Positions 1-62,632 of a DNA stretch of 62,632 nt are shown here, one piece after another. The notes under the pieces are model-generated. The model did not search any database. It was not told the origin of the DNA and saw nothing but the letters and a program-made list of their open reading frames with translations. The stretch covers positions 1 through 62,632 of the forward strand of contig JAKSUQ010000011.1 of NCBI GenBank assembly GCA_024408855.1, in the 5' to 3' direction. Position 1 is the first letter of the stretch, and each line of letters starts with the position of its first letter. This DNA is from a bacterium. Lineage in GTDB: Bacteria; Cyanobacteriota; Vampirovibrionia; Gastranaerophilales; Gastranaerophilaceae. The translations under genes and the position numbers were made by a program.

Positions 1-175
1 CTTTCTTTGGTTCATAAGTGTCTCCAATCGGCATATCGGCACCACTGCTAAAAAACGAGTATAATTCTCGTGCTTGTTCCTTTACAAAGTTAACTGCTGC
101 ATCTGAAATATTTTTCAGAGAAGCCTTTCTTTGTTTCAGAGACATTTTCTCCCAGTTAATTGATTCGTTACTCAT
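1..175 (-). CDS. Unknown small protein, N-terminal 58 residues (runs off left edge)
   Basis: An open frame on the minus strand starts with ATG at 175, preceded by a strong AAGGAG Shine-Dalgarno, and runs off the window without a stop. The visible part begins MSNESINWEKMS and is charged and helical, with a Lys/Arg-rich stretch and then a Ser/Gly-containing loop (SSGAD). I do not recognise a family. Its promoter (229-255) is a sigma-28-type site like those of three other lineage-specific genes in this window (17842, 51943, 58409), so it probably belongs to the same regulon. The plus-strand frame over the same bases has no ribosome site and is a shadow. Confidence 0.72.
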   Translation of the reverse strand, partial: MSNESINWEKMSLKQRKASLKNISDAAVNFVKEQARELYSFFSSGADMPIGDTYEPKK

Positions 176-228
176 TTTAAGTTACTCCTTTCTTAAATCT
201 GTAACTAACCTGCTAATACTTTTCATGT

Positions 229-255
229 ATTACGGCAGATTTTTCCAAAACTTTA
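229..255 (-). promoter_or_regulatory. Type A promoter, sigma-28/WhiG-like
   Basis: On the minus strand: -35 TAAAGTTT (255-248), 11-nt spacer, -10 GCCGTAAT (236-229). The FliA consensus is TAAAGTTT-N11-GCCGATAA. Predicted start of transcription is near 222, giving a leader of about 47 nt to the ATG at 175. A GTAACAA box lies 15 nt upstream of the TAAAG, as at 58449-58475. Farther upstream, 281-296 (ATTTAAAACTCCTAAT on the plus strand) is repeated at 52049-52064 near another type A promoter. Confidence 0.75.
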
Positions 256-549
256 ATAAATTTTTGAAAATTGTTACAAAATTTAAAACTCCTAATTCCT
301 ATATCCTAATAAAGTATTTTAATTCATGCAAATTGACATATATGAAACGATATAATTTTACTAAATCCGCAAGGCTCAATATTCACGCTAAAAAGTCATC
401 TTAACAAAAATTAACATTTATCAATTTTATCAAAATTTGTACAACTACTCTCAAGCCGAAAGATGCTAAAACGAAATTCTTATGAGTTAGTGAGGAGTTC
501 GGTATCAGGTTTTATTTTCCCGTCTGAAAAATTACGCTTTGTAAATTGT

Positions 550-578
550 TTGACAATATTGTGCAATTATAGTCTAAT
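550..578 (+). promoter_or_regulatory. Sigma-70 promoter of smc operon
   Basis: TTGACA (550-555), 17-nt spacer, TCTAAT (573-578). Start of transcription would be near 585, leaving a leader of about 53 nt before the smc ATG. The leader contains a small hairpin, AAGCC at 595 pairing with GGCTT near 615. The rest of the 176-637 gap holds the type A promoter of the minus-strand gene; 450-540 has no feature I can name. Confidence 0.6.
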
Positions 579-637
579 GATATATGGAAGATAAGCCGAA
601 TTAGAGCATTTTAGGCTTTTGGGGAGAAAGAAATTAA

Positions 638-3600
638 ATGTACATTAAACAATTGGAAGTGGATAACTTCAAATCTTTTGCCAATAAAGTAGAAATCCCG
701 ATGTTAAAAGGTTTTACAACTATTTCCGGCCCAAACGGTTCCGGAAAAAGTAACATTATCGACAGCATACTTTTTGCACTCGGCTTGTCCAGTGCAAGAA
801 CACTAAGAGCCGAAAAACTATTTCACTTGATTTCCACTTACAATAAACGTAATGAGGCTTTTGTAAAGGTTACGTTTGCCGACACTAACGATAACGGCTC
901 AGGCGGAGAATTTTCTGTTGCAAGAAAAATCCGCAAATCTTCACAAGGGTTTAACAGCATTTATTATCTGGACGACAAAGTCGTTACATTATCTGATATT
1001 CACAATAAATTGGAAAAGTATAATATTACACCAAACAGTTACAACGTCATGATGCAAGGTGATGTTACCTTAATAACAAATTGTTCGCCTAACGAAAGAC
1101 GTAAAATTATTGATGAAATCGCAGGGGTTGCCGATTTCGACAGAAGAATAGAACAAGCCACAAGCGAATTGGAAACCGTTGAAAAAAGAGTTATAAATTC
1201 CTCAATTATACTAAAAGAGGTTAATTCTTTGTTAGAAAAATTACAAGAAGAACGGGAAGTTGCCTTAAAATACAAAAAATTGAAAGACGAAAAATCTTTG
1301 CTCGACAGCCAAATAAGCACCGTTAAATTCTTTGATATAAAAAGAAACCTTGAAAAAGCTCATGAAAATATTTTGGAATTTACTAAAAAGAAAAAGGAAG
1401 AAGAAGTTAAATCCAAAGATCTTGAAGAAAGATTAAAGTTAATAAAAGAAAAATATGAAGAATTGTCAAATACAATAAAGGAAAAAGGTGAAAGCCACCA
1501 ACTTGAACTAAAAAAGCAGGCTGAAGAATTGAAAGGTAATATTTCAAGAAAAACTTCTTCTATCGCTTTTGCCGATAAACAAATTCAAGACAACCTTAAA
1601 ACCGTCGAAAATACAAATAACGGTATCGAAGTTCAAAAAGATAAAATTAAGGATGCTCAATTAAAAATTTCCATGAAAATGGACGAAATTGAAACTATTA
1701 ACACAAATATTGCCGAACAAAAGACTATTCTTGATAAAATTTTGAAAGATATGACAGGTTTGAATGAAACTGCCGAAAAACATCTTGAAAAAAGAAATTC
1801 GTTGAGAAAAGAGCTTGAAAACATTCAGGACAAAGAAACAAAACTTATTCAAGAACAAGCACCGCTTGAAGCAGAATTATCCACTAAGAAAAAACAACTT
1901 GAAGATGCAAAAAACAAGCTCATTGAGTTTGAAAACTTTAAAAATAACTTTGAGGAAACAAAATCATCAAAAGAACTTTTGCTTGAACAACTGCAAAAAG
2001 AACTTGACAGTTTTAAAACCATTCTTAAAGACACAATGTATGAACTTGATAAAACTAAAAACGAAATTAATGATATTGATTATGACTTGCAAACCGCCCG
2101 TCAAAAGATTTATAAGCTCGAGGCCACTAAGCAAGCAAGTGAAGAAGCTAACCTCGGACGTGCAGTTGATACCGTTGTAAACGCAAACATTAGAGGCGTT
2201 CATGCTCCGTTAGTTAAGTTGGGGCAAGTTGATGAAGAATATGCTAAAGCCTTGGAAATCGCAGTAGGCGGGAGAATGTCCCATATCGTAGTTGATGACG
2301 AGCATGTCGCATCCGTCTGTATTGAAACATTAAAGTCAGCAGGTGCAGGCAGAGCAACTTTTGTTCCGCTAAATAAGATTGCTCAATGCCCTAAAAGTCT
2401 TAACCTCCCTAAAGACAAAGGTGTTATAGATTTTGCAATCAATCTTATTGATTTTGAGGATAAATATCTTGATGCATTCTATTATGCAGTCGGAAGCACA
2501 TTGGTAGTTGAAAACAGAGAAGTCGCCAATAAACTTATCGGCAAATACCGAATGGTTACTTTATCAGGTGATTTGTTTGAAAAATCAGGCTCGATTACAG
2601 GCGGTACCGTCCCAAAATCCGGTTTAAAATTTTCACAAAACTCAGATAGCGAGTTAGATGCACTCAAATCAAAACTTGCTGAAAAAGAAAATGAATACGA
2701 AAAATTGTTGAATAAGAAGAACACTCTTGAAGCAAAAGTTGAAGAAATTCGGGGCTTACATTCCGCCTCAACAACAGAATTTAGCAAAGCAAAAATGGAA
2801 TTGGCTAATCTCGAAACAAATTATGGCAACACACAAAAGAATATTGATGAAAAAAAAGAATTTATCAAAATAACAGAACCAGAAATTACAAATATTGAAA
2901 AAAAATTGGATAATTTAGAAGTACAACATATTTCTTTATCCGAAAAATCAACAGAAATTTCAACAGAAATCTCCGAAATTGAAAAGTTAATGAATGACAG
3001 CGATTTGAAGACTTTAAAAGAAAAAACTTCCGGTGTAGAAAACGAAATTAAACGATATGAGAAAAAACTTTCGGATGCTAATAATGAGATTACAGGATTA
3101 AATCAACTAATTGAGTTTATTAATACTACAATATCAACACACAAAGAAACAATTTCTAAATCTCTTGAAAACAATAAAGCATTAGAAAGTGATAAAATAA
3201 AATTTGCAGATGAAATAAAGGCTTTGGAAGAACAAGAAAAAATCCTGGAAGATCAAATTCAGGAAATTTCCGATAAGCTGAAGGAACTTCTGACCCAAAG
3301 AGATTCTATAAATAATGATTTGGTAGAACTCGAAACTCAAAAAAATCTTAAACAAGCTGATATCGAAAAAATCGGGGAACAAATTGAATCATTTAAGGCA
3401 AGACGTCGTGAGCTTGAACCACAACTTGAAGAAACAGTTCAGGTATTAGAAAATTCAGGAATTAAGGTTGGTGAGCTCGAGCCGGTGGAAATGTCCATTG
3501 ACGAAATAACTTCAAAAATTCAAAGATTACAGAAAAAAATGGATGAATTGGGTGCTGTTAATATGCGTGCATTAGAGGATTATGATAATGTTCTTGCTCG

Positions 3601-4141
3601 ACAACAAGAATTAAATTCTCAAATAGAAACTCTAAGCTCCGAAAAAGCACAAATTATGGAAAGAATGAAAGGTTATGAAGATTTGAAGAAAGAAACTTTC
3701 CTCAAAACATATAATGCTATTAATATTCATTTTAAAGAAATTTTCCATAAACTATCTGACGGCGAGGGTACATTGCTCTTAGAAAACGAAGAAAATCCGT
3801 TCTTAGGCGGCTTAGACATAGAAGCTCAGCCAAGAGATAAGAAAAAACAACGACTTGCCGGTATGTCAGGCGGAGAAAAGGCTTTAACAGCACTATCATT
3901 TGTATTTGCTATACAAAAATACATGCCAGCACCTTTTTATGCTTTTGATGAAGTAGATGCAAGCCTTGACGGAATAAATGTTGAGAAATTGGCACATATC
4001 GTTCAAACACAAGCCGATTCGACACAATTCATTGTAGTTAGCCACCGCAAACCAATGATTGAATCTGCACACAGAACAATCGGTGTTACCCAAAAAGAAA
4101 AAGGAATATCAAAAGTAACCGGTGTTAAATTGAGAGATTAA
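638..4141 (+). CDS. smc: Chromosome segregation ATPase SMC
   Basis: The 1167-residue protein has the full SMC plan. The N-terminal head carries Walker A GPNGSGKSN at residues 31-39. Two very long Lys/Glu-rich coiled coils flank a hinge at about 505-660 (with GRAVDTVV and GGRMSHIVVDD). The C-terminal head has the signature MSGGEKAL and Walker B FYAFDEVDASLD. SMC dimers, with ScpA and ScpB, load on DNA near origins and organise the chromosome. The ATG follows GGGGAGAAAG. scpA and scpB follow directly, so the complete condensin is encoded together. Length is normal for bacterial SMC (about 1150-1200). Confidence 0.97.
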   Translation: MYIKQLEVDNFKSFANKVEIPMLKGFTTISGPNGSGKSNIIDSILFALGLSSARTLRAEKLFHLISTYNKRNEAFVKVTFADTNDNGSGGEFSVARKIRKSSQGFNSIYYLDDKVVTLSDIHNKLEKYNITPNSYNVMMQGDVTLITNCSPNERRKIIDEIAGVADFDRRIEQATSELETVEKRVINSSIILKEVNSLLEKLQEEREVALKYKKLKDEKSLLDSQISTVKFFDIKRNLEKAHENILEFTKKKKEEEVKSKDLEERLKLIKEKYEELSNTIKEKGESHQLELKKQAEELKGNISRKTSSIAFADKQIQDNLKTVENTNNGIEVQKDKIKDAQLKISMKMDEIETINTNIAEQKTILDKILKDMTGLNETAEKHLEKRNSLRKELENIQDKETKLIQEQAPLEAELSTKKKQLEDAKNKLIEFENFKNNFEETKSSKELLLEQLQKELDSFKTILKDTMYELDKTKNEINDIDYDLQTARQKIYKLEATKQASEEANLGRAVDTVVNANIRGVHAPLVKLGQVDEEYAKALEIAVGGRMSHIVVDDEHVASVCIETLKSAGAGRATFVPLNKIAQCPKSLNLPKDKGVIDFAINLIDFEDKYLDAFYYAVGSTLVVENREVANKLIGKYRMVTLSGDLFEKSGSITGGTVPKSGLKFSQNSDSELDALKSKLAEKENEYEKLLNKKNTLEAKVEEIRGLHSASTTEFSKAKMELANLETNYGNTQKNIDEKKEFIKITEPEITNIEKKLDNLEVQHISLSEKSTEISTEISEIEKLMNDSDLKTLKEKTSGVENEIKRYEKKLSDANNEITGLNQLIEFINTTISTHKETISKSLENNKALESDKIKFADEIKALEEQEKILEDQIQEISDKLKELLTQRDSINNDLVELETQKNLKQADIEKIGEQIESFKARRRELEPQLEETVQVLENSGIKVGELEPVEMSIDEITSKIQRLQKKMDELGAVNMRALEDYDNVLARQQELNSQIETLSSEKAQIMERMKGYEDLKKETFLKTYNAINIHFKEIFHKLSDGEGTLLLENEENPFLGGLDIEAQPRDKKKQRLAGMSGGEKALTALSFVFAIQKYMPAPFYAFDEVDASLDGINVEKLAHIVQTQADSTQFIVVSHRKPMIESAHRTIGVTQKEKGISKVTGVKLRD

Positions 4142-4236
4142 GAACAAATTATGACTTTTCCTTAATTTGGAGGAGTTAATAAAAAAACATTTGAAATAAA
4201 ATTTAAGATGCGAATGAGGTTTATAAATAGGGATTA

Positions 4237-5151
4237 ATGGTAGCAAATAGCATGGGAAATATTAATACAGACATAACCGGTCAAAGTTTCGTGAATACCG
4301 ATACTACTGAAGTTGATGGTATAGAAATCTTGGTCAGCATGGCTAAACAAGGAAAAATTGATCCTTGGAATATTGATATAGTTGAAGTTACAGATAAATA
4401 TCTGACTCAATTATTTCAGTCAAAATCTCAAAATCTTAAATTAACAGGAAGAACCCTTTTATTTGCCGCTATATTACTAAAGCTCAAATCAAACATATTA
4501 GAAGGACTTGATATAATTAATTTTGAATCGACTCCTGTTGATGATGAGTTGAGTTATGATGATTCACCACTTGATTACGAGGAAGAATTTGTACCAACAA
4601 ACAACATTATTTCAATAGATGAAGTTCTGCAAAGACGCACAAGCGTAAGACTTAACCATAACAGAGTCGTTACATTGCGTGATTTGATAAGACAGTTAGA
4701 ATTTTATGAAATGTGGGATAAAAAGTTGGCACTTAAAAATGCACACGAAAGAGCCAAACATAGAATTCAAAGTTATGCAAAACTTTCAACAGCAGATATT
4801 ATGAATTTACCACATGATGAATATATCGAAAATGGTGTACAGAGATTGCGTGAAAATTTAGAAGAAATTCTTAACAGACAAGACAAAATAGAGCTAAATG
4901 AACTGACATTACTGGGTATGGATAGAGTAAATGCCTATATATCTTTGCTCTTTCTTACGGTTGACAGCGATTATGATTTGGAACAAGACGAATTTTATTC
5001 GGATTTGTACGTTATAAGACGTCCACGTAAAGACATCAGCACACAAGATTCTAACAATGATAATGACAATGACAACATTTATGATGATGTTATGCGGACA
5101 AAAAACACTATTATAGAGGAAGAAAATGGAACAGTTGAAATCGAGAATTGA
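4237..5151 (+). CDS. scpA: Segregation and condensation protein A (kleisin)
   Basis: This 304-residue protein has the kleisin N-terminal helical part with the characteristic DGIEILVSMAKQGKIDPW segment, followed by LLFAAILLKLKSN. An acidic middle leads to a C-terminal winged-helix part (near VNAYISLLFL). It bridges the SMC heads and binds ScpB. It is slightly longer than usual (240-260), the extra being acidic Asp/Asn-rich sequence near the C-terminus (residues about 265-290). It lies 95 nt after smc and overlaps scpB by 26 nt. Two in-frame starts are possible (4237 and 4252); the first has AGGG upstream. Confidence 0.95.
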   Translation: MVANSMGNINTDITGQSFVNTDTTEVDGIEILVSMAKQGKIDPWNIDIVEVTDKYLTQLFQSKSQNLKLTGRTLLFAAILLKLKSNILEGLDIINFESTPVDDELSYDDSPLDYEEEFVPTNNIISIDEVLQRRTSVRLNHNRVVTLRDLIRQLEFYEMWDKKLALKNAHERAKHRIQSYAKLSTADIMNLPHDEYIENGVQRLRENLEEILNRQDKIELNELTLLGMDRVNAYISLLFLTVDSDYDLEQDEFYSDLYVIRRPRKDISTQDSNNDNDNDNIYDDVMRTKNTIIEEENGTVEIEN

Positions 5152-5671
5152 AGCTGTTTTATTTATAACAGCAAAAGTTTTGCAAGTAGAAGAAATTGCA
5201 GAAATTTTAGGAGAAGAGTCTGACATTGTAGAAGAAGCTCTTTTGGAGCTTATTATGGACTATGCTTCAAGAGAAGGTGCATTAGAAATTGACGATGAAA
5301 ATGGCTATATTTTACAAGTTAAGCAAGAACATTTGGATATAGTTGAAAAATTATGTCCTGTTGAGTTAAAGCCATCCGTCTTGAAAACTCTTACTGTGAT
5401 TGCTTTAAAAGAACCTATTAGACAAACTCTTTTGAAAGATATAAGAGGCTCTAATGCTTATGAACATGTACAGGAGCTTATAGATAAAGGACTCGTTTCA
5501 AAGAATAAAGATAAAAACGGTCGTTCTTTTAATTTAAAAACAACAAAAAAATTTAATGAATACTTTAAACTCAAAGGCGATGTAAAGACATTGGTTAAAA
5601 CACTCAATATTGACAATGGTGTTAAGGATGAGCCTGGAATTGAGGAAAAATTTGCTTCGGAGCAAAGCTGA
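5126..5671 (+). CDS. scpB: Segregation and condensation protein B
   Basis: This 181-residue protein has two winged-helix domains typical of ScpB. The start EQLKSRIEAVLFITAKVL matches the family's 'EAlLFia' opening, and VLKTLTVIALKEPIRQTLLKDIRG matches the 'vLaiIAYkQPItr...iRG' motif, here altered by losing the usual Tyr and Gln (ALKEPI). It forms a dimer on the ScpA linker in the SMC complex. The ATG at 5126 follows GAGGAAG and lies inside the end of scpA, implying translational coupling. Confidence 0.93.
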   Translation: MEQLKSRIEAVLFITAKVLQVEEIAEILGEESDIVEEALLELIMDYASREGALEIDDENGYILQVKQEHLDIVEKLCPVELKPSVLKTLTVIALKEPIRQTLLKDIRGSNAYEHVQELIDKGLVSKNKDKNGRSFNLKTTKKFNEYFKLKGDVKTLVKTLNIDNGVKDEPGIEEKFASEQS

Positions 5672-5678
5672 GGTTATT

Positions 5679-7154
5679 ATGCAAAATTCTAAGAATATTT
5701 TTTTGCATATATTTGCAATTTGTTTTATAGCAGTTTTATGTATAACAAAAAACCCCGGATGGTATCATGTTTTTCTTGCTAATTTTAATATATTTACACA
5801 TAATACCAATGCTGCCATAGTAAACTATGAACAAGCAATGGATTATATTGAGTTGAGCGAAAATGATCGTGATACTTTTGTGGATTTAGTTATGAAAACA
5901 CCAATAAATTCAAATGCTCAAAAATATTTACTAAAAATTGTTAAATCAGAACAAAAAGATAATGCAAGAGCTTTGGCAGTTAGTAAATTAAATGAATTAA
6001 GGGATGAAATTGCAGAAAACTATCCAAATAATTATATACGTCAAGCGACATTTAACCAAAAAATAATCAGATGGAATAAATTTCCTATAACGTATGGATT
6101 TATAAATCCTCAATCTGCACCTGAATATTATACTGAAGAAATAGAAAATGCTTTCGCTTTATGGCAAAATATAACAGAAAACAAAATTTCTTTTAAAAGA
6201 GATGATAACAAACCTAATATTATAATAAAGTTTGCATTTACGAATAATTCCTCAAACGATTACGAAAATGGTCAAAAATATGTTGTAGCATATACCCAAC
6301 CATCATTTAAGTTCGATAAATTGGAAAATATGACAATAAATTTCGGAATTACTGCTCCGAACGGAGAAGAATATTCTCCAAATTTCGTCTACAATACCGC
6401 TATACATGAAATTATTCATGCATTAGGTTTTATGGGACATAGCGACAATCCAAGGGATATTATGTATTTATCCTCATCACCCAAGGTCAAATTTGATGAT
6501 TTGAGAACAAAACCAACTATCGAAGATTTATATACATTAGAGCTTCTTTACGATATTGAACCTGATATAACAAATGGTAATCCAACTCCAACAAAATATA
6601 TTCCTTACCTAATTATCGGAAACGAAAATGATGTTGCTAATGCTAAAATACGAGAAGCACAAATTTATATATCTAAAGCCCCAAATTTACCAATAGGATA
6701 CATAGATTTGGCAATAAGCTATATGTCAGTTAACGAATACAATAAAGCAATAAAAAACTTACACAAGGCCCTAACTCTTTCATATTCGGATAAAACATCC
6801 GCAATAATCTACAATAACTTAGCAATCGCTTATTTTGTAACAAAGGATTATCGCAGAGCTGAAATATATGCAAACAAAGTCTTAGATATTCATAATTCTG
6901 ACGAGATAGAATACCTTTTGGCAAATATTTACGAAAAGAAAGGGGATTTAACAAAAGCTGAACGCCAATATAAGCTTTTATGTGCAAAATATCCTGAAAA
7001 AATTGAATACGCTATTTCTTTGACAAATATGTTTGTAAAAAAACATATGTACCTTTCGGCAAGAAAAGTATTAAAAAATTACATCAAACACAACCCGTCA
7101 GCAAAAAATAACAGCTTATTCAGAAGCTATGGTATTTTAAGTTTAGGACTTTAG
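5679..7154 (+). CDS. Membrane-anchored matrixin-like zinc protease with TPR repeats
   Basis: I place the start at ATG 5679 (GAGG just upstream, 7 nt after the scpB stop) rather than at an earlier in-frame start inside scpB. The 491-residue protein starts with one hydrophobic segment (about residues 9-25), either a signal peptide or an anchor. A zinc site HEIIHALGFMGH at 243-254 is followed by a Met-turn DIMY at 260-263, the pattern of metzincin/matrixin peptidases (M10). The C-terminal third (about 320-491) consists of TPR helices. It should act outside the cytoplasm. Its position behind scpB looks accidental or operonic; no functional link with condensin is evident. Confidence 0.85.
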   Translation: MQNSKNIFLHIFAICFIAVLCITKNPGWYHVFLANFNIFTHNTNAAIVNYEQAMDYIELSENDRDTFVDLVMKTPINSNAQKYLLKIVKSEQKDNARALAVSKLNELRDEIAENYPNNYIRQATFNQKIIRWNKFPITYGFINPQSAPEYYTEEIENAFALWQNITENKISFKRDDNKPNIIIKFAFTNNSSNDYENGQKYVVAYTQPSFKFDKLENMTINFGITAPNGEEYSPNFVYNTAIHEIIHALGFMGHSDNPRDIMYLSSSPKVKFDDLRTKPTIEDLYTLELLYDIEPDITNGNPTPTKYIPYLIIGNENDVANAKIREAQIYISKAPNLPIGYIDLAISYMSVNEYNKAIKNLHKALTLSYSDKTSAIIYNNLAIAYFVTKDYRRAEIYANKVLDIHNSDEIEYLLANIYEKKGDLTKAERQYKLLCAKYPEKIEYAISLTNMFVKKHMYLSARKVLKNYIKHNPSAKNNSLFRSYGILSLGL

Positions 7155-7156
7155 AG

Positions 7157-8434
7157 TTACTTAACAAATATAGTCTGTTCTCTATCCGGACCTACGGAAA
7201 TTATCTCAACAGGTGCTTGTATTAATTTCTCCAAACGCTTTATGTATTTTTTTGCATTTACAGGTAAATCATTATAATTCTTTATACCAGAAAGACTTGT
7301 TTTCCAACCTTGGTGAGTTTCATAGATCGGTTCTAAGTATTTATGAATAAATACATCCGTCGGATATGACTTATATACATTATCATTTCTGCAATCTTTA
7401 TATGCGACACAGATTTTAACCTCTTCAAATTCATCTAAAACATCAATTTTAGTCAGTGCAACAGATGTAATGCCGCCAACAAGCACAGCATACTTCATTG
7501 TAACTGCATCAAACCATCCGCAACGTCTTGGTCTTCCGGTTGTTACCCCAAACTCACGACCTATATTGCGAATTTTATCACCAACATCATCAGTCAATTC
7601 CGTTACAAAAGGACCATCTCCTACCCTTGTAACATATGCTTTTGCTACACCTATGACTTTATCAATCATAGTGGGGCCATACCCGCTACCAACAGATGCT
7701 CCACCTCCAATAGGATTTGAACTTGTTACATACGGATAAGTGCCGTAATCAACATCTAACATGACACCTTGAGCACCCTCAAAAAGTATCGTTTTATTTT
7801 TATAATTATTTAACAATTCCTGCCAATCAAAGCAAACATAAGGTTTAAATAACTCCGCATACCTCTCGCACAATGACATCAGGCAGTCTTTTGTGTAAAC
7901 ATCTACTCCGTATACCTTTTCCAACTCTTTATTTTTTACGAATAAAATCCTGTCTAACTTTTGTTCAAGGGCTTCGTAAGAGTACAAATCCTGAATTTTC
8001 AGAGATATTCTTGCCATTTTATCAGTATATGTAGGACCAATTCCTTTTTTAGTTGTACCAATTTTATTTTTTCCTGAACATTGTTCATTTGCACCATCAA
8101 TTTCAATATGATAAGGCATTGTGATAGTAGCTAACGGAGAAATTTTAAGATTTTTAAAATCAACGCCTAATGCCTTAAATTCATTAACCTCATTTTCAAA
8201 AGACTCAGGATGAATAACAGTTCCTGCTCCAATAAAACAAACTGTATTACGGTACAAAATTCCTGACGGTATCATATGAAACTTATAAGTTACACCGTCT
8301 ACAACAACAGTATGACCGGCATTACATCCACCTTGATACCTTATGACTAAATCGGCTTTGCTTGCCAACAAATCAGTAATTTTTGCTTTACCCTCATCTC
8401 CCCACTGGGAGCCAATAACGACAGTATTATTCAT
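7157..8434 (-). CDS. purA: Adenylosuccinate synthetase
   Basis: This 425-residue enzyme condenses IMP and aspartate with GTP to adenylosuccinate, the first committed step of AMP synthesis. It has the N-terminal QWGDEGKAKITD loop, the GCNAGHTVV and GAGTVIHPE motifs, and the C-terminal SVGPDREQTI. The glycine usually found in GDEGKGK is alanine here, which is unusual for this very conserved loop. The ATG at 8434 follows AAAGGT. Its stop lies 2 nt from the convergent protease stop at 7154. A Cys-rich small gene and an NADPH-linked flavoprotein gene precede it on the same strand. Confidence 0.97.
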   Translation of the reverse strand: MNNTVVIGSQWGDEGKAKITDLLASKADLVIRYQGGCNAGHTVVVDGVTYKFHMIPSGILYRNTVCFIGAGTVIHPESFENEVNEFKALGVDFKNLKISPLATITMPYHIEIDGANEQCSGKNKIGTTKKGIGPTYTDKMARISLKIQDLYSYEALEQKLDRILFVKNKELEKVYGVDVYTKDCLMSLCERYAELFKPYVCFDWQELLNNYKNKTILFEGAQGVMLDVDYGTYPYVTSSNPIGGGASVGSGYGPTMIDKVIGVAKAYVTRVGDGPFVTELTDDVGDKIRNIGREFGVTTGRPRRCGWFDAVTMKYAVLVGGITSVALTKIDVLDEFEEVKICVAYKDCRNDNVYKSYPTDVFIHKYLEPIYETHQGWKTSLSGIKNYNDLPVNAKKYIKRLEKLIQAPVEIISVGPDREQTIFVK

Positions 8435-8445
8435 ATTTTACCTTT

Positions 8446-8646
8446 TTATCCGTTATTTTGAGCTTGTTTTGCTTTAGCTTGTTTAGCCTGAACGTCAAGC
8501 ATTGAATTATGTGCCATCATATAAACCGAACAAATTTTGTAGTTCTTCAAATACCAAGCACAATTTTCTTGCATACAAACAATCTCGACTTGTGAACCGA
8601 CGCTCATAAGCGGACATAAAGGTATTGTTTTTTCTTGAGTTGCCAT
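8446..8646 (-). CDS. Small Cys-rich protein, putative metal-binding
   Basis: This 66-residue protein starts at ATG 8646, with GGAG 7 nt upstream; a TTG four codons earlier would overlap that ribosome site. Four cysteines (C11, C24, C29, C39) lie in the pattern CP-x11-C-x4-CAWYL-x6-C, which resembles the short 'CPxM...C...CAxY...C' proteins found in many gut anaerobes and suggests a zinc or iron-sulfur site. The C-terminus is a Lys/Ala/Gln-rich helix. It sits between an NfnA-like gene (15 nt) and purA (11 nt), so it is very probably cotranscribed. Function unknown. Confidence 0.8.
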   Translation of the reverse strand: MATQEKTIPLCPLMSVGSQVEIVCMQENCAWYLKNYKICSVYMMAHNSMLDVQAKQAKAKQAQNNG

Positions 8647-8661
8647 TTTTATCTCCAATTA

Positions 8662-9495
8662 TTATACTAATTTCATTAAATTACAGTTTTCACTTCGTTT
8701 TTTCTCTATATCTTTATATATTTTGGTTCTGTTTATAACTTCATCAAAATCTATCAGATGTGCATTAAATTCCGGACCATCAACACAAGCAAACTTTGTT
8801 TCTCCTCCGACTGTTAGCCGACAAGCACCGCACATTCCGGTTCCATCAACCATAATCGGGTTCATGCTTGCTTCCGTATATATATTTTTATTTCTTGTCA
8901 AATCTGCTACGGCTCTCATCATAGGCATAGGACCAATTGCCAACACATGGTCAACAGGTTCTTGAGAGACTATTCTATCAAGAACTTGAGTTACAAACCC
9001 CTTTTCTCCGAGAGAGCCATCATCTGTTGTAATATAAAGTTTATCACAAACTTTTTCCATTTTATCCTGCCAAAATATCAAATTTTTATTTCTGGCACCC
9101 ATAATCATATAAACTTTATTGCCTGCTTCTTTAAATGCTTTCGTAATGAGATAACATGGTGCGGCACCATAACCTCCGGCCACACAAACAACTGTACCAC
9201 AGTTTCTTATACCTGTCGGTTGTCCTAAAGGTCCTGCTATATCAGGCAATTCATCTCCGACATTAAATTCAGCCAGCTTTTGTGTTGAATGTCCGACCGC
9301 CATGAACACAATAGTCAATATGCCTGCTGCTTTATTAACATCAGCTATTGTTAAAGGAACTCTTTCACCGTTTTCTTCTGCTCGAAAAATTATAAATTGA
9401 CCTGCTTGTGCATTTCTAACAACATAAGGAGCCAGTATAGTCATTTCATACTGATTGGGGCATAATTCAATTTTGCTTAAAATTTTGTATCCCAC
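8662..9495 (-). CDS. NfnA/SudB-like ferredoxin-NADP reductase subunit (FAD, [2Fe-2S])
   Basis: The 277-residue protein has a ferredoxin-reductase fold. It has an N-terminal FAD-binding barrel, an NAD(P)-binding domain with CVAGGYGAAP (104-113), and a C-terminal iron-sulfur site, DGTGMCGAC...C-x-DGPEF (C222, C225, C237 with D217). In characterised NfnA proteins one Asp and three Cys hold the [2Fe-2S] cluster, which fits. Its family passes electrons among NAD(P)H, ferredoxin and a glutamate-synthase-like partner subunit (NfnB/SudA). No partner gene is in this window. The start is GTG at 9495 with AGGA upstream. The dihydroorotate-dehydrogenase electron-transfer subunit PyrK is the alternative. 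Confidence 0.85.
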   Translation of the reverse strand: MGYKILSKIELCPNQYEMTILAPYVVRNAQAGQFIIFRAEENGERVPLTIADVNKAAGILTIVFMAVGHSTQKLAEFNVGDELPDIAGPLGQPTGIRNCGTVVCVAGGYGAAPCYLITKAFKEAGNKVYMIMGARNKNLIFWQDKMEKVCDKLYITTDDGSLGEKGFVTQVLDRIVSQEPVDHVLAIGPMPMMRAVADLTRNKNIYTEASMNPIMVDGTGMCGACRLTVGGETKFACVDGPEFNAHLIDFDEVINRTKIYKDIEKKRSENCNLMKLV

Positions 9496-9561
9496 GCTTA
9501 ACCGTTCCTCTCGTCTTACGTTATAATCATATCATAAATTTTTTAAATTTAACAGTTTATT

Positions 9562-10116
9562 TTAATTGTTAAGATGTTTTTTTGCGAATTCGCAGCCACA
9601 ATAATTTTGCCTATATATACCTAACATTTTTGAGATATTATTTGTTTTTAAAAATCCATTATTTTTTCGGTAATTATATTCAAGATAATTCAAGCCATAC
9701 TTATTTGCCAATGTTTTGCCGATAGTCGTAATCATTTGAAAATCTTTGTGCGGACTTATTCCGAGTGAAGTCGTAAAATTACTTATATTAAGTTCTTTCG
9801 TCTTAATTGCAGTTTTGATAAGCCTTAATTCTATACATTTAATGCATCTTTTTCCTCTTTCGGGTTCATTTTCCAAACCGAGTACAAAATCTAAAAATTC
9901 TTCATGATTATATTTATCGGCAATAAGCGAAATTCCCGAAGTATTACAAATAATTTGCTGTGCATTCAACCGTTTTAAATATTCATCCTTTGTATCTAAA
10001 TTTGGGTTGCAAAAATAAACAATAGGAGAAAACCCCTCGTTTTTGAGAAATTCAATCGGAAATCCGGAACAAATTCCGCAACAGGCGTGTAATAAAACTT
10101 TATTATTTTGCACCAT
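9562..10116 (-). CDS. queH: Epoxyqueuosine reductase QueH
   Basis: The 184-residue protein matches the QueH family (formerly DUF208), which carries out the last step of queuosine synthesis, reducing epoxyqueuosine at tRNA position 34. The vicinal cysteines HACCGICS (residues 10-17), the RCIKC pair and the C-terminal YRQNYCGC supply the cluster and catalytic cysteines expected for the family. The SLGISPHKD segment is also conserved. Its start overlaps the end of the VKOR-DsbA gene by 14 nt, so the two are coupled. It is the non-orthologous replacement for the cobalamin-dependent QueG. Confidence 0.93.
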   Translation of the reverse strand: MVQNNKVLLHACCGICSGFPIEFLKNEGFSPIVYFCNPNLDTKDEYLKRLNAQQIICNTSGISLIADKYNHEEFLDFVLGLENEPERGKRCIKCIELRLIKTAIKTKELNISNFTTSLGISPHKDFQMITTIGKTLANKYGLNYLEYNYRKNNGFLKTNNISKMLGIYRQNYCGCEFAKKHLNN

Positions 10117-11287
10117 GTTCTTTTAATATTTCCTTTAATTTGTAATACGGTTTTATACCGACAACCTTTTCCCCATTAATAATCATTGTTGGAGTAGCAT
10201 TAATATCTTCATCCAAAGAGGCGTGAGCAATTTCATTTGCCATTTCTCCATAAGTTGATTTAGAATTAAAATCCTTGAGAAATTCAGTTTCATTTAGTTC
10301 TAATTTCTTAACTAATTTTAGCAAAGACTCCATATCAACAGGCTTATTTTCGTACAAAAGTGTACTCATTCCCCAATAATCACCTTGTTTTCTTGCAGCT
10401 ATTGCACCTTTGGACATAAAACAAGCATTTGGATGCATGTTGATATCAATATATTTATTACATTCTTTATCGAAAGGGAAATTGTAATGAATTACTTTTA
10501 TATTTGAAAACTCTTGAACAGCTTTGTGAAGCATTATATTATTTATGTAACATAAAGGACATACAAAATCCGAATATATTTCAATTGTTACATCCCCATG
10601 AGGATTTCCTAAAGTATTTCCATGTATTCTATAAGGGTTGTATTTAATTTTTCCGAATTTTTTAATAGATGTAACCGCTTTGACTTTTGGTACAAAATTC
10701 AGTGTAATCCCACTATATGCCAAAAATGAAGCCGACAAGATTAGTAAAACAAAAAATGTTTTAGTATACCTTTTTACCCCTTCAATAAAATCAAACAAAG
10801 TAGTTTTAAAGTTATGGATAATATTTTTAAAATTACATTCGGATGCAATTAAAGCAATGATTAAATCAATAAAATATGTTACAACACATAGTATGCATAG
10901 CTTCTTGATAACAAAAAGACTTATTGTCGCTAAAATCATTGAACTCAAAAAAGATAAAATTCCTAAAACCGATATGTAAGAAATCGGATTTTTAAAGACC
11001 TCCAAAAATCTAAAAATTCTGATATTTTTAAATTTATCAACAATGGTTAAAAATAAAAATATTAAGTATAAAAATATTCCCCAATACGACAGAGGGATTC
11101 CTAAAAATTGCGAATACGTCGTTTTTGCAACAGCATCACAATCTACAAATTCATTAATAGAACAAAAACTTGGTAATGCATAAGAATCATAATTTGCATG
11201 ATAGTATATAAAAGATAATTTTATTGAAACTCCAAGTCCAACAAAACATAAGAACATTATCCACAACATTTTTTTACTGAATTTCAT
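10103..11287 (-). CDS. VKOR-DsbA fusion, disulfide bond formation
   Basis: This 394-residue membrane protein joins a vitamin K epoxide reductase domain to a DsbA-like thioredoxin domain. The VKOR part has about five membrane segments, loop cysteines C42 and C50, and the quinone-side CILC motif (C131, C134). After a linking helix, the periplasmic thioredoxin fold carries CPLC (C243-C246) and a cis-proline in ATPTM near residue 360. Such fusions are typical of cyanobacteria and some other bacteria; they oxidise exported proteins and pass electrons to quinone. Its gene starts at ATG 11287, divergent from rpsO. Confidence 0.94.
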   Translation of the reverse strand: MKFSKKMLWIMFLCFVGLGVSIKLSFIYYHANYDSYALPSFCSINEFVDCDAVAKTTYSQFLGIPLSYWGIFLYLIFLFLTIVDKFKNIRIFRFLEVFKNPISYISVLGILSFLSSMILATISLFVIKKLCILCVVTYFIDLIIALIASECNFKNIIHNFKTTLFDFIEGVKRYTKTFFVLLILSASFLAYSGITLNFVPKVKAVTSIKKFGKIKYNPYRIHGNTLGNPHGDVTIEIYSDFVCPLCYINNIMLHKAVQEFSNIKVIHYNFPFDKECNKYIDINMHPNACFMSKGAIAARKQGDYWGMSTLLYENKPVDMESLLKLVKKLELNETEFLKDFNSKSTYGEMANEIAHASLDEDINATPTMIINGEKVVGIKPYYKLKEILKEHGAK

Positions 11288-11485
11288 TGGTATAACTCCG
11301 ACTCTGATAGTATTACTTATATGATTTTAATATATAACAATAATATTTCAATAATAAAAAGAATTAGTAAAAAATATTGCAATTATCAAAACTTCTGCTT
11401 GCATTTTGAGTTTGAGTGTATTAATATACGCTATGTAGGGTGCTTACGCCAATATGACACTCAACAAAATAAAGGAAAAACACAA

Positions 11486-11755
11486 ATGTCTATCAATTTG
11501 AAAAACAAACAAGAAATTATCGCGAAATTTGGTGCAGATGAAAAAGATTCAGGTTCTGCAGAAGTTCAAATTGCGATGCTTACTCAAAAAATTTCTGAAC
11601 TTACCGAACATATGAAATCTAATAAAAAAGATTTCGCTACTAAACGTGGTTTGTTAATGATGGTTGGTAAAAGAAAAAGACTTCTTTCTTACTTAAAAGA
11701 AAAAGATTTGGAAAGTTACAGAAAACTTATCAAAGATTTGAACATCAGAGGTTAG
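11486..11755 (+). CDS. rpsO: Ribosomal protein S15
   Basis: The protein is 89 residues, the standard S15 length, when started at ATG 11486 with AAAGGA upstream. It has the conserved features DSGSAEVQIA, the SHDK-loop equivalent (HMKSNKKDF) and RKRLLSYLK. S15 binds 16S rRNA at the central domain and nucleates the platform of the 30S subunit. The leader (about 11420-11485) may carry the usual self-regulation site, but I could not recognise one. A strong terminator follows at 11791, so it is a single-gene unit. Confidence 0.97.
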   Translation: MSINLKNKQEIIAKFGADEKDSGSAEVQIAMLTQKISELTEHMKSNKKDFATKRGLLMMVGKRKRLLSYLKEKDLESYRKLIKDLNIRG

Positions 11756-11790
11756 TTTTAAAGTAACACGTAAGGCAAAGTGTAAAAAAA

Positions 11791-11822
11791 ATGCTCTCTA
11801 TAAATATAGAGAGCATTTTTTT
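11791..11822 (+). terminator. Rho-independent terminator after rpsO
   Basis: An 11-bp perfect stem (ATGCTCTCTAT, 11791-11801, with ATAGAGAGCAT, 11805-11815) and a short loop are followed by seven or eight T. A run of A upstream of the stem would let it work in the other direction too. Confidence 0.9.
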
Positions 11823-11864
11823 GTCGCTAATTCTTTACAAAAATTTACATTCTATAAAAAAAAG

Positions 11865-11902
11865 TCAATTTTATTAAAAATATATACTTTTCATATATAG
11901 GG
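11865..11902 (+). promoter_or_regulatory. Type B promoter
   Basis: TCAATT (11865-11870), 13-nt spacer, ATACTTTTCATATATA (from 11884). This matches seven other sites in the window in both boxes and in the exact 13-nt spacing. It lies 28 nt before the gene at 11930. The TTTACAAAAATTTACA sequence at about 11834-11849 resembles the shared upstream box, but in the opposite sense and at a different distance. Confidence 0.6.
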
Positions 11903-11929
11903 ATATTTCTATAAAAAACAGGTAATTAT

Positions 11930-13498
11930 ATGGTAATTGAATCAACAAACACGTACAATCAAGGATTTGTCGATTTTCTGCTCCGTAATTATAAGAGCGG
12001 AGTTGTTACCTATGGCAACTATAACCAATTTTATCCTTCTGTATTCAATTATTATAACAGTAGAAATTACGGAAATTCACCAGCTTATAGCAGCCAAACA
12101 GACGAACTTAGTACAGAAGATATAATGTCAAATTATGCTATATTCTGTAAAAAAGAAAAACAAAAACAAAAACAATTAGCTGTTGAACGACAAAAAAAAG
12201 AAGTTGCACGCAGAGAAGAGCTAAATAAAGCAAAAAGAAAAAGAGAACAAAAAGAAAAATTTGATGAATCAAAAAAATGTTTAGCAGAATATACCGAAAA
12301 AAACGGATACATTGACGAATCATTACTTGACGTTACAAAGTCTGCAGGTGGTTTTGTTTTATTCGATAACTTAGGAACACTAACATCTGCCCGAAAAACA
12401 TTTAAAGCATCTCAGACAATAAAAACAGCTATTGGTAATAATGGCAATTATAAATACTTCATGACAAAGAATCCAATGTTATCAGAACGTGCTTACAAAG
12501 CTCTCCGAGATTCAGAAAAATTAAGGCAAACATTAAAGAAAAACAGTGAGAAAGATAAAATAATTGCTAAAGAAATAATAAAACAACGGAATAACTTACT
12601 TAAACTTATAAAAGATGGAAACACCCCAGTAAAAGATATTGAACAGGAAATAATCAAGTTAGAACAAGTTAATTCCGGAGTTACCGGACCTATTAAAAGT
12701 AATTGGAGAAAATTTAGGAACTTGTTCAGAGGGAAAAACAGACCAAAATTAGATATACACAAAACTGCTCCGGGTGATATTTTAAATGCGGAATCTACTC
12801 AAAAAGCATTAAAGAAGTGTATTGGTAAGAAAGCATTTGCTAAGGGCTTGTTCAAATCTTTTAAAGGGTTTGCAATAGTATCATTGTTTTGTGAAATAGG
12901 CAATATAATAGATGCTTACAAGAGAGGCGGAATTGATGTGGCGAAAAAGCAACTTGGTAAGTCCGTACTCAAAACAGGATTAAACTCCCTCGGGTATACT
13001 GTCGGTAATGCAGCAGGCAGGTGGGCAGGAGCTGCTCTTGGTGCCAAAATCGGTGCATCAATCGGAACTGTATGTCCTGGACTTGGTAACATTATTGGCG
13101 GTGTACTCGGAGCACTTATCGGTTGTTTAGTAGCTTGGGGGGCAGACAAATTAACAAAATGTATATGTAAAACAACTGAAACCGCAAAACTTGATGCTCA
13201 AGAAATACTTTCTGATGACAATGTTGCCGCACAAAAAGCAAATGAATTTCTTGCTAAATATGAGAGCGGTGAAATCAAAGCAGATAAAGTAGATCCAAAA
13301 ACTATCGATTCAGCTTTATTTATCAAAAATACATTTAGACAACAAGAATTAGCAACAGAAATCAGCCAATTGACACCAGAACAAATTGAACAAATTCAGA
13401 ATATGACGCCCGAACAATATAACGCACTTAGTCCTGAAGAACAAGAGCAAGTGAGAACTATATTACTAATGCAAAATCAAACTACCCAAGCTGAGTAA
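11930..13498 (+). CDS. Unknown protein with coiled coil and glycine-zipper segment
   Basis: I do not recognise this 522-residue protein. The N-terminus is polar and Tyr/Asn/Ser-rich with no signal peptide (residues 1-60). It is followed by a highly charged Lys/Glu/Gln helix (about 75-125), a basic middle, and a Gly/Ala-rich hydrophobic stretch near 350-405 with GAALGAKIGASIG and NIIGGVLGALIG, a glycine-zipper pattern able to enter membranes. The C-terminus is helical with repeated 'LTPEQIEQI / MTPEQYNAL / LSPEEQEQV' units. Its promoter is type B, which ties it to the other lineage-specific genes here. A translocated or secreted membrane-active protein is possible; this is inference. Confidence 0.8.
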   Translation: MVIESTNTYNQGFVDFLLRNYKSGVVTYGNYNQFYPSVFNYYNSRNYGNSPAYSSQTDELSTEDIMSNYAIFCKKEKQKQKQLAVERQKKEVARREELNKAKRKREQKEKFDESKKCLAEYTEKNGYIDESLLDVTKSAGGFVLFDNLGTLTSARKTFKASQTIKTAIGNNGNYKYFMTKNPMLSERAYKALRDSEKLRQTLKKNSEKDKIIAKEIIKQRNNLLKLIKDGNTPVKDIEQEIIKLEQVNSGVTGPIKSNWRKFRNLFRGKNRPKLDIHKTAPGDILNAESTQKALKKCIGKKAFAKGLFKSFKGFAIVSLFCEIGNIIDAYKRGGIDVAKKQLGKSVLKTGLNSLGYTVGNAAGRWAGAALGAKIGASIGTVCPGLGNIIGGVLGALIGCLVAWGADKLTKCICKTTETAKLDAQEILSDDNVAAQKANEFLAKYESGEIKADKVDPKTIDSALFIKNTFRQQELATEISQLTPEQIEQIQNMTPEQYNALSPEEQEQVRTILLMQNQTTQAE

Positions 13499-13505
13499 TA
13501 TAAGC

Positions 13506-14789
13506 TTACCTCATGCGGTTTCCAAAAATCTTTTTGAAAAACCCTAGTATATCTCCGCCATTTTCAGCTTTATCAAGATATTTTTCATAGTTTTCAGTAA
13601 CAAAAGTATTTCTTGGAGATATGGATTTTAATTTTTCCATATAATTCAATGCACCTGCATAATCACCAATAGATTCCCTAAATACGGATAATTTCTGTAA
13701 TGCATTTATATTTTCAGGTTCGACCGACAAAAGTGTTTCATAAAATTCACAAGCCTTTGTATTATCACCGGTCGTTTCCAACAAAGAAGCAATCGTTTCT
13801 ATTAACAGTGCGTCTTTATTATTGAACTGAAAAGCTGTCATATATTCATTAAGTGCAACTTCTTTATCATCTTTTGCAATATTATACTTGCCCCAATTTA
13901 TATGCTCATTATAGGAATCATTTTCGGATTCATAAATCAATGCTCTCATTTGATAAATCAAAGGAGAATTTGGCGATAGTTTTTCATACTCATCAATTTC
14001 TGCAAAAGCCTCGCTTTTCATCCCTTTTTGAAAATAATATTGAGCTAATAAAGAATGCATAAGCGGTTGGTCATTGTATTTATCTTTACAACTATTTAAA
14101 ATTACAATCGCTTCATCATTTTTATCTAAATCCATTAACGCTCTTGATTTTGTTAAATCACTTTTTGTAATATCAAGTGCTTTTTGCGGTTGTGAACTTC
14201 TTATATAATAACCTGCAAGAATTTCTTTAAATTCTTTATAACCATATTCTTTCAATCCTCTCTCCAATATACTTATTGAAGATAAAATTCCTTCCGTTTT
14301 TTCATATAATTCAGCTAATTTCACAAACACTACAGGATCTTTTCCGTCATCATCAATTATCCTCAAATACTCATCAATAGCTTCCTGTAATTTATCTTGC
14401 CCTTCACAAATTCCTGCTAACAAATATCTTGCAGGAAGAGCTTCTTCGCTATCTTTAGCATTTGAGATTGCCTTTTTGTAATCACTCTTTGCAAAGCTCA
14501 TTTGCTGTTGCAGAGCATGCAAATTTCCTCTCAATAGGTAATATTTAAACTTATCATCATGAACATACAAATCCAATAATTGTTCATGAGCCAATATATT
14601 AGCGGGATCCAGTTCTAAGATTTTTACATAATATGCCTTTGCTTCTTCTTTTTTATCCAATATCAAAGCTATATGAGCAAGTTTTGTATACAATTCCAAG
14701 TCATTTTGTTTGTGCGGTAACTCTTTTTTATACTCAGCATATGCTTCATCATATTGTTCATTAAGTTCAAACTGTTCTGCAAGTTTCAT
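13506..14789 (-). CDS. TPR repeat protein
   Basis: This 427-residue soluble protein consists of tandem 34-residue TPR helices over nearly all its length (for example AEYKKELPHKQNDLELYTKLAHIA), ending in a basic tail with GFFKKIFGNRMR. It has no signal peptide. TPR superhelices bind other proteins; the partner is unknown. The ATG follows AGGAGA, 9 nt after pth, so it is the third gene of an ffh-pth-TPR operon. It ends 7 nt from the convergent glycine-zipper gene with no clear terminator between. Confidence 0.88.
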   Translation of the reverse strand: MKLAEQFELNEQYDEAYAEYKKELPHKQNDLELYTKLAHIALILDKKEEAKAYYVKILELDPANILAHEQLLDLYVHDDKFKYYLLRGNLHALQQQMSFAKSDYKKAISNAKDSEEALPARYLLAGICEGQDKLQEAIDEYLRIIDDDGKDPVVFVKLAELYEKTEGILSSISILERGLKEYGYKEFKEILAGYYIRSSQPQKALDITKSDLTKSRALMDLDKNDEAIVILNSCKDKYNDQPLMHSLLAQYYFQKGMKSEAFAEIDEYEKLSPNSPLIYQMRALIYESENDSYNEHINWGKYNIAKDDKEVALNEYMTAFQFNNKDALLIETIASLLETTGDNTKACEFYETLLSVEPENINALQKLSVFRESIGDYAGALNYMEKLKSISPRNTFVTENYEKYLDKAENGGDILGFFKKIFGNRMR

Positions 14790-14798
14790 ATTATTCTC

Positions 14799-15356
14799 CT
14801 AATTAAATTTATTCTGAGTTATTGCAATACCCTCGGTAAAGTAGCAAGAAATTGCCATTTTTGCTGTTGTAATTGTATCTTTTAAGATTGCAAGTTCTTC
14901 TTTTGTAAAATTTTGTAGCACAAAAACTTCAGACGGTAAATTCGGCTGAGGACCTATTCCGATTTTTAATCTCGCAAATTCCTGAGTCCCCAAATGCTGT
15001 ATAACGGATTTTATTCCGTTATGACCTCCATCAGAACCATTTGCTCTGAGCCTGATTTTCCCCAAAGGCAAAGAAATATCATCATAAACAACCAATATAT
15101 CTGAAATTTGAATTTTATAATAATCTACAACTGCACGTATAGCTTCTCCTGAAAGATTCATAAATGTAGTTGGTTTTATTATCATGTAATCCTCTCCATT
15201 GAGTCTTAAATTTGTCATAAAGCACTTCAAACGAGGATTTTCTCTAAAAGTATCGTTTTCATTAATTACAATACTGTCTGCAAGCATAAACCCGGCATTA
15301 TGTCGAGTAAATACATATTTGTTACCTATATTTCCCAAACCTGCAATTAATTTCAT
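14799..15356 (-). CDS. pth: Peptidyl-tRNA hydrolase
   Basis: This 185-residue enzyme frees tRNA from prematurely released peptidyl-tRNA. It shows the family's N-terminal GLGNIGNKYVFTRHNAGF with the catalytic His19, the KPTTFMNLSG motif with its conserved Asn, YDDISLPLGKIRLR with the Asp, and GGHNGIKS. Its ATG shares one base with the ffh stop (TAATG), implying translational coupling. Confidence 0.96.
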   Translation of the reverse strand: MKLIAGLGNIGNKYVFTRHNAGFMLADSIVINENDTFRENPRLKCFMTNLRLNGEDYMIIKPTTFMNLSGEAIRAVVDYYKIQISDILVVYDDISLPLGKIRLRANGSDGGHNGIKSVIQHLGTQEFARLKIGIGPQPNLPSEVFVLQNFTKEELAILKDTITTAKMAISCYFTEGIAITQNKFN

Positions 15357-16747
15357 TATCTAAACCTTCGCATATTTTTCATCATTTTATGCATTGATAA
15401 CTTTCCTGCATTTTGCATTCCCATTTTGTTTCCGTTATTTGAAAACATTGATTTAAAACCTGACATGCCCTTCATCATCTTACGCATTTGCTCAAATTGA
15501 TTTATGTACAAATTAATATCGTGCATAGGAATACCTGAACCAACAGATATTCTGCGTTTTCTGCTTGAGTTCATTAATTCAGGATGTTCTCTTTCTTCGG
15601 GAGTCATTGATTGAATAAAAACTTCTATTCTTTTAAACTGTTTTTCTCCCTCATGTGAAATCATTTGCCTGTCATCTTTAGACATTTTTAAACCGGGAAT
15701 CATTCCCAATAATTGATCCATTGAACCGAACATTTTCATTTGAGATTGCATTTTTAAGAAATCATTAAAAGAAAATTCGGCTTTTGCCATTTTCTTTTCC
15801 ATTTCCAGTGCTGTTTTTTCATCAAAAACTTCTTTTGCCTTTTCGACAAGAGAAACAATATCACCCATCCCAAGGATTCTGTCCGCAATTCTTGCCGGAT
15901 AAAAATCTTCAAGGGCTTCTAACTTTTCTCCACTACCTGTCAATTTAATTGGTTTTCCAGTGCAATAAGTCAAACTGAGAGCAGCACCGCCCCTTGTATC
16001 ACCATCCAATTTTGTTAAGACTAAACCTGTTACTCCAAGCTGTGCATCAAAGTTTCCCGCAATATTTACAGCTTCTTGTCCTGTCATCGAATCAACAACC
16101 AACAATTTTTCATCAGGCTTAAACATCCTATCAATCAATAGAAGCTCTGCCATCATATCTGTATCAATCTGCAATCTGCCTGCCGTATCAAGAATTATGA
16201 CATTAAAGTTGTTGTTTTTTGCGTATTCTATTGAGTTTTGTACAATTTTTTGAACATCCTGTGAACTTTCTTTATATACCTCAACCCCAATTTGTTCTCC
16301 TAAGGTAACGATTTGTGTAATTGCAGCCGGACGATATACGTCGCAAGCTACAAGTAAAGGGTTTTTATTCATTTGCTTTAGTTTTAAAGCGAGTTTAGCA
16401 GCTGTTGTAGTCTTACCACTTCCTTGCAACCCGAGTAGCATAATAATATTAAAAGTTCTATTTATATCCAAAGGTTTAGCATCATTCCCTAAGATATTAA
16501 CCAGTTCATCATGAACAATTTTAATCAATTGTTGGGTTGGCTTTACCCCTCTTAAAACATCTTCCCCGATAGCTTTTTCTCGAATTTCTGATATAAATGA
16601 TTTGACAACACGCAAATTTACATCAGCTTCCAAGAGGGCTCTGCGAATTTCTCTCAAAGCATCTTGCATATTTTCTTCAGTCAATTCACTATTGCCGGAA
16701 GTCTTTGAAATTATATCTTGTAACTTATCCGATAAAGATTCAAACAT
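15356..16747 (-). CDS. ffh: Signal recognition particle GTPase Ffh
   Basis: The 463-residue protein has the SRP54 order: an N-terminal four-helix bundle, a GTPase domain with GLQGSGKTT (106-114), DVYRPAAI, DTAGR and TKLDGDTRGG, and a Met-rich M domain (about 325-463) that binds signal sequences and 4.5S RNA. It targets nascent membrane and secreted proteins to FtsY and SecYEG. The ATG at 16747 follows AGGA. It leads the ffh-pth-TPR operon. Confidence 0.97.
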   Translation of the reverse strand: MFESLSDKLQDIISKTSGNSELTEENMQDALREIRRALLEADVNLRVVKSFISEIREKAIGEDVLRGVKPTQQLIKIVHDELVNILGNDAKPLDINRTFNIIMLLGLQGSGKTTTAAKLALKLKQMNKNPLLVACDVYRPAAITQIVTLGEQIGVEVYKESSQDVQKIVQNSIEYAKNNNFNVIILDTAGRLQIDTDMMAELLLIDRMFKPDEKLLVVDSMTGQEAVNIAGNFDAQLGVTGLVLTKLDGDTRGGAALSLTYCTGKPIKLTGSGEKLEALEDFYPARIADRILGMGDIVSLVEKAKEVFDEKTALEMEKKMAKAEFSFNDFLKMQSQMKMFGSMDQLLGMIPGLKMSKDDRQMISHEGEKQFKRIEVFIQSMTPEEREHPELMNSSRKRRISVGSGIPMHDINLYINQFEQMRKMMKGMSGFKSMFSNNGNKMGMQNAGKLSMHKMMKNMRRFR

Positions 16748-16831
16748 AACATATCCTACACTATATCTGTAATATTACTAATAGAATACTACAAACAAAA
16801 ATAAATATTAAGCCACCGGAGTATTATACAA

Positions 16832-17842
16832 CTAAACATCCATTTTAAACATATTTTCAGAATTATCTTGCATAACTTTTTTGATACTATCCAACATTGT
16901 TTTAATTGACTCTTGCTCCGTTTTTAATGTTTCGGATCTTGCATCCAATTCTTTTTCTTTTGCTGTTATTATACTTTTTTCAGCTTCATAATCAATTTCT
17001 ACCAATTCTTGTGCTTCTAAATCATTCATAGATATTACTTTATTACAGTTAGCCGCAACATTGGTGTTATAATTATTTATGTATTTTAAAGAATTATTTT
17101 CGAATTTCGGAGTTGTAGTCACTGATGTCAAATTAAATTGATTATTTTGCAACATATCATTTAAATATTCTTTATTCGACACCTGATCATTACAAATCCA
17201 ACCTTTTTCAGCTATGGTTGAGAAAATATTATCATAAAAATTAATTTGGGACTCTTCGTCTGCTGTAAACAATTCATTATATTGGTTAATTGCATCATCA
17301 GCAGCTTGTTTATGCAAATCATATTCAGTTTTCCAATCTGCATAATTAGCTGCATTTTCATCAGGCTTTTGTGCATTTAAACCGTCTACAATTTCTTTTT
17401 CCTGAAGATAAGTGCAATAATAAGACTCTGCATTATCAAGATCCTGCTGCGGAATTCCTAATAAACCGGATAATATAGTTGACCTTACTGTTGCCCAATC
17501 GCCTCCCGGAGCTCCTCCAGGGGCAAGCATTTCTGCATATTGTTTTAATTCGGAAGTTATCACGACTCGATCATTCATATCAGTTAATAAATAAGGTTTA
17601 TTTGCATTGTATGTGCTTGGGGTCATTAAAACATTATATGTTAAATCTACACTTGAAACTCCACCATTAATAGTCCATTTTAAAACTTTTGTATTTAATT
17701 GATTTCTATATTCACTTGTAAGAGCATTCATATCACGAGTAAGAGACATTTTTTGCGTAGCAATTTTCATCAGCTCCAATTTATTGTCGCTTTGACGTCT
17801 TGTTAATGCTAAGAATCTTGCGGATGATGCTGCGAGTCCCAT
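16832..17842 (-). CDS. MGLAA-family protein, lineage-specific
   Basis: The start is ATG 17842 (336 residues), not the in-frame ATG at 17881: the type A promoter at 17884-17911 would start transcription near 17877, below the upstream ATG, and 17842 has AAAGGAAAAAGG in front of it. The new N-terminus MGLAASSARFLALTRRQSD matches the paralogue at 50951-51943 (MGLAAPAYTLLTLTARKSD). Both continue with a helical segment rich in K, Q and M, a variable middle, and a C-terminal coiled coil; here the end is ENMFKMDV. There is no signal peptide. I know of no function; similar short N-terminal motifs occur in hypothetical proteins of gut bacteria. Confidence 0.85.
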   Translation of the reverse strand: MGLAASSARFLALTRRQSDNKLELMKIATQKMSLTRDMNALTSEYRNQLNTKVLKWTINGGVSSVDLTYNVLMTPSTYNANKPYLLTDMNDRVVITSELKQYAEMLAPGGAPGGDWATVRSTILSGLLGIPQQDLDNAESYYCTYLQEKEIVDGLNAQKPDENAANYADWKTEYDLHKQAADDAINQYNELFTADEESQINFYDNIFSTIAEKGWICNDQVSNKEYLNDMLQNNQFNLTSVTTTPKFENNSLKYINNYNTNVAANCNKVISMNDLEAQELVEIDYEAEKSIITAKEKELDARSETLKTEQESIKTMLDSIKKVMQDNSENMFKMDV

Positions 17843-17883
17843 TTTGCCTTTTTCCTTTACAGAGTTTCCCTTATTTTCCATGT

Positions 17884-17911
17884 ATTACGGCATAATTTAT
17901 AAAAATCTTTA
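17884..17911 (-). promoter_or_regulatory. Type A promoter, sigma-28/WhiG-like
   Basis: On the minus strand: TAAAGATT (17911-17904), spacer of 12 nt (one longer than consensus), GCCGTAAT (17891-17884). A GTAA box precedes TAAAG by 15 nt after the 7-nt box, as in the other type A sites. The predicted leader is about 35 nt to the ATG at 17842. Confidence 0.68.
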
Positions 17912-18005
17912 ATAAATATTCGTAATTTTTTACAATTCTTTACATTTAATTTTAAACTGACCTGAATTCTGATTGTAAATTTTTGTAAATAATTTCTCTT
18001 CATGT

Positions 18006-18036
18006 GAAATTATAAATAATAAAAATACTTTATATA
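18006..18036 (+). promoter_or_regulatory. Type B promoter
   Basis: GAAATT (18006-18011), 13-nt spacer, ATACTTTATATATATA (from 18025). GTGAAATTA is shared with the site at 58553. A TTTGTAAATAA box lies 14 nt upstream of GAAATT. It drives the 53-residue gene at 18077 and diverges from the type A site at 17884-17911. Confidence 0.68.
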
Positions 18037-18076
18037 TATATACGAGATATAACATTAATTGAGAAAGGAATAAATT

Positions 18077-18238
18077 ATGACAACAACAAATTTAAATACT
18101 GCTGTTAGCTCAACAAATAAGACCCAAGATAATAATGGTTCTACATTTGGCAATGCGAATAATGATAATTGGTTGAAAAAACTCAAAGATGGTAACGTTT
18201 GGGATTTTGTAGCCGCAGGTGGGGCATATATGAGTTAA
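18077..18238 (+). CDS. Unknown 53-residue protein
   Basis: This short frame has AAAGGA 6 nt before its ATG, its own type B promoter and its own terminator at 18264, so it is a convincing one-gene unit. The first 30 residues are Thr/Asn/Ser/Gly-rich (MTTTNLNTAVSSTNK), followed by a small amphipathic end with WLKKLKDGNVWDF and AAGGAYMS. The polar N-terminus is like that of the type B gene at 58620 (MSTAINSNLLKDW). This composition resembles N-terminal signals of substrates of non-Sec secretion systems, but that is only a resemblance. It is too short and unusual to assign. Confidence 0.78.
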   Translation: MTTTNLNTAVSSTNKTQDNNGSTFGNANNDNWLKKLKDGNVWDFVAAGGAYMS

Positions 18239-18263
18239 ATTATCTAATACAGATTATGTTAAT

Positions 18264-18291
18264 AAAAAAAACGGCTTATGCCGTTTTTTTT
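18264..18291. terminator. Bidirectional Rho-independent terminator
   Basis: ACGGC (18271-18275), loop TTAT, GCCGT (18280-18284), with seven A before and seven T after, so the stem extends and it works on both strands: after the 53-residue gene and after the minus-strand GH13 gene. Confidence 0.9.
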
Positions 18292-18305
18292 ATCATAAAT
18301 TTGGA

Positions 18306-20105
18306 CTAATCGCTTACCTTTTGCCTGTAAGCACTTTTTCTGCAATCTTTTTCGATATTAGGTGTTTCAACTTCAAATACGTAAGCACCACACGGTGGTA
18401 AGTCAACTCTTAATTCATTTTTGCTTACTTGAAATTCCCCTGTATCACCATATTTCGGTGCCATATTAATGAGTTTTTGATTTTGTTTTAGCCCCGGAAC
18501 CACAACTGTGCCGGTTAATCTTCTGTTTGGATTTTTATTCGCAACAACAACGGCTGTTCTTCCGTTATTATGGCGTGCATACGCAATTATTTGATCTTTT
18601 TTATCACCTATTTTATCAAGAACTATGAAACTGCTATTTTTGTCAGCAAACAGGTCTTTGTTATTGTTTCGCATATTAAGGGTTTCTCTCAAAACTCTTT
18701 CCATATCAGGATGATCTCCTCCAGGTTGTCTTGAAAGATTGAATATATCAAGCTGGTATTTATGAGTTGTCATTTTAGGTTTAACTATATCCCCGTTAAT
18801 ATCTTTTTCAGGAATAATAAAGTATTCATCAGATTCTTTTCCTGAATACCCGTAGTTGTAGTAATCACCCGTTTGAAATCCGTCAACAAAATAAGGATTG
18901 CACATAGGTATTGTTGACTGCAAAACAGTTGTCATATTGCAATAATTAGCACCACCATGAATCATTGCTGATTTATCATCATGGGTCATAAATGATCCAA
19001 TGCAAGATTTTCCGGCAGGCAATCTTTTTGATAATGCCAGATTATGTATAACATAATCTGTAAATTCTGTTGAAGTTTTCCATTCGTTAAATATATGGTA
19101 TTGACCATAATATTCGTCAAAACCTGCTCTTAAAGAATCTTCCGGTCTATCATAAGGCATATTTATTTGCGGAGAAGCACATTCATAAGTGTATGTTTCT
19201 CCAAGCCATGCAAATTCAGGGTCTTTTTGTCTTGAATACGGTATTAATATATCCCAAAATTCAGTAGGTTTAGCTCTTGCAACGTCAGCTCTTATTCCGT
19301 CAATTCCTAAATCAATACAGGCATCTACAAATTGTTTATGCATCTCCAATAATTTTGGATTTAAAGTTCTTTTGGTTTCATCTTCCCAAGGATCGAACAT
19401 TCTGATATCGGTCCAACCTTGCGGAGTTTTTTCCTCTCCGTTTCTGCCAAATGCCATTAATTCAGGTTCAGCTTCAAACAAATCAACGGATGCACAACTC
19501 GGTAAATCTATCATAACTTTGATATTACGTTTATGACATTCAATAATAAATGCTCTAAATTGTTCATCAGGTGTGCGAGAATCGTTTTCATCAATTAGCA
19601 TTGGATCAATCGCTAAATGTCCGTCATCTGTAACAATTTTTGCAGGTGAATATAATGAACCAGCCGTTCCTAAGGCTTTTTTCTTACCGGTTGGATGAAT
19701 AGGTAAAATGTGAATTGTATTAAATCCGTCGTTTTTAAGTTCATCCAATCTGTCAACAGCACTTAAAAATGTACCTTGTTTTTCACCTTTTGAAAGGGTA
19801 ATAATTTCATCTCCGTCAAGGTCTTTTGCAGTGAATGTTCTTGGAGCAATAGCAAGCATAACCGATTCATTGTTATTTATCATTGTACGCAAGTTATTTT
19901 TGTAATGATTATCTTGTTTCTCCCCAAAGCTTACTCTTTTTATAACAGGTGAATTTAAAACAGCTTCATTTGAGAGATATGCTGACATTATTTCGTCCTC
20001 ATGATTTTTTGAGCTTAAAGGTTGATTCTTATCTTGCATATAAGATGAATTAACCTGAGGTATTGATTTTGAATTGTAAAAATTGATGCTATTAATTGTT
20101 GCCAT
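18306..20105 (-). CDS. Glycoside hydrolase family 13 enzyme (alpha-amylase type)
   Basis: The 599-residue protein has a GH13 (beta/alpha)8 barrel with the expected acidic residues: VMIDLPS (region II-like start), GIRADVARA with nucleophile D274, the acid/base E303 in LGET, and MTHDD (375-377) where the family usually has NHD. A C-terminal beta domain ends near residue 585. There is no signal peptide; instead there is a roughly 80-residue Asn/Ser-rich N-terminal region containing the VSFGEK motif seen in its neighbours. It probably acts on alpha-1,4-glucans or makes a glucan transfer; I cannot name the substrate. It overlaps the upstream membrane-protein gene by 14 nt, so the two are coupled. 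Confidence 0.88.
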   Translation of the reverse strand: MATINSINFYNSKSIPQVNSSYMQDKNQPLSSKNHEDEIMSAYLSNEAVLNSPVIKRVSFGEKQDNHYKNNLRTMINNNESVMLAIAPRTFTAKDLDGDEIITLSKGEKQGTFLSAVDRLDELKNDGFNTIHILPIHPTGKKKALGTAGSLYSPAKIVTDDGHLAIDPMLIDENDSRTPDEQFRAFIIECHKRNIKVMIDLPSCASVDLFEAEPELMAFGRNGEEKTPQGWTDIRMFDPWEDETKRTLNPKLLEMHKQFVDACIDLGIDGIRADVARAKPTEFWDILIPYSRQKDPEFAWLGETYTYECASPQINMPYDRPEDSLRAGFDEYYGQYHIFNEWKTSTEFTDYVIHNLALSKRLPAGKSCIGSFMTHDDKSAMIHGGANYCNMTTVLQSTIPMCNPYFVDGFQTGDYYNYGYSGKESDEYFIIPEKDINGDIVKPKMTTHKYQLDIFNLSRQPGGDHPDMERVLRETLNMRNNNKDLFADKNSSFIVLDKIGDKKDQIIAYARHNNGRTAVVVANKNPNRRLTGTVVVPGLKQNQKLINMAPKYGDTGEFQVSKNELRVDLPPCGAYVFEVETPNIEKDCRKSAYRQKVSD

Positions 20106-22680
20106 GCTTCACCTGCTTCTTATTTTCTTCTTTTGAAAATTTAATTTTTCCGAATGCGAATTGTGAAAGAACCGTAACACCAAATATTGCGGTTGTGAGA
20201 ATACCGACAGTTTTAAGCCACTTAATATTTGCAAATCTGTTTTCAGCAGCCTTTTGTAACATTTCAACAGGATTTTGTCCTACAAGATTAAACATAGCTT
20301 CAGATGTTCTTTCAGACTGTGTATATTGATTAGAAATATATCTGTTAAGTAAGTGTTGCGGTTTTGTAAAATCTGTAGTGTTATTGAAAATTATGTTTCT
20401 AAATCTTGTAATATACATTTGAAATCTTTCCAATAACTTCTTATCATTTTTAAATCCGTTTTGTGTAGCTTCGGATATTTTACCCTTTTGGGCTGTTGAC
20501 CAAAATTCACCGCTATCATTAGGATAAAGCATGTTGCCTAATGCCTGATAATCTTTAGGGTTTACTACTCCCAACTTTAATGTATAATCTGAAGCAGTAC
20601 TTTCAAGCAATGATTTTTTTGCAATATTTATAAGATCATTAACAGATTCAGGATTACCTTGTGCTAATGTTTCAGGATTCGAAGCTCTTTTATAAAAATC
20701 CAATGTATGTAATATCCGATAAAAAGAGTTTGTTTCTCCTTGATATCTTGCTAAAATCTTGTTAATTTCACGATATTTTGCGGAACCTTTGCCATCAATA
20801 TTGTATTTTATGTATTTTTCGGCTTCTTTATCAAGATCTTTGTCCACAAAGATATTTGCGACTGAACCATCTAATAATTTTTCAACCTCAGCTCTGGTTG
20901 ATACAGTATTTCTAAGACTCGAAATATTTTTTGTATTAACTAAATTATTTATTGTTTCATTCGCATACCCAAGTTTATTCAACCTTGCAGCTGTATTATT
21001 GTAAAGGTTTTCAATAGCATTTATTAAGTTTAAAATTTCCGACTTATCCGCATTCTTTCCGTGCAAAGCTGTTTCCATATCGGACATAATTTTACTTAAT
21101 TTTTCAAATGTTTTTGTATATTTCTCATCATTTTCACAAAGTGATTTAAATTTTTCATCAATCAGTTTTTGAGCAAAATTCTTATCTTCCATCATTTGTT
21201 TTAATTCTTTAGTCGATATATTAAGCTCTTTAACAAGTGTTGTCTGGAATTTTTCATAATATCTTGCAAGAATTGTTTCCGGTGCAAATTCGAACTTAAA
21301 GTTTTTGCATTGGTCTAATTTTGTATGAACTTCATTAAAATCGCCTATAATTTTTGCAAATTCAATAAGTTTGCCTTTAGCAGAATCTCCCAATACGGTT
21401 TTTGCTTCTACTTCAAAATTATTCAGGAATTGAGCAGGCAAATATTCAATAAAGTCTTCCGGTGCATGCATCGATATTGCCTTATTTCTGATAATTCCGC
21501 CAACTTTCTCTTTTAATTGATTTAATTCAGATTCATTTAATTCAATACCGTTAGCTATATCGGCATCTTTTTTAATTTCTTTGATAGCATTTATTATTTC
21601 TTCCGAAGTCGGTATTACAGAATTAACACCTTCGCTGCCCATTGATGAACCTGCTTTTTCAATAATAGAAGTTAAGTTATTCTTATTTATTGAATAAACT
21701 TTTGAACCTGAAGCACTATTTAAAATAGAATTAATATCTTTCTTTATACCTTCTCTTAACATTGAATCATTTTTATCGGAAAGTAACTTGACTAAATTGT
21801 CAATTTCTTCTTCAGGTAATGTTTTTCCGATATTTTTTGATAATAATTCTTCTGTTTTTTTGTAAATATCACTCTTAACATTTTCTAAGTTATTTGTTTC
21901 ATTCAGAGCATGTTCAATCATTTTGCCACATTTTGCATTTCTGCTTTTTTCGAGTCCCGGACTTACAACATAATTTTCAAGTCCGTTACAAATCAGAGCC
22001 GTTAGCAAAGGAGTCGCAAAACCTGCAGTTAGCATCCACAAAGTATTATTCTGTGTTGCTATTTTACGCATTTGTGCTTTGATAAGTTCATCACGATTAG
22101 GGATATCTCTCGGAATTCCCATTTTGTCGCCAATAACTTCCAAGTCCTCTTTTTTATTTTTTCCGGTATATAAATCATACGGTATATAGTTTGTATCTTG
22201 GAATACAGATTTTTTTCTGCCTTGATCATCAATGTACTCTTTATCAATATCATATCCATGCAAAATTCTTGCCGGAAGTCTAATTGCAAGTTTCGGATAA
22301 ATTGACATTGAAAGTAAGAACGAAGCAAGCCCAATAAATTCCATCAATCGTGTTTTCGGGTTTGTTGTCTGCGAAGCGAGGTATGTTGCAATTCCAATTC
22401 CGCCAATTCTCATTCCTAAACCATTTAAACGTCCGAGCTGGTGATCATTTGCTTCACCTTTTAATCCATTATTTAAAGATTTAAAATCATATCCGATATC
22501 CTTAAAAAAGTATTTAATTCCGCTAAAAGGATTATCATTTATCAAATGACCTTTGGCAGGTAACGGTTTTACATAATTATCTGTTGTAACGGTTTCATTT
22601 GCTTCAAGATATGGTACATACTCCTTGCCGAAAACAGGAGTTTGAGAAAATTTATTCGGTTGTACAGGATGTATTGCCAT
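20092..22680 (-). CDS. Large lineage-specific membrane protein with FG motif
   Basis: I do not recognise this 862-residue protein. The N-terminus is polar with TPVFGKEY (about residues 14-21), then two hydrophobic segments near 95-135, another near 215-235, a long charged helical region of about 500 residues, and a final hydrophobic segment near 830-845. Its first 230 residues resemble the gene upstream (22684-23751): both have a GLKG(E/D) stretch, paired hydrophobic segments and a 'YxxxLYxxKNKKEDL.../YRKDLLD' region. It is the middle gene of a three-gene operon with that paralogue and the GH13 enzyme. Confidence 0.82.
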   Translation of the reverse strand: MAIHPVQPNKFSQTPVFGKEYVPYLEANETVTTDNYVKPLPAKGHLINDNPFSGIKYFFKDIGYDFKSLNNGLKGEANDHQLGRLNGLGMRIGGIGIATYLASQTTNPKTRLMEFIGLASFLLSMSIYPKLAIRLPARILHGYDIDKEYIDDQGRKKSVFQDTNYIPYDLYTGKNKKEDLEVIGDKMGIPRDIPNRDELIKAQMRKIATQNNTLWMLTAGFATPLLTALICNGLENYVVSPGLEKSRNAKCGKMIEHALNETNNLENVKSDIYKKTEELLSKNIGKTLPEEEIDNLVKLLSDKNDSMLREGIKKDINSILNSASGSKVYSINKNNLTSIIEKAGSSMGSEGVNSVIPTSEEIINAIKEIKKDADIANGIELNESELNQLKEKVGGIIRNKAISMHAPEDFIEYLPAQFLNNFEVEAKTVLGDSAKGKLIEFAKIIGDFNEVHTKLDQCKNFKFEFAPETILARYYEKFQTTLVKELNISTKELKQMMEDKNFAQKLIDEKFKSLCENDEKYTKTFEKLSKIMSDMETALHGKNADKSEILNLINAIENLYNNTAARLNKLGYANETINNLVNTKNISSLRNTVSTRAEVEKLLDGSVANIFVDKDLDKEAEKYIKYNIDGKGSAKYREINKILARYQGETNSFYRILHTLDFYKRASNPETLAQGNPESVNDLINIAKKSLLESTASDYTLKLGVVNPKDYQALGNMLYPNDSGEFWSTAQKGKISEATQNGFKNDKKLLERFQMYITRFRNIIFNNTTDFTKPQHLLNRYISNQYTQSERTSEAMFNLVGQNPVEMLQKAAENRFANIKWLKTVGILTTAIFGVTVLSQFAFGKIKFSKEENKKQVKHGNN

Positions 22681-22683
22681 GAC

Positions 22684-23751
22684 TTAAATCACCGTACTTT
22701 CTTTTGACTTATCTATTGTTTCTTTGTTTGTATTTTTTGCCATCCTTTTTGCCTTTATAATGGCATTAGAAGTTAACATAGTCGTTACTAAACCGGTACC
22801 TAAGATAAAATATTTACCGGCATGACGCATAAAGCCCGTATACTGTGGCTTGCCTTTCCATAATTCACAACAAGCTTTTCCAAATGAATGGAAGAACGAT
22901 TTTGTAATATTAACAGAATTATGCCACATATTTTTCAATTTCCCGCCCATATTTGATATAAATCCGTTATTAGAAGAAACATATTTGTTCCTGCCTGTTA
23001 TAGAACTGAAAAATTCAAGCCATGAATCTTGTGTTGCAAGAGCTATTCCAAGCATTGCAAAAAGGTAAGTTGAAATACTCTTTGCAGTATTTGTAGTTGA
23101 AACTATATTTTGGATAATTGGTGATGTTTCCGACACAGAATCATTTAAGTTTTCACCTAAACCAAGTTTTTTTGCGACTTTATCAAAGTATTCTTTGTCC
23201 AATAAGTCTTTTCTGTAAAACTCGTTACTGTCATATACTGTTCTTTGTTGGTGTAAGACTTCTAAATTCGCATTCTCTCCGGCTCCCTTTGGTAACTGGT
23301 AAACAATATTTTCGTACGGTTTATCAATATTTACTCCTGTTGCGGCTTTAACAGGTTTTGTAACAAGATGCTTTGATAAATCTTTAAATAAACCATATAA
23401 AACCACACCTAATGCCATTTTACCGCCATATGCCTGTGCTTTTTCTTTAGGGAATAGTTTTAAATACTTGTTTGCAAGGTTAAATACAAACATAAGCATT
23501 GCACTACCTGTCAAATAGGGTATTATCCCCATTGATAAAAATTCATAAAAATTGGTGTTTACATCTCCCTTTAACCCTTTGATAGGATAGTCTATGAATG
23601 CACTTGCTGTTTTTTGAAATTGTTGTTTTGCATGAGTTGAAGCTGTATCAGGTAAAAGCCGAGTTTCATTAGGACTGTCTTGAGTCTTTTCGACAGTCTT
23701 TTTTGAGCGAAATCCAACGCTGTTATAAGCTACTTCATTTACATCAATCAT
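22684..23751 (-). CDS. Lineage-specific membrane protein, related to its downstream neighbour
   Basis: The protein is 355 residues. The N-terminus MIDVNEVAYNSVGFRSK is polar and carries a GFRSK variant of the FG motif. Hydrophobic segments lie near 75-95, 110-120, 225-245 and 305-325. The part between (YDSNEFYRKDLLDKEYFD) resembles the corresponding stretch of the 862-residue neighbour, so the two are probably diverged duplicates. It leads the operon that ends with the GH13 enzyme; the stop is 3 nt before the next ATG. Function unknown. Confidence 0.82.
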   Translation of the reverse strand: MIDVNEVAYNSVGFRSKKTVEKTQDSPNETRLLPDTASTHAKQQFQKTASAFIDYPIKGLKGDVNTNFYEFLSMGIIPYLTGSAMLMFVFNLANKYLKLFPKEKAQAYGGKMALGVVLYGLFKDLSKHLVTKPVKAATGVNIDKPYENIVYQLPKGAGENANLEVLHQQRTVYDSNEFYRKDLLDKEYFDKVAKKLGLGENLNDSVSETSPIIQNIVSTTNTAKSISTYLFAMLGIALATQDSWLEFFSSITGRNKYVSSNNGFISNMGGKLKNMWHNSVNITKSFFHSFGKACCELWKGKPQYTGFMRHAGKYFILGTGLVTTMLTSNAIIKAKRMAKNTNKETIDKSKESTVI

Positions 23752-23875
23752 TGAACACCAACCATTACCTATATATTTAAAAAACTAAACAAAACAATAA
23801 TTGCTATTCTCTGATATTAATATTAACATTTATTTACATATCCCTTTGTCTTACAATTTGATACACAAAATTATT

Positions 23876-24904
23876 TTAAATTCTTGAAAATACTTCAATA
23901 TCAATATCGTCATAAGTATTTTCAAAATAAAATGCTGCACTTGCAACCATAGAAGCATTATCCGTACAATACTTCATTTGCGGAGCATAAACCTTGTATC
24001 CTTCATCTTGCAAAGAAAATATTTTTCTTCTGATTTCAGAATTTGCAGCAACACCTCCGGCTAAAACAACTTGCTTGTATCCAAATTCTTCTGCGGCTTT
24101 TTTAACCTTTTTATACAATGTTGAAGAAACACATTCCTGAAAACTTGCACAAATATCTTGAACAGGCAATTCTTTTCCGTCAAAACTTTTAACAAGTCTG
24201 AGGACAGCAGTTTTCAAACCGCTAAAACTAAAATTATACCCATCAACCCTTGCTTCAGGTAGTTTAAAAGCAAATGAGTTGCCATCATGAGCCATTTTAT
24301 CCAACTTAGGACCTCCGGGGTATGGCAATCCAATAAGACGTGCTACCTTATCATATGCCTCTCCGACGGCATCATCAATAGTTTCGCCAATAATTTCCAT
24401 TTCCGAATAAGACTTAACCTTTATAATTTGGGTGTGTCCTCCGCTCACCAAAAGAGCTATAAAAGGTGGTTCTAAATCCGTATCAATAAAATTGGCTGCA
24501 AGATGTGCATTAAGATGGTTAATTCCAATAAAAGGTTTATCATAAGCTAATGCTAATGATTTAGCAGCATTTAAGCCAACTAACAGGCAACCAACAAGAC
24601 CGGGCCCGACAGTACCTGCAAAAGCAGTTATATCATTACCGCTAATATTTGCTTGCTTAAATGTCTCCTCTATAATAACATTTACGGCTTCAAGATGTTC
24701 TCTTGCGGCTATTTCAGGAATAACTCCACCAAACTCCTCATGAATTTTAATCTGAGAAGCAACTACATTAGCTAATACTGTTCTGCCTCCTTTGACTATT
24801 GCACAGGCAGTCTCATCACAGCTTGATTCTATTGCCATTATAAGAGAATTATTATCTATTGTTACGGGTTTGTTACCGAATAATGTATTTTTTACCTTGT
24901 TCAT
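23876..24904 (-). CDS. tsaD: tRNA N6-adenosine threonylcarbamoyltransferase TsaD
   Basis: This protein transfers the threonylcarbamoyl group to A37 of ANN-decoding tRNAs (t6A). It shows the Kae1/TsaD features: IESSCDETACAIV, FGGVIPEIAAREHLE, the metal-binding HLNAHLAA, LVSGGHTQ, and GGVAANS near the C-terminus. I chose ATG 24904 (342 residues) because a sigma-70 promoter with TATAAT at 24914-24919 would start transcription only about 3 nt before it; the family usually starts about 20 residues later, but no ribosome site is found there. Divergent from obg. Confidence 0.95.
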   Translation of the reverse strand: MNKVKNTLFGNKPVTIDNNSLIMAIESSCDETACAIVKGGRTVLANVVASQIKIHEEFGGVIPEIAAREHLEAVNVIIEETFKQANISGNDITAFAGTVGPGLVGCLLVGLNAAKSLALAYDKPFIGINHLNAHLAANFIDTDLEPPFIALLVSGGHTQIIKVKSYSEMEIIGETIDDAVGEAYDKVARLIGLPYPGGPKLDKMAHDGNSFAFKLPEARVDGYNFSFSGLKTAVLRLVKSFDGKELPVQDICASFQECVSSTLYKKVKKAAEEFGYKQVVLAGGVAANSEIRRKIFSLQDEGYKVYAPQMKYCTDNASMVASAAFYFENTYDDIDIEVFSRI

Positions 24905-24913
24905 AGTAGCATT

Positions 24914-24942
24914 ATTATAATATGATAAAGAACTTAATACAA
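24914..24942 (-). promoter_or_regulatory. Sigma-70 promoter of tsaD, near-leaderless
   Basis: On the minus strand: TTGTAT (24942-24937), 17-nt spacer, TATAAT (24919-24914). Transcription should begin near 24907, 3 nt before the ATG at 24904, which has no Shine-Dalgarno. Confidence 0.65.
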
Positions 24943-24989
24943 TCAATTATTGTTAATTCCTTTATTGCTTAATATTGAAAGGTTTGAAT

Positions 24990-26288
24990 ATGAAATTTTT
25001 GGATAAAGCAAAAATAAGAGTTATATCCGGTCATGGCGGAAACGGCATGGTGGCATGGCGTCGTGAAAAATATGTTGATAAAGGCGGACCTGCTGGTGGT
25101 GATGGCGGAAACGGCGGAGATATTTATTTTATCGGTGATGAAAACATGTCTACCCTTTTAGATTTCAAGATTAAATCTGTTTACAAAGCAGATTCAGGGA
25201 TAAATGGTGGCATAAAAGGCATGCATGGAGCTTGTGCAAAGAATTTATACATAAGAGTACCGTTGGGAACTATTGTTAGGGATTCAAAATCAGGAAAAAT
25301 CATTGCTGATATAACAGAAGATAGTCAACAAATACTTATAGCAAAAGGCGGTAGAGGCGGTAGGGGTAATGCACGATTTGCGACTGCTCAAAAAAGAGCT
25401 CCACAATTTTGCGAACCCGGCGAACCGGGAATTGAAAGAGTATTAGAGCTTGAATTAAAGTTAATTGCTGATGTTGGGCTTCTTGGCATGCCAAATGTCG
25501 GCAAATCAACATTTATAAGTGCTGTGAGCTCTGCAAAACCAAAAATTGCTGATTACCCGTTTACAACCTTAGTCCCTAACTTGGGTGTTGTGCAAAAATC
25601 TGACGGAAGTTCGTACGTAATTGCTGATATACCAGGATTGATAGAAGGAGCAAGTGATGGAGTAGGACTTGGGCATGAATTTCTAAGACACGTTGAGCGT
25701 TGCAGATTTTTGGTACATGTTATTGATTTAACAGCTGATAATCCTTTAGAGAATTTTAAAATAATAAACAATGAACTTGAAAAACACTCAAAAGAACTTG
25801 CTAACCTTTATCAAATAGTAGTTTTGAATAAAACGGATGCTATTAATGATGATGATTTGGTTAAATTTAAAACAGTTTTCAACAAAATCGCAAAAGATAT
25901 TTACGCCGTTTCAGCTGTTACAAAGGCAGGAATGAAAGATTTATTATATTTTATGGAACAAAAAGTTAATGAAATTCCTAAGCCGGAAAATATTTTGGTA
26001 ATTGAAGAAGATACGGATGCTTATAATAATGATGATAGTTCTTTTGAAATTATTAAACTTTCAAAAGATGTCTACAAACTAACAGGCGGAAAAATAAACA
26101 GACTTGCTAAAGTCACGGATATAAGAAATACTGAACAAGTAGTAAGACTTCAAAATATATTAAAAAGCATGGGCGTTTTTGATGAATTGTCCAAAAGCGG
26201 ATTAAAAGATGGTGATACTCTATTGGTCGGTCATCTTGAATTAGGGTATTATGATGATGAAATCTGGGGAGAGGGAAGTAAGGTATAA
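24990..26288 (+). CDS. obgE: GTPase Obg
   Basis: Started at ATG 24990 (AAAGG upstream) the protein has 432 residues. The N-terminal Obg domain contains the glycine-rich stretches GGPAGGDGGNGGD and KGGRGGRGNARFATA. A central GTPase domain has GMPNVGKST, the switch region and DIPGLIEGAS. The C-terminal domain (about 345-432) is the OCT-like module. Obg binds the 50S subunit and acts in ribosome assembly and growth control. An upstream TTG gives five extra residues but would absorb the ribosome site. Confidence 0.97.
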   Translation: MKFLDKAKIRVISGHGGNGMVAWRREKYVDKGGPAGGDGGNGGDIYFIGDENMSTLLDFKIKSVYKADSGINGGIKGMHGACAKNLYIRVPLGTIVRDSKSGKIIADITEDSQQILIAKGGRGGRGNARFATAQKRAPQFCEPGEPGIERVLELELKLIADVGLLGMPNVGKSTFISAVSSAKPKIADYPFTTLVPNLGVVQKSDGSSYVIADIPGLIEGASDGVGLGHEFLRHVERCRFLVHVIDLTADNPLENFKIINNELEKHSKELANLYQIVVLNKTDAINDDDLVKFKTVFNKIAKDIYAVSAVTKAGMKDLLYFMEQKVNEIPKPENILVIEEDTDAYNNDDSSFEIIKLSKDVYKLTGGKINRLAKVTDIRNTEQVVRLQNILKSMGVFDELSKSGLKDGDTLLVGHLELGYYDDEIWGEGSKV

Positions 26289-26323
26289 AGTTATCATTTT
26301 TAACTTATTATTAAATTTTTGTC

Positions 26324-26350
26324 AAAAAAAATGCCCGAAAGGGCATTTTA
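26324..26350 (-). terminator. Rho-independent terminator
   Basis: AAAATGCCC (26328-26336), loop GAAA, GGGCATTTT (26341-26349). On the minus strand the stem is followed by seven T, so it mainly ends transcription of the MKFGL-family gene; it can also serve obg. Confidence 0.88.
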
Positions 26351-26360
26351 AATACCTTTA

Positions 26361-27146
26361 TTATAATCCGAACTTCATTGAGTCGCCTTGAACTCTTTCT
26401 TTGATTTCTTCGTCTAAATTCTTTATTCTTTCTTTTACAGTATCTAATTCTGTTTTTGTAGCTTCGCTATCAAGCTCTTGCATTGTTTGTTCAAAACTCA
26501 ACGGTTCAAGTACGTCATCTTGTTCAGCTTCTAATTCAGCAATCATTGCAGTTTCCCAAATTGACACATTATCTTGGTAGTTCATTGTAGCTTGTTGAAC
26601 TTGATTTTGTACAAATTGTTGTTGTCGAGCAGCTTCACTACGAGCCGCAAGGAATAATTGAACATCTTTCGTAGAATAAGTTTTTTGATTATTTGCATCA
26701 TAATAATAATTCGGATCTGGTATATTTTTATCATCTTTAATACCTTGTCTACCAAAACCACCATTCATATTATAATAATCCATCATCTCAGAGAATTGTT
26801 CAGCAGACATTTGGGTTACTTCAGTTCCGCTGCCAAGTTTCATACCTTGCTGTACAAGTTGTCCCATACAGTTCATTGCGAATTCCGTCATACCGCCATA
26901 ATTCAACGGATTAAATGAAGTTGTACCGATATGTGCCTGGTTTTGGAATTCAACTGTCGCCCATTTTCTATACCTTTCAGCTTGTGATTTAACGTTCTCT
27001 ATCCTTGCGGTGTACATCTTCTGCACATTTTTAATCTGTTTTTCAATGCTTGAGTTTTTACGAGAGTGTTTGATGACTTCAAGTTCAAGTGCATTCCTCT
27101 CGCGAATAGCTTGCATTTTTTCGAAAAACAGTAAACATGTAGACAT
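26361..27146 (-). CDS. MKFGL-family protein, lineage-specific
   Basis: The 261-residue protein is mostly alpha-helical and coiled coil, without signal peptide or membrane segment. Its N-terminal part (RERNALELEVIKHSRKN) and its exact C-terminus (MKFGL) match the 170-residue protein at 56897-57409 (REINMLELEVMKKHSE ... MKFGL). The middle is Gln/Met/Asn/Tyr-rich. Both genes have type B promoters. The conserved last five residues suggest a recognition tag, perhaps for export or for a partner; this is inference. The ATG at 27146 has AAGGA 12 nt upstream. Confidence 0.8.
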   Translation of the reverse strand: MSTCLLFFEKMQAIRERNALELEVIKHSRKNSSIEKQIKNVQKMYTARIENVKSQAERYRKWATVEFQNQAHIGTTSFNPLNYGGMTEFAMNCMGQLVQQGMKLGSGTEVTQMSAEQFSEMMDYYNMNGGFGRQGIKDDKNIPDPNYYYDANNQKTYSTKDVQLFLAARSEAARQQQFVQNQVQQATMNYQDNVSIWETAMIAELEAEQDDVLEPLSFEQTMQELDSEATKTELDTVKERIKNLDEEIKERVQGDSMKFGL

Positions 27147-27181
27147 TTTTAGAATAAGTCCTTATATTATTACTTCTTATA

Positions 27182-27212
27182 TATATTAAGTATATCAAAT
27201 TACTGTAATTGC
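27182..27212 (-). promoter_or_regulatory. Type B promoter
   Basis: On the minus strand: GCAATT (27212-27207), 13-nt spacer, ATACTTAATATA (27193-27182). A TTTGTAACAA box lies 15 nt upstream of GCAATT. The leader contains GTAATAATATAAG, also found in the leader of the type B gene at 62483. Confidence 0.68.
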
Positions 27213-27333
27213 ATAAATAATATAGAATTGTTACAAATCTTTACATTAAATTTATATATTCTATATATGAATTTATAAAATATTTGTATTTAAAAAAATA
27301 TGATATAAAATCTTAATTATAAAGGTATGTTAA

Positions 27334-28317
27334 ATGAAGTATAAATTTTTAAATGACGAACAAATAATTTTATCATTAGACAGATTGACTCGATTTAAAA
27401 ATACAAAAGATAAATATTTAAGAGTATTCTCTGATATTATTTGCGACTCTCTTATTGAACCTCAAATTAGAAGAAATGATATTGAAAAACTTAATTATAC
27501 AGAAATAGCAAGTATAGTTACAGAAATATTTAATAATTCGGTTGAAAAAAAGTCAAAGCCTGATTATTCAATAAACACTATTTTAAAAGATTATGAAAAT
27601 GCTGTATTTTGTAACGATTTTGATACCCAAAAATTACTTGATAATAAAATTGACTATAAAAATGCTATTTCAATTTTAGGAGATAATTGCCCTATTAATT
27701 TACTTTGGTTAAAAAAAATTGCTTTAAACCCTGTTGGTTATAAAGAGAATGAAAAAGAAACAAGGTGCAATAGCAAGTTAAAATTTCCGATTGAAAAAAT
27801 AATTTTGGTAGAAGGAGTAACGGAAGAAATTTTACTACCTGCATTTTCAAGGTATTTAGGTTTTGATTTTTATGAAAAAGGTGTGCAAATAATTGCGGCA
27901 GGAGGCAAAAATCAGGTTGTAAAGCTATACTATAAGTTAACCGAAGAACTAAAACTTCCTATTTTTATTTTACTTGATAAGGATGCGGAAGAAAATATTA
28001 AGCAAATACAACCAAAATTACGTAATATTGATAGTATCCACTTGTTATATAGTGGTGAGTTTGAAGATTTATTACCGCATTCTCTAATAACTAAAACCGT
28101 TAATTTACATTTTGAAAACTTTTTAAATATTACTGAAGATGACCTTAATAAAGAAACTTCTACTGCAAAAGCGCTTGAAGTTTTGTTTAAGACTAAAGGT
28201 TTGCACGAATTTAAAAAGGCAGAATTTGCCAAATTAGTAAAAGAAAATATCAACAACAATTCTGATATATCAGAAGAAATTGCAAATATAATAAATGAAA
28301 TTTTTTATAACAAATAA
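27334..28317 (+). CDS. Stand-alone TOPRIM protein (OLD-like)
   Basis: The 327-residue protein has an N-terminal helical region of about 150 residues with no match I can name. A TOPRIM domain follows: LVEGVTEE (catalytic E160), AAGGKNQV, and ILLDKDAEE (D215, D217), then YSGEFEDLLP, as at the end of OLD-family nucleases. The ABC-type ATPase that normally precedes this domain in OLD proteins is absent. It may be a nuclease or nicking protein, free or working with a separate ATPase. ATG 27334 has AAAGG upstream. The tRNA-Lys gene lies 109 nt downstream. Confidence 0.78.
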   Translation: MKYKFLNDEQIILSLDRLTRFKNTKDKYLRVFSDIICDSLIEPQIRRNDIEKLNYTEIASIVTEIFNNSVEKKSKPDYSINTILKDYENAVFCNDFDTQKLLDNKIDYKNAISILGDNCPINLLWLKKIALNPVGYKENEKETRCNSKLKFPIEKIILVEGVTEEILLPAFSRYLGFDFYEKGVQIIAAGGKNQVVKLYYKLTEELKLPIFILLDKDAEENIKQIQPKLRNIDSIHLLYSGEFEDLLPHSLITKTVNLHFENFLNITEDDLNKETSTAKALEVLFKTKGLHEFKKAEFAKLVKENINNNSDISEEIANIINEIFYNK

Positions 28318-28318
28318 C

Positions 28319-28347
28319 TTGACACTCAATTTTGTTCTTGCTACCAT
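28319..28347 (+). promoter_or_regulatory. Promoter for tRNA-Lys and dxr
   Basis: TTGACA (28319-28324), 17-nt spacer, TACCAT (28342-28347). It begins 2 nt after the TOPRIM stop. The region between it and the tRNA (28355-28426) would be a removed leader. Confidence 0.55.
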
Positions 28348-28426
28348 AACACTTGTGGTTGCAAGAAATTTAGCCGAAATGCAACGAATGGCTGGATGTT
28401 TTCAACCAAATAAAGTGAATAAGTTT

Positions 28427-28499
28427 GCGCTTGTAGCTCAGTCGGTAGAGCAATCCCCTTTTAAGGGAGAGGTCGCGCGTTCGAATCGCGCCAGGCGCA
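28427..28499 (+). tRNA. tRNA-Lys (anticodon UUU)
   Basis: The 73-nt cloverleaf is complete. Acceptor arm GCGCTTG (28427-28433) pairs with CAGGCGC (28492-28498). D arm is GCTC/GAGC, anticodon arm has loop CTTTTAA (anticodon TTT), and T arm GCGCG-TTCGAAT-CGCGC is perfect. The first pair of the anticodon stem is A-G, a mismatch. The CCA end is not encoded. dxr starts 31 nt downstream on the same strand and is probably cotranscribed. Confidence 0.95.
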
Positions 28500-28530
28500 A
28501 TTTTTGTTAGTAAAATAAAGATTTTTGAAT

Positions 28531-29649
28531 ATGAAAAGAAAAATCAGTATAATTGGCTCAACCGGTTCTATCGGGCGACAAGCTCTTGAAGTGATTGATA
28601 AACTTGAAGATAAATTTGAAATAAGAGCTTTAACGGCAGGTGCTAATACAGAGTTATTAAACGAGCAAATAAGAAAATACAAACCAAAGTATGCGTATGC
28701 TAAAAATTCCTCTGAAATTAGTGGTACAAGTTTATTGTCGCTTGAAGAAATTTGTTCGGATAAAGAAAATGATATTATTTTGGTTGCAGTTTCCGGAAAA
28801 ATTGGTTTAAAACCGACAGTCACTGCTATAAATAACGGAATTGATGTCGCTTTAGCAAACAAAGAAACACTTGTTATGGCAGGTGATATCGTTATGCCTT
28901 TAGCTAAAATAAACGGTGTAAATATTATTCCTGTTGATAGTGAACACTGTGCAATTCATCAATGTATAAAAGACATTAATCAAGTAGAAAAACTTATTAT
29001 AACAGCTTCCGGCGGACCATTTTTGAACAAAACAGTTGAAGATATGAAATCTGCCACTGTTTCGGAAGCTCTTGCACATCCTCGTTGGAAAATGGGAAAA
29101 AAAATTACAGTTGACAGTGCTACCCTTATGAATAAAGGGCTTGAAGTAATCGAAGCACACCATTTGTTTAATATGCCATATGATAAAATTGACGTAGTTG
29201 TTCATCCGCAAAGTATTGTGCACTCGGCAATTGAGTACATAGATGGTAGTGTTATAGCTCAAGTGGGATTGCCAAGCATGCATATACCTATTCAATATGC
29301 GATTACATATCCTGAAAGATTTGTGGGGATTAAGTCAAAGAGTTTCAGATTTTCCGAAATAGCAAGGTTAGATTTTGAAGTACCTGATTATAAAAAGTTT
29401 AAAACTCTAAAAATTGCCTATGATTGCGGGAAAATCGGAGGTTCAATGCCGATTTGTATGAATGCCGCAAATGAAGAAGCTGTATTTGCATTTTTAGAGG
29501 GCAAAATTAAGTTGTATGATATCGCTAAGATTGTTGAAAATATGTTAAGCCGGCATACTCCTATGTATAATCTTTCCTTGGATGATATTTTCGAACTTGA
29601 TAATGAAATTAGGATTAAAACTGTTGAGCAGTTAAATGTTCATGCTTAA
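28531..29649 (+). CDS. dxr: 1-deoxy-D-xylulose 5-phosphate reductoisomerase
   Basis: This 372-residue enzyme makes 2-C-methyl-D-erythritol 4-phosphate with NADPH, the committed step of the non-mevalonate isoprenoid pathway. It has the NADPH fold GSTGSIGRQAL, the metal and substrate motifs PVDSEHCAIHQC, ASGGPF, HPRWKMGKKITVDSATLMNKGLE (checked in parts) and AANEEAVFAF. A TTG two codons earlier is possible, but the ATG at 28531 gives the usual start. It overlaps the convergent ctpA gene by 35 nt. Confidence 0.97.
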   Translation: MKRKISIIGSTGSIGRQALEVIDKLEDKFEIRALTAGANTELLNEQIRKYKPKYAYAKNSSEISGTSLLSLEEICSDKENDIILVAVSGKIGLKPTVTAINNGIDVALANKETLVMAGDIVMPLAKINGVNIIPVDSEHCAIHQCIKDINQVEKLIITASGGPFLNKTVEDMKSATVSEALAHPRWKMGKKITVDSATLMNKGLEVIEAHHLFNMPYDKIDVVVHPQSIVHSAIEYIDGSVIAQVGLPSMHIPIQYAITYPERFVGIKSKSFRFSEIARLDFEVPDYKKFKTLKIAYDCGKIGGSMPICMNAANEEAVFAFLEGKIKLYDIAKIVENMLSRHTPMYNLSLDDIFELDNEIRIKTVEQLNVHA

Positions 29650-30877
29650 TTTCATTATTTAATATATCTTTAGCTTTATTTAACTGAATATCATCTTTTG
29701 GATTAAAGAACAGATAATTGTATTCGTTTCCGATTTCAACATCAGGTTTAATTCCTAACTTATTAATATCAGTGCCATTAGGAGTCAAATATCTTGCAAT
29801 GGTTACATTTAAACCGGTACGGTTTGGAAGCGGTATGACTTTTTGTACAAGTCCTTTACCAAATGTTTTTCGACCTACTAATTTTGCTTTATGAGAGTCT
29901 TTCAAAGCTCCGGAAAGAATTTCACTTGCACTTGCACTTGCACCATTTACAAGCACAACTATCGGCTTTTTAATTATACTGTTTGATTTTGTTGCATTTA
30001 TAATCTTTTTGTTTTCATTTTTATAAATAATTTCAACAATTTTCCCTTCATCAATAAACATATTTGCTATAAAAACAGCATTATCAAGAAGTCCGCCTGT
30101 ATTACCCCTTAAATCCAAAATAATAGAATCTGTATTTTTTGTATTTTCAAGGGCCTCTAAAAATTCTTTCGGAGTATTTTCACCCATAAAACTTATTATA
30201 TGAATATATCCTATATGATTGTCTAATATTGAACTTTTTACGTTTTTAATTTTTATTTCCTTGCGTTTAATTTTTTTTACAATTTTTTTTGAATTTCTAA
30301 GCAGTGTCAACTCTACCACACTATTTTCAGGACCTCTTACAAGCGAAGACACCTCTGAAACACTCATTCCGTTAATTTCTTTTCCATCAACCGCAACAAT
30401 AATGTCCCCTTGTTTTAATTGAGAAAAATCAGCAGGTGTTGACGGTATAACATTAAATACTTCAATTTTACCTGAATTTGAATAGATATTAACACCAATA
30501 CCATATATTTTTGATGTTATTGAAGTTGTTAAATCTTGAAAATCTTTGCTGTTCATATATCTTGTATAAGGTTCATCCAAACTGGCTATCATAGTATCAA
30601 TAGCTACTTTTGCATCATCCTCAGTCTTTATTTTCCCTTGATATCTATATTTCCAACGGCTCCATTTTTGATGATTTAATGTTGTATCATAATATTCTTT
30701 TGAAATAACTTTCCAAGTTAAATCAAAAAATTTCTGTGGCGCAAGTTCAGTATCATTATACAAAGATTTAGACAGCAAATAATCACTTGCTTTATTATAA
30801 GTATTCAAAAATACGTGGTTAAACATAACCAGTATTAACAATAAAAATAACGGTATTATTATTTGTTTAACTCTCAT
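29615..30877 (-). CDS. ctpA: Carboxyl-terminal processing protease (S41, CtpA type)
   Basis: The protein has 420 residues from ATG 30877. An N-terminal hydrophobic segment (about 5-25) exports or anchors it. A PDZ domain (about 110-195, GIGVNIYS...AVDGKEINGM) precedes the S41 catalytic core with Ser in NGASASASEIL and Lys in GRKTFGKGLVQ. It trims or degrades periplasmic proteins at their C-termini. I prefer 30877 because the predicted promoter (TTGCTT-N17-TTAAAT at 30912-30884) would start transcription at that ATG. Two earlier starts (30895, 30898) lie inside that promoter. Confidence 0.93.
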   Translation of the reverse strand: MRVKQIIIPLFLLLILVMFNHVFLNTYNKASDYLLSKSLYNDTELAPQKFFDLTWKVISKEYYDTTLNHQKWSRWKYRYQGKIKTEDDAKVAIDTMIASLDEPYTRYMNSKDFQDLTTSITSKIYGIGVNIYSNSGKIEVFNVIPSTPADFSQLKQGDIIVAVDGKEINGMSVSEVSSLVRGPENSVVELTLLRNSKKIVKKIKRKEIKIKNVKSSILDNHIGYIHIISFMGENTPKEFLEALENTKNTDSIILDLRGNTGGLLDNAVFIANMFIDEGKIVEIIYKNENKKIINATKSNSIIKKPIVVLVNGASASASEILSGALKDSHKAKLVGRKTFGKGLVQKVIPLPNRTGLNVTIARYLTPNGTDINKLGIKPDVEIGNEYNYLFFNPKDDIQLNKAKDILNNEIKHEHLTAQQF

Positions 30878-30958
30878 ACAAATATTTAACATCAACAATA
30901 CTTGCTAAGCAATACACCATCTGTTATACAAAAGAATTATATAATAAATGTTATATCT

Positions 30959-31627
30959 TTATTGATTATTAAATCCGGGAGAAGTTACCGGTAAATTTTT
31001 ATAACCGTTATTTGAATATACTGCTTTTTTGATATATTTATTTGTATAATTTCCCTTTTCTAACAATTGTCTTAATGTATTTTCTCTTGCTACCAATGAA
31101 GATTCCAAAATATTTTCTTCAGGATACATTTTTATCATTTCATCCCAAACACATGCTTCCATTGTCCAAGCATAAGTTTCCTCACTAAGAGAATTGTATT
31201 CATCCTGATGCAACGCTTCATGCGCTATCAATGCAGCTATTGCCGCAGGCGGAGCATCAGAATGTTTAGGGTTTATATATATAAACAGCTTATTTTTCTT
31301 TTTCCAACCTACTGCATCAAATGTTTCATATGCCGAGTTTAATTCTGTTAAATTCTTAAATGAAATTTGCATCGGATACTGTGTAAGATTAAATCCCATA
31401 ATTGCTCTTCTGGAATAATCAGCCGAAGTATTTTTCATCATATCTAAAGCAATATGCACTACCTGTTCGTTTGAAACTTTCTTGTACTCATTTGTTAAAG
31501 CATCTAAATATGCGTCAGTATACTTCTCAGGCAGCTTTACATTACAAGAAACAGGTATAATATCAGTAGCATTACACTTACATCCTATTAGTAACAGTAA
31601 AAATATATAAAATATTGTTTTTTTCAT
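30959..31627 (-). CDS. Putative lipoprotein with HExxH motif
   Basis: The 222-residue protein begins with a signal peptide ending in a lipobox (LLIGC, Cys16), so it is probably lipid-anchored. HEALHQDEYNSLSEE in the middle has the HExxH plus downstream Glu layout of gluzincin-type metallopeptidases. Two Cys after the lipobox may form a disulfide. It could be a small periplasmic peptidase; substrate unknown. It is divergent from the MnmC-like gene. Confidence 0.75.
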   Translation of the reverse strand: MKKTIFYIFLLLLIGCKCNATDIIPVSCNVKLPEKYTDAYLDALTNEYKKVSNEQVVHIALDMMKNTSADYSRRAIMGFNLTQYPMQISFKNLTELNSAYETFDAVGWKKKNKLFIYINPKHSDAPPAAIAALIAHEALHQDEYNSLSEETYAWTMEACVWDEMIKMYPEENILESSLVARENTLRQLLEKGNYTNKYIKKAVYSNNGYKNLPVTSPGFNNQ

Positions 31628-31693
31628 AATATTGCCTTCCTTTATAATTATATACTTTTTAATTAAATTAAGTCAAAAATATTATAAACATTC

Positions 31694-31722
31694 TTGCAAT
31701 ATAGCTGAAACCTTGATATAAT
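31694..31722 (+). promoter_or_regulatory. Sigma-70 promoter, leaderless start of the MnmC-like gene
   Basis: TTGCAA (31694-31699), 17-nt spacer, TATAAT (31717-31722), then 7 nt to the ATG at 31730. The transcript should start at or one base before the ATG. Confidence 0.7.
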
Positions 31723-31729
31723 TAGCAAT

Positions 31730-33148
31730 ATGAGGGATTTTGAATTTTATTATACGCACGACGGTTCAGTCGGATTGTACTCTTATGATGTAAATGACGT
31801 CTATCATTCAAAGTTTGGAGCTTTATCGGAAGCATGGACTAAATTTGTATTACCTTCTGGGATTGATAAATTGGTTAATAATAAAAAAAATATCAACATT
31901 TTAGATGTATGCTATGGCATAGGTTATAATACAAAAGCTCTCATGAGTTTTGTAATTAATAAAAATTCCGAAATTTTAAAAAATAAAAAAATAAAAAAAT
32001 TAACTAACAGAAATAAAAATATCGTTTCGAAATATACCAATAATCTCAAAATTAACACAGTGGAATTATTGCCATATATCGAAACGAACAACAAGGTTAA
32101 TTTTTCTTCTTTTAATATCGATTGTTTAGAAATGAATAAAACATTGGTAAAAATTTCACCTTTGCTTAAAACAGTTAATTATAATAAAAAATTCTTCAGA
32201 AAAATTTTTCCGCATACATATTTTTATTTAAAAAAAAGACTTAAAAAAAATTGTTTTATATACAATCTACTATTTTTGCCAAAATTAAGAAATAATAAAA
32301 ATATCTCTCAACTTTTAAATTTAAGATACCGAGAAGATGATAAACAATTAATTAATGTTAGCAGCGACTATGAAATCAATAAGTATGTAAATAAAATTAT
32401 ACTAAAAAAAATTAAAGAGAATTTTGGAGATTTTATTGTTGATGAATATTCAGAAAATTTATATACAAAGCAGCAAAATTATAAATATTTTGATAGATAT
32501 ATGATAGGTTTAGCTAAAAATAATGGTTTATTTGGATATAAAACTCAATCAAAGTCAAAATTATACGCCTTGTTACATAATATATATTATAGATATTTAT
32601 CGAGTCGATACATAAAGATGAATTTTGATATAGCTAATAGCCTATTTAATCTCAATTTTTATATAGATGATGCAAGAAAGACTGTTGTAAACCTAATTGA
32701 TGATTATTACGACCTCATTTTTTTAGATGCCTTTACCTTTACAAATTCGCCTGAACTTTGGACTGTAGAATTTATTGAACAATTATATAAAAAACTTTCA
32801 CAAAACGGAAAGATTTTAACGTATTCTAATTCAGCATCCGTTAGAATGGCGTTTTTAAATAATAATTTATATGTTGGTAAAATCAAAGATGAAATAACAG
32901 GAAATTTCGTAGGTACAATAGCTTCAAAAGACAAATCCGCTATAAAATATCCATTAAATAATTATGAACTTGGACTTTGCAATACAAAAGCAGGCATACC
33001 GTATCATGATGAAAACTTGTCCTTACCGAAAGAGATTATTTTAAAAAGGCGCAAATATGAATTTAATACAAGTGATTTAATAACGGCTTCACAATACAAA
33101 AAAGCAATGCAACTGAAGAATAAGGAGTTTAACAATGAGCAAGAATGA
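31730..33148 (+). CDS. MnmC/MnmD-like tRNA methyltransferase domain protein
   Basis: The 472-residue protein matches the MnmC methyltransferase family at both ends: DVYHSKFGALSEAW and DVCYGIGYNTKALM (SAM-binding loop) near the start, and DLIFLDAFTFTNSPELWTVEF near residue 330, the family's DAFsPxxNPELWT motif. Between them is a Lys/Asn-rich insertion of about 170 residues (about 85-265), absent from ordinary MnmD. The family adds the last methyl group of mnm5s2U34 in tRNAs such as Lys(UUU). The gene appears leaderless and overlaps the next gene (an FAD enzyme) by 14 nt. In E. coli MnmC the same step is fused to an FAD enzyme. Confidence 0.82.
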   Translation: MRDFEFYYTHDGSVGLYSYDVNDVYHSKFGALSEAWTKFVLPSGIDKLVNNKKNINILDVCYGIGYNTKALMSFVINKNSEILKNKKIKKLTNRNKNIVSKYTNNLKINTVELLPYIETNNKVNFSSFNIDCLEMNKTLVKISPLLKTVNYNKKFFRKIFPHTYFYLKKRLKKNCFIYNLLFLPKLRNNKNISQLLNLRYREDDKQLINVSSDYEINKYVNKIILKKIKENFGDFIVDEYSENLYTKQQNYKYFDRYMIGLAKNNGLFGYKTQSKSKLYALLHNIYYRYLSSRYIKMNFDIANSLFNLNFYIDDARKTVVNLIDDYYDLIFLDAFTFTNSPELWTVEFIEQLYKKLSQNGKILTYSNSASVRMAFLNNNLYVGKIKDEITGNFVGTIASKDKSAIKYPLNNYELGLCNTKAGIPYHDENLSLPKEIILKRRKYEFNTSDLITASQYKKAMQLKNKEFNNEQE

Positions 33149-34415
33149 ATATGATGTTATAATAGCCGGAGGAGGAACAGCCGGAGTTAGTTGTGCTTGG
33201 AATTCAGCAAAACTTGGACTTAAAACTCTTTTAATTGAACAAAATTCATATTTGGGCGGTGCCATAACTTCATCATTAGTAATTCCTGCAATGAAAAATT
33301 CAGCTAATTCAATAAATAATCAGTTTTACAAAAAATTATATTCAGAACTTTCTGCTGTTAACGGTGCAATTACATATTCTGACGGCAATATAGGTTGGTT
33401 TAATCCGGAATTAACAAAGATAATTCTGGATAAAATGATGAAAGATGTTGGAGTGGATGTTGTATTTAATTCACATATTAGTAATATAAAGCAAAAAGAA
33501 AACAAAAATTTATCAGTACATATTGAAACGATATATACAAATAACATGTTTGTTTCTCTTAAAGAATTATTGTTAGATATCGAAACGAGATATTTGGTAG
33601 ATAGCACAGGCGATGGAAAAATTTGCCAAAAATTAAATTGCAAAATTTTAGAAAATTCAAAAGAAAATTTTCAACCTGTTAGTTTAAGATTTGTCATGGC
33701 TGGTATTGATGTAGAAACTTTTGCAGCTTGGCTTGAAGAATATGATAGTGATAGAAATGTTACTACTATTGCTCATATTAACAATGAAATACACCTATCA
33801 ACGGCTTATACTTGGGATACAAATAAGAAATGGGCTTTAAAGCCTTTGTTTGAGGATGCCATAGAGAAAAACATTCTTAAATATGAAGATACTAACTATT
33901 TTCAAATATTTACAATTGCCGGGGCTGCCGATTCTATTGCGTTTAACGCCCCAAGATTACTCAATAATGATATTACTGAAACTGAAGCATATATAATAGG
34001 CAGAGAAAGCATTTTAAGACTTTCAAACTTTTGTAAAACTTATTTCCCGGGATTTGACAAGGCGTATATTTCTAAAATAGCTGATAAGATAGGCATACGA
34101 ACATCATACAGAATAGAATGCGAATACATCTATACATATGAAGATTTAATTTCTGGTAAAAAATTCAATAATCCTGTCGTTATATCAGATTATCCTGTTG
34201 ATATTCATTCGGCAAAGCAAAATTCGTCAACGCTTGAAAAAGTTACGCAAGAATACCAATTACCAGTTGAAGCATTAATTGTTAAAGGGCATTCAAACCT
34301 TTTTGTAATTGGTAAATGTATTTCAACAGATGATAAGGCCATTGGGGCATTAAGAATAATTCCGTCTTGTTTCTGTATGGGAGAAGGACTTGCTAAATAC
34401 ATATCGGAAAAATAA
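33135..34415 (+). CDS. FAD-dependent oxidoreductase
   Basis: The 426-residue protein begins with a Rossmann FAD site (DVIIAGGGTAGVSCA) and then IEQNSYLGGAITSSLV, with DSTGDGKIC in the middle and a C-terminal GALRIIPSCFCMGEG that returns to the FAD. This is the FAD_oxidored type, related to fumarate-reductase-like flavoproteins, not the DAO type fused in E. coli MnmC. Its start overlaps the methyltransferase gene by 14 nt, so the two are coupled and may work on one pathway. Substrate unknown. Confidence 0.85.
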   Translation: MSKNEYDVIIAGGGTAGVSCAWNSAKLGLKTLLIEQNSYLGGAITSSLVIPAMKNSANSINNQFYKKLYSELSAVNGAITYSDGNIGWFNPELTKIILDKMMKDVGVDVVFNSHISNIKQKENKNLSVHIETIYTNNMFVSLKELLLDIETRYLVDSTGDGKICQKLNCKILENSKENFQPVSLRFVMAGIDVETFAAWLEEYDSDRNVTTIAHINNEIHLSTAYTWDTNKKWALKPLFEDAIEKNILKYEDTNYFQIFTIAGAADSIAFNAPRLLNNDITETEAYIIGRESILRLSNFCKTYFPGFDKAYISKIADKIGIRTSYRIECEYIYTYEDLISGKKFNNPVVISDYPVDIHSAKQNSSTLEKVTQEYQLPVEALIVKGHSNLFVIGKCISTDDKAIGALRIIPSCFCMGEGLAKYISEK

Positions 34416-34416
34416 A

Positions 34417-35304
34417 TTAATCCTCATCAAAATTGTTTGTAATTGTGTGAATATATTCCAATAATTGTCTAAAATAATCTATATCCGTACTTCCGTTAAG
34501 AACAACATCTGCAAATTCTCTTGCAGGTTGCACATACTTTTCTCCGGCACCTATGATATATTCCCAGTGTTTTTTAGCGTTATCCAAATCCTGGTTTCTT
34601 TCGGTATAAGCACGCCTTAAAAATCTTTCACGTCTTACTTCAAGCTCAGTTTCCACATAAACTTTAATATCAAAAATATCTTTAATCTCATCAAACATTG
34701 TTGCCATACCTTCAACAATAATAATTTTATTCGAAGGCACAAACTTTGAATGAGGGATTGAAACACCTGTCCCGTTGGGCATATACTCAGGTGCATATAT
34801 ATCATTACCTAAAGAAATACTTTTTAAATCACTTTTCAAAATATCAAGCTGAAAACTTGTCGGGGAATCTATATCATAACCGTTATCCCTTAGAGCATCA
34901 AACGTACCGTATTTTTTAATTAAATCAGAAATATCGTTAAAATAATTGTCAGTTGAATGTATTGTAACAGGCATATCAAAACTTTTAATTAAATCAGAAA
35001 TTGCTCTGCATATGGTTGACTTTCCAGAAGCAGATTCTCCGGTAATACCTATCATAATCCTTTTGTCAGGATTAGAAATTAATCTGCGAGAAAATTTTTG
35101 AGCAAAATCAAGCTTAACTTCCTTAAAGATAGGACATGCTTCTTGGCTATCATAAAAAAGTAATTGCTTGAATTTTGTCTGTAAATAGAAAGCCAAGAGC
35201 TCTCTGCCGGATTTTTGGGTAAAATCAGGTTTTAAAATCTTATCATCTGAATTGATTTCTTTTTCAATCAGGTGATGCAAACCATTTTTGTCATCATCAA
35301 TCAT
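34417..35304 (-). CDS. Uridine kinase/phosphoribulokinase-family P-loop kinase
   Basis: The 295-residue protein has a P-loop GESASGKST (89-97) followed by HSTDNYFND, EYMPNGTG and IIVEGMATMFDE, the succession of uridine kinase and phosphoribulokinase-type enzymes. The first 85 residues are an additional helical region. It probably phosphorylates a nucleoside or a sugar; the true substrate cannot be read from the sequence. It ends 1 nt from the convergent FAD-enzyme stop. Confidence 0.85.
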   Translation of the reverse strand: MIDDDKNGLHHLIEKEINSDDKILKPDFTQKSGRELLAFYLQTKFKQLLFYDSQEACPIFKEVKLDFAQKFSRRLISNPDKRIMIGITGESASGKSTICRAISDLIKSFDMPVTIHSTDNYFNDISDLIKKYGTFDALRDNGYDIDSPTSFQLDILKSDLKSISLGNDIYAPEYMPNGTGVSIPHSKFVPSNKIIIVEGMATMFDEIKDIFDIKVYVETELEVRRERFLRRAYTERNQDLDNAKKHWEYIIGAGEKYVQPAREFADVVLNGSTDIDYFRQLLEYIHTITNNFDED

Positions 35305-35381
35305 TATTAATTACCAGTATCCTTACATTATACATAAAAATAAAAATTGGTAAAGTGTGAATATTACAATAATTAATATTT

Positions 35382-36965
35382 CTATGATTCAAAAAGTTCA
35401 CTAATCTTGTCAGCTATATCTTTAGGGTCAATTTCTTGTGTTACAGCATTGATTTCTTGTGCTTGTTGATATAATTTCGCAGCCTCAACTTTGTTTCCTT
35501 TTATTGTAATTGCACGAGCTAAGTTAAAATGAGCAAGCGCATAATTCGGATTACATTCTATCGCTTTTGTAAATAATTCTATTGACTTGTTAACTCTGCC
35601 CAAATCATCAAGATATATTACGCCTAAATTGTTATAAGCAATATCGTATGAAGTATCGTATTTTATTGCTAATTCGTAAGATTTCATTGCTTCTTCCGTA
35701 ACACCTTGTCCCCAGTACAAGAAACCTAAATTACAATGAATTTTCGCATTGTGGGGTTCTAATTCAAGGGCTTGCCTATATACTGCAAGAGCATTTGCGT
35801 AATCTTCTTTATCATAAAAGGCACTACCTAAATTTACATAAATATCAATATCCTCAGGAGTAAGCACATATGCGGTCTGATAAGCTGATATCGCAGCATC
35901 AGTATCAGTTTTGTTTTCCTGATAAACAAAACCCATAGTTTGTGCAATAACACTTGTCCAAGACGGATTAGGGTTTAAAGTTATTGCAGTTTGATAATTT
36001 GATATTGCAAGATCAAATTCACCTTTTATATAGTAAATGTTGGCCAGGTTTGAATACAAATCAGGCATTGCAGGAGCCATCATAATTAACTTATTGTAAA
36101 CCTCAATTGCTTGATTATAATCACCTTGTTCTTCATAAGCATGACACAAATGCTTATAAGCAGGGATATTAAACGAATCAATCCATATTGCCATTTTATA
36201 TTCAGTAATTGCATCTTCAAAATAGCCGGTAGAAAGATATATATCCCCCAAAACACAATACAATGGTGCAAACCCAGGAGCCATTTCTATTGATTTTTTA
36301 TATAAATCAATGGCACTGGCGTAATTTCTTGTTTGTATATAATAAAAACCGGCAATAAATACAGGTAAAAATGCTAAATATGAAATACTTGTGCATATAT
36401 TTTTTAACGCTGTTTTATCAAACGGAATTAGGATTAAAGACATTAATTGCTCACAAAATGCTTTGAACTTGTATTTGCAATTTTTAAAAGAAGATGCTTC
36501 ATAAAGTTTATAAAGCAAAAAATGAGCGCTTGATGAACCTAATTTTGAACACTGGATTGCAGCTATTGCGGCATCTACCGCGTCTGTAAAATGAGCTTTT
36601 TTAATAAAAGTTTCAGCTATCATATAATATGCTTCATAATAGTTATTTTTTTTCTCCAAAGCCGTAGTTAAAGCATTAAGAGCTTTATCCAAATCGCCCT
36701 TATAAAAAAAAGCAACTCCAAGTTTGTAATATATTTCATGAGAATCTAACAGCGATTCCATAGCAAGCTGATATTCAGTAATTGCTTCATCTACATATTG
36801 GCAGGCATTATATATATCCAAATGCCATTTAATATATAAATCGCCCATTCTCAAATGTAAACTCGGATTAGATGGATCTTTCTGCAAATCTAACTTACAT
36901 CTCTCAATTTGTGCCAACATCTTGGTTCTTTTTCTATCTAATAGTTTTTCTTCGCTGTCAATCAC
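35382..36965 (-). CDS. TPR repeat protein with membrane segment
   Basis: The 527-residue protein consists of about 13 TPR units (typical piece AISAYQTAYVLTPEDIDIYV). A hydrophobic stretch near 195-210 (YLAFLPVFIAGFYY) interrupts the repeats. It resembles the O-GlcNAc-transferase-like TPR arrays used as scaffolds, with no catalytic domain. The start is GTG at 36965, 14 nt after the PilZ-like gene, with AAGAAGAT upstream, so it is in the same transcript. Confidence 0.88.
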   Translation of the reverse strand: MIDSEEKLLDRKRTKMLAQIERCKLDLQKDPSNPSLHLRMGDLYIKWHLDIYNACQYVDEAITEYQLAMESLLDSHEIYYKLGVAFFYKGDLDKALNALTTALEKKNNYYEAYYMIAETFIKKAHFTDAVDAAIAAIQCSKLGSSSAHFLLYKLYEASSFKNCKYKFKAFCEQLMSLILIPFDKTALKNICTSISYLAFLPVFIAGFYYIQTRNYASAIDLYKKSIEMAPGFAPLYCVLGDIYLSTGYFEDAITEYKMAIWIDSFNIPAYKHLCHAYEEQGDYNQAIEVYNKLIMMAPAMPDLYSNLANIYYIKGEFDLAISNYQTAITLNPNPSWTSVIAQTMGFVYQENKTDTDAAISAYQTAYVLTPEDIDIYVNLGSAFYDKEDYANALAVYRQALELEPHNAKIHCNLGFLYWGQGVTEEAMKSYELAIKYDTSYDIAYNNLGVIYLDDLGRVNKSIELFTKAIECNPNYALAHFNLARAITIKGNKVEAAKLYQQAQEINAVTQEIDPKDIADKISELFES

Positions 36966-36979
36966 TTTAATCTTCTTTC

Positions 36980-37585
36980 TTAATCGCTGTCCTTGTCATA
37001 CATGTACATATAATACAATAAATTCTGTCTGTGATTTTCTGTTATTGTGGAATAACGTACTGTATATTCATTATCATAAACCGAATCTTTTTCGGTAATT
37101 ATTCCTCTAAAGTTTATTGTACCATAATCTGATGGTAAATGTAACTTAAATTCAAGCGTATCATTCAAATTAAAACTATTTGAACCGGAATCAATTTTAA
37201 GAAATTCCGCAGATATTTCAATCGTTTTAAGATTTAAAGTACCATCATTAATTTTAACTTCGATATTTTCCGTAGCATTCACCAACGGCAATTCATTGTT
37301 TGCGGTAAATTTTACCGAATTATAATCCAATTCAATCGAAAAAACATCCTCTAACGGAGAGCTAATTACTATTGTATTAAAATCGACAGTACCATTTTTA
37401 GAAAATGCTTTAGCTGTTAAATTACATCCGGTTTGTAAAAAATTAATATAACGCATAAAATATTGCGGAAGATTCAAAATAAGTCGATCATCACTTACTT
37501 CCTCAATAGTACAAAACATTTCCACAAGTTTTGTATCTTTTATAAAATTTAACGCCACTCTCTGATTGTTGCTAAATAAATCCAT
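36980..37585 (-). CDS. PilZ-like protein (flagellar-brake YcgR type, tentative)
   Basis: From ATG 37585 the protein has 201 residues. Its two beta-rich halves recall YcgR: an N-terminal part with 'LVEMFCTIEEVSDDRLILNLP' and a C-terminal PilZ-like part with NFRGIITEKDSVYDNEYTVRY. The c-di-GMP motifs RxxxR and D/NxSxxG are not clear, so c-di-GMP binding is uncertain. ATG 37585 fits a -10 box exactly 6 nt upstream. The 63 nt before it would overlap the AsmA gene. No SD is present. Confidence 0.65.
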   Translation of the reverse strand: MDLFSNNQRVALNFIKDTKLVEMFCTIEEVSDDRLILNLPQYFMRYINFLQTGCNLTAKAFSKNGTVDFNTIVISSPLEDVFSIELDYNSVKFTANNELPLVNATENIEVKINDGTLNLKTIEISAEFLKIDSGSNSFNLNDTLEFKLHLPSDYGTINFRGIITEKDSVYDNEYTVRYSTITENHRQNLLYYMYMYDKDSD

Positions 37586-37591
37586 ATTCAC

Positions 37592-37620
37592 ATTATATCT
37601 AAGAATATAAAAAAACTCAA
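37592..37620 (-). promoter_or_regulatory. Sigma-70 promoter, leaderless start
   Basis: On the minus strand: TTGAGT (37620-37615), 17-nt spacer, TATAAT (37597-37592), then GTGAAT and the ATG at 37585. It lies in the 40-nt gap after the AsmA-like gene. Confidence 0.65.
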
Positions 37621-37625
37621 TAAAA

Positions 37626-40600
37626 TCAATATGGTAAATCTTCCACAAATGCCGGTATCTTTGTATCCGTCATAGGAACTTCTTTTTGTTTTAAAGATTT
37701 TTGCGAATATGATATCCAGTTAAAACTAACAACTGAAGAAGTTTTATCCACTATTCCGTTTATAACTGAACGAAATTCTTTTGTATTTTTAATAGGCAAT
37801 TGAGGTATTTTTTCATAATCTTCATATGAAATATCATATTTATTCTCATCACCTGTAAGCATAATCATAAGTTTATTTATTGAAAAATCACCAAATGCAC
37901 CGAGTCCGCTTATAACTTCATCCGATAACCTGCCAAGGACAACTAATTTAGCATAATCACTATCAGTATAATACTGTCCTTTTATAAATAGTGCCATTAG
38001 AGGTCCTTGAGATTGTAAGAATTTTATATTGGCAACGCCGTTAGCTATTGAAATATCCCCTCGTAAATATTTGAATAATCCTGTATCTTTTAGTGAAATA
38101 GCTTTTAAAACGACACTCAAGGAAGTACGAAGCATATTATCCGCTACTATATTTTGTGCATATAATAAATGTTCCAATTTGCCTAATGTTGCCATTCGAC
38201 CATTTTTGGCAATAAATTTAATATCACCATTTAAGGATTTTTTAGTTAACAAATTACCTGTAACATTAGCATCAAAATCTAATGTCCCGCTTACACTGTC
38301 ATTTTTTGCCATAACTATATTGAATATAGGAGCAGCACTAACTCCTCTCGCCATTATAGAGGTAGTATAAGTTTCATTTCCGGCATTATATTCAAGCATT
38401 CCGTTTAATTTACCGTTAAATAACTCTGCCGTTAAGTTTTTCATTTTTATAATATTATCTTTTAATGAAAAATTCCCGGAAGCAGCTGTTAAATATATTG
38501 GCGAATTATATATATTTGCAAGTATTTTTTCAGAATAAAATTTACCATCCTGCACACAAACCGGATGAGATTCATTCAATAAAGCATCATTGTACATTAA
38601 AATAGTGTCTGTATTTATATATTTTGCCTTAATATTTAAATTTTTAATATTTACACTTTTTTCAAAGTTTGTATCAACAACGGCATTTACTCCGAACGAT
38701 GACTCTGCAAGTTTTACTAATGGTGTGCTTATGCTGATTGTATTTTTATTAAAATCTATCAAAGTATTTTGTGCTGATAATTGTGCTGATTGATTAAGAA
38801 TGTTTTGAACCTGTAATTGTCCTACAATTTCTGGAGTTTTTAACTTACCGTTCACAAAAACATCACCTTTAAGTTGTATAAGAGACTCAAACAAGTTTAA
38901 GTTCAACTGTTGAGGGGTAAAAATTCTTATATTTTTAAACTGTGGTGAGGATAAATTTTCTACAACACCTGTTATTACAAATTTCTTCATTCCTTTTAAA
39001 TTTGTTTTAAAATTATCAGAAAATTTTCCGCTAAAACTTACAACTGACAGATCTTCGATTTTTAATGCATTATTTTCAAATTTAGAAAGTATATTTAAAA
39101 CTGACGGTTCATCAAAAACCGTAGCTTGCTCCAGCAATATTTGTGCATTAATATTTTGTGCGGATTTATTTCCTGAAATGTTTGCCTTTAGCGGATATCT
39201 TACTGACTTGGCAGCCAACTGTTCGATATCGACCGAATTAACAAAACCATTAAATTTCAATAGAAAAGAGGTGTCATTGTTGTAATAATTTGATACTTCA
39301 CCCGTTGCCGTAAGTTTTGAATTTGGCATAAATATGTTCGTTTCAGGAATTTTTAAACTGTCATTATTGATAACAAGCCTTAAAGACGGAATTTTTATTA
39401 ATTTCGCATAAGGTGTTTTACAAATCAAATTACTTATATATGCAGTATTGTTTTTATTCGTATCAATCTTAAGCGATTCAACTGAAAGATAGTTTTTATT
39501 ATTTTCTACAATCAAATTATCAATTTTTAAATTTTCTTTGTGAACAAGATTTTTAACAGTACCTGTTATATTCGCAACAAGTGAAGCCACTCCGCTTTTT
39601 ACACCATAAGATGCCGGAAGAATATATTTCAAATCAATTTTATCCATTAGAATTTCAATATTTACATTTTTATCAATTTTCCCTTTTGCCATAATTGGCT
39701 CTTCATTAACATAACCGATTGCGTTCGTTATATTTACAACATTATTGGAAAAATCAATATTTGAATTAATCTTATTTATATTGATATTGTTTGCATGAAC
39801 TCCGGCATTAGTTATTTTTAGATAACCACTCGATTTTATTTTATTCAAATCGCCTTTCAAATTGAACTTAGCACTCATACTGCCGCTAATATTATCTATA
39901 CTTTTCAATTTTGAAAAATCTGTAAATATTTTTAATTTATTATACAAATCTTCAATAGCTATCTCATCAGTTCTAACCTTTATATCCAACATCGGTTTAC
40001 TTGTATTTTTTACCATACCTTCAATGTAAACTTTTTTGTCTTCATTTGTATAAATATTCGAAAGAACGCCTGCCTTATCCCCTAATAAAGTCAAATATAT
40101 AAAGCTCTTTGGTGTTTTACCCGTAGCATCAAGTACAGAAATATTGTCGATATTCAAAAATCCTGATGTTTGAATTACATTATTATCGGAATATAATTTT
40201 AAATCCGCTATAATGTCTGAGTGAAAATCTAATTCTTTTATATGTTCAGCAAATTTAATAAGCTCAATTTTACGGTTTAATTGTTTTATATCCAATTTCG
40301 GCGTTATTAACAAATCATAGTTTATATAATGTTTGTTGTTTATGCTAAAATCACCTTTTGTACTGACTTTTAAACTGTTAAAATTAACAATTTTGGTCAA
40401 AGAAAATTCGCTACCTTCTAATTTATATGTATCATGGGTAATTTTATCTAAATAACTATATTCAAAATTATTAATACATATATTGGGTAAATCGGATATA
40501 TCTCTGTTATTAATTCTTTCAAATAAATTATCTAACTCTTTATCATCAGAGTTTAATCTTATTATTAATTTATCAGATTTTAAAATTTTCGGAGCGATTT

Positions 40601-40889
40601 TTTTCTTAAAAATTGCACTTAGCGGAACATAAAATTTCACATTATTAAATTGTGCTATTTTTTTTCCGTCAGGGTACATAACATGCATTACCGGAGCCTT
40701 TATTTTTAACATCGGTCCTATTCGTAAAATCAGTTTATCAATATGAACATCTAATCCGTAATCTTCAACAAACTGTTTCTCCACTAACGGAATTGACTTT
40801 GATATGTTAATCGGCACAAAACAAGCTGTTATGAAAGATACAACTATAACTACAAATACAATAATATAATTCTTATACTTAATCATCAT
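37626..40889 (-). CDS. AsmA/TamB-like envelope protein
   Basis: The 1087-residue protein has one N-terminal membrane anchor (about 8-25) followed by about 1000 residues of beta-strand repeats and a C-terminal AsmA-like domain (about 870-1010, with KNGRMATLGKLEHLL). AsmA/YhdP/TamB-type proteins form long grooves that move phospholipid between inner and outer membrane, which implies an outer membrane here. It starts 2 nt after the ABC ATPase gene. The last 50 residues are a charged tail. Confidence 0.85.
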   Translation of the reverse strand: MMIKYKNYIIVFVVIVVSFITACFVPINISKSIPLVEKQFVEDYGLDVHIDKLILRIGPMLKIKAPVMHVMYPDGKKIAQFNNVKFYVPLSAIFKKKIAPKILKSDKLIIRLNSDDKELDNLFERINNRDISDLPNICINNFEYSYLDKITHDTYKLEGSEFSLTKIVNFNSLKVSTKGDFSINNKHYINYDLLITPKLDIKQLNRKIELIKFAEHIKELDFHSDIIADLKLYSDNNVIQTSGFLNIDNISVLDATGKTPKSFIYLTLLGDKAGVLSNIYTNEDKKVYIEGMVKNTSKPMLDIKVRTDEIAIEDLYNKLKIFTDFSKLKSIDNISGSMSAKFNLKGDLNKIKSSGYLKITNAGVHANNININKINSNIDFSNNVVNITNAIGYVNEEPIMAKGKIDKNVNIEILMDKIDLKYILPASYGVKSGVASLVANITGTVKNLVHKENLKIDNLIVENNKNYLSVESLKIDTNKNNTAYISNLICKTPYAKLIKIPSLRLVINNDSLKIPETNIFMPNSKLTATGEVSNYYNNDTSFLLKFNGFVNSVDIEQLAAKSVRYPLKANISGNKSAQNINAQILLEQATVFDEPSVLNILSKFENNALKIEDLSVVSFSGKFSDNFKTNLKGMKKFVITGVVENLSSPQFKNIRIFTPQQLNLNLFESLIQLKGDVFVNGKLKTPEIVGQLQVQNILNQSAQLSAQNTLIDFNKNTISISTPLVKLAESSFGVNAVVDTNFEKSVNIKNLNIKAKYINTDTILMYNDALLNESHPVCVQDGKFYSEKILANIYNSPIYLTAASGNFSLKDNIIKMKNLTAELFNGKLNGMLEYNAGNETYTTSIMARGVSAAPIFNIVMAKNDSVSGTLDFDANVTGNLLTKKSLNGDIKFIAKNGRMATLGKLEHLLYAQNIVADNMLRTSLSVVLKAISLKDTGLFKYLRGDISIANGVANIKFLQSQGPLMALFIKGQYYTDSDYAKLVVLGRLSDEVISGLGAFGDFSINKLMIMLTGDENKYDISYEDYEKIPQLPIKNTKEFRSVINGIVDKTSSVVSFNWISYSQKSLKQKEVPMTDTKIPAFVEDLPY

Positions 40890-40891
40890 TA

Positions 40892-41944
40892 TTATACGTA
40901 AAGTAGATTGTTTTGAGTTTCAACATCAAAGAAATACATATTACTCAAAGACATTCTCAATACGATATCCTCCCCATATTTATAATCCAAAGGTACTCTT
41001 GCAGAACATTTTGAACCGTTCAAATCACAATATACTATTTTTTCTCCGCCCACAAGCTCCACAATATCAACCTTTGACCTAATTTCTATATCACCGTCTA
41101 ACATTTTTTCCGGTCTAATACCAATAATAATACTGTCATTGGCATTTTTTTGCATAACATTATCCGGTAATTTAACATTTATTCCATTTACATTTACGCA
41201 TCCGTCTGTTATCTTTGAATCAATAAAATTCATTTGACCGATAAAACCTGCAACAAACTTATTTTTAGGACAATTATATATTTCATTAGGTGTAGCAACC
41301 TGTTGAATTATTCCTTTGTCCAAAACAACTATTCTATCCCCCATGGTAAGGGCTTCTGTTTGATCATGAGTTACATATATAAAAGTTGTTTTTAAATTAC
41401 GGTGTAGCCTCTTTATTTCTGCTCTCATGTGAACTCTCAGATTTGCATCCAAATTTGACAATGGTTCATCCATTAAAAACACTTTAGGATTACGGACAAT
41501 TGCACGACCAAGTGCTACTCTTTGTCTTTGACCGCCTGAAAGTTGTTTAGGTCTTCGATCCAATAAGTCATCCAGATTTAAAATTTTTGCAGCTTCTTTT
41601 ACTTTTTTATCAATTTCAGTTTTGTCAAATTTACGCATTTTTAACCCGAATGCAATATTATCATAGACACTCATATGCGGATACAGTGCATAGCTTTGAA
41701 AAACAAAAGCGATGTCTCTATTTTTGGGATGAACATCATTTACGATCTTATCATCAATAAGTATTTCACCGGATGTAATATCCTCAAGACCTGAAATCAG
41801 TCTTAATATAGTTGACTTACCGCATCCGGATGAACCAACAAGAACAATAAATTCTTTATCTTTGATTTCAAGGTTAATCCCATTAATAATGTTACTTTTA
41901 CCGTTATAGCTTTTTATTAAATTTTTTAAAACTACATTACTCAA
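40892..41944 (-). CDS. ABC transporter ATPase, MalK/UgpC type
   Basis: The 350-residue protein has Walker A GSSGCGKST, Q-loop FQSYALYPHMSVYDNI, signature LSGGQRQRVALGRA and Walker B VFLMDEPLSNLD, followed by a C-terminal OB-fold regulatory domain (about 235-350), as in MalK, MsmX and UgpC. Such ATPases energise carbohydrate importers, and one can serve several permeases. No permease or binding-protein gene lies nearby. Confidence 0.94.
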   Translation of the reverse strand: MSNVVLKNLIKSYNGKSNIINGINLEIKDKEFIVLVGSSGCGKSTILRLISGLEDITSGEILIDDKIVNDVHPKNRDIAFVFQSYALYPHMSVYDNIAFGLKMRKFDKTEIDKKVKEAAKILNLDDLLDRRPKQLSGGQRQRVALGRAIVRNPKVFLMDEPLSNLDANLRVHMRAEIKRLHRNLKTTFIYVTHDQTEALTMGDRIVVLDKGIIQQVATPNEIYNCPKNKFVAGFIGQMNFIDSKITDGCVNVNGINVKLPDNVMQKNANDSIIIGIRPEKMLDGDIEIRSKVDIVELVGGEKIVYCDLNGSKCSARVPLDYKYGEDIVLRMSLSNMYFFDVETQNNLLYV

Positions 41945-41968
41945 TTTGTTAATCCTTATTTAACTCTT

Positions 41969-43066
41969 TTAATCACGCTTTGGCTGCGGAATTATAATAT
42001 TGAAAGTTGTATTTGTAAGAATTTTTGATTCAATCCAAATCTGCCCTTTCAAAGCGCTGACATAATTTTTAACTCCGGCAAGTGCGATAGCTCTTAACAA
42101 ATTTTTTCTGTTAGGTGTATCAACTATTCTGTATGGGTCAAACATTGATTCCAATTCCGACTCAGAAAGCAAGAACGTTGAACTCATAATTGATATCATT
42201 ATATAGTCTGATGGTTGCACCCCTCTTACATGAAGTAACTCTACAGACGGCACCGAAACGTGAATTGAAACATCGCCCATATCAACGGCTTTAAGAATAA
42301 CTTCCAAAATACTTTGTAAGACTTTCTTTAAAATAGTTTCATCAGTTACAATTGTACTTTTTAAGCCTTCTTCCGCAGAAATATTCCATTTTAAATTTTT
42401 ACCCGTGTATAACTGTTCATTATATCGAACTATGTAATTTATCGCATTTAAAATTTCAAATGTTTTAAACTCAATATTACTCAATCCTAATTCTGTTCCT
42501 GAAAGTTCTAATAGCTTGTCCATAAAATACATTAAATCAGTTGAGTTCTTCTTTATAATTTTTATGTATTTTTCTTGCTGTTCAGAAACTCCACCGCCCA
42601 ATCCGTCCGACATAGCCTGAGAAAAACCGACTATTGATTGTAATGGTGATTTAATATCGTTCATTAATTTGATTAAAAATAGATTTTTATCTTTGCTTGC
42701 TGATGGATTTTCAGTAGTATTACTATTTCCGCACACCATATTCTTGTCGGGAACATCTCTCAAATCGAGCACATATCCTTCTTCTATCTCTTTTACAGTC
42801 ATATTAAAGTAAATTTCAGAGTCTGCTAATTTAGTTATTACCTGTTTTTCATAAACAATTGCATTAGAAATCATATTTAGTGCATTCTCTATAAAACCTG
42901 ATATATGAGAAGTCAGTAAGTGCATTTTTGAAGTATTAAACAATTCAGCAGCCTTATCATTCGCCCATTGGATTTTTCCGTCTTTAGAACAAAAAACTAC
43001 TCCGTCCGGCAAGGCTTTATCAACATCAATAGCAGTCGATTTAAACAAAACTTTTTTAAAATCCAT
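41969..43066 (-). CDS. Degenerate histidine-kinase-like protein with PAS domain
   Basis: The 365-residue protein has a PAS domain (about 15-105), a linker, and a HisKA-like region NDIKSPLQSIVGFSQAMSDG. At the site of the phospho-accepting His (normally HELRTPL) there is Asn136, from an AAC codon that I checked. The ATP-binding region lacks the N-box Asn residues (VLQSILEVILKAV) and the glycine motifs are not clear. It is therefore probably a pseudokinase, a sensor or scaffold. No response regulator gene adjoins. It leads the minus-strand run with the ABC ATPase and AsmA genes. Confidence 0.85.
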   Translation of the reverse strand: MDFKKVLFKSTAIDVDKALPDGVVFCSKDGKIQWANDKAAELFNTSKMHLLTSHISGFIENALNMISNAIVYEKQVITKLADSEIYFNMTVKEIEEGYVLDLRDVPDKNMVCGNSNTTENPSASKDKNLFLIKLMNDIKSPLQSIVGFSQAMSDGLGGGVSEQQEKYIKIIKKNSTDLMYFMDKLLELSGTELGLSNIEFKTFEILNAINYIVRYNEQLYTGKNLKWNISAEEGLKSTIVTDETILKKVLQSILEVILKAVDMGDVSIHVSVPSVELLHVRGVQPSDYIMISIMSSTFLLSESELESMFDPYRIVDTPNRKNLLRAIALAGVKNYVSALKGQIWIESKILTNTTFNIIIPQPKRD

Positions 43067-43219
43067 ACATTATCATCCTTAAAAATATACCTCATAATTT
43101 TATCACAAACTTTAAATTAACAACAATTATTCATTGTTAAAATAAGCCAAAATTTTTAAATTAATTGTAAAAAAAGAGCAAATATTGTATTATCATAACA
43201 GAAGAAGGGATGAGAGAAT

Positions 43220-43936
43220 ATGGAATTTGTAAATTTTGATATTATGGTACGTATATTATCCGCAATAGGTTTTGGATTTTTATTAGGATTGGAAAGAGAA
43301 CTTACAAACAAATACGCAGGCTTAAGAACTCATATATTAGTTTGTTTGGGGGCATGTATTTTTACAATATTGTCTATATACGGTTTCCCGACATTTGCAA
43401 ATGGTGATAATGTAATTGTTCATCAAGCAACCGGTATCAGAGATACAGGTCGTGTTGCCGCACAAATTGTTACAGGTATTGGATTTATTGGCGCAGGTAC
43501 TGTCTTAAGAAATGGACCAATAATAGTCGGACTTACAACCGCTGCTACATTATGGATTAGTGCCGCAATCGGTATGACATGCGGAGTTGGAATGTACAAT
43601 CTTGGGTTGGTTGCAACTGTATTATCTGTTGCTGTACTTACACTTATAAGGATTTTCGAAAGAAAAGTAATTCCATCGAGAACTAAAAATATAAAAAGGT
43701 ACCGCTTTGTTTTGTACACAGATAATGATCTTTCAAGCAATATACACGACTTTGTTTCACAAAATGTAGATAATATTGAAGAATTTGCAGTAAAACAGCT
43801 AATTGAAAATCCTGGTAAAAGTAAAATATCTTTAACCTTTGAGCTTTCCAGCAATAAAACAATTAAAAATATCTATGATAGCGTTTCAAATATAGCAAAA
43901 CCATATTCTATAACATTACAGGAAATTAATGATTAA
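43220..43936 (+). CDS. MgtC/SapB family membrane protein
   Basis: The 238-residue protein has the MgtC core: GFLLGLERE, AGLRTHILVCLGA, RVAAQIVTGIGFIGAGTVL and LTTAATLWISAAIGMTCG, with about five membrane segments, and a soluble ACT-like C-terminal domain. MgtC proteins act in adaptation to low magnesium or acid, often by modulating F-ATP synthase. The ATG has AGAAGGGATG upstream. It overlaps the next gene by 8 nt. Confidence 0.93.
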   Translation: MEFVNFDIMVRILSAIGFGFLLGLERELTNKYAGLRTHILVCLGACIFTILSIYGFPTFANGDNVIVHQATGIRDTGRVAAQIVTGIGFIGAGTVLRNGPIIVGLTTAATLWISAAIGMTCGVGMYNLGLVATVLSVAVLTLIRIFERKVIPSRTKNIKRYRFVLYTDNDLSSNIHDFVSQNVDNIEEFAVKQLIENPGKSKISLTFELSSNKTIKNIYDSVSNIAKPYSITLQEIND

Positions 43937-45269
43937 AGAAAAAACAAAAATCAGCAAATATAATTATCAAAAAACTAAATCGCAAATATTACAAGAATAT
44001 TTGCGTACAGTCTTAGTTTCGATTTTTATCGCAATAGTTATTACATCTGCTCTTTCAATTCATGCCAGAAACGAAATGATTAAAAATTTATATGTTGATG
44101 CAAAAACTAAACAAACTTTAGACAAAGAACTGGCAATACGCCTTATTAATGAAAATGCTGACTTAATGGTTGATATGCAGAATAAAAATTATACTGTTTG
44201 CATGAATATCGGTAAAATATTTGAAACAGCTGGAGATTACAAAACTGCAGAGATGGCATACAGATTTGCAGCGGATAAGTCAAGACACGGGAAATACACG
44301 GTACACTACCGTCTCATATGCATGCTACTTGAACAGAATAAATTCAGTGAAGCTGATAAAGTTCTTAACAGCTTTACTGACCATCCGCAAAAAGAATTAC
44401 TAAAATTCAAAACTCGTTCATGTATCACAATCGGTGATAAATACTATTCAGCTGGAAAGTATATAAGTGCTGGGAAATACTTTGAAAAAGCAGAATTTTA
44501 TTACAATAAGTTTTCTAAGAAAGATAAAGTTATAACAGATTCAATTGATGAAAGAATTCGCAATGCTCACATTAAAACTGCAGATTATCTGGTACAAATA
44601 GGCAGGAACTCTGATGCAATAAAATTTCTAAAAAAAGTTGAAAAGAAATACCCTAAAGATTATAAGATACAGTATAAAATTGCACTTGTACTTTCCGATA
44701 ATAATCCTGAAGAAGCGGTTAAATATATTGAAAATTTGCTTGAAAAAGTTCCTCAAGAAGTTGATTACGGCTTTTATGGAACAACACTAATGAAAGCAGC
44801 TAATAATGCTGATTTAGATGGTCGTACGACACAAGCGAAATATTACAGATACAAAATTTGTTCAATTGATTTACTTCTGAACAATAAAGTTATTTACAAA
44901 AATGATATAGAAACAAATATTGTAAAACTTGAGGTTAAAAAACGTTTATTTACATATCCGATAAACATGGTACTAAATTTCTCTAATAATTCAAGTACAG
45001 ATATTAAAACATTACAAGGTGATTTCGTATTGAAAAAAAATAATAAACCCGTCGAAACTATCACAATGAAAATTGCGGATAAGTCAACACGAATTAATTC
45101 CGGCGGACAAATTTCACAAAATGTTAATATAAGATTTAAAAAAGCAATTTTTACAAAAAAAGAGCTAAGTAATTATACAATCAGTATCCTACTCTATAAA
45201 AATAAGAAGTTTAAAACGACCGTTGCAGAGATTGCTGTACCGCAAAAATCATATTACATTGATGAATAA
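43929..45269 (+). CDS. Membrane-anchored TPR protein with C-terminal beta domain
   Basis: The 446-residue protein has one membrane segment (about 27-48), TPR helices (about 80-290) and a C-terminal part rich in beta strands (about 310-446, with 'VKLEVKKRLFTYPINMVLNF'). The C-terminal domain would lie outside the cytoplasm. Its coupling to mgtC by an 8-nt overlap suggests a common job in the envelope. Function unknown. Confidence 0.82.
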   Translation: MIKEKTKISKYNYQKTKSQILQEYLRTVLVSIFIAIVITSALSIHARNEMIKNLYVDAKTKQTLDKELAIRLINENADLMVDMQNKNYTVCMNIGKIFETAGDYKTAEMAYRFAADKSRHGKYTVHYRLICMLLEQNKFSEADKVLNSFTDHPQKELLKFKTRSCITIGDKYYSAGKYISAGKYFEKAEFYYNKFSKKDKVITDSIDERIRNAHIKTADYLVQIGRNSDAIKFLKKVEKKYPKDYKIQYKIALVLSDNNPEEAVKYIENLLEKVPQEVDYGFYGTTLMKAANNADLDGRTTQAKYYRYKICSIDLLLNNKVIYKNDIETNIVKLEVKKRLFTYPINMVLNFSNNSSTDIKTLQGDFVLKKNNKPVETITMKIADKSTRINSGGQISQNVNIRFKKAIFTKKELSNYTISILLYKNKKFKTTVAEIAVPQKSYYIDE

Positions 45270-45271
45270 GC

Positions 45272-45299
45272 AAAAAAAAAGCTTCTCAAAAGGAGAAGC
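45272..45299 (-). terminator. Rho-independent terminator of small RNA
   Basis: Reading the minus strand, GCTTCTC (45299-45293) pairs with GAGAAGC (45287-45281), followed by nine T. The T run is only on the minus side, so it does not belong to the plus-strand gene ending at 45269. Confidence 0.85.
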
Positions 45300-45354
45300 G
45301 AAATTAGAAAATCAGGGATATTAAGGATAATAAGAAATCTGTTTTTACATCTTA
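45275..45354 (-). ncRNA. Candidate small RNA of about 80 nt
   Basis: A type B promoter (45359-45389) and a minus-strand terminator (45272-45299) bracket about 80 nt with no open frame: the first ATG is followed at once by TAA. The single-stranded part contains pyrimidine-rich stretches (TTATCCTTAATATCCCT) that could pair with Shine-Dalgarno sequences, and the terminator loop side has TCTCCTTTT, also anti-SD-like. It may act as an antisense regulator of mRNAs with AAGGAG sites. Ends are estimated. Confidence 0.6.
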
Positions 45355-45358
45355 CATA

Positions 45359-45389
45359 TATATAAAGTATATATGTTATTTTTAATTTC
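45359..45389 (-). promoter_or_regulatory. Type B promoter
   Basis: On the minus strand: GAAATT (45389-45384), 13-nt spacer, ATACTTTATATA (45370-45359), continuing identically with the promoter at 58574 through GTAAGATG. A TTTGTAACAA box lies 14 nt upstream of GAAATT. The remaining gap 45400-45657 holds a TATAAT at about 45616 that could serve the gene at 45658. Confidence 0.7.
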
Positions 45390-45657
45390 ATTTTAATTAA
45401 AAATTGTTACAAAAATTTACAATTCAACATGCTTGTTAGCACCTTCATTAAATCAATAAATATTCTAAAAATAAAAAAACAATCAATTATAACTACAAAT
45501 TAGTTTTTAAAACATTCCTAATAGTAAAAAAATAATCAAGTTTGTATCTTAACAATTTCTTTACATTATTGAAAAAATAGGCAATTTTAGAAGTTCATTG
45601 CTTTTAAATGTATGTAACTCTTGATATAATTAATGAGTTACATTAGAAGAACAGTGT

Positions 45658-47271
45658 ATGATTAGCAATATTGGAATAGAAAATAGCATTAAATACAACA
45701 ATCCCATTAAAACAGACCATAACCAAAAACAAAATCCAAGTTTTAAAGGGTGGGGGGCATCTGCATTTATTACTTGCATACAAGCATGCGAACAAAATCC
45801 AATGCTTAATGTAACATTAATTGATTTATTGTCTGCAATATTGCCAAGGACATTTATTGAATCACTTACAAATATTTTTGCCGGTTTTGAAGCATTCCGC
45901 AGAGAATCATCCGGTTTAATTGTAAATTGTTTAATTCCAAGCTGCATAACATTAGTTATAGCAAAAATGTTGAATAAATCAGTAATGCCAAATGGTGCTG
46001 ATATGTCATCATGTTGGGCAGATTCAAATTTATTGGAACACATCTCAAAAACATATGAGTCTTCAAAATCAAGCGACAAAGTTACAGAATCTTTCAAAAA
46101 AATATTGTCTCAAATCGAAGGATATGATAGTACCGAAAAAGTTAAATTTTCAAAAGCTCTCACAGAAAGCGATTTGGAGAATTATGCAAAACAATTGAAA
46201 GATTTAACTCAAAAAGATTTGAACAAAAAAGAATTAAAAAAACAAACAGAAAAAATAGCCAATGAAATTGCTTCCAAGACAAATGTTTATGAAAAAATCA
46301 AACTAAACAACAGTAGCGGTGAAATTAGCGGATATAACCTTGATACAATATTTAAAGACACTATTAAATTTTTCAAGGAATATCGCAAGGTTGGCAGTGA
46401 TGTTGATATCGTAAAATTCGCAAAGCAAAGTAAAAAACTTGTTAGAGCTAAGAGCTTACTTGGTTTGACAGTGGTACTTCCGCTTGCAGCTTCAATGCAA
46501 TTTATAAACAGAAAAATTACAGAAAAAATCTCCGGAACAAAGGGAGCTCCGATATACAAAGATTATGGTAAAAGCAATGAAACAGTAAAAGATTGTACTA
46601 AATCAAAAGAAGGTCTTTTAAAACAAAAGATTATATCAATAGCTTCTATGCTCCTTGTTGGAAGATTATCAATGATGAAAAAATTAAGCATGAATATGCT
46701 TGAATTTAAGGGAATTTTCCCAACCATGGATCAGGCAAGAATAATCTCCACAACAACTTTTGCATCAAGAATGGCAGCCGCTGATGACAAAAATGAACTT
46801 GCAGAATCTACGAAAAGAGATATTGCAACGTTTTTAAGTTTATATTTCTTAGGCGATTATGCCGCAAAAGCAACAGCAACCATAATTCAAAATAAAACAG
46901 GAATTGAATTACTCAACGATACAAAACCGCTTGAAAAAGATGCAAACGTATTCAAGAAAGCATGGCATTGGTTTAAAGATGTTAACGTAAAATCTTCAAA
47001 AGAAGTTACAAGTAAGACAAAAAAACAACTTAAAGGCGCAACTCCGACAACCGAACAAGCAAAACAAATTGAAAAAGAATTAAATACAGCCATAAAATAT
47101 CGTTCTGGTTGCCAAATCGCAAATTTTGGTGTATCATTGGTATTACTTGGATTAATAATCCCGATTTTTATTCGTAGGAAAACATTAAAAAAACATGCCG
47201 AAGAAATAGAAGTGGCTAAAACTAAAGTATCGTCAGAATCAAGCGATAAGCCTACAAGGCTAATCGCATAA
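45658..47271 (+). CDS. Lineage-specific membrane protein, tandem paralogue 1
   Basis: The protein has 537 residues. The polar N-terminus carries NPSFKGWG (about residues 25-32). It is followed by a Cys-containing segment and then by AILPRTFIESLTN...GFEAFRRES, which matches the next gene (MVLPRTATDMCK...GLETLRREI). Both have hydrophobic segments near 80-110, 265-285 and again near 490-515, and long charged regions between. A TATAAT lies about 40 nt before the ATG, and the ribosome site is weak (AGAAG). Function unknown; probably an integral membrane protein. Confidence 0.8.
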   Translation: MISNIGIENSIKYNNPIKTDHNQKQNPSFKGWGASAFITCIQACEQNPMLNVTLIDLLSAILPRTFIESLTNIFAGFEAFRRESSGLIVNCLIPSCITLVIAKMLNKSVMPNGADMSSCWADSNLLEHISKTYESSKSSDKVTESFKKILSQIEGYDSTEKVKFSKALTESDLENYAKQLKDLTQKDLNKKELKKQTEKIANEIASKTNVYEKIKLNNSSGEISGYNLDTIFKDTIKFFKEYRKVGSDVDIVKFAKQSKKLVRAKSLLGLTVVLPLAASMQFINRKITEKISGTKGAPIYKDYGKSNETVKDCTKSKEGLLKQKIISIASMLLVGRLSMMKKLSMNMLEFKGIFPTMDQARIISTTTFASRMAAADDKNELAESTKRDIATFLSLYFLGDYAAKATATIIQNKTGIELLNDTKPLEKDANVFKKAWHWFKDVNVKSSKEVTSKTKKQLKGATPTTEQAKQIEKELNTAIKYRSGCQIANFGVSLVLLGLIIPIFIRRKTLKKHAEEIEVAKTKVSSESSDKPTRLIA

Positions 47272-47332
47272 ATGTTTGCGGTATTAGCAAATAACATTCT
47301 GTTTGTTGTTTATATATGTGTAAAGGTAGCAA

Positions 47333-48964
47333 ATGAAAATTAATCAAACAATTCAAAATTACAATGACAATCACTACAATCCAAACTTCGGTTTTGGAGA
47401 TACCGCATTAAGATTTTTTGCGACAAACCAAGCAATTGGTGCAAACTGTATTGATTTAGCAGCTATGGTACTGCCAAGAACAGCGACAGATATGTGCAAA
47501 AGAGGACCGTTAGCAGGTCTTGAGACCTTACGCAGAGAAATTATGGGAACTGTTAACGACTCCCTTATCGGGGTTTACGGCATTTGTGCAGGAGCTGCCA
47601 TTGCATCATTGATGAGAATGAATAAACGCTATGGCGTTCAAGCTAATAAAATACTTGCCGCACCGGAAACTGTAAGTATTTTGGCTCAAAATAAAGCTAA
47701 ACAAATTAAAGATAATTCAACACAATTAGAATATCTGAAAGAAACATTAAGGAATTTAAAAGGATACAATCCTAATCATAAAAATGCTGACAAAGACGGA
47801 TTTGTAAAACTTAGTGAAGACATAATTAATGATGTAGCAAAACTTTTGGATGATGCTGTTTCCGATAATGCGACAGATTTTGCTAAATGGTCAAACAAAA
47901 AAACTCCAAATTCAAAAATTGTTGCCATGAACAAAATCATAGAAGCAACCGGAGCTGAATCAAAATACATTTTGGAATCTTCTTCTGTCATCAGTAATGC
48001 CGAAAAAGTTATTAGCGAAACAAACTTAGACCGATTTACCGACGATATTTACCGTCTGTCTGATGCATTCAATAAACCTGATGTTATCAAAGAATTTAAA
48101 AACCAAGTTAAAGAAGGTAAAAGTATTGCAGACAATGCATTTATAAAACATTTAAGGAAATTTAAAAAGTCTAAAGCTATTTGTGGTTTTGGAATGGCAG
48201 CTTTAGTAGGTACATTAGTTCAACCGATAAACATGTATCTGACAAAACGGAAAACCGGAAGCGACGGATTTGTTGGGGTTGAAGGTCGAACAAAAGATAA
48301 TTCCACCGGATTCAAAGTGCTTAAAATAGGTACAGCAGCAGCTTTTGGCACAATGGTGCTGGGTACGCTTAAAACAGGACTTAAAGGTTTTATGGACAAA
48401 ATGGCATTCCACGGATTTTGGCCAACCGTTAATCAATTAAAAGGGGTATACGGAATAACCATCATCTCAAGGCTACTTTCTGCTCGTGATAAAGACGAAT
48501 TGCGAGAATCATTAACAAAAGATACTTTAGGATTTTTAAGCTGGCTTGTTTTGGGCGACATTGTTAACAGACTTGTTGCAGAAGGAATAGATAAATCTGT
48601 CATGAATAGAACCAAAGAAGTTGAGAAACAAGGTTTTGTTAAACGTGCATTTAATTCAACCCTTAAAACAAGAGATGAAATTTTAATGGAAACTTTGGCA
48701 AATAATAATAAGACTACAATTGTCGAAAAAGACGGTAAAAAATACTCTTTACAATTTAGAGAAATGCTTGCCGAAAGTAAAAAACTTCCAGAAAGCGTAA
48801 GAAAAGCAACAAGAAAACAACTTAGAACTCTTAATGCCGCTCAACTAACAGGTTACTTATTCTCAGGTTTGGTATTAGGATTTGGTATTCCAAGAATAAA
48901 TATCGCCATTACAAACAAACTTGATAAAAAAAGAAAAGAAAAAATGTTAGCAGCTCAAAAATAG
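47333..48964 (+). CDS. Lineage-specific membrane protein, tandem paralogue 2
   Basis: The 543-residue protein resembles the preceding gene over its full length. The N-terminus has NPNFGFGD (about 17-24), then VLPRTATDMCKRGPLAGLETLRREI. Hydrophobic segments lie near 78-95, 280-300 and 510-525. ATG 47333 has AAAGGT upstream, 61 nt after the first copy, so they are probably cotranscribed. A shared 'GFWPTVNQLKGVYGITIISRLLSARDKDEL' region corresponds to 'GIFPTMDQARIISTTTFASRMAAADDKNEL' of paralogue 1 (quoted in part). Confidence 0.82.
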   Translation: MKINQTIQNYNDNHYNPNFGFGDTALRFFATNQAIGANCIDLAAMVLPRTATDMCKRGPLAGLETLRREIMGTVNDSLIGVYGICAGAAIASLMRMNKRYGVQANKILAAPETVSILAQNKAKQIKDNSTQLEYLKETLRNLKGYNPNHKNADKDGFVKLSEDIINDVAKLLDDAVSDNATDFAKWSNKKTPNSKIVAMNKIIEATGAESKYILESSSVISNAEKVISETNLDRFTDDIYRLSDAFNKPDVIKEFKNQVKEGKSIADNAFIKHLRKFKKSKAICGFGMAALVGTLVQPINMYLTKRKTGSDGFVGVEGRTKDNSTGFKVLKIGTAAAFGTMVLGTLKTGLKGFMDKMAFHGFWPTVNQLKGVYGITIISRLLSARDKDELRESLTKDTLGFLSWLVLGDIVNRLVAEGIDKSVMNRTKEVEKQGFVKRAFNSTLKTRDEILMETLANNNKTTIVEKDGKKYSLQFREMLAESKKLPESVRKATRKQLRTLNAAQLTGYLFSGLVLGFGIPRINIAITNKLDKKRKEKMLAAQK

Positions 48965-49088
48965 GCGTTTATATAGTATTAAAAATGTAATGAGATATAA
49001 CCATTGCATTTTTTAACCTGTTATTTTACATTTCAATATGTTTTTGCTAAAATTTAATGCGATAAATTATATTAAGGGGGATGAAGAA

Positions 49089-50864
49089 TTGAAAACTCGT
49101 ATGAAAACAAATAATTGCGGAGAGTTGAATTTAGCTGATTTAGGCAAAGAAGTTACACTATCCGGATGGGTATCAACAGTCAGGGACCTTGGCGGTATAT
49201 TGTTCATAGAACTAAGGGACAGAAGCGGTTTCTTCCAATTAGTTGCAAATCCGCAAATCAATCCTGACGTACATAAAACATTCGCTAATGTAAGAAGTGA
49301 ATATGTTATAACCGTTAAAGGTCAGGTCTCAAAACGTCCCGAAGAAACTTATAACGAAAAATATCCAACAGGACAAGTTGAAATGTATCCGACATCAGTT
49401 ACTATTCTTTCCGAATCAAAAGTTTTGCCTTTTGTTTTAGGAGATGATAATGTTTCTGAAGATATTCGTCTAAAATACAGATATCTTGATATAAGAAATG
49501 AAAAAATGTTAAACAACTTAAGAACAAGACATAACATTGTTCAAGCAGTAAGAGATTATTTTAACAGAAACGAGTTTTTAGAAGTGGAAACTCCTATATT
49601 GAACAAAACCACGCCTGAAGGAGCAAGAGATTATTTGGTTCCGTCTCGTGTTCAACCGGGAAAATTCTTTGCATTACCGCAATCACCTCAAATATTTAAA
49701 CAATTATTAATGGTTGGCGGTATTGAAAGATATTATCAAATTGCAAGATGCTTCCGTGATGAGGATTTGCGTGCCGACAGACAACCTGAATTTACACAAA
49801 TTGATATTGAAATGTCCTTTGTTGAACAACAGGATGTAATTGACATGGTAGAGGGTCTGCTTGTTAATGCATTTAAGGCGGCAGGAGTCGAAATCAAACC
49901 TCCGTTTATTCAAATGCCATGGCAAGAGGCTATGGACAGATATGGTTCAGACAAACCTGATACAAGATTTAGCTTAGAATTATTTGATATTGGCGACATT
50001 ATATTGCAGTCAGAGTTTGAAATAGTTAAGAAAACTCTACAAAATGGCGGCATTGTAAGAGGTATAAGAATCCCGGGTGGAGCTAAGTATTCCAGAAAAG
50101 ATATTGATGACATCACAAAACTTGCAATATCTTTCGGTGCAAAAGCTCTTGCCAACATTATATATAACGAAGACGGCACCGCAAAATCGCCTGTATTGAA
50201 ATTTGTTACAGATGAACAAGCAAAGCAAATTCAAGAAAGAGCGAAAGCTGAAGCAGGTGATATTATATTCTTTGTTGCAGATAAGCCAAAAGCTGTTTAT
50301 GATATTATGGGGCGTTTAAGACTACATTTTGGTAAATCCTTAAATCTTATTGATGAAAGCAAGCACAATCTTTTATGGGTAGTTGATTTTCCTATGTTTG
50401 AGTGGTCTGATGAAGAAGGTCGTTACCTTGCAATGCACCATCCATTCACTTCACCTTGCATAAATGATTTAGATAAATTAGAAAACGGTGATTTAGGCAA
50501 TGTTAAATCCATAGCATACGACATTGTATATAATGGAACAGAATTGGGCGGTGGTTCAGTTAGAATTCACTCAAGCGAAGTTCAAAAGAAAATATTTAAG
50601 GCATTGCAAATTACTGATGAAGTAGCACAAGAAAAATTCGGATTTATGATTAATGCTCTTCAATACGGAACTCCACCACATGCCGGTCTTGCAATTGGGC
50701 TTGACAGACTTGTTGCCCTACTTTGCAGAACAGATTCAATAAGAGATGTTATTGCGTTCCCTAAAAACGCAAGTGCAAAATGTCTTATGAGTGATGCACC
50801 AGGGGTTGCTTCATTACAACAAATGAGAGAACTCCATATAAAGAACACCGTAAAACAAGATTAA
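49089..50864 (+). CDS. aspS: Aspartyl-tRNA synthetase
   Basis: The start is TTG 49089: AAGGGGG lies 8 nt upstream, and this gives 591 residues, the normal bacterial length. The next ATG (49101) is too far from the ribosome site. It has an N-terminal OB fold (VTLSGWVSTVRDLGGILFIELRD in parts), class II motif 2 (YQIARCFRDEDLRADRQPEFTQ in parts), the bacterial GAD insertion (about 285-420), and motif 3 GLAIGLDRLV. It charges tRNA-Asp; whether it also charges tRNA-Asn is not clear here. Confidence 0.96.
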   Translation: MKTRMKTNNCGELNLADLGKEVTLSGWVSTVRDLGGILFIELRDRSGFFQLVANPQINPDVHKTFANVRSEYVITVKGQVSKRPEETYNEKYPTGQVEMYPTSVTILSESKVLPFVLGDDNVSEDIRLKYRYLDIRNEKMLNNLRTRHNIVQAVRDYFNRNEFLEVETPILNKTTPEGARDYLVPSRVQPGKFFALPQSPQIFKQLLMVGGIERYYQIARCFRDEDLRADRQPEFTQIDIEMSFVEQQDVIDMVEGLLVNAFKAAGVEIKPPFIQMPWQEAMDRYGSDKPDTRFSLELFDIGDIILQSEFEIVKKTLQNGGIVRGIRIPGGAKYSRKDIDDITKLAISFGAKALANIIYNEDGTAKSPVLKFVTDEQAKQIQERAKAEAGDIIFFVADKPKAVYDIMGRLRLHFGKSLNLIDESKHNLLWVVDFPMFEWSDEEGRYLAMHHPFTSPCINDLDKLENGDLGNVKSIAYDIVYNGTELGGGSVRIHSSEVQKKIFKALQITDEVAQEKFGFMINALQYGTPPHAGLAIGLDRLVALLCRTDSIRDVIAFPKNASAKCLMSDAPGVASLQQMRELHIKNTVKQD

Positions 50865-50887
50865 TATTTTGCAATTAATAATATAAT

Positions 50888-50915
50888 AAAGCCGTCATAT
50901 AACAATGACGGCTTT
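50888..50915. terminator. Terminator-like hairpin between convergent genes
   Basis: An 11-bp stem, AAAGCCGTCAT (50888-50898) with ATGACGGCTTT (50905-50915), loop of 6. T runs after it are short, so it is moderate, but it lies exactly between the aspS end and the minus-strand MGLAA-family gene. Confidence 0.7.
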
Positions 50916-50950
50916 ACATTTAATCAATATACCTATTTATTACCTATCAG

Positions 50951-51943
50951 TTATCCACCCCATTCAAAAGCTTTTATTCCGTCTTGTATAAAATTATTTA
51001 TAGCATCTATTTCTGTATTAATAGTTTCTAATTCTGTGGACCAGTCTTGAATACACAAATCAACATCTTCTTCTTTCTGCTTTATAAGATCTTTTTGAAT
51101 TTCATACCATGCATTAATATCTCCTTTTGCATCCAAATCTACCTGAGCATCTACATCACCTCGGTTAATAAAGTACGTCAAAGAAGTACCTTCACAATAT
51201 TGACCATATGGATCAACATCAAACAACTGCAATGTACCTGATGTAACTGCATCAGATATATATGACGGATTATCTGCAATAGCTTGGTTATATTCAGTTG
51301 TCCAACCGTTTGCAGCTGCTGCCGCAAAAATATTGTAATAAAAATCTATAACTTTACGGACTTTTTCTGTTGCCTTTTCAGTTATATCAACTTCGGCACT
51401 TTCTCCTGTTGACTGACCGCCATAAGCCCTAATCAATTCTGCATCATAAGTTGTACTTAAATTTTCCCCGTTATGAACTCTTCTTATCATATCAGCATCA
51501 CTAAAATAACCCGAAAGAAAACTTGCCATGATATCCGGTATTTTAGTAGCATCAAATGTTTTACCACGTCCATTTGAATCCATAATAGATGAACCCATGA
51601 CATTCTTAATTGCATTAGCATATGCATCCGAAAGTACAACTTGTCCTTTATAATCACACAAAACCAGTGAATTAGTTGTTTTTAAAGGTTTGCTATCGTT
51701 CAATATAGGCATATAATTAGAATTATATCCCATTAAATATCCGTAATTTACATCATTATATTTTCCATTATTATAATAAACCAATCTCTTGGCATTTAAA
51801 CGGCTCCTGTATTCTTGCGTTAAATTGGACATTTCATTTGCCATGGCTCTTTTTTGCATAGTAGCACGTGTGATATCATATTCGATATCCGATTTCCTTG
51901 CAGTTAAGGTTAATAGTGTGTATGCCGGTGCCGCTAATCCCAT
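50951..51943 (-). CDS. MGLAA-family protein, lineage-specific
   Basis: The 330-residue protein starts MGLAAPAYTLLTLTARKSD and is a clear paralogue of the one at 16832-17842 in its first 60 residues (then EYRSRLNAKRLVYY versus EYRNQLNTKVLKW). Both share the central 'YYNIFAAAAANGWTTE' / 'FYDNIFSTIAEKGWICN' element and a C-terminal coiled coil. No signal peptide. The ATG at 51943 has AAAGGA about 11 nt upstream and the type A promoter gives a leader of about 28 nt. The conserved N-terminus is probably the functional signature; function unknown. Confidence 0.85.
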   Translation of the reverse strand: MGLAAPAYTLLTLTARKSDIEYDITRATMQKRAMANEMSNLTQEYRSRLNAKRLVYYNNGKYNDVNYGYLMGYNSNYMPILNDSKPLKTTNSLVLCDYKGQVVLSDAYANAIKNVMGSSIMDSNGRGKTFDATKIPDIMASFLSGYFSDADMIRRVHNGENLSTTYDAELIRAYGGQSTGESAEVDITEKATEKVRKVIDFYYNIFAAAAANGWTTEYNQAIADNPSYISDAVTSGTLQLFDVDPYGQYCEGTSLTYFINRGDVDAQVDLDAKGDINAWYEIQKDLIKQKEEDVDLCIQDWSTELETINTEIDAINNFIQDGIKAFEWGG

Positions 51944-51977
51944 TTTCTATTGTTCCTTTTTTGTCCTTTTGCTATAT

Positions 51978-52004
51978 ATATCGGCATTTTTTTATAAAAC
52001 TTTA
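51978..52004 (-). promoter_or_regulatory. Type A promoter, sigma-28/WhiG-like
   Basis: On the minus strand: TAAAGTTT (52004-51997), exactly 11 nt, GCCGATAT (51985-51978). It differs from the FliA consensus only in the last two bases. GTAAATT lies 15 nt upstream and GTAACAA 25 nt upstream of TAAAG. Confidence 0.82.
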
Positions 52005-52042
52005 ACATTTTTGCGATAAAATTTACAATTTGTTACAAATAT

Positions 52043-52064
52043 ATTAGGATTTAAAACTCCTAAT
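52043..52064. repeat. Inverted repeat with copy of 16-bp element from left edge
   Basis: ATTAGGA (52043-52049) and TCCTAAT (52058-52064) form a 7-bp palindrome. The right 16 bases (52049-52064) are identical to 281-296, which lies at the corresponding place upstream of another type A promoter. Either a regulator site or a hairpin. Confidence 0.55.
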
Positions 52065-52082
52065 GAAGTTTTTCAACTTAAT

Positions 52083-52111
52083 AGTGTTGCGATTGCTTCT
52101 TGAATCCACCT
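52083..52111 (-). repeat. 29-bp repeat, copy 1
   Basis: Identical on the opposite strand to 62580-62608. On the minus strand it begins AGGTGGATTCAAG and ends CGCAACACT. The flanks are also similar (GTTAACAAAAC upstream in both). It lies between the type A (minus) and type B (plus) promoters. Both copies could be read as the end of a frame, but no longer frame is present. Confidence 0.8.
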
Positions 52112-52200
52112 TTATCGAAATTGTTAAGTTTTGTTAACTTAAATTTACATTGATATATCTTAATTTCAGCTACAAAGTCAAGTTTCTAACATTAATACAG

Positions 52201-52231
52201 TCAATTTTTTTTAAGTTTAAAACTTATATAA
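52201..52231 (+). promoter_or_regulatory. Type B promoter (weaker match)
   Basis: TCAATT (52201-52206), 13-nt spacer, AAACTTATATAATATATA (from 52220). Spacing is exactly as in the other type B sites, with a slightly different -10 box that includes TATAAT. It diverges from the type A site at 51978-52004. Confidence 0.58.
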
Positions 52232-52260
52232 TATATATAGCTATCACGAGGTGTATAATA

Positions 52261-52797
52261 TTGGCAACAGAAGTTAACAATAGTACTGCAATTTTCAACG
52301 GTAAACCTGTTAAAATTCTTATGAAACAGGGAAATTACTGCACTATTGAACTTGAAAACGGTCAAAAAATGCACATTAATATAAAATACTTAAAAGGCTC
52401 TGTTTTTGATGTTTCTAATAATATTAAAGAAGAAGAAGGAAACAGTCTTTCTAAGTACTTTACAGAGCGCAGAGAAGATAATCATACTCGTTCTGATAGA
52501 AAATATGAAGAAATTATGAGACTTGAGAATGAGTCATCAAAAACAAAAGGTTTACTAAAAGAAAGTCAAAATGAAGCCTTAGAATTTCTTGCAAGCAGAG
52601 GTGTCTCTAATGCTAATCAATTAACCAGCAGAGATAAAAGTATGTGGAAAAAAATGAGGGAAGCTATATATGGATACAGAACAAGCTTAACAGCATTAGG
52701 AAATCGCATTTTCAGTTGTTGTATGGATAGGGTATATTTGGCATTTGAAGATATGCATTTGGCAAATAATGAATCTTTATACGAGAATTTAGGCTGA
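52261..52797 (+). CDS. Unknown protein, 178 residues
   Basis: The start is TTG 52261, with GAGG 9 nt upstream. A longer frame from 52150 would cross the promoter. The N-terminal 60 residues look like a small beta domain (IFNGKPVKILMKQGNYCTIELENGQ in parts). The rest is charged and helical with a C-terminal SCCMDRVYLAFEDMHLAN. I know no family. Its type B promoter and the divergent MGLAA-family gene tie it to the same regulon. A terminator follows at 52828. Confidence 0.75.
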   Translation: MATEVNNSTAIFNGKPVKILMKQGNYCTIELENGQKMHINIKYLKGSVFDVSNNIKEEEGNSLSKYFTERREDNHTRSDRKYEEIMRLENESSKTKGLLKESQNEALEFLASRGVSNANQLTSRDKSMWKKMREAIYGYRTSLTALGNRIFSCCMDRVYLAFEDMHLANNESLYENLG

Positions 52798-52827
52798 CAA
52801 GATAATTGTTAATTATATATTTTTTAT

Positions 52828-52856
52828 AAAAACTCCTTAACAGTAAGGAGTTTTTT
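52828..52856 (+). terminator. Terminator hairpin containing the next gene's ribosome site
   Basis: ACTCCTTA (52832-52839) pairs with TAAGGAGT (52844-52851), followed by T6. The 3' arm contains AAGGAG, which lies 6 nt before the ATG at 52857. The same hairpin therefore ends the upstream transcript and, in read-through RNA, hides the Shine-Dalgarno. Confidence 0.85.
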
Positions 52857-53849
52857 ATGAAAATGTTAATGTTTGATTTTAGAGAATCAGAAAAAGAATT
52901 TTTTAAAGAACATAGTTTTGACAACTATGAAATTGAATTTATTAAATCTCCGTTAAATTCTTTATATGAGCTCAATGAGGAACAAATCGAAGAAACGGTT
53001 ATACTTTCGGTTTTTATAACGTCAGAACTAACGGAATATACACTTAAAAAATTTAAAAACCTGCAAGTTATAGCCACTCGTTCAACAGGATATTCACATA
53101 TAGATATTGATTATTGTAAAAAACATAATATAGCAGTTATTAATGTACCGAATTATGGTGCAACATCCGTTGCACAATACACATTTATGCTAATTTTGAT
53201 GACAATAAGAAAGGTAATTTCTGCTTTTGAAGACATAAAAGCTAATAAAATTTGCTTATCTGAGTATGAGGGTAAAGAAACTGACGGCATGACATTGGGA
53301 ATTATCGGATCGGGTACGATAGGAGGTGCTGTTGCAGAAATAGCAAACTTTTTCGGAATGAAAATTTATGTTTGTTCCAAAATAAAAAATCCTAAAATAA
53401 GTTCATTTGTAGAATATGTATCATTGGAAAAATTATTAAAAAGCTCTGATATTATAACTTTACACTTGCCTTTTTCAGAAGAAACTTATCATTTAATTGA
53501 CGAAAAATCATTTTCATTGATGAAAGACGGAGTATTTATCGTAAATACAGCAAGAGGAGAAATTATTGATATTCAAGCTCTTTATAATAACGTAATTTCC
53601 GGCAAGGTTGCAGGAGTCGCTCTTGATGTTCTTGAATGTGAAGCAGTATCGGTCGGAAACATTATTCCTAATGATAACAAATGTGCATTGAAAGCTCTTA
53701 TCGTTCAAAAATTATTGGCAGAAAGAAATGTAATTATTACTCCTCATATTGCATATAACACAAATCTTTCAATTAATTATATTTTAAATTCACTATTTAT
53801 AAGCATAAGTGATTATTACAAAGGCAGACATACAAATCAAATTTTATAA
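52857..53849 (+). CDS. D-isomer-specific 2-hydroxyacid dehydrogenase (D-lactate dehydrogenase-like)
   Basis: The 330-residue enzyme has the family features: substrate loop RSTGYSHIDIDYC, NAD-binding GIIGSGTIGG, catalytic Arg in NTARGEI, Glu in ALDVLECE, and His in ITPHIAYN. It most resembles fermentative D-lactate dehydrogenases (LdhA type), which reduce pyruvate to D-lactate with NADH; substrate not proved. Translation may be limited by the hairpin over its ribosome site. ruvB follows 22 nt downstream. Confidence 0.87.
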   Translation: MKMLMFDFRESEKEFFKEHSFDNYEIEFIKSPLNSLYELNEEQIEETVILSVFITSELTEYTLKKFKNLQVIATRSTGYSHIDIDYCKKHNIAVINVPNYGATSVAQYTFMLILMTIRKVISAFEDIKANKICLSEYEGKETDGMTLGIIGSGTIGGAVAEIANFFGMKIYVCSKIKNPKISSFVEYVSLEKLLKSSDIITLHLPFSEETYHLIDEKSFSLMKDGVFIVNTARGEIIDIQALYNNVISGKVAGVALDVLECEAVSVGNIIPNDNKCALKALIVQKLLAERNVIITPHIAYNTNLSINYILNSLFISISDYYKGRHTNQIL

Positions 53850-53871
53850 AAATTTATGATATTATATTTGT

Positions 53872-54948
53872 ATGACAATAATATCTGATAATAATCTTGA
53901 AATAAAATCGGAAAAGAAAAGAAATGCTAATATAAAAGCGGAACACATTGAGTATGACAAAACTTTTGAAAACTCAATTCGCCCGAAAAATTTTGACGAT
54001 TATATCGGACAAAGTGAATTAAAAGAAACATTAAAGGTTATCCTTGAAGCAGCTAAAATGCGACAAGAACCACTTGATCATATGTTGTTTTACGGTCCTC
54101 CGGGGTTAGGTAAAACTACTATCGCCGGAGTTATCGCATCACAAATGGGAGTTGATATAAAAATCACTTCTGCTCCGGCACTTGAAAGACCTCGTGATAT
54201 TATCGGTATACTAATGACATTAAAAGGAGGAGAAATTCTCTTTATAGACGAAATTCACCGACTCAATAAAGTTGCGGAAGAAATTTTATATCCTGCTATG
54301 GAAGATTATACGCTTGATATGACAACAGGAAAAAGCCAAACCGCAAAGACTTTGAGAGTACCATTACCCAAATTCACATTAATCGGAGCTACTACAAAAG
54401 CAGGTGAGCTCTCAGGCCCATTAAGAGATAGGTTTGGAGTAATTCACAGATTACAATTCTATACAACAGACGAACTTGCACAAGTTATAACAAGAACTGC
54501 CAAAATTTTGAATATCAAAATTACACAAGAAGGTGCAATAGCTATTGCTCGACGTTCGAGAGGAACTCCTCGTATCGCTAACCGTTTAGTAAAAAGAGTT
54601 GCAGATTTTGCAATAGTTAAATATAACGGAATTATTGATGATGACGTTGCAAATGAGTCATTAAATATATTAAAAATTGATGAATACGGACTTGATACAA
54701 CAGACAGAGCTCTATTAAAACTCATTATGGAAAAATATAATGGCGGTCCTGTCGGAATTGAAACATTAGCAGCAGCTTTAAGCGAAGATGTAAGGACTTT
54801 GGAAGACGTTTGCGAACCGTATTTACTTCAGGCAGGATTGCTGCAACGTACTCCGAGAGGACGCAAAGCATCTCCTGAAGCATACAGACATTTTGGAGAG
54901 AAAGTTCCTCCGGAACAAAAGAGTATATTTGAAAATCAGGATATATAA
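53872..54948 (+). CDS. ruvB: Holliday junction branch migration ATPase RuvB
   Basis: The 358-residue protein has an AAA+ domain with GPPGLGKTT (75-83), [28 protein letters not shown] (sensor region) and a C-terminal winged helix with [15 protein letters not shown] and RTPRGR. With RuvA it drives branch migration; the N-terminus has about 25 extra residues. No Shine-Dalgarno precedes ATG 53872, but TATTAT (53860-53865) sits 6 nt upstream, as in the other leaderless candidates; its -35 is weak. Confidence 0.97.
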
Positions 54949-54950
54949 TT

Positions 54951-56054
54951 ATGAAAAGAATTATTCTGCTATTTTTTGTTATCTTAATGACACAAATCAC
55001 GATACTTGCTCAAGGTGATGCAGAGATTTTACCGTCAGCAATAGGTAAAATTCAAAGAATTGAATACATAGATTATAATGGTGAAAACGATGTCGAAACT
55101 AAACAATCCGTTGATATAAAAATACTTAATGGTGATTACAAAGGCAATGAAATAAGAATAGAAAATCAATTAACAGGAAATCCTTATTATGATATACATA
55201 TAAAAGAAGGGCTAAAAGTTATACTACATGTTGAGAACGATAACGGAAATATAATTTTTTCGATAGAAGATATTTACCGTTCTTCAACACTATTGTGGCT
55301 ATCGGTTCTCTTTGGCGGATTACTTGTTTATGTCGGAAAGAAAAAGGGCTTATACAGTTTAGTAGCAATCGGATTGACCGCCATATTAATTTTAAAAGGC
55401 CTTTCACCTTTAATTTTGTTCGGAATTGACCCTATAATCGGAACACTTATAATATCACTTTTATCTACTGCTATAACAATATACTTTGTTGGCGGATTTA
55501 ATCGAAAAAGCTCATCTGCAATAATAGGATGCCTGCTTAGCCTTATAATAGCATCGTTATTAGCGGTTATATCAGTAAAAACAGCATCTTTAACAGGATT
55601 TACAAATGAAAATATAAGTTTTCTATATTCATCACATCCGGAATTAAATTTTGTAAATCTCGTAGTGGCAATAATGATTTTAGCTTCATTAGGTGCAGTC
55701 ATGGATGTTGGAATGTCTATTGCAAGCACTATTAACGAAATTTATGTCATTGATAATACTAAAACTTTTAAAGAATTATTTGTTTCCGGCATGAATGTCG
55801 GCCGTGATGTTATTGGCACAATGGCAAATACATTAATTCTGGTATATTTGGGGGCATCGTTACCTTTAATTCTATTAGCAAACAATATTGATATGATAAA
55901 ATTCATTAACCTCAATCAAATTGTTACAGAGATAGCCTCTGCTCTGATAGGAAGTTGTGCCATTATCATTTGTGTACCGTTTACAGCTTTTATTGCCGCT
56001 AAACTTGTTAGAAAACACAAAGTAGACCAAGAGATTAATATTTCCGAATTCTGA
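54951..56054 (+). CDS. YibE/F family membrane protein
   Basis: The 367-residue protein has a signal-like N-terminus (about 3-20), a periplasmic region of about 80 residues, and seven or so membrane segments with the YibE/F hallmarks LGAVMDVGMSIASTINE and GMNVGRDVIGTMANTLILVYLGA (in parts). Function of the family is unknown; it is proposed to be a transporter or export component. Starts 3 nt after the ruvB stop. Confidence 0.9.
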   Translation: MKRIILLFFVILMTQITILAQGDAEILPSAIGKIQRIEYIDYNGENDVETKQSVDIKILNGDYKGNEIRIENQLTGNPYYDIHIKEGLKVILHVENDNGNIIFSIEDIYRSSTLLWLSVLFGGLLVYVGKKKGLYSLVAIGLTAILILKGLSPLILFGIDPIIGTLIISLLSTAITIYFVGGFNRKSSSAIIGCLLSLIIASLLAVISVKTASLTGFTNENISFLYSSHPELNFVNLVVAIMILASLGAVMDVGMSIASTINEIYVIDNTKTFKELFVSGMNVGRDVIGTMANTLILVYLGASLPLILLANNIDMIKFINLNQIVTEIASALIGSCAIIICVPFTAFIAAKLVRKHKVDQEINISEF

Positions 56055-56130
56055 TTGAAATTTATTCTTCAAATGTTATACTTAACTTAAAATTTTGAAA
56101 TATTTATTTCTATTAAGAGGGAGAAAGTTT

Positions 56131-56817
56131 ATGAAAAATATAAAAATCTTTATACTGTTGGCAATATTTTTAGTTTGTACGTCTGCTAACGTTTGGGCAG
56201 GAACATTTAAAGCCGATGCAAAAACAAAAAGAATACCGGCAGGAGCTACATTTAAATTAGAATTTTTACAACCAATAAGCACCTTTTCAGCCACAGAAGG
56301 AGATGAATTTAGTGCAATAATTAAAAATGATCAAAAATTTGATTCAACAATAGTTCTTCCGGCAGGTTCAGTCGTTAGAGGAAGCATAGGAAAATTAAAA
56401 ACAGCAAAACGCCTTTCAAGAGGAGCAATGCTTTATCTTGATTTCGATCACGTAGTTACACCAGCCGGACGTCAAATTCCCTTAGATTTAGCCATATGCA
56501 GTTTCGATAACATATACTATGACGGTGGTTTATACAAAAATTTAGGATATTCTGAAGCCGTCAAAGAAAACTATGAAAAAGCCGTTGATATTACTAAAAA
56601 AGCAACTTCATACGGCTTTAAAGTTGAAGATGATGCACCTATCCTAAAATATATTACAGTTCCGATTTGTGCCGCCGGAGGGTTTATTGGAGGAGCTGGT
56701 TATCTTGCCGGCAATAGTATTCTTGATGTATTCAGAAAAGGTCAGGACGTAAAAATCCAAGCAGGAGATACAGTTGAAGTTAAATTATTAAATCCAATTG
56801 ATATTCCGGTATATTAA
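56131..56817 (+). CDS. Exported protein, beta-rich
   Basis: The start is ATG 56131 (GAGGGAG upstream), 228 residues. It has a clear Sec signal peptide (about 1-24, with cleavage after ANVWA). The mature part is beta-rich with 'RIPAGATFKLEFLQPISTFS', 'IVLPAGSVVRGSI' and a C-terminal 'KIQAGDTVEVKLLNPIDIP', two similar halves as in TrbI/VirB10-like or FecR-like beta barrels. A Gly-rich hydrophobic segment (about 185-200) interrupts it. A periplasmic scaffold is possible. A second Met 12 codons upstream is a false start. Confidence 0.82.
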   Translation: MKNIKIFILLAIFLVCTSANVWAGTFKADAKTKRIPAGATFKLEFLQPISTFSATEGDEFSAIIKNDQKFDSTIVLPAGSVVRGSIGKLKTAKRLSRGAMLYLDFDHVVTPAGRQIPLDLAICSFDNIYYDGGLYKNLGYSEAVKENYEKAVDITKKATSYGFKVEDDAPILKYITVPICAAGGFIGGAGYLAGNSILDVFRKGQDVKIQAGDTVEVKLLNPIDIPVY

Positions 56818-56821
56818 AAAG

Positions 56822-56847
56822 CAAAATAAAAGCCTCTTGGCGAGGCT
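56822..56847 (-). terminator. Terminator of the MKFGL-family gene
   Basis: AGCCTC (56831-56836) pairs with GAGGCT (56842-56847), loop of 5. Read on the minus strand it is followed by TTTATTTT, so it ends the transcript from 57409. It could also stop the plus-strand exported-protein gene weakly. Confidence 0.7.
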
Positions 56848-56896
56848 GAGAATAATAGGTATACACTTCACATTATGTTTTTAGAGTTAAATCTTT

Positions 56897-57409
56897 TTAC
56901 AAACCGAATTTCATTGCATTTTCTTCGGTTTGTTCTTTCAATAATTCTTTGCATGCTTTCAAGTTATTTTTCTTCACTGTTAATTCTTGTTGCAAGCTGT
57001 TAAGTTCAAGTTGAATTTCCTGTTCTTTTCTGTTCATCATTTGAACTTCCTGCATTTTGAGAGATTGCATTGCTTGCTCCTTAAACTTATTAAAAGCACT
57101 CATTTCAATTTGCATTTGAGTATATTGGTTTCCGGTATATGGCACTCTCCCCATAGCTTTCATTTGTTGCAAATTTTGCATTGCACTGACAGAACTTGCC
57201 ATATCCATGTATTGCCCAAACATAGATGCTCTGCCTATAAGATTTGGTGCAAGTCCGGCTATTTGTGATAAACCAAAACAGTTTGAACCGCCAAGCCTTC
57301 CTGCATAGCGTTGGTAGTTCATAAGCTCTGAGTGTTTTTTCATCACCTCAAGCTCAAGCATATTTATTTCGCGTGTGAGTCTCTGGACCATCCAGAATGC
57401 TACATACAT
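56897..57409 (-). CDS. MKFGL-family protein, lineage-specific
   Basis: The 170-residue protein shares REINMLELEVMKKHSE near the N-terminus and the identical C-terminal five residues MKFGL with the protein at 26361-27146. The middle is Met/Gln-rich with a Gly-containing loop (GRLGGSNCFGLSQIAGLAPN); the last 70 residues are a heptad coiled coil. No membrane segment or signal peptide. The type B promoter gives a leader of about 48 nt. Function unknown. Confidence 0.8.
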   Translation of the reverse strand: MYVAFWMVQRLTREINMLELEVMKKHSELMNYQRYAGRLGGSNCFGLSQIAGLAPNLIGRASMFGQYMDMASSVSAMQNLQQMKAMGRVPYTGNQYTQMQIEMSAFNKFKEQAMQSLKMQEVQMMNRKEQEIQLELNSLQQELTVKKNNLKACKELLKEQTEENAMKFGL

Positions 57410-57463
57410 AATAAACCTACCTAACTTTAACTAACCTATGTTGACCTATTTTAACCTTACACT

Positions 57464-57494
57464 TATATAAAGTATTTTAGTTTTCAAAAATTGC
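57464..57494 (-). promoter_or_regulatory. Type B promoter
   Basis: On the minus strand: GCAATT (57494-57489), 13-nt spacer, ATACTTTATATA (57475-57464). AAATGGCAATT is shared exactly with the promoter at 62541-62546. Confidence 0.7.
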
Positions 57495-57576
57495 CATTTT
57501 TATATTAAATATTAAGTTTTGTAAAGTTTGCAATTATTTATTTTAAATTATAGAATTAAAAAAATGGAGAATAGCT

Positions 57577-58026
57577 ATGATTAAAGACAAAATTAAATAC
57601 GCCGAATTATATTATTCTATCTCAGAAAATTTAAAATTAGGATTTGAATGGTTAAAAAGACAAGATCTGCAAAATATGCAAGATGGAAAATATATTATTA
57701 AAGATAAAATGTATGCAAATATTCAGACTTATGAAACAAAAGCAGATGCTGACTATGAAGCCCACAATAATTATATTGATATTCAATACATTATAGACGG
57801 ATACGAATTTATCGGGATTGCAGACAGAAATGTATGCTCATCAACAATACCTTATGATAAAAACAAAGATATTGAATTTATGACATATGCTTCAAATGAT
57901 GACTACCAACTATTGAATAAGAGTGAATTTTTACTACTGTTTCCTACTGACGCACATAAACCGTCCATAAACCCTAATAAAAAAGTTACAGTCAGAAAAG
58001 CTGTTGTAAAAGTTCCTTTAAATTAA
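57577..58026 (+). CDS. YhcH/YjgK/YiaL family protein
   Basis: The 149-residue protein has the cupin-type fold of this family: YANIQTYETK, ADYEAHNNYIDIQYII and the metal-site His in FLLLFPTDAHKP. Relatives act in sialic acid or beta-galactoside metabolism (EbgC, NanQ). No carbohydrate operon surrounds it. ATG 57577 has GGAG upstream. It overlaps the convergent gene by 4 nt. Confidence 0.92.
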   Translation: MIKDKIKYAELYYSISENLKLGFEWLKRQDLQNMQDGKYIIKDKMYANIQTYETKADADYEAHNNYIDIQYIIDGYEFIGIADRNVCSSTIPYDKNKDIEFMTYASNDDYQLLNKSEFLLLFPTDAHKPSINPNKKVTVRKAVVKVPLN

Positions 58027-58409
58027 GCTGCAATAAAAATATTCTTAGAAAAATCAATGATAATTTCACCCAAATCATCAGGTATAATTGTGTCTGCCGG
58101 TAACTCCATTGTATTCCATAATTCGCCTAATATATGTTGTTTTTTCTTATTATTAGATTGACTTTTTAAATAATTAAGAGTAGCTTTGAGAGACTTATTT
58201 AAAGTTATCTGTGAAGAAGCCATAATTATTGATTTTTGAGCATTTATATATTTGCTGTCATCTGTCAGAGAGAAAGTCCTGTCAATAATTTTTTGTATAT
58301 CCTCACTTGAATGTTTTTTCCCACTCAAAATATCTCTGGCTGTATTACGCAAGTTTTCCCTGTTTTCAAATTGATAATTATTCATAGTTTGCATAATATT
58401 AATAGACAT
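58023..58409 (-). CDS. Unknown 128-residue protein
   Basis: I do not recognise it. It is soluble and helical, with a polar N-terminus (MSINIMQTMNNYQFENREN), a KHSSEDIQKIIDRTFSL segment and a C-terminal hydrophobic end (IIIDFSKNIFIAA). It is expressed from a type A promoter, with AAGGA about 10 nt before the ATG, and is divergent from the acidic type B protein at 58620. It may be a small chaperone-like partner of that neighbour; this is inference from size and position. Confidence 0.75.
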   Translation of the reverse strand: MSINIMQTMNNYQFENRENLRNTARDILSGKKHSSEDIQKIIDRTFSLTDDSKYINAQKSIIMASSQITLNKSLKATLNYLKSQSNNKKKQHILGELWNTMELPADTIIPDDLGEIIIDFSKNIFIAA

Positions 58410-58448
58410 AATCCCAAAGTCCTTATTTTTTTTCCTTTTCTAATACAT

Positions 58449-58475
58449 ATATCGGCATAAATTAAAAAAACTTTA
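58449..58475 (-). promoter_or_regulatory. Type A promoter, sigma-28/WhiG-like
   Basis: On the minus strand: TAAAGTTT (58475-58468), 11 nt, GCCGATAT (58456-58449). GTAACAA lies 15 nt upstream of TAAAG. Near-identical to the site at 51978-52004. Confidence 0.82.
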
Positions 58476-58554
58476 ATGTTTTAACATAGATTGTTACAAA
58501 AGTTAATATAATCTTTAAATTATGTAAAGTTATGTAACAAATAAAACAAGTTGT

Positions 58555-58585
58555 GAAATTAGATAATTTTTAAATACTTTATATA
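58555..58585 (+). promoter_or_regulatory. Type B promoter
   Basis: GAAATT (58555-58560), 13 nt, ATACTTTATATA (58574-58585), followed by TATGTAAGATG, identical to the small-RNA promoter at 45359. A GTAACAA box lies 14 nt upstream of GAAATT. Confidence 0.72.
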
Positions 58586-58619
58586 TATGTAAGATGAATA
58601 TAAAACAGGAGCAAAAATT

Positions 58620-58919
58620 ATGTCAACAGCAATTAACAGCAACTTATTAAAAGATTGGATAATCGACAAAATTGGTGGCAAAGAATTAGAAAAGAAAGAT
58701 TGCAAAGATTATGACATTGATGATAAGAAATTTGCAGAAGCAGATGATAATTTAGATGAAGTACTCGATCTTGATGAATTGCTTGATGAAAATACTGAAG
58801 TATATGAAATGTTTGCAACAATGTACACTGAAGAATTAGAAAAAGATAATAGCGATCCAGATAAAGCTAAAGACGAGGAAAATAGAGTTCAAGGAACAAA
58901 TAATAACGCACAGGCTTAA
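58620..58919 (+). CDS. Small acidic protein, lineage-specific
   Basis: The 99-residue protein is very acidic (many Asp/Glu in the middle, with DLDELLDEN), and polar at the ends (MSTAINSNLL, and NNNAQA at the C-terminus). ATG 58620 has AGGAG upstream. It has its own type B promoter and a terminator at 58981. Strong acidity and small size are typical of chaperones of secreted proteins or of DNA-mimic proteins. It shares its promoter type and N-terminal style with the 53-residue gene at 18077. Function unknown. Confidence 0.78.
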   Translation: MSTAINSNLLKDWIIDKIGGKELEKKDCKDYDIDDKKFAEADDNLDEVLDLDELLDENTEVYEMFATMYTEELEKDNSDPDKAKDEENRVQGTNNNAQA

Positions 58920-58980
58920 TTCCGGTTACCACGAGGACAGAGAGAAAAACACGAGAAGAATCCTCTAAAAATGAAGAGAG

Positions 58981-59010
58981 AAAAAAAGATGTCGCAAAGA
59001 CATCTTTTTT
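58981..59010. terminator. Bidirectional terminator
   Basis: AAAGATGTC (58985-58993) pairs with GACATCTTT (58999-59007), with seven A before and six T after. It serves the acidic-protein gene and the minus-strand mtaB. Confidence 0.9.
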
Positions 59011-59011
59011 A

Positions 59012-60280
59012 TTACAAATTAACAGCTATGATTTTATCGTCATCAACTTTATCTAATTTTAATTTCTTTATTGAATTAAAATCCGCCTGTTTAGTTAATA
59101 TTTTTAAATAATTATCAGTGATTCCTTTATATAATCCTGTTTTTTTATCGGGGTGTTTTTCTATTAATACTTCTCGATAATCACCAATATTAGACAAAAC
59201 AAAATCTGAGAATTTTTTAGCCGAAATTTTTTTTATAATATTTGCTCGTTCTTCTTTAACTTCATCAGGCAAATGACCTGACATTTTTTCAGCAATTGTT
59301 CCTTTTCTTACTGAATATGGGAATGTATGGATTTGTGTTAACTTTGATTTTTCCAGATTTGTTACAGTCGTTTCAAAATCTTCATCAGTTTCCCCCGCAA
59401 ATCCTGCTATAATATCACTTCCTATAAAAGGTTTATTAAACAACGAAACAATTTCGTCAATTTGTTCCAAATAAAACTCAACTGAATAATGTCTGTTCAT
59501 AGACTTTAAGGTTTTATTGCAGGCTGACTGTAATGACAGATGAAAATGCGGACAAAATTTTTCACTTTCTGATAAAAATTTCAACATATCATGCGAAATT
59601 TCAAAAGGATTCAAGGAACCCAAACGGTATCTGTGAATATTAGATTTATTTTCAATATCAATTAGTAAATTAAATAATGATTTATCAAAATCTTTCCCCC
59701 ACAAACCTATATGAATACCGGTTAGGACAACTTCCTTGTATCCGTTCTTTGCATATCTATTAATCTCATTTATAATATAATCTGCATCTGCACTTCTCGA
59801 TTTCCCTCGACCGTATGGTATTATACAATACGCACATCTGTTATCACAACCATCTTGAATTTTTAAACTAACACGTGTTTTTCCAGTATCATTCAATGAT
59901 ACCTTACAAAATTTACTTGCATTCATCAAATCTTTAACAACAAAATTAATATCATTTTTAAGGTAATCCGAAAGCTCAAACTTATCCTCATTCCCTATTA
60001 CATAATCTATGAAATCATACTCTAACAATTTTTCTTTTTCAATTTGAGCAATACACCCTGTTAATACAGTTATCAAACCTAAAGAATGAGCATGTCTTAA
60101 TAAATATAATGCCTCATTATCACTTTTATGAGTAACAGAACAAGAGTTAAGAATATAGTAATCTGCCAGAGTTTGAACAAAAACCTGTTCAAAGCCCACA
60201 TTAGACAATTTTTCAGCAACAATTTGCCCTTCAAACTGATTTGATTTACACCCCATAGATTTTATATAAAACTTGTTCAT
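59012..60280 (-). CDS. mtaB: tRNA t6A37 methylthiotransferase MtaB
   Basis: The 422-residue radical-SAM enzyme converts t6A37 to ms2t6A37, notably in tRNA-Lys(UUU). The N-terminal auxiliary cluster uses C11, C47 and C76; the radical-SAM triad is CDNRCAYC (C145, C149, C152). A C-terminal TRAM-like part ends at residue 422. MiaB-type proteins have a different end, so MtaB fits better. It follows mgtE by 10 nt on the same strand. Confidence 0.93.
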   Translation of the reverse strand: MNKFYIKSMGCKSNQFEGQIVAEKLSNVGFEQVFVQTLADYYILNSCSVTHKSDNEALYLLRHAHSLGLITVLTGCIAQIEKEKLLEYDFIDYVIGNEDKFELSDYLKNDINFVVKDLMNASKFCKVSLNDTGKTRVSLKIQDGCDNRCAYCIIPYGRGKSRSADADYIINEINRYAKNGYKEVVLTGIHIGLWGKDFDKSLFNLLIDIENKSNIHRYRLGSLNPFEISHDMLKFLSESEKFCPHFHLSLQSACNKTLKSMNRHYSVEFYLEQIDEIVSLFNKPFIGSDIIAGFAGETDEDFETTVTNLEKSKLTQIHTFPYSVRKGTIAEKMSGHLPDEVKEERANIIKKISAKKFSDFVLSNIGDYREVLIEKHPDKKTGLYKGITDNYLKILTKQADFNSIKKLKLDKVDDDKIIAVNL

Positions 60281-60290
60281 ACAATAATTT

Positions 60291-61658
60291 CTATACCGTT
60301 ATTAAGTACCAGGTTACTAAAGTAAGATAAACGGCCAACCCAATTATATCGATAGCTGTTGTAATTACAGGACCTGAGGCAACAGCAGGATCAATATTTA
60401 ATTTTTTAAGCACTAACGGAGTACAAGTTCCGATAACTGCTGCTATTGTCATATTCAAAGCCATAGCAAGTCCTATTACAAAACCCAATTCCGCATTACA
60501 TTGCCATCCCCAAGTAGCAAAAGAAACACATAGCCCAAAAATTAAGCCAATACATAAACCTGTAATCGTTTCCCTGCCAATATGCGACCAACCGTTATGC
60601 AAAGTTATTTGTCCTGTCGACATACCACGAACCATTAATGTAATACTTTGAGTACCGATATTGCCTCCCAAGCCAACCAACAAAGGCATAAATGCGGCAA
60701 TTATAGGAAGTGCCGAAAAAGTTGCACCATATTTATTTGTTATCCATACTGCAAAGAATTCTCCTATTAAAGTAATAAACAGCCAAGGAGTTCTTGCTTT
60801 TATGGAATGAGAAAGACTACCGGTTAAAATATCATCGTCATCATCACCCAAATCAGTTACGATACCGGATGATGTATAGATTTCATCAGTAGTTTCTTCT
60901 TCAACAATATCTTTCACATCATCCCAAGTAACAATACCTTTCAAATGATTATATAAATCAACTACCGGAAGAGCATTAAACTGATATTTCATAAAAATGT
61001 CGGCAATATGCCCCTGATAATCATCTACCTGCACATTTACAATATCTTTAACCATAATATCTGAAATTTTTGCATCAACAGAAGATGTCAAAAGAGTTCT
61101 TAAAGATACAACTCCTAACAAATGCTTATGCTTATCAACGGCATAAACATAGTACAATTCTAAATTATCTTCTTCCGCTTGTGTTCTTATCATATCCAAA
61201 GCATCTTTAACCTTTAGATTATAATTAACTGTAAGAACTAACGGAGTCATAATACCGCCTGCAGTATCCTCATTATATGTTAATAATTCTCTGATTTCGG
61301 ATGAAAATTTTTCAGGAAGTTTTTCGAGATAAGTTTCAGTATCATCATCTTCCATATCGCCTAAAACGTCAGCAGCTTCATCATGAGGCAATTTAGAAAT
61401 CAATCTTGAAGCAAGAGACTCGTCTATATCCCCTAAAATTTCAACTTGAAGTTGAGGCGGTAAATATTCAATTACATCAGCAGCCTTTTCTTCATCAATT
61501 TTGGTAAGACACTTTAGTCTTTCTTCATGAGAAAGTTGCTGAAAAATATCGGCAATATCGGCTGAGTGATAAGAATTCAATTCTTCACGAAGCTGTGCTT
61601 CTGTATCTTCGCACATCAACTCTTTTATTCTGTCAATTGTATTTTCCAAATTAGTCAT
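60291..61658 (-). CDS. mgtE: Magnesium transporter MgtE
   Basis: From ATG 61658 the protein has 455 residues. It has the N-terminal superhelical Mg-sensing domain (about 1-125, with LPPQLQVEILGD), two CBS domains (about 130-250), a plug helix, and five membrane segments with PLLVGLGGNIGTQS and the pore-lining region. It admits magnesium and is gated by cellular magnesium. The mgtC gene at 43220 is on another transcript. A GTG five codons upstream is an alternative start. Confidence 0.95.
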   Translation of the reverse strand: MTNLENTIDRIKELMCEDTEAQLREELNSYHSADIADIFQQLSHEERLKCLTKIDEEKAADVIEYLPPQLQVEILGDIDESLASRLISKLPHDEAADVLGDMEDDDTETYLEKLPEKFSSEIRELLTYNEDTAGGIMTPLVLTVNYNLKVKDALDMIRTQAEEDNLELYYVYAVDKHKHLLGVVSLRTLLTSSVDAKISDIMVKDIVNVQVDDYQGHIADIFMKYQFNALPVVDLYNHLKGIVTWDDVKDIVEEETTDEIYTSSGIVTDLGDDDDDILTGSLSHSIKARTPWLFITLIGEFFAVWITNKYGATFSALPIIAAFMPLLVGLGGNIGTQSITLMVRGMSTGQITLHNGWSHIGRETITGLCIGLIFGLCVSFATWGWQCNAELGFVIGLAMALNMTIAAVIGTCTPLVLKKLNIDPAVASGPVITTAIDIIGLAVYLTLVTWYLITV

Positions 61659-61685
61659 AAAAATTGCCCACACTGTTTAAATTAG

Positions 61686-62186
61686 TTATCTGTAATTAAT
61701 AAATTGCAAAGGGTATGCATACTTATCCTCATTGCCACGTAAAAGTTTAATCACATCCTGCAAATCATCTTTACTTTTGCCAGAAACCCTGACTTGTTCG
61801 CCTTGAATTGACGCCTGTACTTTTAATTTAGAATCTTTAATATCAGCGACAATTCTTTTAGCAAGTTCTTGTGATAGTCCCTTTTTTAGATTGTAAACTT
61901 GTCTTACATTACCACCAAGAGCATTTTCAATTGGTTGAGGATCAAGGATTTTGATACTTATGCCTCTTTTTACTAATTTTGACTGCAAAATGTCATAAAT
62001 ATTTCTCAATTTTGTTTCATCATTTGTAGTTATCGTAATTGTTTTGTCAGCTTCTAATTCCACTTCCGAATTTGAATTTTTCAAATCAAAACGAGATAAC
62101 AAATCTCTCTTAACCTGATCAACAGCGTTAACCAATTCTTGTTTATCAAACTCGGATACAACATCAAAACTACAATCTTTAGCCAT
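61686..62186 (-). CDS. yajQ: YajQ family nucleotide-binding protein
   Basis: The 166-residue protein has the YajQ/DUF520 hallmarks: CSFDVVSEFDKQEL at the start, LEADKTITITTNDE, DPQPIENALGGNVRQ, and the C-terminal RGNEDKYAYPLQFINYR. Relatives bind c-di-GMP or other nucleotides. The ATG follows AAAGGAGCG. It is followed by mgtE and mtaB on the same strand. Confidence 0.95.
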   Translation of the reverse strand: MAKDCSFDVVSEFDKQELVNAVDQVKRDLLSRFDLKNSNSEVELEADKTITITTNDETKLRNIYDILQSKLVKRGISIKILDPQPIENALGGNVRQVYNLKKGLSQELAKRIVADIKDSKLKVQASIQGEQVRVSGKSKDDLQDVIKLLRGNEDKYAYPLQFINYR

Positions 62187-62261
62187 AATTCGCTCCTTTT
62201 GGTAAAATTTTACATTGAATTATATTTACTTGCTAATTTTACCATAAATATAGCAAATTAA

Positions 62262-62483
62262 TTAGTAGTAGAAGCTCATCCTTAACAATCTTTTAAACCA
62301 ATTTTCTTTAACAGCTTGAACAGGAGGCATCGGACCATGTCCAATGATATCCAAAGGGTATTGCATATATCTTGGCGAATTACCAAAATCAACATTACCG
62401 CACCAATACTTATTATGGAAAGATTGATATACGTTTACACCAGCGGAATTCATAGACATTGAAGTATTCATTGACATTAGCAT
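62262..62483 (-). CDS. Unknown small Met-rich protein
   Basis: The protein of 73 residues begins MLMSMNTSMSMNSAG and contains aromatic residues and two Cys-free loops with a PMPPVQ segment, and a basic C-terminus (WFKRLLRMSFYY). ATG 62483 has AAGG about 10 nt upstream; a GTG three codons earlier is too close to it. It has a type B promoter. It probably belongs to the same regulon as the short proteins at 18077 and 58620. Function unknown. Confidence 0.68.
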   Translation of the reverse strand: MLMSMNTSMSMNSAGVNVYQSFHNKYWCGNVDFGNSPRYMQYPLDIIGHGPMPPVQAVKENWFKRLLRMSFYY

Positions 62484-62515
62484 ATAAAACACACCTTCTT
62501 ATATTATTACACAAT

Positions 62516-62546
62516 TATATAAAGTATTTTTTGTATAAATAATTGC
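62516..62546 (-). promoter_or_regulatory. Type B promoter
   Basis: On the minus strand: GCAATT (62546-62541), 13 nt, ATACTTTATATA (62527-62516). AAATGGCAATT is shared with the site at 57489. Confidence 0.7.
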
Positions 62547-62579
62547 CATTTACGTTAACAAAACGTAACATTTGAATTT

Positions 62580-62608
62580 AGGTGGATTCAAGAAGCAATC
62601 GCAACACT
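62580..62608 (+). repeat. 29-bp repeat, copy 2
   Basis: Identical to the reverse complement of 52083-52111. It is preceded in both copies by a GTTAACAAAAC-like stretch. Here it lies between a type B promoter (minus) and the right edge of the window; copy 1 lies between a type B and a type A promoter. Confidence 0.8.
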
Positions 62609-62632
62609 TAAAGATTGAAGTTTTTGTTTTGG

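What the first reader, a model, noticed from the sequence alone, without database searches (positions are those of the whole stretch)
17843..18076. Divergent type A | type B control regions, three times
In 17843-18076, 51944-52260 and 58410-58619 a type A promoter points left and a type B promoter points right from one short intergenic region. Each pairs an MGLAA or small-protein gene with another lineage-specific gene. This repeated design suggests coordinated or opposite expression of two protein sets of one system.
Basis: seen in the sequence. Interest (0 to 1): 0.72.

Follow-up and report, generated by a model that had tools for sequence, protein, structure and literature searches.

The report
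Shared RpaB-type box on two promoters
In a non-photosynthetic gut relative of cyanobacteria, two large promoter classes (one flagellar sigma-28-like, one undescribed) carry at the same distance a DNA box like the one that the light-response regulator RpaB binds in cyanobacteria, which suggests what this leftover regulator does there; the back-to-back pairing that was flagged is about as frequent as chance.

Summary
The window is one contig of a Candidatus Gastranaerophilales genome. "Type A" is a real promoter class: the FliA/sigma-28 consensus (about 40 sites, one before a flagellin gene). "Type B" is a second real class, (G)GCAATTTTT or GTGAAATT, then TACTTTATATATATGTAAGA (67 sites at E<=0.02). 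Two of the three reported divergent regions are genuine A|B pairs (17880-18076, 58410-58619). The third (51944-52260) has a perfect type A, but its right side is not type B by profile and holds a 3' IS30-like remnant. Genome-wide there are 3 close A|B pairs against 1.4 expected (A|A 1 against 0.4, B|B 2 against 1.2), so pairing is not a design principle here, although one pair is kept in three species. What does unite the classes: both carry, at a fixed distance from the -35 element, a direct repeat with the published sequence and 2-nt spacing of HLR1, the RpaB box of cyanobacteria. 40 of 54 strong HLR1 matches in 419 kb sit on these promoters; the position recurs in other species. The genome encodes an RpaB equivalog, whose role in these dark-living bacteria was an open question. 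Best reading: RpaB co-activates a sigma-28 regulon and a second-sigma regulon. No binding or expression data exist here.

The parts
17884..17912 (-). Type A (sigma-28-like) promoter of the MGLAA gene 16832-17842; -35 TTAAAG, -10 GCCGTAAT, spacer one base longer than usual
17929..17946 (-). HLR1-like box (AATGTAAAGAATTGTAAA on the promoter strand), 16/16 to the published consensus, at the class offset -34
17972..17989 (+). HLR1-like box of the type B promoter (ATTGTAAATTTTTGTAAA), 16/16
18004..18045 (+). Type B promoter (GTGAAATT - TACTTTATATATATATACGA) of a 53-aa protein gene at 18077-18238
16832..17842 (-). MGLAA-family protein, 336 aa, no Pfam family; A side of region 1
51978..52005 (-). Type A promoter of MGLAA gene 50951-51943, exact consensus
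52022..52039 (-). HLR1-like box of that type A promoter (TTTGTAACAAATTGTAAA), 16/16
52041..52112 (+). 3' remnant of an IS30-like transposase (reads ILGFKTPNEVFQLNSVAIAS*) plus element end, between the A promoter and the right-hand gene; the right-hand gene has no supported type B promoter
58449..58476 (-). Type A promoter of the 128-aa gene 58023-58409, exact consensus
58493..58510 (-). HLR1-like box of that type A promoter (TATATTAACTTTTGTAAC), 14/16
58521..58538 (+). HLR1-like box of the type B promoter (TATGTAAAGTTATGTAAC), 16/16
58553..58594 (+). Type B promoter of the 99-aa acidic protein gene 58620-58919
229..256 (-). Fourth type A promoter in the window, with a weak type B (308-337, E=0.09) upstream in tandem on the same strand
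45349..45390 (-). Type B promoter of a putative non-coding RNA (about 45273-45349, minus strand) ending in an intrinsic terminator
57454..57495 (-). Type B promoter (E=3e-9) before gene 56897-57409; not paired with a type A
27173..27213 (-). Type B promoter (E=0.001) before gene 26361-27146; not paired with a type A
62507..62547 (-). Type B promoter (E=1e-5) before gene 62262-62492

Best explanation
The flagged regions are places where members of two large regulons happen to lie head to head. Type A promoters are read by a sigma-28-type holoenzyme; type B promoters have the same geometry but different -35 and -10 sequences and are read by another, unidentified sigma factor. Both classes carry one HLR1-type direct repeat about 17 bases upstream of the -35 element. 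I infer that the genome's RpaB ortholog binds it and activates transcription from this upstream position, so that both classes rise and fall with one phospho-signal while each sigma factor adds its own timing. Each of the two A|B regions in the window has its own box for each promoter; the promoters do not share one operator. Shown by sequence: the promoter classes, the box, its fixed position, its conservation, the RpaB gene. Inferred: binding, activation, the cognate sigma factors.
For: Type A matches the sigma-28 consensus and precedes a flagellin gene. HLR1 is published as two (G/T)TTACA(T/A)(T/A) repeats separated by 2 nt, bound by RpaB (PMC9241938). In type A, 18 of 39 promoters match it 16/16 and 25 of 39 at 14 or more, all at offset -34 (background 16/16 rate 3.2e-5). 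Mean 13.28 against a maximum of 8.49 in 200 shuffles, and the published 2-nt spacer is the best of spacers 0-5 in type A and in both orientations of type B. 40 of 54 strong boxes in 419 kb lie on A or B promoters. The type A position recurs in 14 of 21 top sites in other species and 8 of 10 sites in 80 further Gastranaerophilales loci. RpaB equivalog model NF045944: 354.5 bits, cut-off 330. Upstream boxes activate in cyanobacteria (PMC6331805, PMC9241938). A and B also stand in tandem.
Against: No expression or binding data. Two other OmpR-family regulators are encoded and this family often binds direct repeats. The box in type B occurs in two orientations and is weaker; about a third of type A promoters, including the flagellin promoter C17:22198, lack a good box. 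The 419 kb sample is enriched in A/B neighbourhoods. No dedicated sigma factor here reaches the FliA_WhiG cut-off.
Confidence: 0.62

Rival explanations
1. The divergent A|B arrangement is a selected module: two protein sets of one system are tied by sharing one control region.
For: Three close A|B pairs here, 3 and 4 in two congeners with no close A|A or B|B there; the pair MSNFTVNGVYSY | MAxLNTYNINAMATQIS is kept at 173-175 bp in three species, and an MGLxA gene | small RNA pair is kept in two.
Against: Own-genome counts of A|B, A|A and B|B (3, 1, 2) fit random placement (1.4, 0.4, 1.2) within Poisson error. Most A and B promoters are unpaired. The two window pairs were not among the pairs found in the two congeners.
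Confidence: 0.15
2. The direct repeat is a box for a different OmpR-family regulator of this genome (C1:62998 or C2:56125) and the resemblance to HLR1 is family likeness only.
For: OmpR/PhoB-type regulators generally bind direct repeats of about this period (own knowledge); two further such regulators are present.
Against: Sequence and spacing fit the published HLR1 exactly, and only the C1:140001-140783 protein passes the RpaB equivalog cut-off.
Confidence: 0.2
3. The repeat is an AT-rich UP-element-like feature that contacts RNA polymerase directly, with no regulator.
For: AT-rich and upstream of the -35 element.
Against: Highly conserved G positions in a two-fold repeat at an exact 10-base period, and an orientation kept in type A, are not features of UP elements.
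Confidence: 0.07
4. Type B is not a promoter of a special sigma factor but an ordinary RpoD or group-2 promoter (xTGAAA/xGGCAA, 16 nt, TACTTT) with a conserved transcribed leader ATATATATGTAAGA.
For: The hexamer TACTTT has the TAnnnT pattern and 16-nt spacing to GTGAAA/AGGCAA (my reading); three group-2-like sigma factors exist.
Against: Conservation extends without a break over about 20 bases and far exceeds that of usual RpoD promoters.
Confidence: 0.25

Closest known systems
HLR1 element bound by RpaB in cyanobacteria (PMC9241938, PMC6331805)
   Same: Two TTACA-type repeats separated by 2 nt; placed just upstream of the core promoter, where RpaB activates in cyanobacteria.
   Different: Here the boxes sit on sigma-28-type and type B promoters of MGLAA, EF-hand-like and other lineage-specific genes, not on photosystem or high-light genes.
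FliA/sigma-28 (class 3) flagellar promoters
   Same: TAAA-N15-GCCGATAA-type consensus; a flagellin gene is among the targets.
   Different: Extended TTAAAGTTTT -35 element, about 40 sites mostly before non-flagellar genes, with an upstream regulator-type box on most of them.
RpaA/RpaB/NblS homologs of Melainabacteria (PMC3787301, PMC4040986)
   Same: The same regulator genes, reported in 2013 with no known role ('may have another function').
   Different: No target genes or boxes were proposed in the passages I read; this report supplies candidates.

Membership tests
Sigma-28 (FliA) promoters | -35 TAAA and -10 GCCGATAA about 15 nt apart | tested here: met
   TAAA-N15-GCCG fixed in type A
Sigma-28 (FliA) promoters | precedes flagellin or other late flagellar genes | tested here: met
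   C17:22198 before a flagellin with PF00669 and PF00700
FliA sigma factor | scores above the FliA_WhiG curated cut-off | tested here: not met
   best dedicated candidate L011 77 bits, cut-off 189.6; a diverged FliA-like protein only
HLR1 element | two (G/T)TTACA(T/A)(T/A) repeats separated by 2 nt | tested here: met
   16/16 in 18 of 39 type A; 2-nt spacer optimal
HLR1 element | bound by RpaB | not testable with these tools
   needs a binding assay
RpaB | passes the NCBIfam RpaB equivalog cut-off | tested here: met
   NF045944 354.5 over 330 for L100:967-1749
Type B as an ordinary RpoD promoter | TTGACA-like and TATAAT-like hexamers 16-18 nt apart as the sole conserved parts | tested here: inconclusive
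   possible hexamers, but conservation is longer
IS30 family element at 52041-52112 | transposase with IS30 domains | tested here: inconclusive
   only a C-terminal 20-residue remnant and repeated ends at contig borders; named from memory of IS30 C-termini

The most novel reading that the evidence does not exclude
RpaB, known only as the light-stress and photosystem regulator of cyanobacteria, runs a sigma-28 and second-sigma regulon of motility-linked and lineage-specific genes in non-photosynthetic sister bacteria; its box is older than its use in photosynthesis, and type B is a promoter class with a dedicated, undescribed sigma specificity.
Probability: 0.4. Interest if true: 0.85.

Novelty: new variant of a known kind. 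Interest (0 to 1): 0.68.

Why it matters
Why non-photosynthetic relatives of cyanobacteria keep RpaB has been open since 2013. A fixed, conserved RpaB-type box on about a hundred promoters gives that question a direct test, defines two regulons in an uncultured gut lineage, and bears on what RpaB did before photosynthesis.

Tried and rejected
Region 2 as a third A|B pair: rejected by the genome-wide type B model and a flexible-spacer score. Opposite expression of A and B: not favoured, since box and position are shared and tandem A/B occur. Function of MGLAA proteins: no Pfam family; a model (pLDDT 74, pTM 0.60) shows long N- and C-terminal helices around a middle domain; Foldseek has no match below 0.001 and the structural second look lists many coiled coils, flagellins among them, so no fold is claimed. 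Relatives of the region 1 MGLAA protein in GTDB genomes: none found; the family alignment was not conserved enough to search. Plasmid search with region 3: no match. Rfam on the window and small-RNA loci: only a tRNA. Suppressor tRNA at 28426: rejected, it is an ordinary tRNA-Lys.

Full report
WHAT WAS CLAIMED. Three intergenic regions were said to hold a type A promoter pointing left and a type B promoter pointing right, as a repeated design.

THE TWO PROMOTER CLASSES ARE REAL. The window is contig C13 of a 1.96-Mb, 110-contig genome; the relatives of one of its sigma factors are mostly Candidatus Gastranaerophilales from animal guts. Type A is TTAAAGTTTT-N9-TGCCGWTAW. The strict form has 5 hits and 0 in the reversed control; the relaxed form has 56 against 24. 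It is the FliA/sigma-28 consensus, and one site stands before a flagellin gene. Type B was recovered as TACTTTATATATATGTAAGA, 26 hits against 0 controls; aligning the sites revealed a -35-like element, GGCAATTTTT or GTGAAATT, about 20 bases upstream of TACTTT. A profile of type B finds 67 sites at E<=0.02 in this genome and 35-88 in each of 21 congeners, but only 5-22 in other families of the order. Type A shows 17-57 sites in congeners and 2-22 outside.

THE THREE REGIONS. Regions 1 and 3 are A|B pairs. Region 2 has a perfect type A, but its right-hand side is not type B by the profile even at E<=0.5, and its best flexible score equals the 95th percentile of random stretches. It contains a 3' remnant of an IS30-like element (52041-52112), the same sequence that lies at several contig ends next to other A or B promoters.

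PAIRING IS ABOUT AS FREQUENT AS CHANCE. Over the genome, close (<250 bp) divergent pairs number A|B 3 (two in the window, one at C34:16161/16334), A|A 1, B|B 2 at E<=0.02. From 40 divergent junctions in 258 kb (about 304 genome-wide) and about 55% of A and B promoters at such junctions, hand arithmetic expects 1.4, 0.4 and 1.2; P(A|B>=3) is about 0.16. In two better assembled congeners A|B are 3 and 4 and close A|A and B|B are absent. Pooled, 10 of 13 pairs are A|B where about 46% is expected, but the same orthologous pair recurs in all three genomes and two more pairs in two, so this is a weak hint only. The conserved pairs are MSNFTVNGVYSY | a small protein (173-175 bp in three species), an MGLxA gene | a small RNA next to an rsgA-like gene (two species), and MADG/MANN | MSVNFGYGGYG (two species).

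WHAT THE CLASSES SHARE. Upstream of both lies a direct repeat. In type A it reads TGTAA-N5-TGTAA at one fixed position. This is the reverse complement of HLR1, published as two (G/T)TTACA(T/A)(T/A) repeats separated by 2 nt and bound by RpaB (PMC9241938; PMC6331805). Scoring with the published consensus, 18 of 39 type A promoters match 16 of 16 positions and 25 match 14 or more, at offset -34. The mean at that offset is 13.28; the best of 200 shuffles is 8.49; and among spacers 0-5 the published 2 is best. In type B the box lies at the same distance from the -35 element, sense for GTGAAATT promoters and mostly antisense for GGCAATTTTT promoters, with the same optimal spacer. Of 54 strong boxes in 419 kb, 40 belong to A or B promoters; this sample is enriched in such promoters. 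In other species the type A offset recurs in 14 of 21 top sites, and in a sample fetched for a sigma-factor gene in 8 of 10 sites.

WHO BINDS IT. Three OmpR-family regulators are encoded. One, C1:140001-140783, passes the RpaB equivalog cut-off, 354.5 over 330; the other two do not. RpaB, RpaA and NblS were reported in these bacteria in 2013 with the remark that they may have another function (PMC3787301) and found in all three orders then known (PMC4040986). In cyanobacteria, HLR1 upstream of the core promoter goes with activation. The boxes here are upstream of the -35 element, so activation is the natural inference. In each of the two window pairs each promoter has its own box, so the promoters are likely co-activated rather than switched. 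Tandem B-then-A promoters before one gene (window 308/229; two in G020) point the same way.

WHICH SIGMA FACTORS. Seven sigma-70-family proteins were found. L011 and L012 are diverged FliA-like proteins, below the FliA cut-off; L008 is SigF/SigB-like; three are group-2-like; one is RpoD. L011/L012 for type A is inference. The sigma factor of type B is unknown.

GENE PRODUCTS. Type A genes encode flagellin, MGLAA/MGMAAS proteins, EF-hand-like proteins and others; type B genes encode small proteins, ribbon-helix-helix-like regulators and, in several cases, terminator-ended putative small RNAs (domain labels other than flagellin are read by eye). MGLAA function remains unknown.

LIMITS. Everything is sequence evidence. 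No binding, transcript start or expression was measured; genomes are draft assemblies; expected pair counts rest on my own gene calls.

Noticed in passing
window 45273-45349, minus strand; L192 and L195 (B side): A type B promoter drives a putative non-coding RNA of about 75 nt with CCCT motifs and a strong terminator (GCTTCTCCTTTTGAGAAGC-T9). Similar RNAs lie divergent to MGLxA genes in two congeners. No Rfam family matches.
   Followed up: partly
L065 and L067 (C30:418, C34:26618): Two near-identical type B-driven putative small RNAs (ACAACCTACACACTAACCTTCTACACATGAGGAATTA... then a terminator) in one genome.
   Followed up: no
window 52041-52112, 62581-62619; C60:1-55; C51:1-54; C35:14-52; C16:28872-28899: IS30-like 3' ends, several of them a short distance upstream of HLR1-like boxes of A or B promoters; possible insertion preference or promoter shuffling. 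C51 and window region 3 share the same type B upstream sequence.
   Followed up: partly
L072-L073 (C16:8621-14993 and 29082-35107): Two separate flagellar/type III export gene sets (two FlhA-family proteins, a FliF) on one contig; a third partial FlhA-family frame on C67.
   Followed up: partly
C17:29362 and C30:19151 (L054, L055): A type B promoter and its 94-aa gene occur in two identical copies on different contigs.
   Followed up: no
window 28426-28500: ARAGORN labels a tRNA as Stop (tta); the Rfam alignment puts the anticodon at TTT, an ordinary tRNA-Lys.
   Followed up: yes
C1:140926 (L037): A type A promoter with an HLR1-like box (15/16) begins about 140 bases downstream of the rpaB gene end.
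   Followed up: no
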